Positions 1-64,000 of a DNA stretch of 64,000 nt are shown here, piece after piece. Position 1 is the stretch's first letter; each line of letters opens with the position of its first letter. The DNA is taken from assembly GCF_000013385.1 (NCBI RefSeq), contig NC_007760.1, positions 4,934,001 to 4,998,000 of the forward strand, read 5' to 3'. The notes under the pieces were generated by a model. That model was not told where the DNA came from. It saw nothing but the letters and a program-made list of their open reading frames with translations, and did not search any database. The DNA is from Anaeromyxobacter dehalogenans 2CP-C. Its GTDB lineage: Bacteria; Myxococcota; Myxococcia; Myxococcales; Anaeromyxobacteraceae. The position numbers were made by a program, and so were the translations under genes.

Positions 1-441
1 CTCGAGCAGGGGCTTCACCTCCTCGTCGGTCGTGCCGGGGTACGTCGTGGACTCGAGCACCACGAGCTGCCCGGGGCGGAGCTGCTTCGCGATCTTCTCG
101 GCGGTGGAGTGGATGTACGAGTTGTCGGGCTCGCGGTGCGGGCCGAGCGGCGTGGGGACGCAGATGAGGATCGCGTCGCACTCGCGCAGCCGCTCGAAGT
201 CGGTGGTGGCGGTGTACTGGCCGCTCTCCACCGCGGCCTTCACGCGGTCGGGGCCGATGTGCTTGATGTACGACTCGCCCCGCGAGATGGCGGCGATCTT
301 GGCGGGATCCACGTCCAGCCCCAGCACCGGGAAGCCGGCCTCCCGGAACACCAGCGCCAGCGGCAGCCCCACGTAGCCCTGGCCGATGACGCCCACGCGC
401 GCGGTGCGCGCGGCGATCCGCGCCTCGAGTTCCTTGATCAC
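1..441 (-). CDS. Nucleotide-sugar dehydrogenase (UDP-GlcNAc/UDP-ManNAc 6-dehydrogenase family), 3' end outside window
   Basis: Only the first 147 codons are present; the frame is still open at base 1. A GTG start at 441 gives VIKELEARI followed by a Rossmann motif VGVIGQGYVGLPLA, the hallmark of the UDP-glucose/UDP-ManNAc dehydrogenase superfamily. The stretches DVDPAKI, CVPTPLG and ESTTYPGTT are also typical of this family. The N-terminus resembles WbpA/WecC-type enzymes that oxidise C6 of UDP-HexNAc, rather than the Ugd type at 15964. The wecB gene at 11343-12482 could supply UDP-ManNAc, so the pair may make UDP-ManNAcA; that pairing is inference. The catalytic cysteine domain lies beyond the window. 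Confidence 0.85.
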   Translation of the reverse strand, partial: MIKELEARIAARTARVGVIGQGYVGLPLALVFREAGFPVLGLDVDPAKIAAISRGESYIKHIGPDRVKAAVESGQYTATTDFERLRECDAILICVPTPLGPHREPDNSYIHSTAEKIAKQLRPGQLVVLESTTYPGTTDEEVKPLLE

Positions 442-711
442 GCTGTTCCCCCTGCGGCCGGCCCAGCGGGCCGTGCTCCGTCTCGTCCCGGGCGCCCGCC
501 TGCGTGGGGGGGCCAGGGACGGCCGAACCTACCACCGGGGGCGGGGGGTTTCATGCCGGGGAGCCATGGTGCCCGTAGAGGGTCGGAGGGCGCCCGTTTG
601 CCGCAGCTCCGCCTCGGACGCGGGCGGCGGACGGACCGTCCGGGCGCGGAACGCGACCCGCCCGGCGGCTCGGCCGCTCCCCGCCCGCGAGTACCCCGGG
701 TCCCCCGCGTC

Positions 712-720
712 TGCTAGAAC
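712..720 (+). promoter_or_regulatory. Candidate extended -10 (TG-N-TAGAAC) for the GT2/methyltransferase gene
   Basis: TGCTAGAAC lies 10-18 bases before the ATG at 730, giving an extremely short or absent leader. No convincing -35 was found. The same TGCTAGA element precedes ugd at 15921. The rest of the 442-729 gap between the divergent genes holds no recognisable feature. Confidence 0.35.
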
Positions 721-729
721 CGCACCGCG

Positions 730-2325
730 ATGACCTCCCTCTCCGTCCTGGTCCCCGTCTACAACGAGCAGCACCTCGTCTCGACCTCCCTCGGCAGGCT
801 CGAGATCCTGGACGGCTCGCCGCACCTCGAGCGCGTGCAGGTGGTGGTGGTGGACGACTGCTCGCGCGACGCGACCGGCGAGGTCCTGCGCGCCTTCGCC
901 GCCGCCCGCGGCGTCCAGTGGCTGGAGAACGGGCCCATCGAGAACGGCGTGGAGCTGTGCGGGCACGGCCGGCAGGGCAAGTTCGAGTGGGTGTTCCTCC
1001 GCCACGTCATGAACGGCGGGAAGGGCCGCGCCATCCGCACCGCGCTCGCCGAGGCGGACGGCGAGCTGTCGGTGATCCACGACGCGGACCTCGAGTACCA
1101 CCCGCGCGACCTCGCCCGCATCGTGAAGGTGTTCGTGGAGGAGGAGGCGGACGCGGTGTTCGGCTCGCGCTTCGCGGGCGGCGAGGCCCGGCGCGCGCTG
1201 CTGTTCCGCCACGAGCTCGGCAACCGGCTGCTCACGTTCCTCACCAACTGGGTGACCAACGTGAACCTGACCGACATGGAGACCTGCTACAAGGCGGTCC
1301 GCACCGACCTCCTGAAGTCGATCCCCATCGTCTCGAACGACTTCCGGCTCGAGCCCGAGCTGACCATCAAGCTCGCGAAGCGCGAGGCGCGCATCTTCGA
1401 GATCCCCATCAGCTACTCGGGGCGGACCTACCAGGAGGGCAAGAAGATCAACTGGCGGGACGGCGTGAAGGCGCTGTGGGCCATCACCCGCTTCTGGCTC
1501 TCCGACCACGTCTACCAGGAGGACGCGTACGGCTCGCAGATCCTGGGCCGGCTCGCCCGCGCGCCGCGCTTCAACGCCTGGATGGCGGACGTCATCCGGC
1601 CGTTCTGCGGGCAGCGCGTGCTCGAGATCGGGAGCGGCACCGGCAACCTCACCCGCCGCCTCGTCCCGCGCAACACCTACGTCGCCTCCGACGTCAACCC
1701 GCTCTACCTCCAGACGCTCCGCGGCCTCACGCTCGACCGGCCCTACCTCGACGTCACGCTCACCGACGTCACGAAGGGCGAGTCGTTCCCCACGGTGGAG
1801 GGCGGCTTCGACACGGTGGTGTGCCTCAACATCATCGAGCACGTGGACGACGACCTCGGCGCGCTCAGGAACGTCCGCGCGGCGCTCGCCGAGACCGGCC
1901 GCGCCATCGTGCTCGTGCCGCGCGGCCCGGACCTGTTCGGCACGCTCGACGAGGTGCTGGGGCACAAGCGGCGCTACACCGAGAACACGCTGGTGGAGCT
2001 CGCCACGAAGGCCGGCTTCGAGGTGCAGGAGCTCCTGCACTTCAACCGGGTGGGCACGCCGGCCTGGTGGCTGAACGGCAAGCTCCTGAAGCGCCGCTCC
2101 TTCGGCCTCGTGCAGATCAAGGCGCTCAACCTGCTCACGCCGCTGTTCCGGGTGATCGACCGCGCGCTGCCGTTCCCGCCGCTCTCGCTCATCGCGGTGC
2201 TGCGCCCGACCTCGGCGCGGCCCGACGCGGCCGGCGCGGGCCCGGACGCCGCGGGCGCGACGGGTGGCGAGCCCGGCGGCGGCGTCGAGCCGGACCCGGC
2301 GCGCGACGTCAGCGCGTCGGCGTGA
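730..2325 (+). CDS. Bifunctional glycosyltransferase family 2 / SAM-dependent methyltransferase
   Basis: The 531-residue protein has two modules. Residues 1 to about 260 form a GT-A fold of the dolichyl-phosphate mannosyltransferase-like GT2 type: LSVLVPVYNE at the N-terminus, VVVDDCSRD at 38-46, and a DAD metal-binding triad at 118-120. Residues about 285-440 form a class I methyltransferase with motif I LEIGSGTG at 298-305 and CLNIIEHV as the motif II/III region. The last 35 residues are Ala/Gly/Pro-rich and probably disordered. About 25 residues (66-90) are inserted between the GT strands compared with ordinary DPM synthases. Acceptor and methylated sugar are unknown. The gene stands alone on the plus strand among minus-strand polysaccharide genes, so a role in the same glycan or its lipid carrier is inferred. 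Confidence 0.85.
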   Translation: MTSLSVLVPVYNEQHLVSTSLGRLEILDGSPHLERVQVVVVDDCSRDATGEVLRAFAAARGVQWLENGPIENGVELCGHGRQGKFEWVFLRHVMNGGKGRAIRTALAEADGELSVIHDADLEYHPRDLARIVKVFVEEEADAVFGSRFAGGEARRALLFRHELGNRLLTFLTNWVTNVNLTDMETCYKAVRTDLLKSIPIVSNDFRLEPELTIKLAKREARIFEIPISYSGRTYQEGKKINWRDGVKALWAITRFWLSDHVYQEDAYGSQILGRLARAPRFNAWMADVIRPFCGQRVLEIGSGTGNLTRRLVPRNTYVASDVNPLYLQTLRGLTLDRPYLDVTLTDVTKGESFPTVEGGFDTVVCLNIIEHVDDDLGALRNVRAALAETGRAIVLVPRGPDLFGTLDEVLGHKRRYTENTLVELATKAGFEVQELLHFNRVGTPAWWLNGKLLKRRSFGLVQIKALNLLTPLFRVIDRALPFPPLSLIAVLRPTSARPDAAGAGPDAAGATGGEPGGGVEPDPARDVSASA

Positions 2326-4060
2326 GCGGCAGCGCCACCTGCACCACGAGCCGCAGGTTGGGCTCGTTCCGCGGCAGGAACGCCCGCGACCAGCGGTAGG
2401 ACGCGCTCGCGTCCCACGAGACCTCGAACGGCCCGGCGAGCAGGAGCTGGCGCGCGCCGGCGGTCACCTCGACGTCCTGGGTGAGCGCGTCGTCGCGGAG
2501 CGGCTCGATGGTGCTCCAGTAGTAGGCGTTGTCGCGGCGGACGCGCTCGAGGTACCCGCCGATGCGCCCGCGCGGCCCGAACACGTCCACCGCCACCGTC
2601 TGGCTGTCCGAGCCGGGGCCGATGGAGGCGCCGAGGAGCTGGCCCTCGTTCGTCCACGAGAGGTCGCGCGCGTGGGTGTACCAGCTCGGCATGCCGCGCA
2701 GGCTGTCGGGGGGACGCACGGCCTGGAGCGCGGTGGCCTCGAGCTGGAGGCGCACGGTGCGCGCGCCGCCGCCGAACAGCTTCTGGAGGCCGAGCAGGTA
2801 CGCGCCGGTGTGGTCGGTCTCGCGGACGTACTGGTACAGCGAGCCCTCGTGGTCCTCGCGGCCGAACTCGCCGTAGATCTCGAGCCGCGCCTCGGGGAAC
2901 ACCCAGCGCGCGAACAGCGAGGCGAGCTGGTTGTCGTTGGGGTTGTTGCCGGTGGGATCGTCGTACCAGCCCTTCAGGTCGTTCTTGCGCGGGCTCTGGA
3001 ACACCGCCAGCCAGTCGCCCACCCGCAGGCCGTCCCACACCTGCACGAACTGGCGCGAGAGCCCGACCGTGAGCCCGGGCACCCAGCGCGGCGTGTAGTC
3101 GAGCACGAGCCCGCTCACCATCGGGTGAGTGGGGTGCGCGACGTAGGTCGAGCGCGAGAGGCGGCCCCAGTACACCAGCACCTCGGCCGTGCCGATGCCG
3201 ATGTTCGCGGGGCGCGAGGTGCCGACGAACGCGTGCGGGAAGCCGGGCGCGGCGTTCGTCATGGTGAGCGCGTTCCGGATCCCGGGGCCGATCCAGAGGT
3301 TCTCGGTGGAGATCCCGACGGCCACGTTCCACGCGTCGGCGCGCAGGTAGCTCTGGCCGAGGCTCCAGTCCGCGAACGGGCCGGCGCCGAAGCGCTGCGG
3401 GTAGTCGATGCCGTCGCCGTAGAACGGGTTCCGGAAGGCGAGGTCGCCGGCCTGGCCGTTCTGGCGGGTGGTGAACCAGCGGTTCTGCGACCAGGAGACG
3501 GCCGGCGCGAGCGCGCCGGAGAGCGCGCCCCAGCGGAAGGACGCGCCGCCGGAGAGCATCGACGAGGTCCCGCGGCCGGCCCAGAGCAGGCCGTCGTTCC
3601 CGCCGGACGGGTAGTGCGAGTTCCAGGCGGCGTCGAGCCGGAGCGGCACGAGCCGGACGCCGTCCGCGCCCGCGCGCGCCTCGAGCCCGGCGGTGTCCCA
3701 GGGCAGCGCGCCCTCCGCGCAGCGCGCCTCCACCCGCGCGCCGGCGCGGCGCAGCACGCGCGGCGAGAGGGGGACCGCGCCGGACAGCTCGCCGAGGCGG
3801 AGCAGCTCGTCGGCGGGGGTGCCGATCCCGTCCACCGAAAGCGGGACCTGGGTGCATCCCCGCTCGCCCCTCGACAGGCTCGGGGTGAGCGGGGCGGCTT
3901 CCGCTCGTGGTGAGCCTGCTGCTTCCGCTCGTGGTGAGCTTGTCGAACCACGAGCGGGTGACCCATCCTCCGCGTCCGCTCGTGGTGAGCTTGTCGAACC
4001 ACGAGCGGTGCTGGCGGTCAGGAGGGCGGCGACGAGGACGGACGCGCAGGCGGTTCGCAT
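2309..4060 (-). CDS. Outer-membrane capsule-assembly protein, Wzi-like, with repeat-derived N-terminal insert
   Basis: The 583-residue protein starts with a short hydrophobic signal (MRTACASVLVAALLTAS), followed by a low-complexity stretch at residues 18-68 encoded by dispersed repeats. The remainder is rich in aromatic-ended amphipathic strands and ends in a beta-strand, as expected for a beta-barrel. LWIGPGIRNALTMTN and GTAEVLVYWGRL fit the Wzi/capsule-assembly family, whose E. coli member anchors capsule at the cell surface. It lies 47 bases after rfbH on the same strand, so it is probably the last gene of the O-antigen/capsule operon. Its 3' end overlaps the convergent glycosyltransferase gene by 17 bases. 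The ATG at 4060 was chosen because it opens directly into the signal peptide. Family assignment is by pattern only. Confidence 0.75.
   Translation of the reverse strand: MRTACASVLVAALLTASTARGSTSSPRADAEDGSPARGSTSSPRAEAAGSPRAEAAPLTPSLSRGERGCTQVPLSVDGIGTPADELLRLGELSGAVPLSPRVLRRAGARVEARCAEGALPWDTAGLEARAGADGVRLVPLRLDAAWNSHYPSGGNDGLLWAGRGTSSMLSGGASFRWGALSGALAPAVSWSQNRWFTTRQNGQAGDLAFRNPFYGDGIDYPQRFGAGPFADWSLGQSYLRADAWNVAVGISTENLWIGPGIRNALTMTNAAPGFPHAFVGTSRPANIGIGTAEVLVYWGRLSRSTYVAHPTHPMVSGLVLDYTPRWVPGLTVGLSRQFVQVWDGLRVGDWLAVFQSPRKNDLKGWYDDPTGNNPNDNQLASLFARWVFPEARLEIYGEFGREDHEGSLYQYVRETDHTGAYLLGLQKLFGGGARTVRLQLEATALQAVRPPDSLRGMPSWYTHARDLSWTNEGQLLGASIGPGSDSQTVAVDVFGPRGRIGGYLERVRRDNAYYWSTIEPLRDDALTQDVEVTAGARQLLLAGPFEVSWDASASYRWSRAFLPRNEPNLRLVVQVALPLTPTR
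3858..4008. repeat. Palindromic dispersed repeats inserted in-frame within the wzi-like gene
   Basis: Two identical 33-base palindromic units (3925-3957 and 3976-4008; CCGCTCGTGGTGAGC, a centre of TTGTCGA, then the inverted arm) lie exactly 51 bases apart. A partial copy lies at 3901-3917, and a related unit with CTCGACAGGCTCGGGGTGAGC spans 3858-3894. These belong to the widespread bacterial repeat type whose spurious translation gives RQAHHER-like peptides. All copies fall between the signal peptide and mature part of the overlapping CDS and keep its frame open. Confidence 0.9.
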
Positions 4061-4107
4061 CGGGACGCGCAGTGTAACCGCCCCGGCGCCGCGCCGCGAG
4101 CGGGCGG

Positions 4108-5475
4108 TCAGCGCGCGCCGCGCACGCCGTCCCGGATGCTCTCCGCCACGTACGCGCGCATGGCCTCGGTCAACCCGGGATACACGCCCACCCACAGCGA
4201 GCGGTTCATGATCGCGTCGGTGTTGACGAGCTCCCCCACCACCCGGAACGGCGGCGGCCGGCCCTCGTCGCGGGCGTCCTGCACGAGCTGGGTGAGCGCG
4301 GGCTGCCGCACCAGGTTCCCGGCGAACAGCATGCGGGTCTGGATCTTGCGGCCCTCCAGGTGGCGGACCAGCGCGTCGCGCGTGACGGCGGCGCCCTCGC
4401 GCACGGTCATCATGAAGCCGAACCAGGACGGCTCGGAGCCGGGCGTGGGCTCGGGCAGCACCAGCGCGTCGGACAGGTCCCCGAGCGCCTCGCGGTAGAA
4501 CGCCCAGTTCCGGCGCCGCGCCTCGACGAACCCGGCCAGCCGCTCGAGCTGCGCCAGCCCCACCGCGGCCTGCATGTCCGTGACCTTCAGGTTGAAGCCG
4601 AGGTGGCCGTAGACGTACTTGTGATCGTAGCCGCGCGGCAGCTCGCCGAGCTGCCACTCGAAGCGGCGGCGGCAGGTGTTGTCCACCCCGGGGTTGCACC
4701 AGCAGTCACGGCCCCAGTCGCGCAGCGACTCGACCGCGCGCTTCAGCGTGTCGTCCGAGGTCAGCACCGCGCCGCCCTCGCCCATGGTCATGTGGTGCGG
4801 CGGGTAGAACGACAGCGTGGCGAGGTCGCCGAACGTGCCGGTCTTGCGCCCGTGGTAGAGCGAGCCGGCCGCGTCGCAGTTGTCCTCGACCAGCCAGAGC
4901 CGGTGCCGCTCGCAGAACGCCTTCACCGCGGCGAGGTCGAACGGGTTGCCGAGCGTGTGCGCCACCATCACCGCGCGGGTCCGCGGCGAGCGCGCCGCCT
5001 CGAGCTGCGAGACGTCGAGGTTGTAGCCGGGCAGCGACACGTCCACGAACACCGGCACGAGGCCGAGCTGGAGCGCCGGCGCCACCGTGGTGGGGAACCC
5101 GGCCGCGACGGTGATGATCTCGTCCCCGGCGCGGAGCCGGCGCTCGCCGAGCAGGTGCGAGCGGAGCGCCGCGACCGCGAGCAGGTTCGCGGACGAGCCG
5201 GAGTTCACGAGGCGCGCGTGCTCGACGCCGTACCACTCGGCGAGCCGCTCCTCCAGCCGCCGGTGCCAGCGGCCGGCGGTGAGCCAGAACTCGAGGCCGC
5301 TCTCCACCAGGTTCGTCAGCTCCGGCGCGCCGTACACGCGGCCGGCGTAGCGCACCGGCGACTTGCCGGGCACGAACGCCGGCTCGGCGCCCTCGCGCAG
5401 CCGCGCGAGCTCGCGCACGCGCTCCAGGATCTCGGCGGTGAGCTGGCGCTCCCGCTCCTTCGGATCGATCGACAC
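4108..5475 (-). CDS. rfbH: CDP-4-keto-6-deoxy-D-glucose 3-dehydrase (E1), RfbH
   Basis: The 455-residue enzyme of the DegT/DnrJ/EryC1 fold uses PMP and an iron-sulfur cluster in the C3 dehydration step of 3,6-dideoxyhexose synthesis. The diagnostic features are present. The usual PLP-binding Lys is replaced by His (H227 in SFYPPHH, just before MGEGG). The [2Fe-2S] ligand pattern C200-X57-C258-X-C260-X7-C268 matches the E1 signature exactly. The start is GTG at 5475, immediately after the rfbG stop, so the two are translationally coupled. The reductase partner (RfbI/AscD, E3) is not in the window. Confidence 0.95.
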
Positions 5476-6586
5476 TCAGCGCTCCAGGTATGCGCGGATC
5501 TGCGCGCGGCACAGCTCGGCGAGCGCGGGCGCGCCCGCGCCGGCGGCGTGCGCCCGGTACCACTCCACCGTCCGGCGCAGCCCCTCCTCGAAGCTCCAGC
5601 GCGGCGCCCAGCCCAGCCGCGCCCAGGCCTTCTCCACCGAGAGGCGCAGCACCCCGGCCTCGTGCGGCGCGGCCGGGTCGCTCCGGTCCTCCCAGGCGCC
5701 CGGGCCCCAGGCGGCGACGAGCGTCTCCACCACCTCGCGGACGGTGCGCGCGTCCTCGTGGCGCGGGCCGAAGTTGAACGCCTCGCAGTGCGCGGCGCGG
5801 TCCGGCGCGCCCGGCGCGAGCCGCGCGCCCAGCAAGAGGTAGCCGCCGAGCGGCTCGAGCACGTGCTGCCAGGGGCGGACGCCGCGCGGGTTGCGCACCG
5901 GGACGGGCCGGCCGGCCGCGAGCGCGCGGATGGCGTCCGGCACGATCCGGTCCTCGGCCCAGTCGCCGCCGCCGACCACGTTGCCCGCGCGCGCTGGCGA
6001 GCGCCACGCCGTGCGAGGCGAGGCGGGCCGGCGGGAAGAAGCTCCGGCGCCAGCTCGACACCACCAGCTCGGTCGCCCCCTTGGACATGGAGTAGGGGTC
6101 GAACCCGCCCATGGGCTCGTCCTCGCGGTAGCCCCAGGCCCACTCGCGGTTCTCGTAGCACTTGTCGCTCGTCACCACGACCACGCCGCAGGGCACGCCA
6201 GCGGCGCGCACCGCCTCGAGCAGGTGGGCGGTGCCGAGCACGTTCGTCTCGAGCGTCTCCACCGGCGCCTGGTACGACGCGCGCACGAGCGGCTGCGCGG
6301 CCAGGTGGAACACCAGCTCCGGCCGCGCCTCGCGCACCACCGCGGCGAGGTTCGCCGCGTCGCGCACGTCGGCGAGCACGCTCGTGCAGGCGGCGTCCAC
6401 CGCCGCGGCCACGTAGAGCGAGGGCGAGCCGGCGGGCGCGAGCGCGTACCCGGTCACCTTCGCGCCCAGGCTCTCGAGCCAGAGCGTGAGCCAGCTCCCC
6501 TTGAAGCCGGTGTGGCCGGTGACGAGCACGCGGCGGCCGGCGTAGGCGCGGGCGAGCTCCGCGGCGGTGGGGGCAGGGCCGCTCAT
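5476..6586 (-). pseudogene. rfbG: CDP-glucose 4,6-dehydratase RfbG, frame broken by a 2-base loss in a GC run
   Basis: The gene starts at ATG 6586 (MSGPAPTAAELA) with the NAD-binding motif VTGHTGFKGSW and the SDR active-site Tyr-X3-Lys in DPYSMSKGATE. It continues to RLASHGVALASAR and then leaves frame. The C-terminal part resumes in another frame (VVGGGDWAEDRIVPD onward) and ends at 5476. Adding one GC pair to the run at 5984-5996 restores ...SARAGNVVGGGDW, the family consensus, and gives a full-length protein of about 370 residues. The 1111-base span is two bases short of a whole number of codons, consistent with this. It overlaps rfbF by four bases (ATGA). Either the strain lacks this dehydratase or the assembly has an error; both halves are otherwise intact. 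Confidence 0.9.
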
Positions 6587-7368
6587 GGCCAGGTCTTCCA
6601 GGGCGCGACCCCGCGCGTCCACAGGTCGTTCAGCAGGCCGTACTCGCGGGCGGTGTCCATGGGCTGCCAGAAGCCGGTGTGCGGGAACGCCACCAGCTCG
6701 CCGTCGCGCGCCAGCTTCCGCAGCGGCTCCTGCTCCAGCACGGTCCGGGCGTCGTCGCCGATGTAGGGCCAGATCCGCCTGGCGTCGAGCACGAAGAAGC
6801 CGCCGTTGATGAAGCCCTCGCTGGCGTTCGGCTTCTCGTTGAACTCGGTGACGCGGGCGCCGTCGAGCCGCATCTCGCCGAAGCGGCCGGGCGGGCGCAC
6901 GGCCGCCACCGTGGCGACCTTGCCGTGCCGCCGGTGCGCCTCGATGGACGCGGCCACGTCGAGGTCCGAGACGCCGTCGCCGTAGGTCAGGCAGAACAGG
7001 TCGTCGCCCTCGACGTAGCGCCGGACCGCGGCCACGCGGCCGCCGGTCATGGTCGCCTCGCCGGTCTCGGCGAGCGTGACCTTCCAGTCCTCCTCGCCGT
7101 GCTGGCCGTGGAACTCGATCCGGTCGTGGCGGCCGAGCGTGACGGTCACGTCGGTGGTCATGGCGCGGTAGTTCAGGAAGAACTCGCGGATGACCGAGCC
7201 CTTGTAGCCGAGGCACAGCACGAACTCGCGCACGCCGTGCTGCGCGTAGCCCTTCATGATGTGCCAGAGGATGGGCCGGTTGCCGATGGGCAGCATCGGC
7301 TTCGGCAGCACCTCGCTCGCGTCTCGGATGCGGGTTCCCTGCCCGCCGCAGAGGATGACGGCCTTCAT
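6583..7368 (-). CDS. rfbF: Glucose-1-phosphate cytidylyltransferase RfbF
   Basis: The 261-residue sugar nucleotidyltransferase makes CDP-glucose from CTP and glucose 1-phosphate, the entry step of CDP-dideoxyhexose synthesis. The N-terminus MKAVILCGGQGTRIRD is the nucleotide-binding loop, followed by KPMLPIGNRPILWHIM and LTYGDGVSDLD (metal-binding Asp). FNEKPNASEGFINGGFFV and GFWQPMDTAREY are characteristic of RfbF. Its length matches the family. It forms an operon with rfbG (ATGA overlap) and rfbH. It follows an SDR epimerase gene after 64 bases, so the five genes from 9456 to 4108 look co-transcribed. Confidence 0.96.
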   Translation of the reverse strand: MKAVILCGGQGTRIRDASEVLPKPMLPIGNRPILWHIMKGYAQHGVREFVLCLGYKGSVIREFFLNYRAMTTDVTVTLGRHDRIEFHGQHGEEDWKVTLAETGEATMTGGRVAAVRRYVEGDDLFCLTYGDGVSDLDVAASIEAHRRHGKVATVAAVRPPGRFGEMRLDGARVTEFNEKPNASEGFINGGFFVLDARRIWPYIGDDARTVLEQEPLRKLARDGELVAFPHTGFWQPMDTAREYGLLNDLWTRGVAPWKTWP

Positions 7369-7432
7369 GTCCGCGGGACGATAGGCGAAGCCTCGCCCGG
7401 CGTCGAGGGCCGGGCGCGCCGGGGCCGCCCGA

Positions 7433-8500
7433 TCAGCGGCCGGACCGCTCGAGCCACTCCAGCGTGCGGTCGAGCCCCGCCTCGACGCCGACCTCCGGCG
7501 CGAACCCGAACTCCGCCGCGGCCCGGCGCCCGTCGGCCACGAACACCCGCTGGTCGCTCTGCCGCGCCGGGAGCCGCTCGAACCGCAGCGGCTGGCCGAC
7601 CTTGCGCTCCAGCACCGAGAACAGCTCCAGCAGCGACAGGCTCTGCTCCGGGCCGCCGCCGATGTTGTAGGCGCGCCCGGCGATCCGGTCCGCCGCGGCC
7701 GCCGCCAGCCGGTAGCAGCGGACCAGGTCGGCGGCGAAGAGCAGGTCGCGCACCTGCTTGCCGTCGCCGCTGATGGTGAACGGCTCGGGCGTCCGGCCCG
7801 CGCGCGCCTCGGCGCGCTGGCGCAGCGCCTGCTGGCAGAACCAGCCCACCCAGCCCTGGTCGTAGGTGGCGTACTGGCGGCCGCCGTACATGGAGCTGTG
7901 GCGGAACACGACGGTCCTGAGGCCGAAGATGCGGTGGTAGTCGAGGAAGTACTGGTCGGCGGCGCCCTTCGAGCAGCCGTAGGGGCTGTGGAAGTCGAGC
8001 GGCACCGCCTCGTCGAGGCCGTGCGGGTGGTCGGGCAGCAGCCAGCGGGTGGGCCCCTCCTCGTGGCGCACGCCCAGGAGATCGCCGTAGACCTTGTTGG
8101 TGGAGGAGAACAGCGCGGCCGCCGCCGGCGCGTGGGCGCGCACCGCCTCGAGCACGTTGAACGCGCCGAGGACGTTCACCTCGAAGTCGTAGCGCGGCCG
8201 CTCGATGCTGGTGGTCATCGCCACCTGGCCGGCGAGGTGCGCCACCGCCACCGCGCCGCCGCCGAAGCGCGCGAACGCGTGCTCGACGTCGGTGCGCGAG
8301 CGCGTGTCGCAGGCGAGGTGCACGAGCCGCCCCGCGCCCGGGCGCGCCGCGCGCTCGCGCAGCCAGGCCAGGTTCTCCGACGACCCGGTCCGCACCAGCG
8401 TGTCGAGCACCACCACCTCGACGCCGTCGTCGAGCAGCGACGCCGCCAGGTTCGAGCCCACGAACCCGCAGCCGCCGGTCACGATCCACCTGCCGCTCAT
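7433..8500 (-). CDS. NAD-dependent epimerase, CDP-paratose 2-epimerase (RfbE)-like
   Basis: The 355-residue extended SDR has GGCGFVGSN at the N-terminus for NAD binding, SSTNKVYG, and the catalytic Tyr-X3-Lys in SPYGCSKGAADQY. RHSSMYGGRQYATYDQGWVGWF closely resembles CDP-tyvelose/paratose 2-epimerases, and the long insert with LDFHSPYG is also typical of them. Together with rfbFGH and the upstream SDR, this would complete CDP-tyvelose synthesis; product assignment is inference from context and family. The ATG at 8500 overlaps the upstream gene stop by four bases (ATGA). Confidence 0.8.
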   Translation of the reverse strand: MSGRWIVTGGCGFVGSNLAASLLDDGVEVVVLDTLVRTGSSENLAWLRERAARPGAGRLVHLACDTRSRTDVEHAFARFGGGAVAVAHLAGQVAMTTSIERPRYDFEVNVLGAFNVLEAVRAHAPAAAALFSSTNKVYGDLLGVRHEEGPTRWLLPDHPHGLDEAVPLDFHSPYGCSKGAADQYFLDYHRIFGLRTVVFRHSSMYGGRQYATYDQGWVGWFCQQALRQRAEARAGRTPEPFTISGDGKQVRDLLFAADLVRCYRLAAAAADRIAGRAYNIGGGPEQSLSLLELFSVLERKVGQPLRFERLPARQSDQRVFVADGRRAAAEFGFAPEVGVEAGLDRTLEWLERSGR

Positions 8501-9456
8501 CCCGTCTCCTCCGCGGCGGCGAGCGCCGCCAGCCCGTCCGCGAGCGCGACGCGCGGCGCCCAGCCGCCCAGCGCCGCCGCCGCGCGCGACACGTCCATCA
8601 CCAGCCGGTGCACCTCGCCCTCGCGGTAGGGCCGCGCGCCGGCGAGCACGAGCGCCGGGTCCGCGCCGGCGGCGCGGTAGACCTCGCGGACGAGGTCGAG
8701 GAGCCGCACGCCCTCGCCGGTGCCGACGTTCACGACGCTCACGGTGTCCGCGACCTCCGCGCCGCCCCAGCCGTGCTCCACCGCGCGCACCACCGCGTCC
8801 ACCGCGTCGGCGCGGTGCAGCCACTCGCGCACCTGCTCGCCCGCGGTCATCTCGTAGGGCGCGCCGGCGCGCGCGGCGCGGAGCGCGCCGGGCACGAGCT
8901 TCCCGGGATCGTCGCCGGGGCCGTACATCGAGGCGAGGCGGAGCCAGCGCAGCGGCACGCCGCGCGCCCGGGCTCGCGCCCGCAGCACCACGCCGCCCGC
9001 CGCCTTGGTGGCGCCGTAGCCGTCGGCGCTCTCGAGCGGCGCGTCCTCCGCGCAGGTGGGCGCGCCCGCGGCCGGCGCCCCGGGCAGCCGCCCGTGGCCG
9101 CGATACTCGAGGCAGGTGCCGGCCGCCACCACCCGGCCCACGCCGGCGCCGGCGGCCGCGTCGAGGAGCGCGAGCGGCGCGGCCACGTTCGCCTCGACCA
9201 TCCGCGCCCAGTCGCGGTCGCGGCTCTGCACGCCCAGGGCGGCGAGGTGCACGAGCGCGTCCGCCCCCGCGACGAGCGCGCCGGCGGCCGCGGCGTCGCC
9301 GAGCGCGCCGGGCACGAGCTCGAGCCGCGGGGCAGGGCCGAGCGCGGCCTCGCGCCCGGGCCGGACGTGCACCCGCACCTCGTGGCCGCGCGCGACGAGC
9401 GCGGCCGCGACCGCGCGGCCGAGGAAGCCGGTGGCGCCGGTCAGCGCGACGCGCAC
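8497..9456 (-). CDS. NAD(P)-dependent SDR, candidate CDP-paratose/abequose synthase (RfbS/RfbJ-like reductase)
   Basis: The 319-residue protein starts at GTG 9456 with MRVALTGATGFLGRAV (GxxGxxG motif). It has VAAGTCLEYRG as the Ser/Thr strand and YGATK as the catalytic Tyr-X3-Lys. RLASMYGPGDDPGKLVP and REWLHRADAVDAV are typical of nucleotide-sugar reductases and epimerases. Position between a GT2 gene and the RfbE-like epimerase, upstream of rfbFGH, makes a C4 reductase that forms CDP-paratose (or CDP-abequose) the natural candidate, but the sequence alone does not fix the substrate. Ala-rich composition reflects the high GC content. Confidence 0.7.
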   Translation of the reverse strand: MRVALTGATGFLGRAVAAALVARGHEVRVHVRPGREAALGPAPRLELVPGALGDAAAAGALVAGADALVHLAALGVQSRDRDWARMVEANVAAPLALLDAAAGAGVGRVVAAGTCLEYRGHGRLPGAPAAGAPTCAEDAPLESADGYGATKAAGGVVLRARARARGVPLRWLRLASMYGPGDDPGKLVPGALRAARAGAPYEMTAGEQVREWLHRADAVDAVVRAVEHGWGGAEVADTVSVVNVGTGEGVRLLDLVREVYRAAGADPALVLAGARPYREGEVHRLVMDVSRAAAALGGWAPRVALADGLAALAAAEETG

Positions 9457-9501
9457 GCGGCCCGCCCTTCGAGGTTGGCGATCGGGGAGGGGCGCACCGG
9501 C

Positions 9502-10353
9502 TCAGCCCTTCGGCGCCTTCGCGGCGTCGGGGCGGTGCGTGCCGCCGGTGTCCGGCATGCGGCGCAGCGCGCGGCTCAGCCGGCGCAGCGGCCGCGCCAT
9601 CGGCCGGAACCACGCCCGCACGCGGCGGCCGGGGAGCTGCGACTCGACCGCCTCGTACACGCGCCAGTCCTCGCGCACCGCCTCCGGCAGCACCTTCTCC
9701 TGGATGCGCGCCCGCTCCTCGCGCAGCCGCGGCGTGCGGGCGGGGTCGTTGGACACGCCCTCGCCGTTGTGGATGGCGACGAGGTGCGGGACGTGGCGGG
9801 TGGTGGCGCGCGCCTCGACGAGCGCGCGGAGCAGCAGGTCGTAGTCGGCGGCGATCCGGAAGGAGAGGTCGTAGCCGCCGAGGCGGAGGAACAGCGCGCG
9901 GCGGAACGCGGTGGCCTGGTGCGGGAGCATGCTGCGCATCAGGTGCAGGACGCTCGGGTGGTCCGGCGCCCGCCACGGCCGCAGGCGGCCGCCGCGCTCC
10001 ATCCAGACGTCGCCGTACACGACGTCCTCGACCGGGCGCGGCGTCATGAGCCGCTCGAGCGCGTCGGGCGCGGCGAGCCGGTCGCCGGCGTTGAGGAAGA
10101 GCAGCCACTCGCCCTTTGCCAGCGCGGCGCCCTTGCCCTGGCCCTCGTAGATGCCGCCGTCCGGCTCGGACACCCAGCGCGCGATGCGGGGCTCCCGGGC
10201 GCGGATCGCGTCCAGGCTGCCGTCGGTGGAGCCCCCGTCCACCACCACCACCTCGAGGTCGCGGTAGGTCTGGCCGATCACGCTGTCGAGGGTGGCCTCG
10301 AGCCCGGCGCGATCGTTCAGGCAGATGGTGACGACGGAGAGGCTGGGGGGCAT
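9502..10353 (-). CDS. Glycosyltransferase family 2
   Basis: The 283-residue cytoplasmic GT-A enzyme opens with LSVVTICLNDRAGLEATLDSV and VVVDGGSTDGS. It has GEWLLFLNAGDR as the metal/sugar-nucleotide site and DLSFRIAADYDLLLR near the acceptor region. These match the WcaA/colanic-acid-type GT2 enzymes. A basic C-terminal tail (about 220-283) may associate with the membrane. It ends 46 bases before the SDR gene and is probably the first gene of the minus-strand dideoxyhexose operon. Its ATG at 10353 overlaps by two bases the possible ATG of the divergent GT2 gene. Donor and acceptor are unknown; transfer of the dideoxyhexose is an attractive guess. Confidence 0.85.
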   Translation of the reverse strand: MPPSLSVVTICLNDRAGLEATLDSVIGQTYRDLEVVVVDGGSTDGSLDAIRAREPRIARWVSEPDGGIYEGQGKGAALAKGEWLLFLNAGDRLAAPDALERLMTPRPVEDVVYGDVWMERGGRLRPWRAPDHPSVLHLMRSMLPHQATAFRRALFLRLGGYDLSFRIAADYDLLLRALVEARATTRHVPHLVAIHNGEGVSNDPARTPRLREERARIQEKVLPEAVREDWRVYEAVESQLPGRRVRAWFRPMARPLRRLSRALRRMPDTGGTHRPDAAKAPKG

Positions 10354-11353
10354 GCGGGTGCTATTCTACGCCGCCTCCCATCCCCCGCCGAGTTCCGTCT
10401 TGTCCGATCCCAAGGTCTCCGTCCTCGTCCCCTGCTTCCGCTCCGAGCGCTTCCTCGCGACGGCGCTCGACTCGGTGCGCGCGCAGACGCTCGCGTCGTG
10501 GGAGTGCGTGGTGGTGGACAACGCCAGCCCCGACGGCACGTTCGCGCTCGCCGAGCGCTACGCCGCCCAGGACCCGCGCATCCGCGCCCACCGCAACGCC
10601 GAGAACCTCGGGCCGGTCCGCAACTGGCGGCGCTGCGCCGAGCTGGCGGGCGAGACGCAGTACGCGGCGCTGCTGTTCTCCGACGACTGGTACGAGCCGG
10701 CGTTCCTGGAGCGCGCGGTGGCGCTGCTCGACGCGGACCCGGGCGTCGGGATCGTGTACTCCGCCGTGCGCCTCGCCCCGGCGCCCGACGCGCCGAAGGC
10801 GGTCGGGCCGGCGCGCGTGATGTACGCGCTGGACGGGCCGGCGGTCCGGCCGGCGGCCGACTACCTCGAGATCGCCTACGACGCCCGCGGCCGGCAGGTG
10901 CCGCGCTCGCCCTGCTGCGCGGTGGCGCGGCGCGCGGACCTCGCGCGCTGGCTGTCGCTGGCGCTCCCCGGCGAGGAGCGGCTCGGGTACCTGCGCCACG
11001 GCGCCGGGCCGGACCAGGCCGTCTACCTCCAGGCGGCGCTCGAGTACCCGCGCCTCGGCCACCTCGCGGAGCCGCTCGTGTGCTTCTCGGCGCACGGCGG
11101 CAACCTCACCTGGCGGCCGGACGTCGAGCTCGGCTACGCGTCGGTGCTGGCGCACTTCTACGAGGCGCACGCCGCGCGGATGCCGTTCGGCCGCGCCCGC
11201 GTGCCCGCCAAGCTCGCCTCGCGGCTCATCGAGCTCGGCGCGGTGGACGAGGGCCGGCGGCTGCGCAACCGGCTCGGGCCGCTCGGCTGGGTGATGTACG
11301 CGAAGGAGGCGCGCAACCGCCGCCGCCGCGCCCGGCGCCGGCTCACGCCGTGA
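10352..11353 (+). CDS. Glycosyltransferase family 2
   Basis: The 333-residue (or shorter) GT2 enzyme has VSVLVPCFRSERFLATALDSV, VVVDNASPDGT, and LLFSDDWYEPAFLERAV carrying the metal-binding Asp pair. The start is uncertain. ATG at 10352 is given, but it would overlap the divergent gene's start codon. An in-frame TTG at 10400 (SDPKVSVLVPC) gives a more typical GT2 N-terminus and leaves room for a promoter (TGCTATTCT near 10359). The basic tail is KEARNRRRRARRR. The 3' end overlaps convergent wecB by 11 bases. Confidence 0.8.
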   Translation: MRVLFYAASHPPPSSVLSDPKVSVLVPCFRSERFLATALDSVRAQTLASWECVVVDNASPDGTFALAERYAAQDPRIRAHRNAENLGPVRNWRRCAELAGETQYAALLFSDDWYEPAFLERAVALLDADPGVGIVYSAVRLAPAPDAPKAVGPARVMYALDGPAVRPAADYLEIAYDARGRQVPRSPCCAVARRADLARWLSLALPGEERLGYLRHGAGPDQAVYLQAALEYPRLGHLAEPLVCFSAHGGNLTWRPDVELGYASVLAHFYEAHAARMPFGRARVPAKLASRLIELGAVDEGRRLRNRLGPLGWVMYAKEARNRRRRARRRLTP

Positions 11354-12482
11354 TCGGCCCGGCCAGCGCGTCCGCGATGCGCTGGCTGGAGCGCCCGTCG
11401 CCGTAGACGTCCACCGTGCGCGCCATGGCCCGGTAGGCGGCCTCGTCGTTCAGCAGCCGCTCCGACCACTCCAGGATCGCGCCGCGGTCGGTCCCGACCA
11501 GGCGCGACACGCCGGCGTCCACGCTCTCGCGCCGCTCGGTCACCACGCGCATCACCAGCACCGGCCGGCCCAGCGCGGCCGCCTCCTCCTGGATGCCGCC
11601 GGAGTCGGTGAGGATGAAGCGGCTCCGCCGGGCCAGCCACACCAGCGTCGGATAGGCGACCGGGTCCACGAGCCGCACGCCGGGCGCGCCGCCCAGCAGG
11701 TCGAACACCGGCCCGCGCACGTTCGGGTTGAGGTGCACCGGGTAGACCACCTGCACCGCGTTCCGCCGGGCCAGCTCGCGGATGGCGAGGCAGAGGTCGC
11801 GGAACGGCGCGCCGAAGCTCTCGCGGCGGTGGCCGGTGACGAGCACGAGCGGCTTCTCCGGATCGAGCCACTCGTGGCCGCGCGCCACCTCCCGCTCGAC
11901 CGCGGGGTCGTCGAGCTTCGCGACCGCGAGGTGCAGCGCGTCCACCACCGTGTTGCCCACCACCTGGATCGCGCCCGGCGCGTGGCCCTCGGCGAGCAGG
12001 TTCTCGCGGGCCTGCGCGGTGGGGCAGAAGTGCAGGTCGGTGACCGCGGCGGTCATCACGCGGTTCACCTCCTCGGGGTAGGGCTTGAAGCGGTCGTGGC
12101 TGCGGAGGCCCGCCTCGACGTGCGCGACCTTGACGCGCCGGTGGAACGCGGCGAGCGCCGCGGCGAACGCGGTGGTGGTGTCGCCCTGCACCACGGTCCA
12201 GTCCGGCGCGAACGCCCCCAGCACCCGGTCCACACCCGCGAGCGCGCGCGAGGCGACGCCGTTCAAGCTCTGCCCCGGCTGCATGATGGCGAGGTCCTCG
12301 TCCACCGTCACGCCGAAGAAGGACAGCACCGCGTCCACCATCTCGCGGTGCTGGCCGGTGAGGCACACGCGCACCTCGGCGCGGGGCCGGGCGCGCAGCG
12401 CCGCGATCACCGGCGCGAGCTTGATGGCCTCGGGGCGGGTCCCGAAGACGACGAGGATGCGAGCAGGCGGGCCGGCGCTCAT
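11343..12482 (-). CDS. wecB: UDP-N-acetylglucosamine 2-epimerase (non-hydrolysing)
   Basis: The 379-residue GT-B-fold enzyme interconverts UDP-GlcNAc and UDP-ManNAc. Recognised by ILVVFGTRPEAIKLAPV, CLTGQHREMVD, QGDTTTAFAAALAAF, VEAGLRSHDRFKPYPEE, LVTGHRRESFG and LTDSGGIQEEAAALGRPVLV, all family signatures including the substrate-binding His and Glu positions. The ATG at 12482 matches the family N-terminus. It could feed the dehydrogenase at 1-441 for ManNAcA formation. Confidence 0.96.
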   Translation of the reverse strand: MSAGPPARILVVFGTRPEAIKLAPVIAALRARPRAEVRVCLTGQHREMVDAVLSFFGVTVDEDLAIMQPGQSLNGVASRALAGVDRVLGAFAPDWTVVQGDTTTAFAAALAAFHRRVKVAHVEAGLRSHDRFKPYPEEVNRVMTAAVTDLHFCPTAQARENLLAEGHAPGAIQVVGNTVVDALHLAVAKLDDPAVEREVARGHEWLDPEKPLVLVTGHRRESFGAPFRDLCLAIRELARRNAVQVVYPVHLNPNVRGPVFDLLGGAPGVRLVDPVAYPTLVWLARRSRFILTDSGGIQEEAAALGRPVLVMRVVTERRESVDAGVSRLVGTDRGAILEWSERLLNDEAAYRAMARTVDVYGDGRSSQRIADALAGPITA

Positions 12483-12617
12483 CGCGCGAACGTTGCAGCG
12501 CCGCGGCTCGGCCGGCACCGCTCGCGGCGGGGCGCGCGCGCGGCGTCGCGCAGGCCCCATCGCGACGTGTGCAACCCGGGCGGTCCCGCATTACCCCTCC
12601 CGCCCGGAGGAGACACC

Positions 12618-13505
12618 ATGAAGATCTTCGTCACCGGCGCGACCGGGTACATCGGCAGCGCCATCGTGTCCGCCCTGGCGCGCGGCGGGCACCAGGTCAC
12701 CGGCCTCTCGCGCTCCGAGGAGAAGGACGCCGAGCTGCGGCGCCACGGCGCCACCCCGGTGCGGGGCGGCCTCGGCCACGTCGGCGCGCTCGCCCGCGAG
12801 CTCGCCGCGCAGGACGCGGTGGTGCACGCCGCGGTGGACTACGGCCTCGGGCCGCCGGCCGACGCCGAGGCGGTCGAGGCGATGATCACGGCGGCCCGCG
12901 CGGCGGGGCGGCCGTTCTCGGTGGTGTACACCTCGGGCGTGTGGGTGCTCGGGGACACCGGCGGCGTCGCCGACGAGCAGGCCTCCACCGACCACCCCGC
13001 GGCGGCGACCGCGTGGCGCCCGGCGCACGAGCGGCGGGTGCTGGGCGCGGCCGGCGACCGCGTCGCCGCCGTGGTGATCCGCCCGGGCATGGTCTACGGC
13101 GGGCGGCGCGGGCTCATCACCCCGTGGTTCGACCAGGCGACGCGCGAGGGCGCGGCGACGGTCGTCGCCCCCGGCACGCAGCGCTGGTCGTTCGTGCACG
13201 TGGAGGACCTGGCGGAGCTGTACCGGCTGGTGGTCGAGCGGCGCGCGCAGGGGGTGTTCCACGGCGTGGACGGCCGGCCGACCCCGGTCGCCGACGCGGC
13301 CGCCGCCTACAGCCGCGCCGCCGGCAAGGGCGCCGTCCGCGAGCTGCCGCTCGAGGAGGCGCGCAAGGCGATGGGGCCGATGGCGGACGCGCTCGCCATG
13401 GACCAGCAGGTGGTGACCGCCCGCGCCGCCGAGGTGGGCTGGACCGTCCGCCACGCCGACCTCGTGTCCAGCGCCGCGGACGCGTACCGTGAGTGGAAGG
13501 GGTAG
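12618..13505 (+). CDS. NAD-dependent epimerase/dehydratase family protein (atypical SDR)
   Basis: The 295-residue protein has the N-terminal motif FVTGATGYIGSAIV and RPGMVYGGRRGL, with FVHVEDLAELYRLV near the C-terminal substrate domain. The canonical Tyr-X3-Lys is not evident where expected (the region has TAWRPAHERRVL), so it belongs to the atypical SDR group and its substrate cannot be predicted. The ribosome-binding site CGGAGGAGA lies 6-8 bases before the ATG at 12618. It is divergent from wecB. The convergent baeRF gene follows after a repeat-filled 124-base gap. Confidence 0.8.
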   Translation: MKIFVTGATGYIGSAIVSALARGGHQVTGLSRSEEKDAELRRHGATPVRGGLGHVGALARELAAQDAVVHAAVDYGLGPPADAEAVEAMITAARAAGRPFSVVYTSGVWVLGDTGGVADEQASTDHPAAATAWRPAHERRVLGAAGDRVAAVVIRPGMVYGGRRGLITPWFDQATREGAATVVAPGTQRWSFVHVEDLAELYRLVVERRAQGVFHGVDGRPTPVADAAAAYSRAAGKGAVRELPLEEARKAMGPMADALAMDQQVVTARAAEVGWTVRHADLVSSAADAYREWKG

Positions 13506-13517
13506 AGGAGCCCACCC

Positions 13518-13653
13518 ACCCTTCGAATCCGTCCGCTCATCCCGACCCTTCGACTCCGGCGAGCCTGCGGCTCGCCTACGCTCAGGGTGAGCGATCGACG
13601 ACCGCTCATCCCGAGCGTAGGCCGTGCCGTCAGGCACGGCCGGAGTCGAGGGA
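13518..13653. repeat. Dispersed palindromic repeat pair between convergent genes
   Basis: Two inverted units face each other: CCCTTCGACTCCGG, a stem-loop, then TACGCTCAGGGTGAGCG (about 13546-13601), and the reverse orientation CGCTCATCCCGAGCGTAGG to CCGGAGTCGAGGGA (about 13605-13653). A partial unit lies at 13518-13545. The right unit supplies the last codons and the stop (TGA at 13630-13632 in the loop) of the minus-strand baeRF gene. Confidence 0.9.
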
Positions 13654-14886
13654 CGCCGTCGGCCACGGCGGGCTCGCGCCGCGCAGGCCGGTGGGGGCGG
13701 TCTGGCGGAGGAACGCGCCCACGCCGCGGTAGCCGTGCAGCCGGTTCGCGTGCGCCACCACCTCCACCGCGCCGCCGCCCGCGAGCGTCCGCGCCACCAG
13801 CGCCTCGCCGAGCTGCTGCACGATGTGCAGGTCGCCGCCGCAGTACGGGCACAGGTCGGCGCCGCGCGTGGCGCCGAGCGCGGCGCAGCGGTCGCACTGC
13901 CACCCGGCGCGCTGGAAGTCCTCCTCCAGCACCAGCCGGTGCACCCGGCCCTCGTTCAGCGCCTGCACCACGTCCTCCGGGCCGACCACGCCGAGGCCGC
14001 CGCGCAGCGCCTCGCCCACGAGGACGTCCACGATGCGGCGCTCCGCGGCGCGCTCGTGCTCGGCGACGGCCGCGGCCGCCCCGGCCACCACGCCGTCGCG
14101 CCGCGCGCCACCGGTGGACTCCCACTCGCGCGGGCGCGGCAGGCGCGCGATCACCCGCGCGCGTGCCCGCTCCGGCAGCTCGCGCTCGAACGCGGCCACG
14201 TTCTGCGCCGTGCCCACCAGCACGAGGTGCGCGCCCGGCGTCCGCGACAGCCGGAGCTCGACCTCGGCCGCGGCGGCGCGCCGGTTCTTCTGGATGAAGG
14301 CCTCCTCGTGCCGCCCGTCCTTCTCCTGCCGCTCGAAGCGCTGGCCCGGCCGCGCCGCGCCCGGGTTGAACCGGTCCCGATCGCGGCGGGGCACGAAGCC
14401 GCGCAGGCTCGACTCCGTCGCGAGGTCGCCGAGCCGCACCTCGTACACGTCGGCGCCGGCCTGGTTCGGCACCACCACGATGGCGGGCTCGAAGTCGTCG
14501 GCGAGGCGGGCGAGCTGGACGAGGTGCGGGATGGCGTCGGTGCACAGCTCCGGGGTGAACGGCCGGCGGAACGACATGGGCTGCCACAGCCCCAGGCCCT
14601 CGCAGGCGAACAGCGCGAACCCGTCCTTCTCGGCCGGGGAGGCCTGCGTGGTGAGCCCGTTCACGTGCTCCAGCACGCGCTGCAGGGTGCGGTCGAGCGC
14701 GGGCCGGTCGGGGGTGCCGGGCGGATAGTGCGCCAGCGTGTGCCGCACGCGCTCCTGGACGAACAGCCGCACCCGCTCGCGCTGCTGCTCGTCGGCCCAG
14801 CGCACGTCCAGGTACAGGCTGACGATGGGCTCGCCCACGCTGCGCTGCCGGGCGAGATCGGTGAGCGTTCCGTCGAGCTCGGTCAT
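13630..14886 (-). CDS. Bacterial eRF1-like protein (baeRF/Vms1-related family) with C-terminal zinc ribbon
   Basis: The 418-residue protein begins TELDGTLTDLARQRSVGEPIVSLYLDVRW, the typical N-terminus of the bacterial archaeo-eukaryotic release-factor families. A middle eRF1 domain-2-like part has LVLVGTAQNVAAFE. A domain-3-like part follows with GPEDVVQALNEGRV and a four-cysteine zinc ribbon (CDRC...CPYC near residues 340-362). The family is proposed to act on stalled ribosomes or peptidyl-tRNA; no GGQ motif is seen, so activity is unproven. The last about 10 residues (ASLDSGRA) come from the dispersed repeat and are not native to the fold. The start at ATG 14886 fits the family. Confidence 0.75.
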   Translation of the reverse strand: MTELDGTLTDLARQRSVGEPIVSLYLDVRWADEQQRERVRLFVQERVRHTLAHYPPGTPDRPALDRTLQRVLEHVNGLTTQASPAEKDGFALFACEGLGLWQPMSFRRPFTPELCTDAIPHLVQLARLADDFEPAIVVVPNQAGADVYEVRLGDLATESSLRGFVPRRDRDRFNPGAARPGQRFERQEKDGRHEEAFIQKNRRAAAAEVELRLSRTPGAHLVLVGTAQNVAAFERELPERARARVIARLPRPREWESTGGARRDGVVAGAAAAVAEHERAAERRIVDVLVGEALRGGLGVVGPEDVVQALNEGRVHRLVLEEDFQRAGWQCDRCAALGATRGADLCPYCGGDLHIVQQLGEALVARTLAGGGAVEVVAHANRLHGYRGVGAFLRQTAPTGLRGASPPWPTASLDSGRA

Positions 14887-14985
14887 GTCGCGTCCTCCGT
14901 GCCGGTGAACCTGCGCACCCTCGCCCGCCCCGGCGCGTCTCGCCGATTGCCGCCGGGCGCTCGCCGGGTTACATCCGGCGACGCC

Positions 14986-15903
14986 GTGGCCCTCCTCGAC
15001 GCCCTGCGCGCGCTCACCTCCTTCTCCCCGCCGGCGGTCCTGCCCGACTGCGAGCCCGGCCTGCTCGGCGACGTGCTCGTGGCGCACGGGCTCGCGCCGC
15101 TCGCCTCCTTCCAGCTCGAGCACACGCGGCTCGGCGCCTCGGCGCCGGAGGCGCTGCGCGAGCGGCTGCTGGCGCAGTACCAGGGCGTCGCGAACGACAA
15201 CGTCCTCAAGATGGTGACGCTGCGAGGCGTGCTCCGGCCGGCCGAGGGCGTGCCGGTGGTGCTGCTCGACGCCGCCGCCTACATCGACTGGCTCTACCCG
15301 CACCTCGCGTTCCGGCCGGTGGGCGACCTGCGCGTCGCGCTCGCCGCCGAGGACGCGCAGCGCTTCGCGGACGCGATCCGCGGCGGCATGCAGCTCGAGC
15401 GCACCGAGCACGGCGGCCGCACCGCGATCTTCGGCGACGGCCGGCTCACCGTGGCGGCGCAGGAGGGGCTGTTCTCCGGCGCGGCGGCCGATCCGCTGCT
15501 GTTCCAGCGCAGCGTGCCGTACCTGGCGTTCGGCCCGTCGGCCGCCCGCCCGTCCGCGGAGGACGCGCTCCTCTCCACGGTCGGCGAGCAGGCGCTCCTC
15601 GGCCTGCGCGCGCCGCTCATCACGTACGTGGACGTGCGCGAGCTGCTCCGGCTGTCGCTCGACCGCGAGTACGTGCTGGCCCGGGCCCGCGCGCTCGGGC
15701 TCGCGCGCGCGCTCCACGGCGTCAGCCGGCTCGCGGCGCTGTTCTTCCCGGACGTCGCCGAGGCCGCCGAGGCGGTGCGCCCGGAGCTCGGGGTCGCCGA
15801 GCGGGTCGCGGTGGACCGGGTGGTGGAGGCCGCCAGCGACCCCGCCCGCCTGCGCCAGCTCCGCGGCGAGGAGGCCGCGGCGCGCCTCGTGGTCGCGCCG
15901 TGA
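14986..15903 (+). CDS. Nucleotidyltransferase-like family protein (NTP_transf_5 type)
   Basis: The 305-residue protein has VPVVLLDAAAYIDWLYPHL and FRPVGDLRVALAAEDAQRF, reminiscent of the 'uncharacterised nucleotidyltransferase' family found in polysaccharide clusters (typical motif KG.DL). The expected Lys-Gly before the Asp is not evident here: the first acidic site is LLDAA and the second GDLRV. Catalytic competence is therefore doubtful. GTG at 14986 was chosen since upstream in-frame sequence lacks family character; an alternative GTG lies near 14899. It lies 60 bases before ugd, possibly co-transcribed. The function is unknown. Confidence 0.6.
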   Translation: MALLDALRALTSFSPPAVLPDCEPGLLGDVLVAHGLAPLASFQLEHTRLGASAPEALRERLLAQYQGVANDNVLKMVTLRGVLRPAEGVPVVLLDAAAYIDWLYPHLAFRPVGDLRVALAAEDAQRFADAIRGGMQLERTEHGGRTAIFGDGRLTVAAQEGLFSGAAADPLLFQRSVPYLAFGPSAARPSAEDALLSTVGEQALLGLRAPLITYVDVRELLRLSLDREYVLARARALGLARALHGVSRLAALFFPDVAEAAEAVRPELGVAERVAVDRVVEAASDPARLRQLRGEEAAARLVVAP

Positions 15904-15920
15904 TCGGCCCGGCCGGGGCG

Positions 15921-15929
15921 TGCTAGATT
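15921..15929 (+). promoter_or_regulatory. Candidate extended -10 (TG-C-TAGATT) upstream of ugd
   Basis: TGCTAGATT lies 35 bases upstream of the ugd ATG, in an otherwise GC-only stretch. The best -35 is poor (GTGATC at 15900-15905, 18-base spacing). A similar element precedes the gene at 730. Confidence 0.4.
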
Positions 15930-15963
15930 GCGCGCCTCTGCTTTCCGTGAGGGACCTCGAGCG

Positions 15964-17274
15964 ATGAACATCACCGTCGTCGGCACCGGCTACGTGGGCC
16001 TCGTCACCGGCACCTGCTTCGCGGAGTCGGGCCACCGGGTCACCTGCCTCGACCTCGACGCCGCCAAGATCGAGACGCTCCGCGCCGGCGGCATCCCCAT
16101 CTACGAGCCGGGGCTCGAGGAGCTGGTGCGCCGCAACGTGAAGGAGCGGCGCCTGTCCTTCACCACCTCGTACCCCGAGGCCATGAAGGACGCCGACGTG
16201 GCGTTCATCGCGGTGGGCACCCCGCCCGGCGAGAACGGCGACGCCGACCTGTCCTACGTGCTCGCCGCGGCCCGCGAGATCGGCCGCCACCTCACCCGCT
16301 ACACGGTGGTGGTGGACAAGAGCACGGTGCCGGTGGGCAGCGCCGACAAGGTGGCCGAGGCGCTCCGCGAGGTGACCGCGCAGCCGTTCGACGTGGTCTC
16401 CAACCCCGAGTTCCTGAAGGAAGGCGCCGCCATCGACGACTTCATGCGGCCGGATCGCGTGGTGGTCGGCGTCGCCTCCGAGCGCGCCCGCGCGGTGATG
16501 GCCGAGCTGTACGCGCCGTTCGTCCGGGCCGAGCAGCCGGTGCTGTTCATGGACCTGCGCTCCGCCGAGCTGACGAAGTACGCGGCGAACGCGATGCTGG
16601 CGACGCGCATCTCGTTCATGAACGAGATCGCCACGCTCTGCGAGAAGCTGGGCGCCGACGTGGACCAGGTCCGCCGCGGCATCGGCTCGGACCGGCGCAT
16701 CGGCCACCCGTTCCTGTTCCCCGGGGTGGGCTTCGGCGGCTCCTGCTTCCCGAAGGACGTGCGCGCGGTGATGAGCATGGCGCGCCACCTCGGCCTCGAC
16801 TTCGACCTGCTCCGCGCGGTGGAGCGCGTGAACGAGCGGCAGAAGCGCTGGCTGGTGGAGAAGGCGCAGAAGCACTTCGGCACGCTGGCCGGCCGCACCT
16901 TCGGCGTGTGGGGGCTCGCGTTCAAGCCGCGCACCGACGACATGCGCGAGGCGCCGGCCATCACCGTGGTGGAGGGCCTGCTCGCCGCCGGCGCCCGGGT
17001 GCGCGCGCACGACCCGGTGGCCGCGCAGGTGGCGGACGGGATCTTCCGCGGGCGCGGGGTGACGCTGGTGGACGAGCCGTACGCCGCCGCCGAGGGCGCC
17101 GACGCGCTCCTGCTCGTGACCGAGTGGAACGAGTTCCGCCAGCCGGACCTGGCGCGCCTGAAGCAGCTCATGGCGCAGCCGGTGCTGTTCGACGGCCGGA
17201 ACGTGTGGGACGCCGCCAAGGTCCGCGCGGCCGGGTTCACCTACTACGGCGTGGGGCGGGCGGCGGAGTCGTAG
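15964..17274 (+). CDS. ugd: UDP-glucose 6-dehydrogenase
   Basis: The 436-residue enzyme oxidises UDP-glucose to UDP-glucuronate with two NAD+. It has the N-terminal Rossmann motif VVGTGYVGLVTG, VGTPPGENGDADLSYV, and STVPVGSADKV. SNPEFLKEGAAIDDF and the catalytic-cysteine motif GFGGSCFPKDV follow, and the C-terminal domain has GLAFKPRTDDMREAP. Length and all motifs are canonical. Glucuronate would feed the surface polysaccharide. It is convergent with the LON-domain gene across a repeat block. Confidence 0.97.
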   Translation: MNITVVGTGYVGLVTGTCFAESGHRVTCLDLDAAKIETLRAGGIPIYEPGLEELVRRNVKERRLSFTTSYPEAMKDADVAFIAVGTPPGENGDADLSYVLAAAREIGRHLTRYTVVVDKSTVPVGSADKVAEALREVTAQPFDVVSNPEFLKEGAAIDDFMRPDRVVVGVASERARAVMAELYAPFVRAEQPVLFMDLRSAELTKYAANAMLATRISFMNEIATLCEKLGADVDQVRRGIGSDRRIGHPFLFPGVGFGGSCFPKDVRAVMSMARHLGLDFDLLRAVERVNERQKRWLVEKAQKHFGTLAGRTFGVWGLAFKPRTDDMREAPAITVVEGLLAAGARVRAHDPVAAQVADGIFRGRGVTLVDEPYAAAEGADALLLVTEWNEFRQPDLARLKQLMAQPVLFDGRNVWDAAKVRAAGFTYYGVGRAAES

Positions 17275-17279
17275 GTCCC

Positions 17280-17467
17280 TCCCTCGACTCCGCGCGGCCC
17301 GGCGGGCCGCGCTACGCTCGGGATGAGCGCCGTGATCCGCTCACCCTGAGCGTCCCTCGACTCCGGCCGTGCCTCGCTCGGGATGAGCGATCCGCTCACC
17401 CTGAGCGTAGGCGAGCCGCAGGCTCGCCGGAGTCGAAGGGTCGGGATGAGCGGACGGAGTCGAAGGC
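17280..17467. repeat. Dispersed palindromic repeat block between convergent ugd and LON-domain genes
   Basis: It holds at least four units or part-units of the same family: CCCTCGACTCCG with GCGGCCCGGCGGGCCGC core, GGATGAGCG/CGCTCACCCTGAGCG junctions, a short CTCGACTCCGGCCGTGCC unit, and a complete CACCCTGAGCGTAGGC to CCGGAGTCGAAGGG unit (about 17396-17440). The block directly abuts the stop codon of the minus-strand gene at 17468-17470. Confidence 0.9.
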
Positions 17468-18163
17468 CTAGTTCTCCGGGCCCTGCCCCTTCGACAGCAT
17501 CAGCACCACGCCCGCGACCTCCTCGACCACGAGCTCCAGGCGGCGCTCGACCTCGAGCGTCTCCAGCACCCGCTGGCGGGCGTGCGGCTCGGACACCGCC
17601 GCGGCGGCAACCAGGTCGGCGATGGCGGAGGCGTCGCGCATCTGCGCCACCGCCTCGGCCAGCGCGGGGGCGCCGGACTCGGGCGGGAGGCGGGTGGACA
17701 GCTCGAGCACGAGCTGCCGGAGCGACGCCACGTCCTGCTCGAGCGCCTCGGGGCCCTCGTCCGGCCAGACGTCGTCGAGGATCTCGGCGCGGAACTCGCG
17801 GTAGGGCTTCTCGTTCGCGAGCTCCTGGATCAGCCGCACGCGCGCCACGCCGCGCACCACCAGGTCGTAGCGCCCGTCGTCGTAGCGGTCCTCCTGCTCG
17901 ATGATGCAGGCGCCCGCCACCGGGAACAGCGGCGGGTGGAGCTGCTGCGCCGCCTCCATGGTGGTGAGGCCGGGGACCGCCAGGATGCGGTCGCCGCGCA
18001 GCGCGTCCCCGACGAGCGCGCGGTAGCGCGGCTCGAAGATGTGAAACGGCGTGGGCGTCCCCGGGAGGACGACCACGCCGTGCAGGGGAAACACCTTGAG
18101 GGCGGCGCACGCCTTCTCGAGCGCCGCCCTCGGTGACGGCGGAGCGATCCGCTCCGCGCACAT
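17468..18163 (-). CDS. LON peptidase substrate-binding (LAN) domain protein
   Basis: The 231-residue protein corresponds to the N-terminal domain of Lon without AAA+ or protease parts. FPLHGVVVLPGTPTPFHIFEPRYRAL is the family opening (residues about 25-50); VRGVARVRLIQEL and KPYREFRAEI are also typical. The C-terminal half is helical with many Glu and Ala. Stand-alone LAN proteins are common in proteobacteria and their role is unclear. The ATG at 18163 is one base after the hppA stop, so the two genes form one operon. Confidence 0.88.
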   Translation of the reverse strand: MCAERIAPPSPRAALEKACAALKVFPLHGVVVLPGTPTPFHIFEPRYRALVGDALRGDRILAVPGLTTMEAAQQLHPPLFPVAGACIIEQEDRYDDGRYDLVVRGVARVRLIQELANEKPYREFRAEILDDVWPDEGPEALEQDVASLRQLVLELSTRLPPESGAPALAEAVAQMRDASAIADLVAAAAVSEPHARQRVLETLEVERRLELVVEEVAGVVLMLSKGQGPEN

Positions 18164-18164
18164 G

Positions 18165-20612
<2,448 letters not shown>

Positions 20613-20699
20613 GGCGGGGACGGCTCCGACGTTGGGAGTACCCGTGAAAACTCGGCTCGTTGCGCGATGTTGCGCGGCCGGCGGGTATACGGGACGCGG

Positions 20700-20729
20700 A
20701 TACTACCGATCCGCCGTGGATCTTGGCAA
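20700..20729 (-). promoter_or_regulatory. Sigma-70-like promoter of hppA
   Basis: On the minus strand, TTGCCA (20724-20729) and TAGTAT (20700-20705) are separated by 18 bases. The leader to the ATG at 20612 is about 80 bases. Confidence 0.7.
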
Positions 20730-20760
20730 GTAACGCGTGCCCCGGGCCGGGGCCCGGGAG

Positions 20761-20803
20761 GCCGGGCGGCGCCCCGCCAGCGGGGGGCGCGCGCTCGCCC
20801 GGC
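20761..20803 (-). terminator. Nested GC-rich hairpin after exbD2
   Basis: Outer arms GCCGGGC/GCCCGGC enclose inner arms CGCCCCGC/GCGGGGGGCG just downstream of the stop at 20810. There is no T-tract, so this could be a Rho-dependent or attenuated terminator rather than an intrinsic one. Confidence 0.4.
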
Positions 20804-20809
20804 CTGCGC

Positions 20810-21394
20810 CTAGCCCTCGCCCGGCCCGGCCGGCGCGGCCGCCGCGACGGCGGTGCCGGCGTCCAGCGCGGCGAAGTTCACGTTGAAGTAGCCGGCCACG
20901 CCGCAGGAGAACAGGACGCGCTTCACGATCCGGAACGGCACGCCCTTGTCCGCCTGGATGTTGACCGCCCCCTCCCACTTCTTCTCGGGGTCGTTCTGGT
21001 GGATGAAGTCCCAGCGCTTCTTCTCGTCGCGCAGGCGCTCCTCCAGCGCGGGGATGTTGAGGTAGCCGCCCTCGCTGTCCAGCTCGCGGACGTCGGCCAC
21101 CTTCACGCCGGTCACCACCACCTGCTCGGCGCTGATCGCCACCACCGGCGCGATCTCGATGATCTGGCCGTGGCGCGCGTCGGGCAGCTTGATGTCCTTC
21201 TGCATGTACAGCACCTCGCCCGTGGACGAGAACTGCTGCAGGAGGAAGATGACGAGCATCGTCATCATGTCCACCATCGGGACGACGTTCAGCTCGGCGT
21301 TGGTGGCCTTGTGCGCGCGCGCGAACTTGCCGCCGAGGATCTTCGACTTCTCGAACCGCTTCGCGGGCCGCTTGCCGGGGGTGACGATGGGCAT
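20810..21394 (-). CDS. ExbD/TolR-family biopolymer transport protein (second copy)
   Basis: The 194-residue protein has a cytoplasmic basic N-terminus (about 1-35) and one transmembrane helix, NVVPMVDMMTMLVIFLLQQF, carrying the proton-relay Asp. A periplasmic domain follows with VVAISAEQVVVTG and a C-terminal fold with VKRVLFSCGVAGYFNVNFAA. It is part of a TolQ-TolR-TolR triad with the two upstream genes (14-base gap to exbD1). It would form the pmf-driven stator with the ExbB-type channel. The C-terminal Ala/Gly/Pro tail is low complexity. Confidence 0.88.
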   Translation of the reverse strand: MPIVTPGKRPAKRFEKSKILGGKFARAHKATNAELNVVPMVDMMTMLVIFLLQQFSSTGEVLYMQKDIKLPDARHGQIIEIAPVVAISAEQVVVTGVKVADVRELDSEGGYLNIPALEERLRDEKKRWDFIHQNDPEKKWEGAVNIQADKGVPFRIVKRVLFSCGVAGYFNVNFAALDAGTAVAAAAPAGPGEG

Positions 21395-21408
21395 GGTCTC
21401 GCCTGGCC

Positions 21409-21897
21409 TCAGACGCCGGTGACGGACACGGACACGAGCCCCTGGCCCATGCACGTGTCGATGACCTGCACGAGGTCGCCGTAGCTCACGGTGTCCTCCG
21501 CCGAGACGGTCACCGCCGCGGCGTCCGGGTGCTCGCTGCGAAGCTGCTTCAGCCGGTCGTCGAGCGCCTTGTAGTCCTGGCGCGCGGCGCCGCCGGCGCG
21601 GTCCATGGGGATCTCCACGTTCAGGCCGGCCGACGTGGTGAGGCTCATCCCCCGCTCGCTCACCGCCAGCGTCACCATGAGCGCCTTCTGCTGCTCGGTG
21701 GTGGGCGGCTCGGGCGCGCCCGCGCCGAACTGCTGCACCTGCAGGCGCGAGATCTGCGTCCACACCGCGGTGTAGAGCAGGAACGTGATGCAGCAGGAGA
21801 GCAGGTCGATGGCGGGGACGACGTTGATGACCGCGTCGAGCGCCTTCTTCTTGCGCTTGCCGCCGCCGCCCGCCTCCGGGATCGCGCCGCCGCCCAT
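21409..21897 (-). CDS. ExbD/TolR-family biopolymer transport protein (first copy)
   Basis: The 162-residue protein has a short N-terminus with the basic run GKRKKKALDAVINVVPAIDLL, then one transmembrane helix with the conserved Asp in PAIDLLSCCITFLLYTAV. A periplasmic domain follows (VTLAVSERGMSL, VTVSAEDTVSYGDLVQVID, GLVSVSVTG). It is separated from exbB by 3 bases and from the second ExbD by 14. Two distinct TolR-like partners for one TolQ-like channel resemble the AglR-AglQ-AglS gliding motor composition; the similarity is in architecture only. Confidence 0.88.
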   Translation of the reverse strand: MGGGAIPEAGGGGKRKKKALDAVINVVPAIDLLSCCITFLLYTAVWTQISRLQVQQFGAGAPEPPTTEQQKALMVTLAVSERGMSLTTSAGLNVEIPMDRAGGAARQDYKALDDRLKQLRSEHPDAAAVTVSAEDTVSYGDLVQVIDTCMGQGLVSVSVTGV

Positions 21898-21900
21898 GCG

Positions 21901-22575
21901 CTACTCCTCCGACGGGACCGTCGCCGGCAGCTTCATCTTGTCGCGGTTCGCGACGATGAGGTTCAGCACCGAGACCGAGGTCTCGTTGATGTCGTCGAGC
22001 ATCTGCTGCGACTTGCCCTGCAGCACCGAGTAGGCCACCAGCGCCGGGATGGCGGTGAGGAGGCCGAAGGCGGTGCAGTTCATGGCCTCGGAGATGGAGT
22101 TCGCGAGGATGGTGGCCTTGTCGGCCGGGCTCGCGTTCGCCACGGCGCCGAACGCGCCGATGAGGCCGACGATGGTGCCGAGCAGGCCGAGCAGCGTGGC
22201 CACGTTGCCGAGCATGGCGAGGTAGCCGGTGCGCTTCTCGATCTTGGGCGACTCGCGCAGCGTCGCCTCGTCCATGGCGGCCTGCACGTCGGCCTCGCCC
22301 TTCGGCACGTTGATGAGGCCGGCCTTGATCACCGAGACGAGCGGGGTCTTCTTCTGCGAGGCGCAGAAGCTGATCGCCCGGTCGAGGTCGCCCCGGTAGA
22401 TGTGCTCCTTGAGGCCGCGGAGGAAGCCCTCCTTGTCCACGGAGGCCTGGAAGTAGAGCGCGAGCGCGCGGTCCACCACGAGGCCCACCACGACGATCAG
22501 CGAGGCGAGGATCGGGTGCATCATCCACCCGCCCTCGTGATAGTGCTTCGCGAGCGCTCCGAACATTTCGCCCAT
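21901..22575 (-). CDS. MotA/TolQ/ExbB proton channel family protein
   Basis: The 224-residue inner-membrane protein has three predicted helices: residues about 20-40 (HPILASLIVVVGLVVDRALAL), 120-145 (LAMLGNVATLLGLLGTIVGLIGAF) and 170-190 (NCTAFGLLTAIPALVAYSVL). The second carries the GLLGTIVGLI motif and the third FGLLTAIPAL, both universal in ExbB/TolQ. The last helix keeps the conserved Thr but the family's Ala-Thr-Ala pattern is slightly altered. It is the first gene of the exbB-exbD-exbD operon; no TonB, TolB or Pal gene is adjacent. Confidence 0.92.
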   Translation of the reverse strand: MGEMFGALAKHYHEGGWMMHPILASLIVVVGLVVDRALALYFQASVDKEGFLRGLKEHIYRGDLDRAISFCASQKKTPLVSVIKAGLINVPKGEADVQAAMDEATLRESPKIEKRTGYLAMLGNVATLLGLLGTIVGLIGAFGAVANASPADKATILANSISEAMNCTAFGLLTAIPALVAYSVLQGKSQQMLDDINETSVSVLNLIVANRDKMKLPATVPSEE

Positions 22576-22635
22576 TGCCGTCTCAGCCTCCGAGGGTGGG
22601 CCGCGCGACGTCCCACGAACATGCGCTTGCCCGGA

Positions 22636-22672
22636 CGTGGTCTGCGTACCACGCGTTTTTCGAGGGCGTCAA
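22636..22672 (-). promoter_or_regulatory. Candidate exbB promoter with overlapping inverted repeat
   Basis: TTGACG (22667-22672) and TACGCA (22643-22648) are spaced by 18 bases on the minus strand. The -10 lies in the middle of a perfect inverted repeat CGTGGT-N6-ACCACG (22636-22653), which could be an operator. No gene is seen in the rest of 22576-22834. Confidence 0.45.
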
Positions 22673-22834
22673 CGCGACGGGGTACGCCCCACGCGCACCC
22701 TCGTCGCCGGATATCGCGCGCCCTTTTCGCCGATCACCGCGCCGCCTCGCTCGATGGTGCGGCCGCACGCGCCCGGGGGCAATTGCCCGGCGGCGAGCCG
22801 CGTCGTACCCTCACGCCTCCGGACGCACCTCGCC

Positions 22835-24496
22835 ATGCCGCTCGACGACGCCTTCGCTCCGTACCGCCTCGCGCCGGGCGCGCTCCCGGAGGAGGCCGCG
22901 CGCGCCGCGGAGGCGCTCTCCGCCGAGCCCCTGCTCGCCGCGCCGGCGGAGCCGCTCCCGGCGCCGCTCGTGAACCGGGCGCTCGCGGACATCCCCGCCG
23001 GACGCGCCGCCACCGCCAGCGAGGCCTGCCGCGCCGCCGACGGCAACCCGGCGGGCCTCTCCGGGCCGCTCCGGGCCTGCCTCTCCTCGGACCGCCAGCA
23101 GGCGCGCGTGGCCGAGGCCGCACGCGCCGCGCTCGACGCGGGCTTCGCCGGCGTCTGCCTCGATCGGCCCGACGCGCCGCTCGCGCTGGGGCTGCTCGGC
23201 GCCGGCTTCTGCGTGGACTGCCAGCGCGCGGTGGGGCGCGAGCTGACGCGGGAGTACGGCGACCACTTCCAGCCGGTGGACTACCTCGCCATGGCGCGCG
23301 AGGCGGTGGCGCAGGCGCCGGGCGCGGTCACCTTCGACCACCTCCCCTTCGGGCGAGACTTCTGGAGGGTGCGGAACCGTGCGCTCGCGCTGGCGCTGCG
23401 CGGGTACGCCCGTTCGGCGCGCGACGCGGCCCGCACGGCGGGGCGCGCCTTCGAGGTGGTGGCCCAGTTCGAGGCGCTCGGCCCGGCGCAGCTCGCCGCG
23501 GCGCGGCTGGTGGACGCGACCATCTTCCCGGCGCCGGCCACGAGCGGCCCGGGCCTGGTCCGGCTGCTCCGCGCCGCCGCGGGGCGCCGGCCGGTGGCGA
23601 TCGCGACGCAGCCCGGCGACGGCGCGCCCGCGGCGCTGGCCCGGCTCGCCGCGGTGGCCGCGGCCTGCGGCGTGGAGCTCTCCGGGCTCGAGCCCGGCGG
23701 CGCGGCCGGCCAGGAGGTGGCCGCGATCCGCCGGCTGGCGCGCCAGCTCGCGCTGCGCGCGGGGCGGCCGCCGTCGCTGGCGGCCCCGGTGGCGGAGCTG
23801 GCGGTGCTCTACTCGCCCGAGGCGGACCTGTGGACCGGCGGCCGGCACCGGCGCTCGGTGGAGCGGGCCGGCGACGCGCTCGCGGCGCTGCACGCGCAGG
23901 CGCCGGTGGTGATGCGCGTCCAGGACGCGCCGCCGGGCGCGGTGCTGGTGCTCGCCGACGCCGGCGCGCTCTCGGCGCTCGAGGCCTCGCAGGCGCGGCG
24001 GCGGCTGGAGGCGGGCGGCACGGTGATCGCGTTCGGCGCGCCCGCCGCGGTGGACGAGGGCGGGCGGCAGACCGGCGCGTTCCTGCCCGCGGGCAAGCCG
24101 GGCGGCGTGCGCGTCGGCTCCGGCACGCTGGTGGAGCTGCCGCCGCTCTCGCCGGAGAAGGGGCCGGGCGGCGCGCCCGACCTCGCCGCGCTGGAGCGCA
24201 CGCTCGCGTCGCTCCTCGGCCGCGGCCGCCGCGCCGCGCGCGTGGCCGGCCGCGCGCAGGTGCTGGTGGTGCTGACCCGGACCGGCGAGGCGCTCGACGT
24301 GCACCTCGTCGCGCCGGAGCGCGCCCAGGGCGCGACGCTGTTCCTCGGCGAGCACGTGGCCGGCGGCGTGCGGCGCGGGCGGTTCGTCTCCTCCGACGGC
24401 TCGGACGTGCGCATCCCGCTCAACCCGTCCGGCTACTCGATCTCGACGGTGCTGCCGAGCTTCAAGGGCTACGCGGTGCTGTCGGTGAGCGCGTAG
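22835..24496 (+). CDS. Protein of unknown function, possible TIM-barrel/glycoside-hydrolase-like fold
   Basis: The 553-residue, soluble-looking protein is not recognised at family level. The middle part (FAGVCLDRPDAPLALGLLG, FCVDCQRAVGRELTREYGD, AVTFDHLPFGRDFW) has the look of a barrel with acidic loop ends. A following segment (VAELAVLYSPEADLWTGGRH) and one ending RRLEAGGTVIAFG resemble the amidotransferase-like domain that follows the barrel in GH42-type hydrolases. This is a loose resemblance only. No signal peptide is visible with the ATG at 22835; in-frame upstream ATGs exist but the sequence there is non-coding in character. It is convergent with the kinase gene across the large repeat array. 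Confidence 0.6.
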   Translation: MPLDDAFAPYRLAPGALPEEAARAAEALSAEPLLAAPAEPLPAPLVNRALADIPAGRAATASEACRAADGNPAGLSGPLRACLSSDRQQARVAEAARAALDAGFAGVCLDRPDAPLALGLLGAGFCVDCQRAVGRELTREYGDHFQPVDYLAMAREAVAQAPGAVTFDHLPFGRDFWRVRNRALALALRGYARSARDAARTAGRAFEVVAQFEALGPAQLAAARLVDATIFPAPATSGPGLVRLLRAAAGRRPVAIATQPGDGAPAALARLAAVAAACGVELSGLEPGGAAGQEVAAIRRLARQLALRAGRPPSLAAPVAELAVLYSPEADLWTGGRHRRSVERAGDALAALHAQAPVVMRVQDAPPGAVLVLADAGALSALEASQARRRLEAGGTVIAFGAPAAVDEGGRQTGAFLPAGKPGGVRVGSGTLVELPPLSPEKGPGGAPDLAALERTLASLLGRGRRAARVAGRAQVLVVLTRTGEALDVHLVAPERAQGATLFLGEHVAGGVRRGRFVSSDGSDVRIPLNPSGYSISTVLPSFKGYAVLSVSA

Positions 24497-24503
24497 GTCC
24501 GTC

Positions 24504-24935
24504 CCTCGACTCCGTTCACCCTGAGCGTAGGCGGGCCGCAGGCCCGCCGGAGTCGAAGGGTCACCCTGAGCGTACGCCCGCCCCAGGCCCGCCGGAGTCG
24601 AAGGGTCACCCTGAGCCCGTCGAATGGCGAGCGCTCCCTCGACTCCGGCCGTGCCTGGCGGCACGGCCTACGCTCGGGATGAGCGGGGTTCCATCCAACT
24701 CGCTCACCCTGAGCGTAGGCGGGCCGCAGGCCCGCCGGAGTCGAAGGGTCACCCTGAGCCCGTCGAATGGCGAGCGCTCCCTCGACTCCGGCCGTGCCTG
24801 GCGGCACGGCCTACGCTCGGGATGAGCGGGCTTCCCTGATCCGCTCACCCTGAGCGTAGGCGGGCCGCAGGCCCGCCGGAGTCGAAGGGTCACCCTGAGC
24901 GTACGCCCACCCCAGGCCCGCCGGAGTCGAAGGGT
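24504..24935. repeat. Composite array of dispersed palindromic repeats with an internal ~105-bp duplication
   Basis: At least seven units lie head to tail. Three copies of CACCCTGAGCGTAGGC...CCGGAGTCGAAGGGT start near 24518, 24707 and 24847, two CGTACGCCC variants start near 24562 and 24891, and two CCTCGACTCCGG...GGATGAGCGGG units start near 24637 and 24780. Two shorter CACCCTGAGCCCGTCGAATGG links sit between them. The stretch 24583-24687 recurs almost perfectly 143 bases later (24726-24830). The array fills the whole gap between two convergent genes. Confidence 0.95.
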
Positions 24936-24944
24936 GAGCCGCCG

Positions 24945-26720
24945 TCACCCGCGCGGCGGGCGGGGCAGCCGCGGGTGCGTGGGGGTGTCGCCGGGCGGGC
25001 GCTGCCGCGCGTCGGCGGGGCCGACCGGGCGCAGCTCGGTGGGCGTGGCGGCGCGGGCCGGGAGGCGGACGGTCACGGTGGTGCCGCGCCCGGCCGCGGT
25101 GGTGAGGCTGACGCTGCCGCCGTGGCGCTCCACGATCCCCTGCACGATGGGCAGGCCGAGCCCGATGCCCACGCCGGCGCGCGTGGTGAAGAACGGCTCG
25201 AACGCGCGCGCCGCCACCTCCGGCGGCATGCCCGCGCCCTCGTCGGCGACGGTGAGCACCACCTCGCCCTCCTCGCGCGCGAGCCCGACGCGCACCTCGC
25301 CGCCGGGCGGGACCGCCTGCGCCGCGTTCGTCACGAGCGCGAGCACCACCTGCACCAGGCTGGGCCGGTTGCCCTCCACCACGTACGGCCCGTCGCCGCC
25401 GTCGCGCACCAGCGCCGCGCCGGCCTCCTTGAGCGCGGGCTTCGCCATGCGCCCCGCCTCGTCCACCGCCGGGACGAGGTCCACCGCCTCGGTGCGCGCG
25501 CCGGTGGGGCGGGCGTAGGTGACGAGGTCGCGGGCGAGGCGCTGGATGCGCTGGCCCGCGTCCTTGATGGCGCGGAGCTTCTCGACGTCGGCCGGGTCCT
25601 GCCCGCGCGCGGTGAAGCGCTCGAGCAGCACGTCCGAGTACATGGTGACCGCGGTGAGCGGGTTGTTGAGCTCGTGGACCACGCCGGCCACGAGGCGCCC
25701 GATGGCGGCGAGCCGCTCGGCGTGCTCGGCGGCGGCCTGCATGGAGCGGAGCAGGGTGAGGTCCTGGCCGATGAGGATGACGCCCTCGACCTCGCCGGAG
25801 GCGCCGGCGATGGGCGCGGTGTTCACCGCCACCCGCACCTCGCCGCCGTCGCGCCGGAGCAGCCGCGTCTCGACCCCGTCCACCCGCTCGCCGCCGAGGC
25901 TCCGCGCCAGCACCGCGGCGAGCCGCGGGCGCTCGTCGTCGGGCGCGCGCAGGAGCGCCTCGCCCCCCAGCACCTCGCCGGCGGCGAGCCCGGAGAGCTT
26001 CGCCAGCGCCGCGTTCCAGACGATCACCGAGCGATCGCGGTCCACCGCCCAGATGAGCGCGTTCGCGTGCTCGATCAGCTCCTCGAGGTAGGTCTTGAGG
26101 TAGGTGAGTTCGTCGATGGAGCGGACGTTGCGCACGCCCAGCGCCGCGTGGCCGGCCACCCGGCGCAGCAGCGGCCGGTCCTCGGCCGGCACGCCGGGCC
26201 CGCCGGGCGCGTACTCCAGCGAGAGCACGCCGTAGAGCGCGCCCGAGACCGCGAGCGGCACCGAGGTCGCCTCCTCGTAGCCCTCGAACAGCGGCTCCTC
26301 GCGCTCCACCACCCGGACGCCGCCGGCCGCGAGCGCCGCCGCCGACAGCCCGGCCTCCTCCACCGCGTCGCGGGCCAGCACCAGCCGCCCGGGGCGGTCC
26401 GGGCGCAGCCGCCCGCTCGCGTAGAACGTGGTGAGCGCCAGCGTGCGCGGGTCCACCAGCCGGATCGAGAACGCGCGGCCGGGGAACACCGCGTCGAGCG
26501 CGCGGGCCAGGGCGCCGCTGATCTGGTCCTCGGCGCGGGCCTCGGCGAGCTCGCGCGACAGCGTCAGCAGCACCGCGTCGGACGGATCGGGCGCGACGGG
26601 CGGCGGCGGCGGGCGGCGCCTCCGGCCGGGCTTCGGCCGCGGCCGCGGCTTCGGGCGCGCGCCCGGGGCGCGCGTGCGCTTCGCCGCCTTCCGCCCCGGC
26701 CTCCTGCGCGTCCCCGCCAT
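24945..26720 (-). CDS. GAF-PAS sensor histidine kinase
   Basis: The 591-residue soluble kinase has a long Arg/Pro/Lys-rich N-terminus (1-45). A GAF-like domain follows (about 55-200, with SVPLAVSGALYGVLSLEY), then a PAS domain (about 215-335, ANALIWAVDRDRSVIVWN). The HisKA domain has the phospho-acceptor His in GVVHELNNPLTAV, and the HATPase_c domain has the N box LVTNAAQAV, the G1 box VADEGAGMPP and GIGLGLPIVQGIV. No receiver or response regulator is adjacent. The ATG at 26720 is preceded by a GGGGGAGG ribosome-binding site. No transmembrane segment is seen, so sensing is likely cytoplasmic. Confidence 0.92.
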   Translation of the reverse strand: MAGTRRRPGRKAAKRTRAPGARPKPRPRPKPGRRRRPPPPPVAPDPSDAVLLTLSRELAEARAEDQISGALARALDAVFPGRAFSIRLVDPRTLALTTFYASGRLRPDRPGRLVLARDAVEEAGLSAAALAAGGVRVVEREEPLFEGYEEATSVPLAVSGALYGVLSLEYAPGGPGVPAEDRPLLRRVAGHAALGVRNVRSIDELTYLKTYLEELIEHANALIWAVDRDRSVIVWNAALAKLSGLAAGEVLGGEALLRAPDDERPRLAAVLARSLGGERVDGVETRLLRRDGGEVRVAVNTAPIAGASGEVEGVILIGQDLTLLRSMQAAAEHAERLAAIGRLVAGVVHELNNPLTAVTMYSDVLLERFTARGQDPADVEKLRAIKDAGQRIQRLARDLVTYARPTGARTEAVDLVPAVDEAGRMAKPALKEAGAALVRDGGDGPYVVEGNRPSLVQVVLALVTNAAQAVPPGGEVRVGLAREEGEVVLTVADEGAGMPPEVAARAFEPFFTTRAGVGIGLGLPIVQGIVERHGGSVSLTTAAGRGTTVTVRLPARAATPTELRPVGPADARQRPPGDTPTHPRLPRPPRG

Positions 26721-26754
26721 GCCTCCCCCGGTCGGCGACTCTACCACGCGACCG

Positions 26755-27942
26755 TCACGGGCGCCGGGAACGGTACGCGGCCAGCGCCGCCGCCATCACC
26801 TCGCGCACGGCCACGCCGGCGGCGCGGGCGCGCGCGGCGCAGTCGTCGTACTCCGGGTGCGCGCCCAGCTCCCGGCCGCCGAGCCGCGCCACCTTCACGC
26901 GCACCGTGCCGTAGCCGGTCTCGACCGGCTCGAACGCGCGCTCCAGCGCCTCGCGCTCCACCGCGTGCCGCCGCACGCCCAGCGTCGTCGTCTCGGCGAA
27001 CAGCGCGCCGGTCACCGCCGCGCGGCGCGCCTCGTCGCACAGCGCGCCGAGGAGCACCCCCGGGCGCCCCTTCTTCATGGTGAGCGGCGCCGCCCAGGCG
27101 TCGAGCGCGCCGGCCTCCAGCGCCGCCTCGATGGCGCGCGCCACGAGCTGCCCCGGGCAGTCGTCGAGGTTCGCCTCCAGCACCCAGAGCGTCTCCGGCC
27201 CGGGCCCGCCCGCGCCGGCCGCGGGCGCCGGCTCGGCGAGCGTGGCGCGCAGCACGTTCGGGCGATCCGGCCAGGCGCGCGTGCCGACCCCGTAGCCGAC
27301 CCGCAGCGGCACGTGGGCGGGGAGCGGGCCCACCTCGGCGAGCACCGCGAGCAGCGCCGCGCCGGTGGGCGTGACCGCCTCGCCGGGCGGGCCGCCCGGG
27401 CGCACCGGCTTGCCCTTCAGGAGCTCCAGCACCGCCGGCGGCGGCACCGGCATGGTCCCGTGCGCGGTGCGGACGAGGCCGCGCCCCAGCTCCGGCGGCG
27501 CCGCGCGCACCTCCGGCCAGCCGAGGAGGTCGAGCGCCACCGCGGCGCCGCACACGTCCACGATCGAGTCCACCGCCCCGACCTCGTGGAAGTGCACCTC
27601 CGAGACGGGCACGCCGTGGACGCGCGCCTCGGCCTCGCCGATGCGCTCGAAGATCCCGCGCGCCGCCTCGCGCGCCCGGGGCGGGAGCCCGCTCGCCGCC
27701 ACCAGCGCCAGGATCTCGGCGAGGCCGCGCGACGCGGGCTGCTCGCCCTCCACCACCACGTCCACGTGCGTGCCCTGGATCCCGTGCTCGGCCTTCCGCG
27801 TCACCGCGAGCCGCCAGCCCGGGACGCCGAGCGACTCGAGCGCGCGCGCGAGCGCGGCCGGGTCCACGCCCAGGTCGATCGCGGCGGCCAGGAACATGTC
27901 GCCGGCGATCCCGCCCACCGGCTCGAGGAGGAGGAGCGCCAT
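26755..27942 (-). CDS. larC: Nickel-pincer cofactor biosynthesis protein LarC
   Basis: The 395-residue LarC inserts Ni into the dithiolated pincer nucleotide (CTP-dependent cyclometallase). The N-terminal signature [19 protein letters not shown] is diagnostic, followed by [40 protein letters not shown] and [12 protein letters not shown]. The protein is continuous, without the programmed frameshift that splits larC1/larC2 in lactobacilli. It lies 13 bases after larB in the same operon direction. The LarE sulfur donor and LarA racemase (or another nickel-pincer enzyme) are not in the window. Confidence 0.95.
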
Positions 27943-27955
27943 GCGGAGCCTCGCT

Positions 27956-28699
27956 TCAGCCGCGGGCGACGAGGCCCGCCACGAACGCCGCGCCGAAGCC
28001 GTTGTCCACGTTCACCACCGTGACGTTCGGCGCGCAGGAGTTCAGCATCGTGAACAGCGGCGCGAGCCCGCCCAGCGAGGCGCCGTAGCCGACCGAGGTC
28101 GGCACGCCGATCACCGGCCGGCCCACCAGGCCGCCCACCACCGAGGGCAGCGCGCCCTCCATGCCCGCGGCGACGATCACCGCGCGGGCCCGGTCGAGGT
28201 CGTCGCGCCGCGCCAGCAGCCGGTGGATCCCGGCCACGCCCACGTCGTAGACGCGGATGGGCTCGACGCCCATCACCTCCAGCGTCACCGCCGCCTCCTC
28301 GCACACCGGGATGTCCGAGGTGCCGGCGCAGCACACCGCCACCGGCCCGCGCGCCGGCAGGTCCATCCTCCCCCGGCGCAGCGTGCGCGAGACCGGGTCG
28401 TAGACGCTGCCCTTCACCGCGCGGCGGGCCGGGCCGGCCTTCTCCGGGGCGAGGCGGGTGACGAGGAGCGGGCCGCGGGCGGCGAGCTTGCGGGCGATGG
28501 CCGCCACCTGCGCGGCGGTCTTCGACTCGGCCAGCACCACCTCCGGCATCCCCACCCGCAGGGTGCGGTGCGTGTCGAGCGTGGCGAGGTCGCCCATGCG
28601 CTCGAACGGCGCGCCCTTCAGGGCGGCCACCGCCTCGTCGAGCGACGACTGGCCGCGCTTCACGCGGGCGAGGAGCGCGCGCAGGGTCTTCTCGTCCAT
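27956..28699 (-). CDS. larB: Nickel-pincer cofactor biosynthesis protein LarB
   Basis: The 247-residue PurE-like enzyme carboxylates and cleaves nicotinate adenine dinucleotide to start pincer cofactor synthesis. Key parts are [45 protein letters not shown] and [19 protein letters not shown]. The C-terminal [19 protein letters not shown] holds the Cys required for catalysis in the family. Length and motif order are canonical. It sits between cheC and larC, an unusual neighbourhood that may only reflect compact packing. Confidence 0.95.
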
Positions 28700-28708
28700 G
28701 CGCGCTGT

Positions 28709-29329
28709 CTATCGCAGATCGAGATGCGAGAGGAGCTTCGCGACGCGGGCCGGCTCGGGCATCACCAGGATGAGCCCCTCCAGGGCGGGCTCGCCCGCGA
28801 CCACCGGCCCGTCCGCGCCGGTGGACAGGACGAACCGGGTGGCGAGCGCGATCGAGCCGGCGTGCGAGACGAGCCGCTCCACGCACTCGCGCCCGCTGCC
28901 GCGCGCGAAGCCGGGCACCGAGAGCAGGAGCTTCTCCCCCACCAGCGCGGCCACCGCCGAGACGAACGCGCTCCCCACGATGTTGCCCGACTCGAGGAGC
29001 GCGCTCTCCGCCATGCCCGCCCAGGCGCCGCCGGGCGGGAACCCGAGCACCGCGGCGAGCGCCTCGGCGTCGCGCTCCTGGAGCGCGAGGAGCAGGTCGC
29101 CGGTGAGCGGCCCCTCCAGCTTCACGCCCACCGCGACGAGGTCCTGCCCCAGGCCGCCCAGGAACGCGGCGATGGCGCCGGTCTCGGCGCCCACCCACGC
29201 CTCGGGCACGTCCATGTGGATGGGCCGGCGCGCGAGGCGACCGAGCGCGGTGATGGCCTGGCCGCAGCCGATGCTGGCGAGCTCCTGGAGCGCGTCCAGC
29301 TCGCGCGGGCCGAAGCCGGGAGCGCTCAC
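28709..29329 (-). CDS. CheC-like chemotaxis phosphatase
   Basis: The 206-residue protein has the CheC/FliY fold. Of the two expected active-site segments, the N-terminal one reads LQELASIGCGQAITALG, with Gln where Asn is usual. The C-terminal one, ALLESGNIVGSAFVSAV, keeps Glu and Asn. It may therefore have only one functional CheY-P phosphatase site. The GTG start at 29329 overlaps the cheA stop (GTGA), so translation is coupled. Confidence 0.82.
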   Translation of the reverse strand: MSAPGFGPRELDALQELASIGCGQAITALGRLARRPIHMDVPEAWVGAETGAIAAFLGGLGQDLVAVGVKLEGPLTGDLLLALQERDAEALAAVLGFPPGGAWAGMAESALLESGNIVGSAFVSAVAALVGEKLLLSVPGFARGSGRECVERLVSHAGSIALATRFVLSTGADGPVVAGEPALEGLILVMPEPARVAKLLSHLDLR

Positions 29330-31350
29330 GCGAACAGCCTCTGGACGTCGAGGATGAAGACCGGCCGCCCGGTGCCGAGCACGGTCACCGCGGAGAGGCC
29401 GGGCACCAGCTCGAGCGGGCTGCCGAGCGGCTTCAGCACCGCCTCGTGCTGGCCGAGCAGCGCGTCCACCGCCAGGCCCACCCGGCCCGGCTCGCCGCCC
29501 TCGGCCACCACCACCGCGCGCACGTCGCCGGCCGCGGCCGGGAAGCCGAGCAGCCGGGAGAGGTCGCGCACCGGGACGAGCTCGCCGTCGTAGGGGAGCA
29601 CCGGCTCGCCGCGGCTCCGGTCGAGCCGCGACAGCTCCACCTGCGCGGCGCCGTGCACCTTCGCGATGGGCAGGCCCAGCACCTCCTCGCCCACGCGGAC
29701 GAGCAGCACCGGCTGCACCGCCACGGTGAGCGGCAGGCGGAAGGTGACGCGCGCGCCAACGCCCGGCGCGCTCTCCACCTCGAGCGTGCCCCCGAGCGCC
29801 TCGACGGTCCGCTTCACCGAGTCCATGCCCACGCCGCGGCCGGACAGCTCGGTGACCTGCTCGGCGGTGGACACGCCCGGCAGGCAGCAGAGCATGAGCG
29901 CCTCGCGGTCGGAGAGCGCCGCCGCCTGCTCCGGCGCGAGCACCCCGCGCGCCACCGCCGCCTGGCGGAGCCGCTCCGGGTCGAGCCCGCGCCCGTCGTC
30001 GGACACCTCCAGGATGACGCGGTCGCGCTCGCGGCGGGCGGTGAGCGCGAGCCGGCCGGTGGCGGGCTTCCCGGCGAGCAGCCGCAGGTGCGTCGGCTCG
30101 ATGCCGTGGTCCACCGCGTTCCGGAGCACGTGCTGGAGCGGGTCGGACAGCTCCTCCAGGATGGCGCGGTCGATCTCGATCTCGGCGCCCTGCACGTCGA
30201 GCTCCACCTGCTTGTTCACGGCGCGGGCGAGGTCGCGGACCACGCGCGGCAGCCGCTCGGTGACGAGCGCGAGCGGGGTCATCCGCACCGTCATCACCTT
30301 GTCGTGCAGGTCCTTCACGATGGCGTGCAGCCGGTCCACGCCCTCGTCGAGCGGCGCGCGCACGTCGCGCGGCAGCCCGCGGCCCACCTCGCGGATGCGG
30401 GCGGTGGCGAGGATGAGCTCGCCCACCGCGTCGAGGAAGCCGTCCAGGATCTCGGTCTTCACCCTCACCGTGCGGGCCGGCTCGGCGGGCGCCTCGCGCG
30501 CGGGGGCCGGCGCGGGCGCGGCCGGGGCGGCGGCGAGCGGCGGCGCCGCGGCCGCCTCGCGCACCGCCACCGCGGCGAGGTCGGAGATCTGCGCGAGCGC
30601 CCGCTCCAGCGCGGCGAGCGGCTCCGGCGAGTGCAGCTCCACCTCGAGCCGCTTCCCGGGGATGCGCCCGGCCTTCAGGTCCTCGACGGTGGGGGCCGAG
30701 CGCGCCACCGCGCCGAGCGCCGCGAGCTTCTTCACCACGAGGAACGCGCGCACCGCCGGCACCGGGCAGCCCGGCGCGATGTCCACCTCCACCTGCACCC
30801 GCCGGTGCGCGCGCGGCGCCGGCTCGGCGGGCGCGGGGCCGGCGGCGGGATCGGCCGCGGGCGGGGCCGCCGGCGCGGGGGCGGCCGGCGGGGACGCGGG
30901 CGCGGCGGGCTGGGCGGCGAAGGGATCGCCCGCCGCCGGCGCGGCCGGCTCGCCCGCGCGGCAGCGGCGCGCCGCCTCCACCACCCGCGCCACCAGCGCG
31001 GCGTCCGGCTCCGGCTTCTCCCCGCGCCCGGCGCCCTGCACCATGGCGGCGAGCGCGTCGCCCGCGGCGAGCAGCACGTCCACCGCGGCGGCGTCGAGGC
31101 GGCCGGGCTCGCCGCGGAACACGTCCACCAGGTCCTCGGCCTTGTGCGCGAGCGTGGCGATGCCGTCGAACGCCATGGCGGCGCTCATGCCCTTCACGCT
31201 GTGCGCGTGCCGGAACAGGCTGTCGATGGTGGCCTTGACGGGGCGCCCCTCGCGCACCGCCCGCTCGATCTCGACCAGGTCGCGCCCGTAGCCGGCGAGG
31301 TGCTCGCTCGACTCGGCCACGTAGAGGGAGAGGTACTTCTGGAGGTCCAC
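29326..31350 (-). CDS. cheA: Chemotaxis histidine kinase CheA
   Basis: The 674-residue kinase has the full domain order. The P1 Hpt domain carries the phospho-acceptor in RHAHSVKGM (about residues 47-55). An Ala/Pro-rich linker (about 135-185) leads to a P2-like CheY-docking domain (PGCPVPAVRAFLVVKKL). The P3 dimerisation helices (EILDGFLDAVGELILATARI) are followed by the P4 ATPase with N box HVLRNAVDHGIE and G box DDGRGLDPERL, and the P5 CheW-like domain (LTVAVQPVLLVRVGEEVLGLPI). It works with cheW (31835), the MCP (32259), cheY (31376) and cheC. No cheR or cheB is in the window, so adaptation is either encoded elsewhere or absent. Confidence 0.96.
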   Translation of the reverse strand: MDLQKYLSLYVAESSEHLAGYGRDLVEIERAVREGRPVKATIDSLFRHAHSVKGMSAAMAFDGIATLAHKAEDLVDVFRGEPGRLDAAAVDVLLAAGDALAAMVQGAGRGEKPEPDAALVARVVEAARRCRAGEPAAPAAGDPFAAQPAAPASPPAAPAPAAPPAADPAAGPAPAEPAPRAHRRVQVEVDIAPGCPVPAVRAFLVVKKLAALGAVARSAPTVEDLKAGRIPGKRLEVELHSPEPLAALERALAQISDLAAVAVREAAAAPPLAAAPAAPAPAPAREAPAEPARTVRVKTEILDGFLDAVGELILATARIREVGRGLPRDVRAPLDEGVDRLHAIVKDLHDKVMTVRMTPLALVTERLPRVVRDLARAVNKQVELDVQGAEIEIDRAILEELSDPLQHVLRNAVDHGIEPTHLRLLAGKPATGRLALTARRERDRVILEVSDDGRGLDPERLRQAAVARGVLAPEQAAALSDREALMLCCLPGVSTAEQVTELSGRGVGMDSVKRTVEALGGTLEVESAPGVGARVTFRLPLTVAVQPVLLVRVGEEVLGLPIAKVHGAAQVELSRLDRSRGEPVLPYDGELVPVRDLSRLLGFPAAAGDVRAVVVAEGGEPGRVGLAVDALLGQHEAVLKPLGSPLELVPGLSAVTVLGTGRPVFILDVQRLFA

Positions 31351-31375
31351 GGCGCGCCCGCCCCCGGGCCCGCGA

Positions 31376-31744
31376 TCAGGCGTCGCCCATCACCTTCTTG
31401 ACGACGGACAGCACGTCCTCGGCCTTGAACGGCTTCACGATGAAGTCGCTCGCGCCGGCCTCGATCGCCTCCATCACCAGCGACTCCTGCCCGAGCGCGC
31501 TGCACATCACGATCACCGCCCGCGCGTCGTGCTTGATGATCTCGCGCGTCGCCTCGATGCCGCTCTTGAACGGCATGACGATGTCCATGGTGGTGAGGTC
31601 GGGCTTCAGCTCCTTGTACTTCTCGACCGCCTCCAGCCCGTTCGCGGCCTCGCCGACGACCTCGAACCCGGACCCGGAGAAGATGTCCTTGATCATGTTC
31701 CGCATGAAGATCGCGTCGTCGACGATCAGGACTCGCTTCGCCAT
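31376..31744 (-). CDS. cheY: Single-domain response regulator CheY
   Basis: The 122-residue receiver domain has the acidic pair in VLIVDDAIFMRN, the phospho-Asp in DLTTMDIVMP, the switch Ser in MCSALGQ, and the conserved Lys in IVKPFKAED. It has no output domain. The ATG at 31744 follows a GGAGGGG site; upstream in-frame codons are non-conserved. It is the presumed phosphoryl acceptor of the adjacent CheA and substrate of the CheC-like protein. It is preceded by its own promoter, so cheY-cheA-cheC may be transcribed apart from mcp-cheW. Confidence 0.96.
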   Translation of the reverse strand: MAKRVLIVDDAIFMRNMIKDIFSGSGFEVVGEAANGLEAVEKYKELKPDLTTMDIVMPFKSGIEATREIIKHDARAVIVMCSALGQESLVMEAIEAGASDFIVKPFKAEDVLSVVKKVMGDA

Positions 31745-31773
31745 GGACTCAGGCCCCTCCCGGGAATTCGGGG

Positions 31774-31803
31774 ACGTTACCATCGGTCTTGCGCGGCGGA
31801 CAA
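31774..31803 (-). promoter_or_regulatory. Sigma-70-like promoter of cheY-cheA-cheC
   Basis: TTGTCC (31798-31803) and TAACGT (31774-31779) lie on the minus strand with an 18-base spacer, in the 90-base gap between cheW and cheY. Confidence 0.6.
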
Positions 31804-31834
31804 GGCGCCGCCCGCCTGCGCACCTCTGCGCACG

Positions 31835-32248
31835 TCACCTCCCGCCGAACAGCGCGGAGGCCTGCTCGGCCAGCGCCTCCGCGCCGAGCACCGTCACCGC
31901 GCCGGTGCGCGCCTCGGCGAGGCCGCGCACCAGGCCGCCGCCGGCCTCCGGCGGCGCGAGCGGCTCGACCCCGAGCACGCCGCCGATGAGCAGGCCCAGC
32001 GCGCGCTTGCCCTGATCCAGGATGAGCACCATGCCGGCGCCGTCCCGGAGCGGCTGGGGCGCGAGCCCGACCAGCGCGGCGAGGTCCACCACCGCCACCA
32101 CCCGGCCGCGCAGGTTCATGACGCCGCGCACCGCCTCGGAGGCGCGCGGGACGCGCGCGAACGGCGGCTGCGGCAGCACCACCTCGCGCACCGCCGCGAG
32201 CGGCAGGGCGTAGCGCTCGCCGGCGACGCGGAAGACGACGTGGCGCAC
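31835..32248 (-). CDS. cheW: CheW-like coupling protein
   Basis: The 137-residue CheW fold has VVFRVAGERYALPLAAVREVV at the N-terminus and VRGVMNLRGRVVAVVDLAALVG, the standard receptor/CheA-binding core, followed by LILDQGKRALGLLIGGVLGVE. It is the GTG-started second gene of the mcp-cheW pair (10-base gap). It is shorter than E. coli CheW because the C-terminal part is trimmed. Confidence 0.93.
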   Translation of the reverse strand: MRHVVFRVAGERYALPLAAVREVVLPQPPFARVPRASEAVRGVMNLRGRVVAVVDLAALVGLAPQPLRDGAGMVLILDQGKRALGLLIGGVLGVEPLAPPEAGGGLVRGLAEARTGAVTVLGAEALAEQASALFGGR

Positions 32249-32258
32249 GCCTCGGACC

Positions 32259-33647
32259 TCAGCCCAGCCGGAACCGCGAGACCACCGTCTGCAGCTCGAC
32301 CGAGAGGTTGGTGAGCTCCTGCGCGGCGCTCGCCATCTGCGACACCGCGGCGATCTGCTCGGCGGTGACCTTGCGGACCTGCTCGGTGGCGCTCGCGTTC
32401 GACGAGGCCACGTCGGAGATGTGGTCCATGGCCTGGACCATGTCGGCCGAGCCGTTCAGCTGCTCGCGCGCGTCCTGCGAGATGACGCGCACCTTCTCGG
32501 CGCCGCTCGCCGCGATGGTGGCGATGTCCGAGAGCGTGCGGATGATCGCGTTCAGGTCCTCGCGCCCGTCGCCCAGCTCGGCCACCGACTCCTTCATGGT
32601 CTCGACCACCTTCGCGGCGCGGCCGGAGATGTCGGTCGCGAGCGAGGAGATCTGCTCGGCGGAGCGGCCGGCCGCCTCGGCGAGCTTGCGCACCTCCTCG
32701 GCCACCACCGCGAACCCGCGCCCGTACTCGCCGGCGCGCGCCGCCTCGATGGTGGCGTTCAGCGCGAGCAGGTTGGTCTGGTTCGCCACCTGGGTGATGG
32801 CCTCGACGATCTTGGAGATCTCCTTGGTGCGCTCGCCGAACGCGAACACCTGCTCGCTGGCCGCCTCGATGCGGGCGAACACCTTCTTCACCTTCTCGCC
32901 GGCGAGCCGGGCCGCCTCGCCGCCGGAGGCGGCCGAGGTGCTGGTCTCCACCGAGGCGCGGGCCGCCTCCTCGGCGCTGCGGGCGGTGCGCTCGATGGAG
33001 GCGGCGATCTCGCCGATCACCTTCGAGGTCCGCTCCACCAGGTCCGACTGCTGCCCGGCGCCCACCGCGATCTTCTCCATCGACGAGGCCACCTCGTCGG
33101 TGGAGGCGTTCACGTCCTCGGCGCTGGTCTGCAGGTCGTTGGCGCTGTCCGAGACCGACTGCGCGGTCCGCTGGATGCGCGAGACGAGGTCCCGCAGGTT
33201 CTCCTGCATGGTGCGGATGGCCTCGGTGAGGTCGTCGATCTCGTCGTGGAACGCCTTCTGCTCCTCGGAGACCACCGCGCGCGAGAGGTCGCCGCGGCTG
33301 ATCTCCACCGCGCTCGCCTTGAGGCGCCCGACGCGCGCCACCCGGGCGATGGCGAGGGTGAGCCCCTGCCCGAGCGCGAGCGTGAGCACGAGGATGATGA
33401 CGACGCCCGCGGCGCGGCTCGCCACCCAGGCCTGCACGAGCGGCACCGCGAACAGGAGCACGCCGCCCACGATGAAGTAGGAGACGAGGATCTTCGTCTG
33501 CAGCGAGACGGTCAGGCCGGCGGCGGGCGGCGCGGGGCGGAGCGGCGGCTCGGCGGCGCGGCCGCGGACGGCCACCAGGTGCGGCGCGTCCTGCCAGCGG
33601 GCGCTCGGGCGGGTGGACTGGAGTCGCTCGTCTCTCGCTCGGGCCAC
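32259..33647 (-). CDS. Methyl-accepting chemotaxis protein without a periplasmic sensor domain
   Basis: The 462-residue receptor has a polar N-terminus of about 48 residues. Two transmembrane helices follow almost back to back (about 50-72 and 78-100), leaving no room for a periplasmic ligand domain. A HAMP-like segment ([20 protein letters not shown]) leads to a long coiled-coil signalling domain. The CheA/CheW-binding hairpin tip is intact ([25 protein letters not shown] region, about residues 280-305). It may sense membrane state, energy, or signals through a partner protein. GTG 33647 is the assumed start. Confidence 0.93.
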
Positions 33648-33710
33648 GATGCCTCTCTCGTCTCGCCGCTCGGGAAGGGGTCGCCCCGCGGGGCGGTGAC
33701 CGGCGGGCCG

Positions 33711-33738
33711 ATCCTAGACCCGCGGGAGGTGATGTCAA
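33711..33738 (-). promoter_or_regulatory. Sigma-70-like promoter of mcp-cheW
   Basis: A consensus TTGACA (33733-33738) and TAGGAT (33711-33716) with a 16-base spacer lie on the minus strand. The -35 overlaps the last codon of thiL. A CGCCCCGCGGGGCG hairpin at about 33682-33695 lies in the leader. Confidence 0.7.
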
Positions 33739-34724
33739 AGAGGGCGCGGTGCGCGGAGGTGGTCGTGCCCGGAAGGCGCCGGGCGCTCGGCGCCGTCGGC
33801 GCCCAGGATGCGGACGCCGGCGCCGCGCTCGAGCCGGCCGATCACCGTGAGCGGAACCCGCGCCCGCGCGGCGGCGCGCTGCGCCCTCGCCAGGCGGGCG
33901 GCCGGCACCGCGGCCACGAGCTCGTAGTCCTCGCCGCCCCCGAGCGCCGGGCCGAGCGGATCGGGCAGCGAGCGGGCGAGCCGCCGGTAGGCCGCCGACG
34001 TCGGCACCGCGGCCGCGTCCAGCACCGCGGCCACGCCGGACTCGTCGCAGAGGTGGCCGACGTCCTGGACGAGGCCGTCGGACACGTCGATGGCGGCGCG
34101 GGCCACGCCGGCGAGCGCGCGGCCGAGCGCGAGGCGCGGCGCGGGCCGGCGCTGGCGGCGCGCGAGCGCGGCGGGCGCGCCGGGGGCGAGGCCGAGCGCG
34201 GCGTCGCCGAACGTGCCGGACGCGACGAGGAGGTCGCCGGGTCGCGCGCCGGAGCGCAGCAGCGCGCGGCCGCGGCGGACCGCGCCCAGCGCGGTCACGG
34301 TCACCGACAGCTCGGAGGCGCGCGAGACGTTCCCGCCCACCACCGCGATCCGGTGGGCGCGGGCGCAGGCGCCGAGGCCGCGGGCCACGCCCTCCAGCCG
34401 CTCCGGCGGCGTGCCGCGCGGGAACGCCAGCGCCACCAGCGCCCACAGCGGCCGGGCGCCCATCGAGGCGAGATCGGAGAGGTTCACCGCGAGCGCCTTC
34501 CAGCCCACGTCCTCGGCGGTGAAGCGCGCGTCGAAGTGGACGCCCTCCACCACCGCGTCCACGGTGGCGGCGAGGTCCTCGCCGGGCGGCGGCGCGAGCA
34601 GCGCGGTGTCGTCGCCGGGCCCGAGGCGCACGCCCGCGCCGGCGAGCGGCAGCGCGCGGGTGAAGCGCTCGATGAGCTCGAACTCGCCCGGGGGCGGGCG
34701 CGGCGCGGCGGCGCGGCGCGGCAC
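33735..34724 (-). CDS. thiL: Thiamine-monophosphate kinase
   Basis: The 329-residue enzyme of the PurM-like ATP-grasp-related fold phosphorylates TMP to thiamine diphosphate. It has the N-terminal FELIERFTRAL, the Mg/ATP loop GPGDDTALL, EGVHFD, and NLSDLASMGARPLWALVAL. GGNVSRASELSVTVTALG, IDVSDGLVQDVGHL and GGGEDYELVAAVP are further ThiL motifs, and the length is normal. It lies 6 bases after the PocR-kinase gene and probably belongs to that transcript. The C-terminal tail is Arg/Pro-rich. Confidence 0.94.
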   Translation of the reverse strand: MPRRAAAPRPPPGEFELIERFTRALPLAGAGVRLGPGDDTALLAPPPGEDLAATVDAVVEGVHFDARFTAEDVGWKALAVNLSDLASMGARPLWALVALAFPRGTPPERLEGVARGLGACARAHRIAVVGGNVSRASELSVTVTALGAVRRGRALLRSGARPGDLLVASGTFGDAALGLAPGAPAALARRQRRPAPRLALGRALAGVARAAIDVSDGLVQDVGHLCDESGVAAVLDAAAVPTSAAYRRLARSLPDPLGPALGGGEDYELVAAVPAARLARAQRAAARARVPLTVIGRLERGAGVRILGADGAERPAPSGHDHLRAPRPL

Positions 34725-34730
34725 GGCGCG

Positions 34731-36112
<1,382 letters not shown>

Positions 36113-36116
<4 letters not shown>

Positions 36117-36805
36117 GGCACCGTCGCCTCGGGCGGCAGCCGCGCGCCGCGCAGGTCCACGCGCGAGAAGATCTGGCCCAGGAACTCCTTCTCGGTGATC
36201 TGCCAGACCGCCTCCAGGCCGAAGCCCCGGTCCAGGCTGCGGTAGCAGCGCTGCAGGAGGAGGTAGAGCGTCTCGACCACGCCGTCGCCGCGGATGGCCA
36301 CCGCCGGCACGAACGGCGGCTGGATCACCTTGCGCAGGTCGTCGAGCTCGTGGTCGGCGCGCGCGTCCGGCAGGTCGCGCTTGTTGAGCTGGACGACGAT
36401 GGGCAGGGTCCGGTAGTCGAGCCCGTTCGCCTCCAGGTTCGCGAGCATGTTGTTCCAGTAGGCGAGCGTGGACCCGGCCTCGCTGCGGCGCGAGTCGGCC
36501 ACGAACGCCACCGCGTCGGTGCCCTGGAGCACGATGCGCCGGGTGGACTCGTGCATCACCTGCCCCGGCACCGTGTACAGCTTCAGCTTCACCTTCACGC
36601 CGGCGCGGGTGCGGAAGAACACCGGCATCATGTCGAAGAACAGGGTGCGATCGTCCTTGGTGTCGAGCGTCATGAGGCGCCCGCGGACCTTGGGGTCGAT
36701 CTTCTGGAAGAGCGACTGGAGGTTCGTCGTCTTCCCGGACAGCGCGGGGCCGTAGTACACGACCTTGACCGCGATCTCCCGGCTGTCTTCGTTGAACTGG
36801 ACCAT
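36113..36805 (-). CDS. MglA-like small Ras-type GTPase
   Basis: The 230-residue GTPase belongs to the bacterial MglA family. G1 is YYGPALSGKTTNL (MglA has GPGLGGKT-type loops). The G3 region is YTVPGQV in place of DxxG, as in MglA, and G4 is NKRD in VQLNKRDLPDA. The C-terminal about 35 residues (VWQITEKEFLGQIFSR...) exceed the GTPase core. In myxobacteria MglA controls polarity and motility; whether this paralogue does so is unknown. No MglB (roadblock) partner is adjacent; the downstream overlapping gene is a PocR kinase. Confidence 0.9.
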
Positions 36806-36846
36806 GCGCGTGGGGGCGCACCGCCACGGACGGCGGCCGCGGCGGC

Positions 36847-36874
36847 CATCCTAGCCGATCACCGGCCGGGCCGA
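36847..36874 (-). promoter_or_regulatory. Possible promoter of the MglA-like GTPase operon
   Basis: TAGGAT (36847-36852) lies 16 bases from a weak TTCGGC (36869-36874) on the minus strand. The -10 is identical to that of the mcp promoter; the -35 is poor. Confidence 0.35.
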
Positions 36875-36954
36875 ACCTTTCCGCCGCCCGCTCGCCCGCT
36901 TCGGGAGCGCCTGGCCGGTGGGAGCCTTCCTTCCCCTCGGCCGGGGGACCGCGG

Positions 36955-38955
36955 CTACCCGCCCAGCCACCAGCGCCGGGCCTCCTCCACGGTGCGGAGC
37001 AGCGGGCAGCGCGGCAGGGTGGCGAGGAAGGCGCGGCCGTAGCCCTTCGTGACGAGCCGCCGGTCCAGCACCGCCACCAGGCCCCGGTCCTCGCGGGTCC
37101 GCACCAGCCGCCCGAAGCCCTGGCGCAGCGCGAGCGCGGCCGCCGGGACCTGCAGCTCGGAGAAGCCGTCGCGGCCCTGCTCCTCGAGCGCGCGGAGCCG
37201 GGCGGACATCACCGGGTCGCCGGGCGGCGCGAAGGGCAGCCGGTCGATGATGACGAGCGAGAGCGCCTCGCCGGGCACGTCCACGCCCTCCCAGAAGCTC
37301 GCGGTCGCGAACAGGACGCTCGGCTCGGACCGGAACTCGTCGAGCAGCCGCGACTTGGGCCGGTCGCCCTGGCGCAGCACCTGGTACGGCAGGTCGCGAC
37401 AGGCCTCGTGGAACGCGTTCATGTTCCGGTTCGAGGTGCAGAGCACGAAGGCGCGGCCGCCGGTGACGGCGGTGAGCGCGCGGATGGACTCGGCCGCGGC
37501 GCGCACGAACCCGGGGTCGTTCGGCTCGGGCAGCCCCTCCGGCGAGACCAGCGCGGCCTGCCGGGCGTAGTCGAACGGCCCCTCGAACCGGCGCTCCTCC
37601 ACCTCCAGCTCCGGGAGCAGGCCGACCTGCCGGCGGAAGAAGTCGAAGCGCCCCTGCGCGGCGAGCGTGGCGCTCGTGAACACGGCGGTGTCGGTGCGCT
37701 GGTAGAGCCGCTCGCGCAGCTCCTCGGCGACGTCGATGGGCGCGGCCCGCAGGAACACGCCGCGCCCGCGCACCTCGCCGAAGTACACGCGCGACGGCTC
37801 CTTCATGGCGGTGACCGCGGCCACCTCGACCCGCAGCTCGCCGGCGCGCCGGGCGATCTGCGAGAGCGCCGGCGTGACCGCGTCGCCGAGCAGCTCGCGG
37901 AGCCCGGCCAGCGACTCGTCGAGGCGCGAGAGGTCGCGCTGCGCCCCGTCCATCACCGCGGGGGTGAGCGCCGCCTTCACGCCCTCCTCCTCCTCGCCGC
38001 GGCGCCGCCGCGGCGGCGGCCCGAAGCCGCGGCCGCGCGCCGGGGTCCCGCCCTGGCGCAGCCCGTCCGCCACCGCCTGGAAGAACCGCTCGCCGGCCTT
38101 GCGCAGCTCGCCGGTCGTCTCCCGCATCATCGAGGCGAGGTCGGGCCGGTCCGCCACCGCGCGCAGCGCGTCGCGCGACAGCTCCTCCACCCGGTACGAC
38201 GAGACCTGCAGCCCGAAGTACTCGGTGGCGACGTCCTCGACGGCGTGCGCCTCGTCGAAGATCACCACGTCGTGCTCGGGCAGGATCTCGACGCCGGCGC
38301 GCGAGGTGCGCATGGCGAGGTCGGCGAAGAACAGGTGGTGGTTGACGAGCAGGACGTCGGCCTGCGTGGCGAGCGCGCGGGCGCGGGTGACGAAGCACTC
38401 CTCGTAGCGGGCGCACTCGCGCCCGAGGCAGTTCTCGCTGGTGGCCGAGAGGTCCTTCCAGGTGTGGAACTGGTCGGGGAGGTCGATCTCGCTCCGGTCG
38501 CCGGTCTCGGTGCGGCGGGCCCACGCCTCGATGCGCGGCCAGAGCGCCGCCTCGTCGCGCGCCGCGAACGTGGGGGCGCGGGCGAACTCCTCGCCGCGGG
38601 CCAGGCAGAAGTAGTTGGAGCGGCCCTTCAGGTAGGCCGCGCCGAACTCGAGCCCGCAGGCGTCGCGGAGCAGCGGGATGTCCTTCTGCCAGAGCTGCTC
38701 CTGCAGCGTCTTGGTGGCGGTGGAGACGATCACGCGCCGGCCGGAGAGCACCGCCGGCACGAGGTAGGCGAGCGTCTTGCCGGTGCCGGTGCCGGCCTCG
38801 GCCACGAGGTAGCCGCGGCGCTCGATGGCCCGCTCCACCGCGCGCGCCATCTCGAGCTGGTCCTCGCGGTGCTCGTAGCCGGGGAGCGCCGCGGCGAGGC
38901 GTCCGCCGGGCCCGAGGATGGCGTCGAGCGAGGGGTGGGCGGGCAGGGGGATCAG
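36955..38955 (-). CDS. DinG/XPD-type ATP-dependent DNA helicase, probable CTG start
   Basis: The about 666-residue SF2 Fe-S helicase has Walker A AEAGTGTGKTLAY and DEAH box IFDEAHAVEDV. Four cysteines (about 117, 176, 181, 187 in NYFC...ENCLGREC...EEC) fit the 4Fe-4S cluster. C-terminal motifs are VLFATASFWEGVDVPGE and RQGFGRLVRTREDRG. The conserved Q-motif-like YEHREDQLEMA lies upstream of the first ATG (38850), so the start must be earlier. No ATG, GTG or TTG is available in frame. A CTG at 38955 overlaps the preceding stop as CTGA and has GGGAG six bases upstream. The real start is inferred; the ATG-only version would lack 35 residues. Confidence 0.88.
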   Translation of the reverse strand: MIPLPAHPSLDAILGPGGRLAAALPGYEHREDQLEMARAVERAIERRGYLVAEAGTGTGKTLAYLVPAVLSGRRVIVSTATKTLQEQLWQKDIPLLRDACGLEFGAAYLKGRSNYFCLARGEEFARAPTFAARDEAALWPRIEAWARRTETGDRSEIDLPDQFHTWKDLSATSENCLGRECARYEECFVTRARALATQADVLLVNHHLFFADLAMRTSRAGVEILPEHDVVIFDEAHAVEDVATEYFGLQVSSYRVEELSRDALRAVADRPDLASMMRETTGELRKAGERFFQAVADGLRQGGTPARGRGFGPPPRRRRGEEEEGVKAALTPAVMDGAQRDLSRLDESLAGLRELLGDAVTPALSQIARRAGELRVEVAAVTAMKEPSRVYFGEVRGRGVFLRAAPIDVAEELRERLYQRTDTAVFTSATLAAQGRFDFFRRQVGLLPELEVEERRFEGPFDYARQAALVSPEGLPEPNDPGFVRAAAESIRALTAVTGGRAFVLCTSNRNMNAFHEACRDLPYQVLRQGDRPKSRLLDEFRSEPSVLFATASFWEGVDVPGEALSLVIIDRLPFAPPGDPVMSARLRALEEQGRDGFSELQVPAAALALRQGFGRLVRTREDRGLVAVLDRRLVTKGYGRAFLATLPRCPLLRTVEEARRWWLGG

Positions 38956-39362
38956 GACGGGCTCCCGGTGAGCAGGGCGGCGAGGCGGAACGCGGCCCAG
39001 GCGGCCGCGGCGCCGAGGGCGAGGAGCGCGGCGACGACGAGCGCGCGCTGGAGCTTCCCGGCCCGGGGCGGCACGGTGCGCGGCAGCGACGCGAGGCCCT
39101 GGATGGTGGCGCGCTTCACCACCTCGTCGCGGAAGCGCGCGGCGATCGGGTCGCCGGGGCGCTCGGCGAGCACCGCGCGGTAGCGCCCGCCGGCGAGGGC
39201 CAGCCCCTCGAGATCGGCGAAGCGGGCCAGGTACGCCCGGTGCGTGCCCTCGTCGTCCCAGGCCTCGACCACCCGGGCCCAGGCCTCGGCCTCGGCCTCG
39301 GCCTCGACGGGATCGGGCGCGGGCTCCGGTGCGTCCGGGCGCGGGGTCTCGGGGGTGGGCAT
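38952..39362 (-). CDS. Small hypothetical protein with C-terminal transmembrane helix
   Basis: The 136-residue protein is not assignable to a family. Residues 1-25 are Pro/Glu/Ala-rich and acidic. Residues 25-90 look helical, with RYRAVLAERPGDPIAARFRDEV. A single hydrophobic segment (about 106-130, ALVVAALLALGAAAAWAAFRL) suggests a tail-anchored membrane protein. It overlaps the helicase gene by four bases if the latter starts at CTG 38955. The upstream M50 protease gene ends 54 bases away on the same strand. Confidence 0.7.
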   Translation of the reverse strand: MPTPETPRPDAPEPAPDPVEAEAEAEAWARVVEAWDDEGTHRAYLARFADLEGLALAGGRYRAVLAERPGDPIAARFRDEVVKRATIQGLASLPRTVPPRAGKLQRALVVAALLALGAAAAWAAFRLAALLTGSPS

Positions 39363-39416
39363 CGGGGGCGCGAGTCTAGCCGAAAGCCCCGCCGGCCGGA
39401 GCGGCCGGCCGGGCCG

Positions 39417-40364
39417 CTAGAGCGAGATGGGGACCGGGACGAAGGTGACGGCGAACAGGAGCAGCGTCGCCACCGCCAGGACCCGCCCGCGGGCGTCGAG
39501 CGGCTCGTCCCGCAGCGGGGGCGGGTGGCGCGCGCCGATGAGGAAGCGGGTGAGCAGCCACCAGAACAGCCAGTTCCAGGACAGCGTCAGGCCGGCCACG
39601 AGCAGCCCCGCCGACACCACCTCGGAGCCGATGCGCGCGCCGCGCCGGCCGAGCAGCGCGTACAGCACGTGCCCGCCGTCGAGCTGGCCCATGGGCACGA
39701 GGTTGAGGGTGGTGACGAGCAGGCCGAGCCAGGCGGCGAAGCCCACCGGGTGGACGAACACCTCGTGGCCGGCGGGCAGCGTGCCCCACACCAGCCGCTG
39801 CGCGGCCCAGGTCACCAGGCTGTCCCCGTAGACGCGCACGCCGGTGTCGGGGCCGAACAGCTCGCGCCCGTCCATCCAGGCGCGGAGCGCGTCGAGCGGC
39901 GAGGCCACCGACGTGCCGGCCACGCCGGCGGCGACCTGGTGGACCTCGGAGTGCGCGAGCCCCCACACGAGCAGCGGCACCGCCACCAGGAACCCGGCGA
40001 TGGGGCCGGCCGCGCCGATCTCGAGCGTCGCCTTGCGCGAGGGGAGCGCCGAGCGGATGCGGATCACCGCGCCGAGCGTGCCGGCGCCGAACGGCACCGG
40101 GATGAAGTACGGCAGCGTCGTGTCCACCCGGTGCCGGCGCGCCAGCACGTAGTGGCCCATCTCGTGGGTGAAGAGGATGGCGACGAGCGCGCCCGCGAAC
40201 GGGAGCCCGCCCTCGAGCACGCGCCCGAGCGTGGGGCCCAGCGGCGCGAGCGGCGAGAGCGTGAAGCCGGCCCACAGCGTGGTGGCCAGGGTGGCGAGGA
40301 ACAGCGCCAGGTTGGCCGCCGGGAAGCGGCTCCGCGGCCGCGGTCGGAGCACGAGCTCGTCCAT
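39417..40364 (-). CDS. Site-2 protease (M50) family membrane metalloprotease
   Basis: The 315-residue polytopic protein has about six hydrophobic segments. The zinc-binding HEMGH motif lies in LFTHEMGHYVLARRH (about residue 68), and the second ligand motif is NLVPMGQLDGGHVLYAL. TLPYFIPVPFGAGTLGAVI and IGAAGPIAGFLVAVPLL match the S2P-like/EGY1 type family without PDZ domain. Substrate is unknown; members of the family cleave anti-sigma factors or other membrane proteins. Confidence 0.92.
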   Translation of the reverse strand: MDELVLRPRPRSRFPAANLALFLATLATTLWAGFTLSPLAPLGPTLGRVLEGGLPFAGALVAILFTHEMGHYVLARRHRVDTTLPYFIPVPFGAGTLGAVIRIRSALPSRKATLEIGAAGPIAGFLVAVPLLVWGLAHSEVHQVAAGVAGTSVASPLDALRAWMDGRELFGPDTGVRVYGDSLVTWAAQRLVWGTLPAGHEVFVHPVGFAAWLGLLVTTLNLVPMGQLDGGHVLYALLGRRGARIGSEVVSAGLLVAGLTLSWNWLFWWLLTRFLIGARHPPPLRDEPLDARGRVLAVATLLLFAVTFVPVPISL

Positions 40365-40447
40365 CCGGAAGGTAAGCTAATGGCGGCCCGCGACCCGGGC
40401 CAACGTTCGGCGAGCCAGGGCGCGGCGGGCCGCGCCGGCGCCCGCGC

Positions 40448-42508
40448 CTAGGGCTGCCCCGGGCCCGGCCCGGCCAGCTCCTCGGGCGTGAGCTCGCGGA
40501 GCCCGTCCTTGTCCACGGTGAGGAAGAAGAGCGGCTTCTCCGGCGTGCGCCGCGGGCCCATGGTGATGTCGCCGGTGGCGCCGACGTAGCCGCGCACCGC
40601 GGCGAGCGCGTCGCGCATCTGGTCGCGGGTCTGCGCCTTGCCGAGCTGCGCGCGCGCCATCCCGGCCGCGTCGAACGCGCTCGCCTCGAGGATGGTGGGC
40701 ACCTGGCCGGCGTGGCGCCGCTCGAACGCCTCCACGAACGCCTTGGTGGCCGGGCGGGAGGAGCCGGCGTAGAAGCCGTCCACGAAGATGGCGCAGCGGA
40801 CGTAGCGGCCGGCGCCGCCGGGCGCGGTGTCGAACAGCGACGGGTCGCTCGACCAGCCGTTCGCGCCGAGGAGCTGCACCGGCCGCAGGTCGGCGCGCCC
40901 GGTGGTCTTGCGGATCCGCTCCACGTCGTCGGGCAGGCAGGTCTGGGTGACGACGTCCTCCACCGCCAGCGCCGGGGCGATGAGCTTCACGTTGCGGGCG
41001 AAGTCCGGGATGAAGATGGCGTCGAAGTCCACCACCGGCGCGAGCCGGTCGCGGGCCTTCTCGAGCGCCTTCTTGCGGCGGAACGGGTCCTTCTCGGCCT
41101 TGGCGATGTCGCGCTGCTGCTCCTGCCAGTCGCCGCGCTCGTCGAGGTGGAGCTTGCCGACCATGTCCTTCACGAGCGGCGTGAAGGTGGTGCGGTCCGG
41201 CGCGTAGGTCTCGGCGCCGCGGACCTCGCCGCCGCGCCCCTCGACCTCGTCCCAGAACGCGTTCGCGAGCTCGGTGCCGTAGGTGATCGACGGGTACATC
41301 ACCGCGAAGCGCCGCATGCCGCGCCGGCCCATGGCGAAGTCGGCGAGCGCCTTCGCCTGCGCCGAGGCGGTGAGCATGTTCTGGAAGACGTGGGGCCCGG
41401 CCTCGGTGAGCCCCTCCTGCTTCGAGAGCGAGATGAAGGGGAGCTGCAGCTCCTCGGCGGTGGCCGCGGCCCGCTCGGCCTCGGCGTTCGTCACGCCGCC
41501 CACCACCGCGATGGCGCCCTCCTCGAGCGCCAGCGCCTCCAGCGCCTGCGCGGCGCCGTCCGGCTCGCCGCGCGTGTCGCGCACCGCCACCCGCACCCCG
41601 CCGCCCTCGGCGGCGAGCTGCACCGCGCGCACGATCGCGACGCCCCACGGCTGGTAGTCGCCGGACAGCGGGACGGCCACGCCGATCACGTTCGGGCGCA
41701 CGAACGTGAGCCGGGCGATGCGGTCCACGATGGCGCGCGCGTCCTTCGCGTACGGGCCGGCCGGCCAGCGCAGGAACACCTCGCGCGCCGCCTCCTGCGC
41801 GCGCGGGTAGTCGCGCAGGTGCAGGTGGATGCGGGCCGCCTTCATGGCGAGCGGCTCCTGCAGCGGCGCGTCGCGGGGCAGCTCCTGGCGGAGCCGGTCC
41901 ACGTCGGCGAGCGCGAGGCGGTCCACCGCGTCGGCGCCGCGGGCCAGCACCGCGCGCCGCTCCTCGCCCTGGGTGAGGTCCGCGAGCTCGCCCAGCCAGC
42001 GCACCGCGTCCGGCCACGCCCCGGCCGCCTCGGCCGCCGCCGCGGCGCGCGCCGCCGCCTCCGGCCGGCGCGACGGGTCGAGCTGCGGGTAGATCGACGC
42101 GAGCGTGCGCAGGCCGTCGGCGGCGTGGCCGCGCTGCACGTCGGCGAGCGCGAGGCCGTACTTCGCCTCGGTGGCGCGCGGGTGGAGCGGGTACTCGGAG
42201 ACGAGCGTCCCGTACGCCTGCGCGGCGCGGTCGGCCTTGCCGGCCGCGAGCAGCAGGTCGCCGGCCTGGTGCAGCGCGTCCGCCGCCGAGGGCACGCCGC
42301 GGAAGCGCTGCGCGAACGCGAGCAGCCGGTCCGCGCCCGGCTCCGGCGGCAGCGCGGCCACCTCCTGGCGCACCCGGGCCAGCTCGACCCGGGCGACCTC
42401 GTCCGCCTGCGAGACGTCCATCTCCTGCCCGTTCACGACCACCCGCTTCGGGCAGCCGGCGAGCGACAGGACGAGCAGCAGCAGGAACCGGCGGCCGAGG
42501 ACGCGCAT
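40448..42508 (-). CDS. LppC/LpoA-like lipoprotein with TPR and periplasmic-binding-protein domains
   Basis: The 686-residue protein has a lipoprotein signal RRFLLLLVLSLAGC (Cys19). Helical TPR-like repeats (about 40-260, with tetratricopeptide spacing in AADALHQAGDLLLAAGKADRAAQAY) are followed by a type 1 periplasmic-binding fold (about 275-680, VIGVAVPLSGDYQPWG and AVVGGVTNAEAERAA). This is the architecture of LpoA, the outer-membrane activator of penicillin-binding protein PBP1A. An amino-acid-binding role cannot be excluded. Downstream of dnaJ on the same strand, separated by a hairpin. Confidence 0.82.
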   Translation of the reverse strand: MRVLGRRFLLLLVLSLAGCPKRVVVNGQEMDVSQADEVARVELARVRQEVAALPPEPGADRLLAFAQRFRGVPSAADALHQAGDLLLAAGKADRAAQAYGTLVSEYPLHPRATEAKYGLALADVQRGHAADGLRTLASIYPQLDPSRRPEAAARAAAAAEAAGAWPDAVRWLGELADLTQGEERRAVLARGADAVDRLALADVDRLRQELPRDAPLQEPLAMKAARIHLHLRDYPRAQEAAREVFLRWPAGPYAKDARAIVDRIARLTFVRPNVIGVAVPLSGDYQPWGVAIVRAVQLAAEGGGVRVAVRDTRGEPDGAAQALEALALEEGAIAVVGGVTNAEAERAAATAEELQLPFISLSKQEGLTEAGPHVFQNMLTASAQAKALADFAMGRRGMRRFAVMYPSITYGTELANAFWDEVEGRGGEVRGAETYAPDRTTFTPLVKDMVGKLHLDERGDWQEQQRDIAKAEKDPFRRKKALEKARDRLAPVVDFDAIFIPDFARNVKLIAPALAVEDVVTQTCLPDDVERIRKTTGRADLRPVQLLGANGWSSDPSLFDTAPGGAGRYVRCAIFVDGFYAGSSRPATKAFVEAFERRHAGQVPTILEASAFDAAGMARAQLGKAQTRDQMRDALAAVRGYVGATGDITMGPRRTPEKPLFFLTVDKDGLRELTPEELAGPGPGQP

Positions 42509-42571
42509 GGCTTCGGGATCTACTGCGGAACGCGCGAGCGTGGAAGAAAGTCCTGGGAGGAGTGCGCCCGC

Positions 42572-42588
42572 GCGCGGCGAAGCCGCGC
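42572..42588 (-). terminator. Hairpin just after dnaJ stop
   Basis: GCGCGGC-GAA-GCCGCGC is a perfect 7-bp stem 2 bases beyond the dnaJ stop on the minus strand. No T-run follows directly, though GGACTTTCTTCC lies about 20 bases on. It may separate dnaJ from the LppC-like gene. Confidence 0.4.
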
Positions 42589-42589
42589 C

Positions 42590-43720
42590 CTACCTGTCCC
42601 GCAGAATGTCCCCCACCTTCTCCCAGAAGGTCCGCGCCTGCGGGTTCGTCTCCTCGCCGGAGAGCGCCGCGAACCGCTCGAGCAGGTCGCGCTGCTCCTT
42701 GGTGAGGTGGGTGGGCGTCTCCACCAGCACGCGGACGTGCTGGTCGCCCCGGCCGCCGCCCTGCAGCGCCGGGATGCCCTTGCCCTTCAGCCGGAACATC
42801 TTGCCGCTCTGCGTGCCGGCCGGGACCCGCAGCTTGGTGGGCCCGTCGAGGGTGGGGACGTCGATCTGCGCGCCGAGCGCCGCCTGCGTGAACGAGATGG
42901 GGATCTCGCAGAGGACCTCGGTCTCCTCGCGCTTGAAGATGGCGTGCTCGCGGACCTGCACGACCACGTACAGGTCGCCCGGGATCCCGCCCGCGGTCGG
43001 GGCCGGCTCGCCCTCCCCGGAGAGCTTCAGGCGCGTGCCGGTGTCCACGCCGGCCGGCACCTTCACCTCCACGATGGCCTGCTCGCGGGTGGCGCCCGCG
43101 CCGCCGCAGCTCTGGCACTTGTCCACGACGACCCGCCCCGTGCCCTGGCACTGGTGGCAGGTGCGGGCGATCGAGAAGAAGCCCTGCGTCAGGCGGATCT
43201 CGCCGGCGCCGCCGCAGGTCGGGCAGGTGCGCGGGCTGGTGCCCGGCTTCGCGCCGGAGCCCTTGCACACCTCGCAGGCGCGCGGGCGCGGGATGGTGAT
43301 GCGCGCGGTGGTGCCGAACGCGGCGTCCTCGAAGGAGAGCTCGAGGTGGTAGCGCAGGTCGGAGCCGCGGGCGCGGCCGCGCTGCCGCCGGCCGGGGCCG
43401 CCGCCGAACATCTCGCCGAAGATGTCGCCGAAGATGTCGTTGATGCTGGCCGCGCCGCCGAAGCCGAAGTCCTCGAAGCCCTGGCCGTTCGCGTGGCCGA
43501 AGCGGTCGTAGCGGGCCCGCTTGTCGGGGTCGGAGAGGACCGAGTAGGCCTCGGACGCCTCCTTGAAGCGCTCCTCTGCCTCCTTCGAGCCCTCGTTCTT
43601 GTCCGGGTGGTACTTGTGGGCGAGCTTGCGGTAGGCGGTCTTGAGGGTCTGCTCGTCCGCGTCCCTCCCCACGCCGAGGACCTCGTAGTAATCGCGTTTT
43701 TCCACTGTGTTCCCGGCCAT
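42590..43720 (-). CDS. dnaJ: Co-chaperone DnaJ
   Basis: The 376-residue type I J-protein has the J domain (about 6-72) with the essential HPD in [12 protein letters not shown] Gly/Phe-rich segment contains [11 protein letters not shown]. The zinc-finger domain has four CxxCxGxG-type modules ([32 protein letters not shown]), and the substrate-binding C-terminal domain follows. It works with DnaK and GrpE, encoded just upstream. The ATG at 43720 ([16 protein letters not shown]) fits the family; an earlier in-frame Met at 43762 would lie inside the promoter. Confidence 0.97.
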
Positions 43721-43750
43721 TTGTGTGAGGAAGTCCCGTGGTCCGTGCGG

Positions 43751-43778
43751 AATATAACGCACGGGCGGGCGCTGACAA
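43751..43778 (-). promoter_or_regulatory. Strong sigma-70-like promoter of dnaJ
   Basis: TTGTCA (43773-43778) and TATATT (43751-43756) lie on the minus strand with a 16-base spacer. The start of transcription would be near 43744, giving a leader of about 24 bases. This is among the most AT-rich stretches in the window. No CIRCE operator or sigma-32 consensus is seen. Confidence 0.8.
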
Positions 43779-43841
43779 TTCGCGCGCGGCGGGCCGGGCG
43801 CCGCGCGGCAGGGGGCCGTGGGGGCGGACGCCCGGCGGGCG

Positions 43842-45671
<1,830 letters not shown>

Positions 45672-45708
45672 CTCGTGGGCTCCGGCTCCCGTGGGGCGGG
45701 CGCGGCCG

Positions 45709-46437
45709 CTACTCCGGGCCGGCGTCGCCGTCCGCCGGCGGCGCGGCGGCGGGCGGGGGCGCGACGGCGACCCCGACCATGGCGGGCCGGACCAGCCGGT
45801 CGTTGAGGGTGAACCCGCGCGCGTGCTCGAGCACCACCGTGCCCGGGGCCGCGTCCGCGGTGGGGACCTGCATGAGCGCCTCGTGCAGCGCCGGGTCGAA
45901 CGGCGCGCCCATGGCGGAGAAGCCCTTCACGCCGTGCTTCGCGAGCGCCTGCTCCAGCGTCGCGCGCACCATCCGCACGCCCTTCGCGAGCGGGTCCTCG
46001 TCGGCCGCAGCCGCGAGCGCGCGGTCGAGGCCGTCCAGCGCCGGGAGCAGGTCCTTGAGGAGCCGCTCGCTCCCGAACTTCTGGACCTCGTCGCGCTCGC
46101 GCGCCGCGCGCTTCTTGAAGTTCTCGAGGTCGGCGGCGGCGCGGAGCAGCCGCTCGTGCTCGTCCTTCAGGCGCTCGAGCGTCTCGCGCGCCTTCGACTG
46201 CGACAGCTCGAGCTGCGCCTCGAGGAGCTGCACGCGGGCGGCGAGCGCCGCCGGGTCGCCGGCGGGGGCGCCCTCGACCTCGGGCGTGAGCTCGACGCCG
46301 GGCTCGCCCGCCCCGGCGGGCTGGCCGGCCGCGGCCTCCTCGCCGTGCGAGATGCGCTCCACCGAGCGGAGCGCCTCCTCCACCGCGTTCGCGGGGATGT
46401 CCGCCTGGAACGCGCCTTTTTCGTGGCTCTCTGCCAT
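45709..46437 (-). CDS. grpE: Nucleotide exchange factor GrpE
   Basis: The 242-residue protein has an acidic, low-complexity N-terminus (1-60) and a long coiled-coil (about 65-130) ending [19 protein letters not shown], the conserved GrpE segment. The C-terminal beta domain has [23 protein letters not shown] and [17 protein letters not shown]. The Pro/Ala-rich tail is typical of high-GC species. It releases ADP from DnaK. The hrcA gene precedes it by 144 bases with no clear promoter between. Confidence 0.96.
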
Positions 46438-46581
46438 CGCCTCTTTCGCCGTGATCGAGCGGAGTTGCGGCCCGGAGGGCCCCCGGACCGGGAGCCCGCA
46501 TCACGGCACGCGGGCGCCGCCGCGAACAAGGCGATCCGCCCGCGTCCGGGGCGCGCCGCCGCGGCCCCGGCGGGTGCTCGC

Positions 46582-47649
46582 TCAGCCGCCCTCGGACAGC
46601 GCCGCGAGCGCCCGGGAGATCTGCCGCGCGGTGAGGTCCACGAGCGGGATGACCCGCGCGTAGTTCATGCGCGTCGGACCCACCACCGCGAGCGTGCCGA
46701 GCACGCGGTCGCCGCGGCCGTAGGGCGCCGCCACCACCGACACGTCCGGCACGGTCGCGAACTCGCTCTCCGCGCCGATGAAGATCTGGACCTCCTGCGC
46801 GGTGAGCACGCGATCCAGCACGCGCAGGATCCGGTCCTTCTCGGCGAAGCCGCGCAGCAGCGCGCGGGCCTTCTGCACGTCCGAGAACTCCGGCGCGTCG
46901 AGGAAGCTCGACTCGCCCTCCATCACCACCTTCTCCACGCCGGCCGCGGCGAACGACTGCTCGGCGAGCACGAGCGCCTTCTGCAGGAGGTCGTGGAGCG
47001 CGCTCTGGTCGGCGCGCATGTCGCCGAGGATGGCCGCGCGCAGCGCCGCCAGCTCCGGCTCCGCCGCCTCGGCGCGGGCGTGCAGCTTCTCGTTCAGGTA
47101 GGCCGCCGCCCGCTCCAGCTCGGCCGGCTCCATGGTGAACTCGAGCTGCACCAGCTTGTTCGTGACGATCCCGGCCGCGGACACGAACACCACCAGCACG
47201 CGGTTCTCGCGCAGGCGCACGAACTCGAGCTGGCGCACCGGGTCGGCCTGCGGCCGCGGCGTCGTCACCACGCCGGCGTGGTGCGAGAGCGAGTGGAGCA
47301 GGTCGGCGGTGCCCTCGATGAGCGAGGACACGTCCGGCGCGGCCTGGGCCAGCCGCTCGATCCGGTCGCGGTCCGCCGGGCTGGGCGGCCGCACCTTCAG
47401 CATCGTGTCCACGTACAGCCGGTAGCCGCGCTCGGTGGGGATCCGGCCCGAGGACGCGTGCGGCTTCTCGAGGAAGCCGAGCGCCTCGAGGTCGGCCATC
47501 ACGCTCCGCACCGTGGCCGGCGACCACTCCAGCTCGTGCCGCGAGAGGAGCGGCTGGCTCGCGACCGGCTCGCCGGTGTGGATGTAGTCCTGGACCAGCG
47601 CGCGGAGGATCTCGCGCTCCCGCCTGTCCAGCTCGTCCGCCGTGGCCAT
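46582..47649 (-). CDS. hrcA: Heat-inducible transcription repressor HrcA
   Basis: The 355-residue repressor has an N-terminal winged helix: [28 protein letters not shown] and [39 protein letters not shown], both strongly conserved. The GAF-like dimerisation part has [23 protein letters not shown] and [19 protein letters not shown]. It normally binds CIRCE operators at groESL/dnaK; no CIRCE inverted repeat was found in the upstream gaps of this cluster. Its target may lie elsewhere (for example groESL). The ATG 47649 was chosen by the conserved N-terminus. Confidence 0.96.
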
Positions 47650-47663
47650 CGCCTTGTCCGCGT

Positions 47664-48371
47664 CTACTCGCCCGCGAGGTGCCGCTGCGCCGCCCCGGCC
47701 AGCACCGGGAACCGCCCCTGCGACAGCTCCCGCCACCGGGCCGCGGCGCCGGCCGGATCGCCCGCCTGCTCGGCGATCAGGGCCTCGAGGTGCACGCGCT
47801 CCTCGGCGTAGACGTAAGCGAATCCGGCCCTCGCCGCACCGTCCGCGTCCAGCCGGAGCGCCTCGCGGAGCGCCGCGCGGGCGCCCGGCAGGTCGCCGCG
47901 CGCGTCCGCCAGGATCGCGAGCGCGTACCAGGGCCCCGGGCGAGCCGGGTCGATGTCGCGGGCGGTCTCGAGGTGCGCCTGGGCCGCCGGGAGGTAGCCC
48001 TCCAGCGCGTACAGCTCGCCCAGGTTGACCAGCGCCGCCTGCTGCTCCGGCGGGCTGCCGGTGGAGACCACCTCGTCGAGCAGGCGGCGGGCCGCGTCGG
48101 GGTGGCCTTCGACGAGGTAGGAGACGGCGAGGTCGTTCAGCGCGCCGAGCTGGTCGGGGCTGGCGTCGAGCGCCGCCTCGAACGACGCGCGCGCCGCGGC
48201 CACCTCGCCGGCCCGCAGCCGCTCCGCGCCGCCCGACGGCGCGGTCGCGAGCGTCGAGACGAGCGGCGCCGCGTCCTCGCTCGGGCGCGGCTCCTCCGCC
48301 CCGCCGCAGGCGGCGAGCAGAAGCGCGGCGAGCGCCGCGGTGGATGCGAGGCGTGGATGCGGGTACCGCAC
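47664..48371 (-). CDS. TPR-repeat lipoprotein leading the hrcA-grpE-dnaK operon
   Basis: The 235-residue protein starts at GTG 48371, with AGAGGGA about five bases upstream. The lipoprotein signal [16 protein letters not shown] ends in a lipobox Cys. TPR motifs span about 55-175 ([66 protein letters not shown]). An ATG further upstream at 48434 is ruled out because it falls in the -35 element. It may be a periplasmic or outer-membrane scaffold; its link to heat shock is unexplained. The gap to hrcA is 14 bases. Confidence 0.82.
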
Positions 48372-48405
48372 GGGGTCCCTCTGCCAGCAATCGAGGAGCG
48401 CGTCG

Positions 48406-48434
48406 AGTGTACCGGCCGCCCACACGTCGATCAA
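48406..48434 (-). promoter_or_regulatory. Sigma-70-like promoter of the TPR-hrcA-grpE-dnaK operon
   Basis: TTGATC (48429-48434) and TACACT (48406-48411) with a 17-base spacer lie on the minus strand, about 30 bases before the GTG at 48371. There is no CIRCE element around it. Confidence 0.7.
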
Positions 48435-48712
48435 GGAACGGCCGCGTCCCGCGAGCGCGCGTCCTGCCGCGGGCTTACACTATTTCCACGGCGGGCGCCG
48501 GGCGCGACGAGGATCGGCGCGGGCGCACCTCCGAAGTCCCCGGCCGGTGACGCGGCCCCGCGACCTCGGGGGTGCGGGCGCGGCGAAGGTCGATCGCAGC
48601 CCGGCGCCTCCGCTTTCCTCCCGCCGGGGTCCCGTCCCATCCGCCGCGCGCCGCTCCCCGTCCCGTGGCCCCGCGCCGGAAGCGCGCACCCGCGGCGCCG
48701 TCGCCGTTCGCC
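48435..48712. other. Intergenic region between divergent TPR-hrcA and mfd transcripts
   Basis: No gene is supported in this stretch. The only notable sequence is an AT-rich patch TTACACTATTTCC (48476-48488) that resembles a -10 region on either strand but lacks a -35 partner. Open frames here are GC-driven and have no start or codon-position support. Confidence 0.5.
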
Positions 48713-48741
48713 GTGACAGCACCCGCCCGCGCCCCTAATAT
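48713..48741 (+). promoter_or_regulatory. Sigma-70-like promoter of mfd
   Basis: GTGACA (48713-48718) and TAATAT (48736-48741) with a 17-base spacer. Transcription would start near 48748, about 16 bases before the mfd ATG at 48764. The earlier in-frame ATG at 48740 overlaps the -10 and is therefore not the start. Confidence 0.75.
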
Positions 48742-48763
48742 GCCGCCCGCTCCGAGCCCCGCC

Positions 48764-51700
48764 ATGACCGCAGCAACAGGAGAGACCCCGGGCGCGAGCG
48801 CGCGCGATCGCGTGCGCCGCGCCCTCGAGGAGAAGCGCCGCGCCGACGTCACCGGCCTCGTGGGGGCCGCGCGCGGCCTCCTGGTCCGCGACCTGCTCGC
48901 CCCCGGCCCGGGCCGCGCCCGCTCGGTGCTGGCGGTGGCGGCGGACGAGGAGGAGGCGGACGCGCTCGCCCGCGACCTCGCCTTCTTCCTGGGCGAGGGC
49001 GCGGTGCTCCGCGTCCCCGCCGACGCGGTGCTCCCCTACGACGACCTCTCGCCCGACCGCGGCGTGGAGATGGAGCGGCTCGCCGCGCTGGCGCGCCTGC
49101 ACCTCGCCCCCGAGCAGGCGAAGGCGGTGGTGGTCTCGGCCCGCGCGCTGGCGCGCCGCACCGTGCCACGGCGGGTGTTCGAGGCCGGCTCGGACCTGCT
49201 CGGCAAGGGCATCGAGGTGGACCGCGAGGCGCTCGCCGCGAAGCTCGTGCTGCTCGGCTTCGCCCGCACGCCGCTCGTCGAGGACCCGGGCACGTTCGCG
49301 GTCCGCGGCGGCATCGTGGACCTTTGGAGCCCGGCCGACCCGAGGCCGGTGCGGCTCGAGTTCTTCGGCGACGAGATCGAGAGCTGCCGCGCGTTCGACC
49401 CGTCCAACCAGCGCAGCGAGGGCGACGTGGAGGAGGTGCTGCTCTGCCCCTCGCGCGAGGCGCTCTTCACCGAGGAGGGCAAGGAGGCCGCCAAGACCGC
49501 GGTGCGCGAGGTCGCCGAGCGGGTGAACCGCCCCACCTCGCGGGTGCGCGAGGTGCTCGACGCCATCGACGCCGGCACGCCGTTCTTCGGGCTGGAGGCG
49601 CTGCTCCCCGGCTTCCACCCGGGGGGCCTCGGCACGCTGTTCGACTACCTGCCGCCCGGGACCGCGGTCTACGTGGACGGGGTCGCGGCGGTGGAGGACG
49701 CGCTCGCCGAGCTCGACGAGGCGCTCGCCCGCGAGCACGCCGCCGCGCTGGACCGCGAGGAGCTGGTGCTGCCGCCCGCGGCGCACTTCCTCCCCGGCGC
49801 CGAGGCGCGCGCCCGCGCGCTGGCGCTGCCGACGGTGGTCCGGCACCAGGTGTGGCTCGGCACCGAGGAGCCCATCCGCGTCGCGCTCGAGGAGACCGCC
49901 GGCATCCGCGCCGAGATCGAGGGCGCGCACGGCGAGGAGGGCGCGCTCGCCCCGCTCACCCGGCGGCTCGAGGACTGGCGCAAGCGCGGCATCGCGGCGG
50001 TGGTGGCGGCCGGGACCGCGTCGGCGTCCGAGCGCCTCCGCCGCCTGCTCGAGGACCGGCGCCAGCACTCGCGCGTCCATACCGGCCCGCCCGGCGCGCC
50101 GCGGGAGCTCTACGACCCGGCGGTGCACGTGCACGTCTTCGCCGGCGAGATCTCGGCCGGCTTCGTGGACGCGGCCGCGGGCCTGGCGGTGGTCTCCGAC
50201 GAGGAGATCTTCGGCCGCCGCGTGCGCAAGAAGGCGCGCCGCGCCGCCGAGGAGAACGCGTTCGCGGCGGCGTTCCGCGAGCTGAACGAGGGCGACCTGG
50301 TCGTGCACGTCGAGCACGGCATCGCCAAGTACCTGGGCCTCACCAAGATGCAGATCCGCGGGGTGGAGGGCGACTTCCTCGTCCTCGCCTACGACGGCGC
50401 CGACCGGCTCTACCTGCCGGTCGCGAAGCTGCGCCAGGTGCAGAAGTTCACCGGCGCCTCGCCCGAGACGATCCGGCTCGACAGGCTGGGCGGCAGCTCC
50501 TTCGCGCTCCGCAAGGCGCGGGTGAAGGAGCAGCTCCTCAAGATGGCCGCCGAGCTGCTCGACATCTACGCGGCCCGCGCCGCCCACCCCGGCTTCGCCT
50601 ACCCGGAGCCGGACGAGCTGTTCCGCGAGTTCGAGGCGGAGTTCCCCTGGGAGGAGACGCCCGACCAGGCGAAGGCCATCGAGGACGTGGTCCGCGACAT
50701 GCGCAAGGGCCGCCAGGGCCCGGCCGCGGCCGCGCCCATGGACCGGCTGGTCTGCGGCGACGTGGGCTACGGCAAGACCGAGGTGGCGATGCGCGCCGCC
50801 ATGCTGGCGGTGCTCGCGAAGAAGCAGGTGGCGGTGCTCGTGCCCACCACCGTGCTCGCGGCCCAGCACGAGCGCACGTTCCGCGAGCGGTTCAAGGGCT
50901 ACCCGGTGCGCATCGAGGCGGTCTCGCGCATGCGCACCGCCGACGAGGTGAAGCGGGCGCTGAAGGCCGCCGCCGACGGCAAGGTGGACATCCTCGTCGG
51001 CACGCACCGGCTGCTCGCGGCCGACGTGTCGTTCAAGGACCTGGGCCTGGTGGTGGTGGACGAGGAGCAGCGCTTCGGCGTCGCGCACAAGGAGCGCCTG
51101 AAGAAGCTGCGCAAGCTCGTGGACGTGCTCACGCTCACCGCCACGCCCATCCCCCGCACCTTGCACATGAGCCTCGCCGGCGTGCGCGACCTCTCCATCA
51201 TCGCGACGCCGCCGGAGGACCGCCGGGCCATCCGCACCTTCGTGATGAAGTTCGACCCGGCCGCGGTGAAGGAGGCCATCGAGACCGAGCTGAAGCGCGG
51301 CGGGCAGGTGTTCTTCGTCCACAACCGCGTGCGCTCGATCCACGCCATGCAGCGCTTCCTCGGCGAGCTCGTGCCGAAGGCGCGGGTGGGCGTCGCGCAC
51401 GGGCAGATGGGCGAGGGGAAGCTCGAGCACGTCATGACGCAGTTCGTGGACAAGGAGCTCGACGTGCTCCTCGCCACGAGCATCATCGAGTCCGGCCTCG
51501 ACATCCCCAGCGCGAACACCATCATCGTGAACCGCGCCGACCACTTCGGCCTGGCGCAGCTCTACCAGATCCGCGGCCGCGTCGGCCGAAGCCGGGAGCG
51601 CGCTTACGCGTACCTGCTCGTGCCGGCGCGCCGCCCGGTCACGAAGGACGCGCAGAAGCGGCTCGAGGTGCTCCAGCGGTTCAGCGAGCTGGGCGCCGGC

Positions 51701-52465
51701 TTCAAGATCGCGAGCCACGACCTCGAGATCCGCGGCGCGGGCAACCTGCTCGGCAAGGACCAGTCCGGCCAGATCGAGGCGGTGGGGTTCGAGCTGTACC
51801 AGGAGCTGCTCGACGAGGCGGTGCGCGAGCTGAAGGGCGAGGCGCCGCGCGAGGAGATCGACCCGGACGTGCAGCTGCCGGTGCCGGCGTTCATCCCCGA
51901 CCCGTACATGCCCGACGTCCACCAGCGGCTGTTCTTCTACAAGCGGCTCGCGCAGGCCTCCACCGACGAGGACCTCGACGAGGTCCGGGCCGAGATGGTG
52001 GACCGCTGCGGCGACCCGCCGGACGAGGTGGACGCGCTGTTCGAGGTCATGGCGGTGAAGGTCCGGCTGCGCGCGCTGCGCATCCGCGCGCTCGAGACCG
52101 GGCCGGGGCGGCTCGTCCTCACGCTGGGCGAGTCGGCCGCGCTCGACCCGTTCCAGCTCGCGAAGCACGTGCAGGCCTCGGCCGGCGCGCTCCGGCTCAC
52201 CCCGGACATGAAGCTGGTGGCGCAGCTCGGCGGGCCGCCGGCGCCGAAGGCCGTCGCGGCGCGCCCGGCGAAGGGCGCCGCGGCGCGGCAGAGCCCGCGG
52301 CAGGCTGCGGCACAGCGCCGCGTGGCCGCCGACGCCGCCCGCCGCGCCCAGCCGCCGCCGGCCGCGGCGCCCTCGCCGGCGATGCAGGCCGCGAGCGGCC
52401 GCGAGCTGCTGCAGGCGGTGCGCGAGGTGCTCGCCGGCCTGGCGCGCTGCGCGCGCGCGGAGTGA
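48764..52465 (+). CDS. mfd: Transcription-repair coupling factor Mfd
   Basis: The 1233-residue SF2 translocase rescues stalled RNA polymerase and recruits UvrA. The N-terminal UvrB-homology region (LPYDDLSPDRGVEMERLAALARL) precedes the RNA-polymerase interaction domain with LNEGDLVVHVEHGIAKYLGL. The translocase module has MDRLVCGDVGYGKTEVAMRAAM (Walker A), VVDEEQRFGVAHKE (DEEQ box), TATPIPRTLHMSLAGVRD and [18 protein letters not shown]. The C-terminal D7 part (DPYMPDVHQRLFFYKRLA) follows. An extra Ala/Pro-rich tail of about 80 residues is probably disordered. Length is slightly above the usual 1150. Confidence 0.97.
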   Translation: MTAATGETPGASARDRVRRALEEKRRADVTGLVGAARGLLVRDLLAPGPGRARSVLAVAADEEEADALARDLAFFLGEGAVLRVPADAVLPYDDLSPDRGVEMERLAALARLHLAPEQAKAVVVSARALARRTVPRRVFEAGSDLLGKGIEVDREALAAKLVLLGFARTPLVEDPGTFAVRGGIVDLWSPADPRPVRLEFFGDEIESCRAFDPSNQRSEGDVEEVLLCPSREALFTEEGKEAAKTAVREVAERVNRPTSRVREVLDAIDAGTPFFGLEALLPGFHPGGLGTLFDYLPPGTAVYVDGVAAVEDALAELDEALAREHAAALDREELVLPPAAHFLPGAEARARALALPTVVRHQVWLGTEEPIRVALEETAGIRAEIEGAHGEEGALAPLTRRLEDWRKRGIAAVVAAGTASASERLRRLLEDRRQHSRVHTGPPGAPRELYDPAVHVHVFAGEISAGFVDAAAGLAVVSDEEIFGRRVRKKARRAAEENAFAAAFRELNEGDLVVHVEHGIAKYLGLTKMQIRGVEGDFLVLAYDGADRLYLPVAKLRQVQKFTGASPETIRLDRLGGSSFALRKARVKEQLLKMAAELLDIYAARAAHPGFAYPEPDELFREFEAEFPWEETPDQAKAIEDVVRDMRKGRQGPAAAAPMDRLVCGDVGYGKTEVAMRAAMLAVLAKKQVAVLVPTTVLAAQHERTFRERFKGYPVRIEAVSRMRTADEVKRALKAAADGKVDILVGTHRLLAADVSFKDLGLVVVDEEQRFGVAHKERLKKLRKLVDVLTLTATPIPRTLHMSLAGVRDLSIIATPPEDRRAIRTFVMKFDPAAVKEAIETELKRGGQVFFVHNRVRSIHAMQRFLGELVPKARVGVAHGQMGEGKLEHVMTQFVDKELDVLLATSIIESGLDIPSANTIIVNRADHFGLAQLYQIRGRVGRSRERAYAYLLVPARRPVTKDAQKRLEVLQRFSELGAGFKIASHDLEIRGAGNLLGKDQSGQIEAVGFELYQELLDEAVRELKGEAPREEIDPDVQLPVPAFIPDPYMPDVHQRLFFYKRLAQASTDEDLDEVRAEMVDRCGDPPDEVDALFEVMAVKVRLRALRIRALETGPGRLVLTLGESAALDPFQLAKHVQASAGALRLTPDMKLVAQLGGPPAPKAVAARPAKGAAARQSPRQAAAQRRVAADAARRAQPPPAAAPSPAMQAASGRELLQAVREVLAGLARCARAE

Positions 52466-52534
52466 GGGGCACCCGGGGTCCAAGCGGGCGGCGCCACGCC
52501 GGATTTCCGCGGTGCCGGCCGGCCCGGCGCATCC

Positions 52535-52563
52535 TTGATCGGCGCCCCGTTCCGTGCTCTTTT
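52535..52563 (+). promoter_or_regulatory. Weak candidate promoter upstream of the foldase operon
   Basis: TTGATC (52535-52540) and TCTTTT (52558-52563) with a 17-base spacer lie about 105 bases before the ATG at 52668. The -10 is poor. Nothing else is seen in 52466-52667 apart from the AAGGAG ribosome-binding site near 52655. Confidence 0.3.
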
Positions 52564-52667
52564 CCGGGGCTCGGAAGCGCGCGCTCCGCCGCTCGCCGGG
52601 GGGAACACGGCAGGCGCCCCGCGCGTTCGCACCCCAGGTCCTTTCCACACCTCAAGGAGCATCGACC

Positions 52668-53738
52668 ATGCTGCGTCGCATCGCCCTCCTCGGCCTCGTC
52701 GCGCTGGCGGCCACCGCCTGCCAGCCGCAGTCCAAGGACTCGAAGAAGTCCGGCCCCGCCGTCGCCACCGGCAACGGGTTCACCATCACCGCCGGCGAGC
52801 TGAAGGCGCGCCTCGACGAGCAGTCGCCGTTCATCCGCGCCCGCTACTCCACGCTCGAGCGCAAGAAGGAGTTCCTCGACAACCTGGTCCGGTTCGAGGT
52901 GCTGGCGCGCGAGGCCGAGCGGCAGGGCCTGGCGAACGACCCCGAGGTCCAGCTCACGCTGAAGAAGGTGATGGTCCAGAAGCTCGTCCAGAAGAACTTC
53001 CAGGACGCGAGCGGCGCGGCCGCCGAGGCGCTCCCCGAGGCCGACCTGCAGAAGTACTACGACGAGCACAAGGCCGAGTACTACCGGCCGCGCCGCGTGC
53101 GCCTCGCCGCGATCGTGTGGAACGCGCCCGCCGGCAGCCCGGAGCGCGCCGCCAAGGTCGCCCTCGCGAAGAAGGCGCTCGCGAAGCTGAAGGCCGAGGA
53201 GAAGAAGAACACGCTCGCGTTCGCGCAGCTCGTGAACGAGTTCTCCGAGGACGCGGCCAGCAAGGCCACCGCCGGCGACCTCGGCTTCAAGACGCGCGAG
53301 GACCTGGAGAAGGCGTACTCGAAGGAGTTCGCCGACGTCGCGTACAACCTGCAGCCCGGCGCGACCAGCGGCGTCCTCGAGACCCCGAACGGCGTCTACC
53401 TGGTGAAGGGCACCGGCGAGCAGGACGAGCTGAACCGGACGTTCGAGCAGGTGAAGCCGCAGATCCAGACCAAGCTCTACCGCGAGAAGAAGACCAAGGA
53501 GTTCGACGCCTGGCTGAAGAAGCTGCGCGACGACGCCAAGGTCAGCATCGACGAGAAGGCGCTCGAGGCGGTGGAGGTCTCGGCCGCCGCGCCGGCCGGC
53601 ATGGGCGGCATGCCCGGGATGCCCGGCATGATGCCCGGCGGCCACGGCCCCATGGGCGCCGGCCCCCGCCCCATGGGCGCGCCCGCCCCGGCCGCCGCGC
53701 CGGCCCAGCCGGCCCCGGCCCCCGCCCCGGCGAAGTGA
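52668..53738 (+). CDS. Parvulin-type peptidyl-prolyl isomerase lipoprotein with Met/Pro-rich tail
   Basis: The 356-residue protein has a lipoprotein signal RRIALLGLVALAATAC. A SurA-N-like helical region follows (TITAGELKARLDEQSPF, KKEFLDNLVRFEVLAREAE), then a rotamase domain (about 140-275, FAQLVNEFSEDAASKATAGDLGFK; NGVYLVKGTG). The final about 45 residues are almost only Gly, Met, Pro and Ala (GMGGMPGMPGMMPGGHGPM), a striking low-complexity tail. ATG 52668 is preceded by AAGGAG. It is the first of three consecutive foldase genes, one base before the next. Confidence 0.88.
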   Translation: MLRRIALLGLVALAATACQPQSKDSKKSGPAVATGNGFTITAGELKARLDEQSPFIRARYSTLERKKEFLDNLVRFEVLAREAERQGLANDPEVQLTLKKVMVQKLVQKNFQDASGAAAEALPEADLQKYYDEHKAEYYRPRRVRLAAIVWNAPAGSPERAAKVALAKKALAKLKAEEKKNTLAFAQLVNEFSEDAASKATAGDLGFKTREDLEKAYSKEFADVAYNLQPGATSGVLETPNGVYLVKGTGEQDELNRTFEQVKPQIQTKLYREKKTKEFDAWLKKLRDDAKVSIDEKALEAVEVSAAAPAGMGGMPGMPGMMPGGHGPMGAGPRPMGAPAPAAAPAQPAPAPAPAK

Positions 53739-53739
53739 C

Positions 53740-54693
53740 GTGCGCCCGGCCCTCGCGCCCATCCTGATCGCGACCGCGCTCGCGGCCGGCTGCGGCCGCT
53801 GCGGCGGCGCTCGCTCCGGCGAGCGCCCCGCGCCCGGCGCGGTGGCGGTCGTGAACGGGGAGCCGATCCCGCCCGACGCGCTCGCGCGCGAGCTGCGCGA
53901 CGCGCAGGCGGGCGCGGAGGGCCAGGCGCCGGCCGCCGGCGACGTGCTGCGGCGGCGCGTGCTCGACGACCTCGTCGATCGCGCGCTGCTGCTCCAGCAG
54001 GCGCGCGCCCGCTCGATCGTGGTCGGCCAGGACCAGGTCGAGCGGGCCTTCCTCCGCCTCCGGGCGGAGTACCCCGGCACGCACTTCGACGACCTGCTCG
54101 CGCAGGAGCGGCTCAGCCAGGCCGAGCTGAAGGCCCGCCTCAAGGACCAGCTCACGGTGGAGCGCCTGTTCGAGCAGGAGGTGTTCCCGCAGGTCCAGGT
54201 GGTGGACGCCGAGGTCGAGCGTTACTACGCGGAGCACGGCGCCGAGTTCCAGGAGCCGGAGCGGGTGCACGTGCTCCAGATCGTCGTCGCGTCCCGCGAA
54301 GAGGCAGCCCAGGTGCGCGAGAAGCTCCGCCGCAACCCGCAGACGTTCGCCGAGGTGGCGCGCCGCTCGTCCATCGCCCCCGAGGGCAAGGGCGGCGGCG
54401 ACCTCGGCTTCATCGGGCGCGGCTCCGGGTTCCCGGAGGTGTTCGACACCTGCTTCGCGCTGCCGGTGAACGTGATCTCCGACGTCACCCCGTCCCCGTA
54501 CGGCTTCCACCTGTTCAAGGTGGTGGAGAAGAAGCCGGCGCAGCGGCGCACGCTGGAGCAAGCGCGCGCCGAGATCGCCGAGAAGCTCGGCCGCGAGAAG
54601 CGGGCCGGGGCGCAGGCGGAGTACCTCGAGGCCCTCCGCAAGCGCGCCCAGATCGAGATCGACGAGAAGGCCCTCGCCGCGGTGACCCCTTGA
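53740..54693 (+). CDS. Parvulin-type peptidyl-prolyl isomerase lipoprotein
   Basis: The 317-residue protein starts at GTG 53740 with a lipobox (LIATALAAGCG). The SurA-N/PrsA-like region has GAVAVVNGEPIPPDALAREL and RRRVLDDLVDRALLLQQAR. The rotamase domain has ERVHVLQIVVASREEAAQV, FAEVARRSSIAPEGKGGGDLGFIGRGS and SPYGFHLFKVVEKKPA. It is likely a periplasmic chaperone for outer-membrane proteins. It follows the first foldase with a one-base gap and overlaps the next by four bases (TTGA). Confidence 0.92.
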   Translation: MRPALAPILIATALAAGCGRCGGARSGERPAPGAVAVVNGEPIPPDALARELRDAQAGAEGQAPAAGDVLRRRVLDDLVDRALLLQQARARSIVVGQDQVERAFLRLRAEYPGTHFDDLLAQERLSQAELKARLKDQLTVERLFEQEVFPQVQVVDAEVERYYAEHGAEFQEPERVHVLQIVVASREEAAQVREKLRRNPQTFAEVARRSSIAPEGKGGGDLGFIGRGSGFPEVFDTCFALPVNVISDVTPSPYGFHLFKVVEKKPAQRRTLEQARAEIAEKLGREKRAGAQAEYLEALRKRAQIEIDEKALAAVTP

Positions 54694-55706
54694 ACCTCTC
54701 CCTCGCGCTGCTCGCCGTCACCCTCTCCAGCGCCGCGCCGGCCACGCCCGCCGCGACGACGCCTCCGGCCACCGCGGCCCAGCCGCGGCGCGTGCTCGAC
54801 CGGGTGGCCGCCATCGTGAACGGCGACGTGGTCACGCTGCAGGAGCTGGAGCAGCGCGCCGCCGCGCTCGGGCTGGCCGCGGCCGACGCGCTCCCCGCCG
54901 GCCCGGAGCGCGACCGCGCCCGCGCCGAGGCGCTCCGGCGCGCGTTCGACCAGGTGGTCTCGGACAAGCTCTTCGCCGAGAAGGCGAAGGAGCTCGAGAT
55001 CGAGGTCACCGAGAAGCAGGTGGACGACGCCATCGAGGGCGTGAAGAAGCAGAACGGCTTCACCGACGCGCAGCTCGAGTCCGCCCTCGCCTCCGAGGGC
55101 TACTCCATGGCCGACTACCGGACCCGCATCCGGCGCGAGCTGCAGAACTTCTCGCTCCTCCAGTACAAGGTGGCCGGGAAGATCAAGACGTCCGAGGAGG
55201 ACCTGCGCAACTACTACCAGTCCCACCCGCAGGAGTTCGACGGCGAGGACGAGGTGCGGGTCCGCCACATCTTCATCCCGTTCCCCGAGGGCGGCGGCAA
55301 GCAGGCGCAGGCCCAGGCGCGCGCCGAGGGCCAGCGGGTGCTGCAGCGGCTCAAGACCGGCGAGGACTTCGGCGCGGTCGCGAAGGCCGTCTCCCGCGGC
55401 CCGTCGGCCGAGGAGGGTGGCGAGCTGGGCTGGCTGAAGCGCGGCACCATCCACCGGACGCTCGAGGACGCCGCGTTCGCGCTGAAGACCGGCGAGATCT
55501 CCGGGCTGGTCGAGGCGGGCCCGGGCGTGCACATCCTCAAGGTCGAGGAGCGGCGGCGCGGCGGCGGCAAGAGCTTCGAGCAGGCCCGCGAGGAGATCCG
55601 GCAGCGGCTCGGCGAGGAGCAGGCCGAGAACTACCGGCAGCAGTACGTGGCCGAGCTCCGGCGCGACGCGCTCATCGACGTGAAGCTCCCCGAGCTGCGG
55701 CCGTGA
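54690..55706 (+). CDS. SurA-like periplasmic chaperone/peptidyl-prolyl isomerase
   Basis: The 338-residue protein starts at TTG 54690 inside the previous stop. A signal peptide ends around Ala-Gln-Pro (about residue 30). The SurA N-terminal domain is clear (DRVAAIVNGDVVTLQELEQRA, AFDQVVSDKLFAEKAKEL, RTRIRRELQNFSLL). One rotamase domain has VRVRHIFIPFPEGGGKQ, GPSAEEGGELGWLKRGT and GPGVHILKVEERR. E. coli SurA has two rotamase domains; only one is present here. Linkage to pdxA is the same as in E. coli, supporting the SurA assignment. Confidence 0.92.
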   Translation: MNLSLALLAVTLSSAAPATPAATTPPATAAQPRRVLDRVAAIVNGDVVTLQELEQRAAALGLAAADALPAGPERDRARAEALRRAFDQVVSDKLFAEKAKELEIEVTEKQVDDAIEGVKKQNGFTDAQLESALASEGYSMADYRTRIRRELQNFSLLQYKVAGKIKTSEEDLRNYYQSHPQEFDGEDEVRVRHIFIPFPEGGGKQAQAQARAEGQRVLQRLKTGEDFGAVAKAVSRGPSAEEGGELGWLKRGTIHRTLEDAAFALKTGEISGLVEAGPGVHILKVEERRRGGGKSFEQAREEIRQRLGEEQAENYRQQYVAELRRDALIDVKLPELRP

Positions 55707-56704
55707 GCCGCGCGGGGCGCCCGCGCATCGCCATCTCGCTCGGCGACCCCTCCGGCGTCGGGCCGGAGGTCACCGCGGGCGCGCTCCGCGCCCTGCGCGG
55801 CGAGCTCGTCCCCCTGGTGTTCGGCGATCGGCGCGTGCTCGCGCGCGCGCTCGGCGACCTGGGCCTGCCGGTGGTGGAGCCCGGCGCGCCGCTCCCGCCG
55901 GGCGGCGCGCTCGTCGCCACCACCGCGCTCCCGGCCGCCCAGCTCAGGCCCGGCCGCCCCGCGCCGCAGGCCGGCGCGGCCCAGCTCGCCTACGTGGAGG
56001 CCGCCTTCCGCGCCGTCCGCGAGGGCGCCGCGGCGGCGATGTGCACGGCGCCGGTGTCGAAGGCGCAGGTGGCGCGGGCGCTGCCCGGGTTCGTGGGTCA
56101 CACCGAGTGGCTGGAGGCCGCCTGCGGCGTGCGCCGCTCGGTGATGATGCTGGCCGGCGACCGGCTCCGCATCGCGCTCGTCACGAACCACGTCGCGTTC
56201 TCGCGGCTGCGGCGCGCGCTCACCGTGCCGCGCATCGTCGAGACGCTCGCCATCACCCACCGCGCGCTCCGCGACGACCTCGGCATCGCCCGGCCGCGCC
56301 TCGCGCTCGCCGCGCTCAACCCGCACGCGGGCGAGGAGGGCGCGTTCGGGGACGAGGAGTCGCGGCTGCTCGCCCCCGCGCTCGAGGCGGCCCGCGCCGC
56401 CGGCGCGCCCGCGGCCGGCCCGTTCCCGGCCGACTCGGTGTTCTTCCGCGCCGCGCTGGGCGAGTTCGACGCGGTGGTCGCGCTCTACCACGACCAGGGG
56501 CTCATCCCGGTGAAGCTGCTCGACGCGGTGGGCGGGGATCCGGCGGTGAACGTGACGCTGGGGCTGCCCATCGTCCGCACCAGCCCGGACCACGGCGTCG
56601 CCTACGACATCGCCGGCAAGGGCAAGGCGAGCGCCGCCTCGATGATCGCGGCGCTCAGGCTGGCGGTGCGGATCGCGAACGTCCGCGCGCGGGCGGCGCG
56701 CTGA
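55703..56704 (+). CDS. pdxA: 4-hydroxythreonine-4-phosphate dehydrogenase
   Basis: The 333-residue NAD- and metal-dependent enzyme of the DXP-dependent pyridoxal phosphate pathway starts with RIAISLGDPSGVGPEV, the family signature. The metal and substrate His are in FVGHTEWLEA, ALNPHAGEEGAFGDEE and VALYHDQGLIPVKLL. The C-terminal motif is RTSPDHGVAYDIAGKGKA. The start at GTG 55703 overlaps the SurA-like stop (GTGA). It is the last gene of the plus-strand operon and is convergent with ychF. Confidence 0.97.
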   Translation: MSRAGRPRIAISLGDPSGVGPEVTAGALRALRGELVPLVFGDRRVLARALGDLGLPVVEPGAPLPPGGALVATTALPAAQLRPGRPAPQAGAAQLAYVEAAFRAVREGAAAAMCTAPVSKAQVARALPGFVGHTEWLEAACGVRRSVMMLAGDRLRIALVTNHVAFSRLRRALTVPRIVETLAITHRALRDDLGIARPRLALAALNPHAGEEGAFGDEESRLLAPALEAARAAGAPAAGPFPADSVFFRAALGEFDAVVALYHDQGLIPVKLLDAVGGDPAVNVTLGLPIVRTSPDHGVAYDIAGKGKASAASMIAALRLAVRIANVRARAAR

Positions 56705-56743
56705 GGCGCGCAGACCCAGCGCGGCAAAGCCGCACCCGCGGGG

Positions 56744-56779
56744 ACCTCGCGCGTGCCCGCGCAGGCGGGCGCGCGAGGT
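56744..56779. terminator. Hairpin between convergent pdxA and ychF
   Basis: ACCTCGCGC and GCCCGC arms pair with GCGGGC and GCGCGAGGT across a 4-base loop, with a 2-base bulge. It may act for both strands, but there is no T-tract on either side. A second GC-rich fold (GGGGCCCC region) follows at about 56800-56840. Confidence 0.45.
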
Positions 56780-56845
56780 CACGGGCCCCGCGCAGCAGGG
56801 TGGGGCCCCGCGGAGCTCCGCTCCGTGGGGCGGGGCGCAGCCCCG

Positions 56846-57958
56846 TCAGACGTTGAACCTGAAGTGCATCACGTCGCCGTCCTGGACGACGTAGTCCTTG
56901 CCCTCGATGCGCAGCTTGCCCTTCTCGCGGCAGGCGGCCTCGGTCTTCAGCTCGAGGAGGTCCTCGATGCGGATGACCTCGGCCTTGATGAAGCCCTTCT
57001 CGAAGTCGGTGTGGATGACGCCCGCCGCCTGCGGCGCGCGCGAGCCCTGGCGCACGGTCCAGGCGCGGCACTCGTCCTCTCCGGAGGTGAAGTAGGTCAT
57101 GAGGCCGAGCAGCCGGTAGCCGGCGTGCACCAGGCGGTGCAGGCCGGGCTCCTCGAGGCCGAGGGAGGCGAGGTACTCGGCGCGCTCCGGCGGCGCCAGC
57201 TCGACGAGCTCGGACTCCACCTTGCCGGAGATCTCCACCATGGGCGCGCCCTCGGCGTCGGCGAGCGCCTTCACCGCCAGGATGCTCGGGTCGGTGGCCT
57301 CCTTGCCGAGCTGCGACTCGTCCACGTTCGCGATGTACAGCACCGGCTTCGAGGTGAGCAGGAACAGGTCCTTCACCGCGGCGCGGTCCTCGTCGGAGAG
57401 CGGCTGGGCGCGCACCGGCGTGCCGGCCTCCAGCCCCGCCTTCACCCGGTCGAGCGCCGCCACCTCGAGCTTCGCCAGCTCGCCGGCCTTGCCGGCGGCC
57501 TTGGTGTTCTTGAGCGCGCGCTCGCGCTTCTTCTCGACCGAGTCGAGGTCCTTCAGCATCAGCTCGGTCTCGACCACGTCGCGATCGCCGCGCGGGTCCA
57601 CCTTGCCGGCAACGTGCACGACGTCGGGGTCCTCGAAGCAGCGCAGCACGTGGGCGATGGCGTCCACCTCGCGGATGTTCGCGAGGAACTGGTTGCCGAG
57701 CCCCTCGCCCTTGGACGCGCCGGCGACGAGGCCGGCGATGTCCACGAACTCGAGCGTGGTCGGGGTGGTCTTCTTCGGCTTGAACAGGGCCGAGAGCGCG
57801 TCGAGGCGCGCGTCCGGCACCGGCACCACCCCCACGTTCGGCTCGATGGTGCAGAACGGGTAGTTGGCGGCCGCCGCCTGCGCGGCGCCGAGCAGCGCGT
57901 TGAAGAGGGTGGACTTCCCGACGTTCGGGAGGCCGACGATGCCGATGGAGAGGCCCAT
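56846..57958 (-). CDS. ychF: Redox-regulated ATPase YchF
   Basis: The 370-residue Obg-family ATPase/GTPase has G1 LPNVGKSTLFNALL, the switch region NYPFCTIEPNVGVV and G3 FVDIAGLVAGASKGEGLGNQFL. G4 is NVDESQ in place of NKxD, which gives YchF its preference for ATP. The C-terminal TGS-like domain has RAWTVRQGSRAPQAAGVIHTDFEKGFIKAEV. Length is canonical. It is preceded by a terminator that isolates it from the ATP synthase operon. Confidence 0.97.
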   Translation of the reverse strand: MGLSIGIVGLPNVGKSTLFNALLGAAQAAAANYPFCTIEPNVGVVPVPDARLDALSALFKPKKTTPTTLEFVDIAGLVAGASKGEGLGNQFLANIREVDAIAHVLRCFEDPDVVHVAGKVDPRGDRDVVETELMLKDLDSVEKKRERALKNTKAAGKAGELAKLEVAALDRVKAGLEAGTPVRAQPLSDEDRAAVKDLFLLTSKPVLYIANVDESQLGKEATDPSILAVKALADAEGAPMVEISGKVESELVELAPPERAEYLASLGLEEPGLHRLVHAGYRLLGLMTYFTSGEDECRAWTVRQGSRAPQAAGVIHTDFEKGFIKAEVIRIEDLLELKTEAACREKGKLRIEGKDYVVQDGDVMHFRFNV

Positions 57959-57980
57959 GTCCTGCTCTCTCTATCCCGCA

Positions 57981-58023
57981 AGAAACGAAAACGCTCCGGC
58001 GGACGCGGGGGCCCGCCGGAGCG
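57981..58023 (-). terminator. Intrinsic terminator of the ATP synthase F0 operon
   Basis: A perfect 11-bp stem CGCTCCGGCGG (57992-58002, paired with 58013-58023) closes a 10-base loop. On the minus strand it is followed directly by TTTTCGTTTCT. It lies 27 bases after the atpF stop. Confidence 0.9.
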
Positions 58024-58049
58024 CGATGCGAGCAGCGGGAACCGGGCGG

Positions 58050-58589
58050 CTAGGCCGCGCGGTTCGCCGGGAGCTGCGCGATGTACTCCTCGACGAGCGC
58101 CCGCTGGGACTTCTCGTCGAGGTTCGCCTTCACCAGCCGCGAGGCGGCGTCGATGGCGAGATCCACCACCTGCGCCTTGAGCTCGGCCTTGGCCTTCACC
58201 AGCTCCTCGGCGATCTGGCGGCGGGCCTCCGCGACCAGCTCGTCCGCCTCCTTGCGCGCCTTGGCGGTGAGCTCCTGGCGGAGCGCCTCCACCTCCTGCT
58301 GGTTGCGGCGCGCGAGCTCGGCGGCCTCGCGCTGCGCCTTGGAGAGCGACTCCTTCTGGGCGGCGAGCAGCCGCTCCGCCTCGGCCCGCTCCTTCTTGGC
58401 CGAGTCGATGGCCTCGCGGATCGAGCGCTCGCGCTCGGCCAGCATCTTCACGATCGGCCCCCACGCGAACTTCGCGAGGACCGCGAGCATCACGAGGAAC
58501 GTGATGGCGGTCCAGAGCGTGAGGCCGGGGTTGATGTCGGCGATGCCGCCAGCGGCGAGCACCGGGACCGGCGAGAGGATGGAGGCCAT
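58050..58589 (-). CDS. atpF: ATP synthase F0 subunit b
   Basis: The 179-residue stator subunit has one N-terminal transmembrane segment (LTLWTAITFLVMLAVLAKF, about 22-40) and then a long, highly charged coiled coil (KKERAEAERLLAAQKESL onward). The end, LVEEYIAQLPANRAA, would contact F1 delta. ATG 58589 is preceded by GGGAG at a spacing of eight; a GTG nine bases upstream lacks this. It is the last F0 gene, with only one b subunit (no b'). Confidence 0.95.
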   Translation of the reverse strand: MASILSPVPVLAAGGIADINPGLTLWTAITFLVMLAVLAKFAWGPIVKMLAERERSIREAIDSAKKERAEAERLLAAQKESLSKAQREAAELARRNQQEVEALRQELTAKARKEADELVAEARRQIAEELVKAKAELKAQVVDLAIDAASRLVKANLDEKSQRALVEEYIAQLPANRAA

Positions 58590-58635
58590 GGCAGTCACTC
58601 CCAGGGGACGCTGGGCTCCGCGGATCGCGGAGCGC

Positions 58636-58866
58636 TTACTTGGCGAAGGAGAGGAGGAGGCACACGACGATCGCGAAGAGCGTCGCGCCCTCGATGAGGG
58701 CGGCGGCGATGATCATCGAGGTGCGGATGTCGCCGGCGGCGGTCGGCTGGCGGGCCGAGCCCTCCATGGCGGCGGCGGCGAGCTTGCCGATGCCGAGGCC
58801 GGCGCCGAGGACGGCGAGGCCGGCGCCGAAGCCGGCGGACAGGTACGCGAGGGCGGCAGAGGTCAT
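58636..58866 (-). CDS. atpE: ATP synthase F0 subunit c
   Basis: The 76-residue two-helix proteolipid has a Gly/Ala-rich first helix GAGLAVLGAGLGIGKLAAAAM, the polar loop GSARQPTA, and the ion-binding Glu in ALIEGATLFAIVV. Residues that bind Na+ in sodium-type rings (Gln in helix 1, Ser/Thr after the Glu) are Ile and Gly here, so proton coupling is expected. ATG at 58866. Confidence 0.96.
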   Translation of the reverse strand: MTSAALAYLSAGFGAGLAVLGAGLGIGKLAAAAMEGSARQPTAAGDIRTSMIIAAALIEGATLFAIVVCLLLSFAK

Positions 58867-58937
58867 GGCTGCATTCTCCGGTGCTGCGTGGGCGGTGTTG
58901 CCGGGCCGCTCGTTCCCGGGGCGCTTACCGCGCTCGA

Positions 58938-60083
58938 CTACCCATGGCCGGGGGACGCCCCCGCCACGTGTGAACCGTGCTCCGAGCCCGCGGCGGGCCC
59001 GGCGTGACCGTGCTCCTCCGCGTGCCCGTGGTCGTCGCCGTGGTGCACCAGGCCGGCGCCGATGAACAGCGAGGAGAGCATGGTGAAGATGTAGGCCTGC
59101 ACGAACGCCACGAAGAGCTCGAGCAGGAAGATGCTGAGCGCCATCGGCACCGAGCCGAACGCCACCCAGGGCGTGCCCAGCGCGAAGATCAGGCCGAGCA
59201 GCGCCAGGATCACGAAGTGGCCCGCCAGCATGTTCGCGAAGAGTCGGACGGTGAGGGCGAAGGGCTTCGTGAACAGGCCCAGGAACTCCACCGGGATCAT
59301 GATGAGCCACAGCGGCGCGAGCGACTTCGGCACGCCGCCGGTGAGGTGGGCGAGGTACCCGCCCATGCCCATGGCGCGGATGGCCGCGTACTGCGTGATG
59401 ACGAAGGTGAAGAGCGCCATCGCCACGGTCACCGAGAGGTTCGCGGTGGCGGTGGCCGAGAACGGCAGCAGGCCGAACAGGTTCAGGAACAGGATGAAGA
59501 AGAAGGCCGTGACGAGGTACGGGGTGAAGCGGTCCGCGTCCTTCTCGCCCATGTTCTTCACCGCGATCTCGTTCCGGACGAACGCGACCAGCAGCTCGAT
59601 GAAGTTGTAGAGGCCCCGCGGCACCAGGCTCTTCTTGCGGACCGCGCCGAGCACCACCACGAGCAGCAGCGCCGAGGCGAGCCACATCATGACGACGTGC
59701 TTGGTGGGCGTCATGTCGAGCTTGCCGAACTTGAGCGAGTCGCCGAACGTCTCGCGGAGATCCCACTCGCAGTTCCAGGCGAGGCCGCCGTGGCAGAGGC
59801 CGGGGTGCTCGATGACGTAGCCGTCGGTGACGTGGTGCAGCATCACCGCGCCCAGGCTCTCGTCGTGCCCGCCCTCGTGGCCGGCAGCCTCGCCGTGCTC
59901 GGCGGCGGCGGCGTGGGCCTCGACGGCGGCGCCGGGCTCGCCAGCCGGCGAGCCATGCGCGTCGGGGGCGGCCTCGGGGGCTTGGCCGTGCTGCTCGACC
60001 GGGGCGGCGACCGGCGCGGGCGCGGCGTCGTGCTGGGCGAGCGAGAGGCTGAGGGCGAGCGTGACGAGCGTGGCGGCGGTCAT
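58938..60083 (-). CDS. atpB: ATP synthase F0 subunit a with His-rich N-terminal extension
   Basis: The 381-residue protein has the conserved C-terminal channel with the essential Arg in [18 protein letters not shown] and the helix [20 protein letters not shown]. Unusually, it starts with a signal-like hydrophobic stretch, followed by about 70 residues rich in His, Ala, Gly and Glu ([20 protein letters not shown]). It ends in another His/Gly-rich tail ([17 protein letters not shown]). The His content suggests metal or proton buffering at the periplasmic side, which is speculative. The atpI stop overlaps its start by four bases. Confidence 0.96.
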
Positions 60084-60445
60084 GCGGTCGTTCCCGTTCC
60101 TCGGTTGAGCGAGTGGACGAAGGCGCCTTCGATGGCGCTGAAGACGAAGTAGGGCACGAAGAAGGCGACGACGAAGGCGTAGATGCTCTCGCCCGCGCGC
60201 GCGACCGCGAAGGTCCCGAGCGCGACGAGGAGGATGCGGGCGAGGAACGCGGAGGCCATCACCGCGAGCGCGCGCTGCACCGGCTTCGACCCGCGCGCGA
60301 AGCGCGCCATGGCGACGATGGAGGCGAGGGCGGTCACGCCGGAGATCGAGGCGCCGACCAGCGCGCCACGCCGGTACGACCCGGAGGCGAGCGCGAGCGC
60401 GACGAACGCGGCGGCGACGGCGGCGGTGAGGAGCTGGTGCTTCAA
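60080..60445 (-). CDS. atpI: ATP synthase subunit I-like protein (AtpI)
   Basis: The 121-residue membrane protein has four hydrophobic segments: about 7-22, 27-47 ([20 protein letters not shown]), 60-82 ([18 protein letters not shown]) and 90-110 ([18 protein letters not shown]). It fits the AtpI/ATP_synt_I family that assists c-ring assembly. It lies between atpZ and atpB with a 4-base overlap with the latter (ATGA). Confidence 0.8.
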
Positions 60446-60446
60446 C

Positions 60447-60719
60447 TCAACGGTCCTTCTTCCCCGATCCGAGTACGGTCCTGAAGAAGCTGATGAAGCC
60501 GCCGATCATCCCGAGCAGCGCGCCGAGGAGCAGGAACCACGGCCTCTCGTTCCCCAGCTTCCCGTCCAGCCAGTGGCCGGCCCAGGCGAACAGCCCGACG
60601 GAGGCGACCAGCGAGGTGGAGGCGCCCATGTATGGCGCCGCCTTGCCGTAGCCCTGCGCAAGGTTCGAGAGCCCCTTCCGCTCCGGATCCCGGCGCTCTC
60701 GATCGCTCGGTCCCGGCAC
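60447..60719 (-). CDS. atpZ: F0F1-ATPase assembly protein AtpZ
   Basis: The 90-residue protein starts at GTG 60719 with GGAGG eight bases upstream. A basic N-terminus precedes AAPYMGASTSLVASVGLFAWAGHWLDGKLG and FLLLGALLGMIGGFISFFRTV, the two hydrophobic hairpin helices typical of AtpZ. It forms the first gene of the F0 operon, one base before atpI. Confidence 0.9.
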   Translation of the reverse strand: MPGPSDRERRDPERKGLSNLAQGYGKAAPYMGASTSLVASVGLFAWAGHWLDGKLGNERPWFLLLGALLGMIGGFISFFRTVLGSGKKDR

Positions 60720-60790
60720 TGTGCGCCTCCGCCCCTCGTCCCCGGAATCACCGGAGGTTACCGATGCTTCGGCGAGCCGAAGGGCACGCC

Positions 60791-60819
60791 CGTATAGCAG
60801 GCGGGAATCGCGGCGTCAA
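60791..60819 (-). promoter_or_regulatory. Sigma-70-like promoter of the atpZ-atpI-atpB-atpE-atpF operon
   Basis: TTGACG (60814-60819) and TATACG (60791-60796) with a 17-base spacer lie on the minus strand. A CTTCGGC/GCCGAAG hairpin at about 60768-60783 lies at the expected transcript start. The leader to the GTG at 60719 is about 65 bases. Confidence 0.8.
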
Positions 60820-60851
60820 TGGCCGCGCCCCCCGCCCGGAGCCATCTCGCT

Positions 60852-62006
60852 TCACCCCGCGGGTGGGAGGGCGGCGACCAGCCGGTCCACGTCCTCCGGG
60901 GTGCTGTAAAGGTGCGGCGCGACGCGGATTCGGCCGCCCCGGAGCGACGTCCAGACCCGGGCCGCGCGCAGGGCGTCCTGGCCGGCCTCGGTGGCGGCGC
61001 CGCCGGCCGACGCCCGCACGCAGAGGAGGTGGCTCCGCGCCTCGGGCGCGAGCGGGCTCGCCGCCTCCCAGCCCGGGGGAAGCGCCGCGAGCAGCCGATC
61101 GCCGAGCGCGCGGGCGTGCGCCTGGATCCGGGCCGGCTGCGCCTCGAGCAGGAGGCGCAGCGACTCCGCCAGCGGGAGCAGGTTGTTGAAGCTCGCGGTC
61201 TGGTGCGCGTCGTAGCGCCGCGCGCCGGGCCGAAGCTCGACCGCGGTGGGCAGGTGCTCGAAGTCCTCCGAGCCCTTCACCGCCCACCAGTTGAGGTCGC
61301 CCACCGCCAGCCGGTCCAGCGCGGCGGACGAGAACAGGCCGAGCGCGGTGCCGTAGGGGCCGAGCAGGAACTTGTAGGCGGCGGCCGCGTAGACGTCCAC
61401 GCCCGAGCCGCCGAAGTCGAAGGGCATCGCGCCCGCCGCCTGGCTGCCGTCCACCACCGTGAGCGCGCCGGCCCGCCGCGCCGCCTCCACCACCGGGCCG
61501 GGGTCGATGCGCCCGCCGTGCAGGTACGAGACGTGCGCGAACGCCACCACCCGCGTGCGCGGGCCGATCTCGGCGGCGAGCCGCGCCGCCGAGACCGCGC
61601 CGCTCGGATCGTCCGGCTCGACCACCCGCACCCGCACGCCGCGCCGGGCGAGCCAGCGCCAGGGGAAGTCGTTCGACGGGTACTCGTGCCGGGCGATCAG
61701 GATCTCGTCGCCCTCGGCGAGCTCGAGCCCGCGCGCGACCGCGTTCACGATCTGCCCGGCGCCGGTCGCGACCGCGACGGCCTCCTCGCGCGCGCCGAGC
61801 AGCCGCGCCGCCAGCGCGCGGACCTCGTCCACCGCGCCGAGGTAGGTGCGCGGCCCGATGCGCCAGGGCTGCTCCTTCAGCTTGAGCGCCTCGCGGCCGG
61901 CGCGCGAGGCCGCGAGCGGGAGCGGCCCCTGGTTCGCGGCGTCGAGGTAGGCGATGCCCTCGAACGCCGCGAAGCGGTCGGCGAGGAGCGGGTCGAGCTC
62001 CCCCAA
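60852..62006 (-). CDS. Class V aminotransferase-family PLP enzyme
   Basis: The 384-residue fold-type I enzyme of the cysteine-desulfurase/isopenicillin N-epimerase group. It has the N-terminal AYLDAANQGPLPL, VATGAGQIVNAVARGL, HVSYLHGGRIDP and VDGSQAAGAMPFDFGGSGVDVY. The Schiff-base Lys is in AAAAYKFLLGPYGTALG. The Cys needed by NifS-type desulfurases is not at its usual place, so it may be a kynureninase- or selenocysteine-lyase-like enzyme. Substrate is unknown. It is the gene downstream of hemL (2-base gap). Confidence 0.85.
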   Translation of the reverse strand: MGELDPLLADRFAAFEGIAYLDAANQGPLPLAASRAGREALKLKEQPWRIGPRTYLGAVDEVRALAARLLGAREEAVAVATGAGQIVNAVARGLELAEGDEILIARHEYPSNDFPWRWLARRGVRVRVVEPDDPSGAVSAARLAAEIGPRTRVVAFAHVSYLHGGRIDPGPVVEAARRAGALTVVDGSQAAGAMPFDFGGSGVDVYAAAAYKFLLGPYGTALGLFSSAALDRLAVGDLNWWAVKGSEDFEHLPTAVELRPGARRYDAHQTASFNNLLPLAESLRLLLEAQPARIQAHARALGDRLLAALPPGWEAASPLAPEARSHLLCVRASAGGAATEAGQDALRAARVWTSLRGGRIRVAPHLYSTPEDVDRLVAALPPAG

Positions 62007-62008
62007 CG

Positions 62009-63301
62009 TCAGGCCACCTTCGCGGCCTCGGCGAACGCGACGCGCGCCGCGGCCACGGTGCGCGCCACGTCGTCGTCGGTGTGGGCGGTGGAGAGGAACG
62101 CCGCCTCGAACTGCGAGGGCGGCAGGTAGGCGCCGTGCTCGAGCATGGCGTGGAAGAACGCGCCGAAGCGGCGGGTGTTGCAGGCGCGGGCGGTCGCCGC
62201 GTCGAACACCGGCTTGTGCGAGAAGAACACGGTCAGCATCGAGCCGACGCGGTTCACCTGCACCGGCACCTTCGCCTCGGCCGCGGCGGCGGAGAGGCCG
62301 TCCGCGAGCGCGGCGGAGAGCGTCTCGAGCTTCCGGTAGGCGGCCTCGGTCATGAGCTTCAGCGCGGCGTGGCCCGCGGCCATCGCCATCGGGTTCCCGG
62401 AGAGCGTGCCGGCCTGGTAGATGGGCCCGGCCGGCGCCACCCGGTCCATCACGTCGCGGCGGCCGCCGAACGCGCCCACCGGCAGGCCGGCGCCGATCAC
62501 CTTGCCGAAGGTGACGAGGTCGGGGCGCAGGCCGTACAGGCCGCAGGCGCCGCCCGAGGAGAGGCGGAAGCCGGTCATCACCTCGTCCACGATGAAGAGC
62601 GCGCCGTGCTTCTTGCAGAGGTCGTGGACGCCCTGGAGGAAGCCGGGGCGGGGGACGAGCACGCCCATGTTGCCGACCACCGGCTCGAGGATCACCGCGG
62701 CGATGGACGCGCCCTTCGCCTCGAACACCTTCTCGAGCGCGGGGAGGTCGTTGTACGGCGCCGTCAGCGTGTGACGGGCCACGTCCGCCGGCACGCCGGG
62801 CGAGTCGGGGAGGCCCAGCGTCTCGACGCCGGAGCCGGCCTTCACCAGCAGCGGATCGCCCGCGCCGTGGTAGCAGCCGTCGAACTTCACGATGTCGTCG
62901 CGCCCGGTGAAGCCGCGCGCCACGCGGATGGCCGAGGTGGTGGCCTCGGTGCCGGAGGAGACGAAGCGCATCTTCTCCACCCAGGGCATCCGCTCGCGCA
63001 CCAGCTCGGCGAGCAGGATCTCGCGCGGCGACGGCGCGCCGAAGGAGGAGCCCTCCTTCATCGCGTCCTGCACCGCGCGCATCACCTCGGGGTGGCAGTG
63101 CCCGACGATCATCGGGCCCCAGGACAGCACGTAGTCCACGTAGTCGTTGCCGTCCACGTCCACGATGTGCGAGCCCTTGGCGCGCGCGATGAAGCGCGGC
63201 GTGCCGCCCACGCCCTTGAACGCGCGCACCGGGCTGTTCACGCCGCCCGGGAACAGGTCGTTCGCCTTCTCGAACAGCTTCTGCGACAGCTCGGTCTTCA
63301 T
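62009..63301 (-). CDS. hemL: Glutamate-1-semialdehyde 2,1-aminomutase
   Basis: The 430-residue PLP enzyme of C5-pathway tetrapyrrole synthesis has SQKLFEKANDLFPGGVNSPVRAF, the family N-terminus. Further motifs are MRFVSSGTEATTSAIRVARG, FDGCYHGAGDPLLV, FIVDEVMTGFR, and the PLP Lys in LVTFGKVIGAGLPVGAFGG. YQAGTLSGNPMAMAAG follows. ATG at 63301 is preceded by GGAGGGA. It overlaps the upstream TPR gene by four bases (ATGA). Confidence 0.97.
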   Translation of the reverse strand: MKTELSQKLFEKANDLFPGGVNSPVRAFKGVGGTPRFIARAKGSHIVDVDGNDYVDYVLSWGPMIVGHCHPEVMRAVQDAMKEGSSFGAPSPREILLAELVRERMPWVEKMRFVSSGTEATTSAIRVARGFTGRDDIVKFDGCYHGAGDPLLVKAGSGVETLGLPDSPGVPADVARHTLTAPYNDLPALEKVFEAKGASIAAVILEPVVGNMGVLVPRPGFLQGVHDLCKKHGALFIVDEVMTGFRLSSGGACGLYGLRPDLVTFGKVIGAGLPVGAFGGRRDVMDRVAPAGPIYQAGTLSGNPMAMAAGHAALKLMTEAAYRKLETLSAALADGLSAAAAEAKVPVQVNRVGSMLTVFFSHKPVFDAATARACNTRRFGAFFHAMLEHGAYLPPSQFEAAFLSTAHTDDDVARTVAAARVAFAEAAKVA

Positions 63302-64000
63302 GGTCCCTCCCGCGGGGCCGGCTTCGCCGACCCCTTGTCGAACGCCGCGGCGCGGTCGCCGGGCCGGGCCGTTCCCGCCCGCGCCCGCCGCTCGCGCACC
63401 GCCTCGATGTTGGTCCGGATCGCGTCCGGGTTCGGGTGCCCCGGCAGCGCGAGCGCGTAGAGCTCGAGCGCGCGGTCGAGGTCGCCGGACTGCGCGTGGA
63501 TCTGGGCCTGCGCCTCGAGCGCGCGCGCCTTCACGTCCGGGCGCGAGCGCCGGTCCACCAGCGCCTGGAACGCGCCCAGCGCCTCCTCGTCGCGCCGCTC
63601 GAGCGCCCAGGACTGCGCGGTGAGCAGCTGCGCCTCGTCGGCCAGCTCGTGGGTGGGCCACTTCTCGCGCAGGATGCGCGCCTCGGTGCGCGCCTGCTCC
63701 CAGCGCTTCAGCGCCAGGTACTCGCGCGCCACCTCGAGCTGGTAGCGCGGCGCGTCCGGCGAGTCGGAGCCGGCCACGTCCGCGTACTGGGTGATGGCGG
63801 CGAGGTGGTCGCCGTAGCGATCCCGGAAGATGTCGCCGAGCCGGCCGCGCGCCTCGTGCGCCTCGGGGCCGCCCGGGTGGAGCGAGATGATGCGCCGGTA
63901 GTAGGCGAGCGCGCTCTGGTAGTCGCCCAGCTCGAGGTACGAGACGTCGCCCGCGAACTTGAGCGCCTTCCAGCGCACCTCGGCGTCGGCCTTGCCGAGC
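63298..64000 (-). CDS. TPR/tol-pal-like repeat protein, 5' end outside window
   Basis: The frame is open to the right edge, giving at least 234 residues of the C-terminal part. Several tetratricopeptide-like repeats (WKALKFAGDVSYLELGDYQ, EARGRLGDIFRDRYGD, YQLEVAREYLALKRWEQ, ALEAQAQIHAQSGDLDRAL) suggest a scaffold, perhaps periplasmic as in YbgF/CpoB or BamD-type proteins. The basic, low-complexity tail (RRARAGTARPGDRAAAFDKG) ends in the hemL overlap. The signal peptide, if any, is beyond the window. Confidence 0.75.
   Translation of the reverse strand, partial: LGKADAEVRWKALKFAGDVSYLELGDYQSALAYYRRIISLHPGGPEAHEARGRLGDIFRDRYGDHLAAITQYADVAGSDSPDAPRYQLEVAREYLALKRWEQARTEARILREKWPTHELADEAQLLTAQSWALERRDEEALGAFQALVDRRSRPDVKARALEAQAQIHAQSGDLDRALELYALALPGHPNPDAIRTNIEAVRERRARAGTARPGDRAAAFDKGSAKPAPREGP

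Follow-up and report, generated by a model that had tools for sequence, protein, structure and literature searches.

A probable CTG start codon in a stop-start overlap for a YoaA-like helicase gene of Anaeromyxobacter

The gene for a YoaA-like DNA repair helicase of Anaeromyxobacter dehalogenans 2CP-C, which lies on the minus strand of a 64-kb window (the whole stretch of DNA that was analysed), very probably begins at CTG 38955, and its translation would start by termination-reinitiation aided by a Shine-Dalgarno (SD) sequence (Table 1). This would be a rare but already known kind of start. The four bases CTGA are common to the helicase start and to the stop of the 136-aa gene upstream, and the gap between GGGAG and CTG is six bases (38961-38956), an arrangement that the original prediction had described and that the coordinates reproduce. 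The same prediction held that the frame offers no ATG, GTG or TTG before its first ATG, and that this ATG is tied to a conserved region; both statements proved correct. In the 192 sense codons from the upstream stop to the Walker A motif EAGTGTGKT, the earliest canonical start is ATG 38850, with no ATG, GTG or TTG in the helicase frame between the upstream stop and that codon. It lies 35 codons past the CTG, in frame, and encodes the methionine of QLEMA, within the YEHREDQLEMA sequence that stands just before Walker A. A list of open reading frames permitting ATG, GTG and TTG begins the helicase at this codon with a product of 631 aa, and gene callers restricted to these three codons would place its start 35 codons late.

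Table 1. Features at the helicase start junction of A. dehalogenans 2CP-C, in window coordinates
Feature	Position	Strand	Evidence
CTG proposed to start the YoaA-like helicase	38953..38955	-	CTG at the same place in 7/9 genus genomes
Stop codon TGA of the 136-aa gene, in overlap with CTG (CTGA)	38952..38954	-	Sequence
GGGAG, Shine-Dalgarno-like	38962..38966	-	Sequence; GGAG upstream in 7/7 CTG-bearing genus loci
ATC, codon 2 if CTG is the start; rival AUC initiator	38950..38952	-	ATC in 9/9 genus genomes
First in-frame ATG, within conserved QLEMA; rejected as main start	38848..38850	-	List of open reading frames; YoaA model
YoaA-like SF2 DNA repair helicase, 666 aa counted from CTG	36955..38955	-	NF053712, PF13307, PF06733
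136-aa gene upstream of the helicase	38952..39362	-	Kept in 8/9 genus loci; hydrophobic C-terminal segment

The helicase and the coding signal around its start

The protein had been predicted to be DinG-like, which holds for its motifs and domains but not for its name. The NCBIfam model of the YoaA DNA repair helicase (NF053712) matched with 696 bits against a curated cutoff of 680, over model positions 2-628 of 630, whereas the models of DinG proper stayed below their cutoffs (PRK11747, 384 against 598 bits; PRK08074, 428.7 against 789 bits), so that YoaA is the better name. Beside the Pfam domains PF13307, PF00270 and PF06733, the translation contains EAGTGTGKT (Walker A), DEAH and four cysteines (in NYFC, ENC, REC and EEC). 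A Walker A motif, a DEAH box, a helicase C-terminal domain and four cysteines between the motifs form the set that we take to define XPD/DinG-like helicases; judged from its translation the protein belongs with them, with iron-sulphur binding only predicted. The match to the YoaA model is near full length; the comparison with this family was confined to the start codon, which stood out.

The extent of these alignments bears on the possibility that ATG 38850 is the true start and that the conservation upstream of it has another cause. Counted from CTG, position 2 of the YoaA model aligns at residue 12 and ATG 38850 is residue 36, so a start at the ATG would lose about 24 model positions, along with part of the stretch that matches DinG 6fwr, the best solved relative, whose alignment runs from residue 23. 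A codon-score model trained on the A. dehalogenans genome scored the 34 codons from CTG to ATG at +18.5 nats when read as helicase, versus -23.3 and -59.0 in the two remaining frames; for the 34 codons upstream of CTG, the helicase frame gave -44.0 and that of the 136-aa gene +16.5. The coding frame thus switches around CTGA. Among the nine Anaeromyxobacter genomes, codons -51 to -18 (counted from EAGTGTGKT) contain 11, 10 and 22 variable columns at codon positions 1, 2 and 3, although codons -51 to -45 are too variable to prove coding (4, 4 and 5 of 7). The ATG does have in its favour that it is the first canonical start and that codons -51 to -18 evolve faster than the core: in distant pairs of the genus their nonsynonymous differences exceed the synonymous ones, with 10 versus 5 for the pair L001-L004, compared with 5 versus 13 in the 60 codons from EAGTGTGKT. 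On these counts the N-terminus of the helicase is a fast-evolving region. Nevertheless, both the coding signal and the third-position variability extend upstream of ATG 38850, and there is no ATG at that site in L004 and L008; we regard it as very unlikely to be the true start.

It is similarly hard to credit that the helicase has no separate start and is fused to the 136-aa gene by a -1 frameshift or stop bypass. The helicase frame is indeed open for 140 codons upstream of CTG, but no conserved slippery sequence was seen before the stop, the last codons vary (TCC, AAG, CAT), and the relative L105 has an in-frame TAG.

The junction in the genus and its sister genera

Each of the nine genus genomes gave one helicase match. 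Codon -52 is CTG in L001, L002, L003, L005, L006, L007 and L009, GTG in L004 and TTG in L008, and the codon after it is ATC in 9/9; the junction accordingly reads CTGATC seven times, GTGATC once and TTGATC once, with NTG overlapping TGA in all nine. At this place, then, CTG is conserved or exchanged only with another NTG codon. The comparison of start codons among relatives, which had been suggested together with the claim that CTG is the best start, therefore supports that claim through the constant NTGATC junction, to which are added the coverage of the YoaA model from position 2 and a second CTG in a sister genus (below). A sequencing error that masks a GTG or ATG would need to affect only a single base, but the identical CTG in seven genomes leaves that explanation a negligible chance.

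The exchange of C, G and T at the first base is in itself weak evidence, because any base other than C there yields a canonical start, and for this reason we dropped the GTG/TTG exchange as proof of the CTG start. A midpoint-rooted protein tree with 19 rows and three open forks pairs the GTG row with the TTG row and places this pair within the CTG rows, and CTG therefore looks like the ancestral state in the genus. Two other codons were considered as common starts and rejected: a GTG at codon -40 is present in L004, L008, L009 and several sister loci but is replaced by ATC or GTC in L001-L003 and L005-L007, and a CTG at codon -49 is carried within the genus only by L001-L003.

The gene upstream of the helicase is the same in 8/9 genus loci. 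The context of the ninth, L009 (genome G008), looks broken, with an upstream open reading frame that reads to us like a cut acetolactate synthase and is likely to reflect a deletion or misassembly; since it is unlike the genus neighbour and apparently cut, we rejected L009 as an independent upstream context. The 136-aa gene had no Pfam or NCBIfam match and, from the look of the translations, seemingly also precedes the helicase in several sister loci.

In all, 107 helicase loci were collected, of which 54 misfit the motif and were dropped and 53 were kept. Eight of the 53 have no canonical start in codons -75 to -36, namely L001, L002, L003, L005, L006, L007, L031 (presumed identical with the contig of L003) and L105. 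One sister genus has three loci (L010, L011 and L013) whose junction reads CTG ATG, with the ATG placed where Anaeromyxobacter has ATC; L018, from another genus, has CTG ATG one codon earlier, which brings CTGATG to four loci in two sister genera. The sister loci L014 and L017 have a GTG within a GTGA overlap, at other distances. In L105 (genome G012, of the same genus as L014), an in-frame TAG at codon -54 is followed by CGG AGG CCA CGC CTG AGC, with no canonical start between this TAG and an ATG at codon -17. Its CTG (codon -49) comes six bases after GGAGG, and by-eye alignment places it against GTG AGC in L014. Neither an overlap nor an AUC accounts for the CTG of L105. Because L014 falls outside the Anaeromyxobacter clade in the 19-row tree, from which L105 itself is absent, the CTG start of L105 probably arose independently of the one in Anaeromyxobacter.

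These loci also bear on the main competing codon, the AUC at 38952-38950, which might initiate the helicase after arising from the sister-genus ATG by one G-to-C change. In line with this, L010, L011 and L013 have ATG at that codon, ATC is found in 9/9 genomes of the genus, and its SD spacing is acceptable: in the SD register used for the survey, the spacing, derived manually, is 5 to CTG and 8 to ATC, values that occur in 14 and 10 of 106 cases, respectively, so that we rejected spacing as a judge between the two, both being common. Against it, ATC makes up 99.4% of the isoleucine codons in A. dehalogenans genes picked for GC3 > 0.90, so its constancy tells little; an AUC start is unneeded in the GTG and TTG species; and L105 reads CTG AGC with no AUC present. 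Moreover, among the switches of ancestral start codons reconstructed by Belinky and colleagues (PMC5622118), four lead to CUG and two to AUU, and the word AUC is absent from their text. We therefore consider initiation at AUC unlikely and retain the CTG as the probable start.

Rarity of the start and how it might work

The original prediction had also called CTG initiation rare, and a survey of the genome agreed. It covered the 64-kb window and 20 sampled stretches (464 kb in all) and called 405 genes, of which 30 ran off an end and 375 were screened for coding signal of 6 nats or more ahead of the first canonical start, a threshold that smaller losses escape. Four of the 375 were flagged: trpE (42.5 nats), the YoaA-like helicase (22.0), a weak open reading frame in L118 (14.9) and a gene in L121 (6.7). 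The L118 case was dropped since its whole score, 26.2, barely exceeds the threshold of 25; L121 was dropped for its in-frame TGA, a probable selenocysteine; only the helicase and trpE look credible. The L121 gene (L121:2743-3200; G000:C1:3222743-3223200) is peroxiredoxin-like and carries the TGA in FYTKAFTPG*TREL, which we take to be a probable selenocysteine site.

Among the called genes of the 464 kb, four-base overlaps read GTGA 44 times, ATGA 18 times, TTGA once and CTGA 12 times. In 11 of the 12 CTGA overlaps a canonical start lies 1-11 codons downstream, and the helicase CTGA alone has none before +35; the genome, as far as sampled, thus makes no regular use of CTG starts. The helicase junction shares with the 63 canonical candidates a TGA common to stop and start, and differs from them in its start base, C.

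Switches of ancestral start codons to CUG are likewise scarce, with 2 of 61,358 AUG, 1 of 5,080 GUG and 1 of 2,468 UUG starts given in the part of PMC5622118 available to us, and CUG initiation complexes are described, in the accessible part of PMC11497404, as forming but being less stable than those on AUG, GUG or UUG. Within the literature found on CTG or CUG starts, no report concerned this helicase gene or start codons in Anaeromyxobacter. All 64 codons have reportedly been studied as start codons by Hecht and colleagues in 2017. The helicase start resembles other bacterial CUG starts in the first-position mismatch with the initiator anticodon and in its great rarity, and differs from them in that the CTG is retained in 7/9 genus genomes and that a second CTG start occurs in the same gene of a sister genus.

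From the junction we infer both initiation at CUG and its coupling to the 136-aa gene. A ribosome terminating at the UGA of that gene, or one bound at GGAG, would be positioned over CUGA and initiate at CUG, which the ordinary initiator tRNA would decode to give fMet-Ile-Pro-Leu-Pro-Ala-His. In Escherichia coli, reinitiation has been described at start codons overlapping a stop codon (PMC2268962, accessible part). The geometry for it is present here in the CTGA overlap, in the coding signal that the 136-aa gene keeps in its own frame through its last 34 codons, and in the conservation of that gene in the genus.

The CTG would represent a drifted start. The ATG of CTGATG, the likely start in the sister genus, probably became ATC in the stem of Anaeromyxobacter, and the overlapping NTG would then have taken over. 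The N of this NTG could have been free to become C, as it doubles as the third base of the last codon of the 136-aa gene. Third positions in A. dehalogenans are 51% C and 47% G, in codon shares drawn from genes picked for GC3 > 0.90 that understate rare codons, and C precedes the stop in 48 of 139 genes; C is therefore a natural state of the base before the stop, and CTG may be tolerated rather than selected. A weak start codon would also suit a helicase that is perhaps needed in few copies.

We also asked how far the SD sequence compensates for the CTG. The CTG rows of the genus have GGAG in 7/7 cases, the GTG and TTG rows lack it, and the SD duplex values, for which the anti-SD sequence was assumed since the 16S end was not found in this genome, are -5.8 to -6.8 in the CTG rows and -3.2 and -2.5 in the GTG and TTG rows. 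However, the duplexes of the CTG rows are modest beside those of random 20-mers (median -4.1, best tenth -8.4), the CTGATG loci of the sister genus are as strong (-6.4 to -6.8) without GGAG, and the rows are few and related; the duplex values thus fail to support the SD compensation at which GGAG hints. A broader and doubtful proposal is that the overlap and the SD sequence, rather than the first base, specify the start, such that ATG, GTG, TTG and, in two genera, CTG could all serve. If it is true, CUG would be a stable evolutionary state, and possibly a low-output setting, sensitive to initiation factors, for a repair helicase. A CTG start found in most of a genus, and matched at this junction by GTG or TTG in relatives, is well suited to studying how overlap and SD sequence might together offset a poor start codon.

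A candidate frameshift site before trpE

The top match of the survey, trpE, lies outside the window, and its coding signal extends over 97 codons ahead of the first canonical start (G000, C1:4662253). It was also identified by Pfam, and it is the first trp gene of an operon that we read, judging names from translations, as panD-trpE-G-D-C-F-B-A. At L127:2253-2300 of G000 (C1:4662253-4662300), the panD stop overlaps a short open reading frame, ATG ACG GTG CGT CTT TGG CAA GTC CGC TGA, relative to which trpE is in the +1 frame. trpE was matched in 23 of 24 family genomes; one locus (L150) is cut, leaving 22 complete loci (L128-L149). In all 22 the short frame is present with CTT then TGG, its stop falls on the 2nd to 9th codon past TGG, and CTTTGGC is invariant; ATG ACG GTG NNN CTT TGG (M-T-V-x-L-W) is found in 20, while L142 and L147 hold CTTTGGC in other surroundings. 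CTT makes up 19 of 5,467 leucine codons and TTT 3 of 1,480 phenylalanine codons in reference genes with GC3 > 0.90, in which rare codons are understated; as both are rare, the invariance of CTTTGGC cannot be put down to codon use in either frame.

The shift site of release factor 2 is CUU UGA C. The trpE site has the same form, except that the tryptophan codon UGG replaces the stop. We consider it probable that trpE is expressed by a programmed +1 frameshift at CUU-UGG that senses tryptophan shortage. With ample tryptophan the ribosome would read UGG and terminate soon after, whereas with scarce Trp-tRNA it would pause, CUU would slip to UUU, and the trpE frame would be entered. Were this true, it would be far more interesting than the helicase CTG start, and the missing upstream start codon would have that cause. 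Proteins specific to starvation and made by frameshifting at hungry codons were the subject of the statement "no examples are known" in the accessible part of a 2016 review (PMC5009743). A literature search, beyond whose reach most subscription papers lay, returned no report of such trpE frameshifting.

Reinitiation after the short frame is a possible alternative source of TrpE. Position 0 is GTG or TTG in 7/22 loci and CTG in 8/22, and 18/22 have a canonical codon within 0 to +39, mostly a GTG that sits at +19 to +25 within conserved sequence. Set against this, position 0 is no NTG in the remaining 7/22 (L132, L133, L134, L136, L140, L141 and L144), four loci (L128, L130, L136 and L149) have no canonical codon at 0 to +39, and in every locus the trpE frame is free of canonical starts after the upstream TGA and before position 0. 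Readthrough of that TGA is another possible route into trpE, the codon being in frame in 22/22, but it leaves the invariant CTT TGG unexplained.

No CTTTGG was found upstream of trpE in six loci of family f4 (L168-L173), and other families gave no readable start. Across the order, 145 genomes were scanned for a 14-base form of the motif; 21 carry it, including 17 from this family, compared with six genomes, none in the family, for the reversed control; the four matches outside the family lie on a contig other than that of the trpE-like match, more than 800 kb away from it, or in a genome without a trpE-like match.
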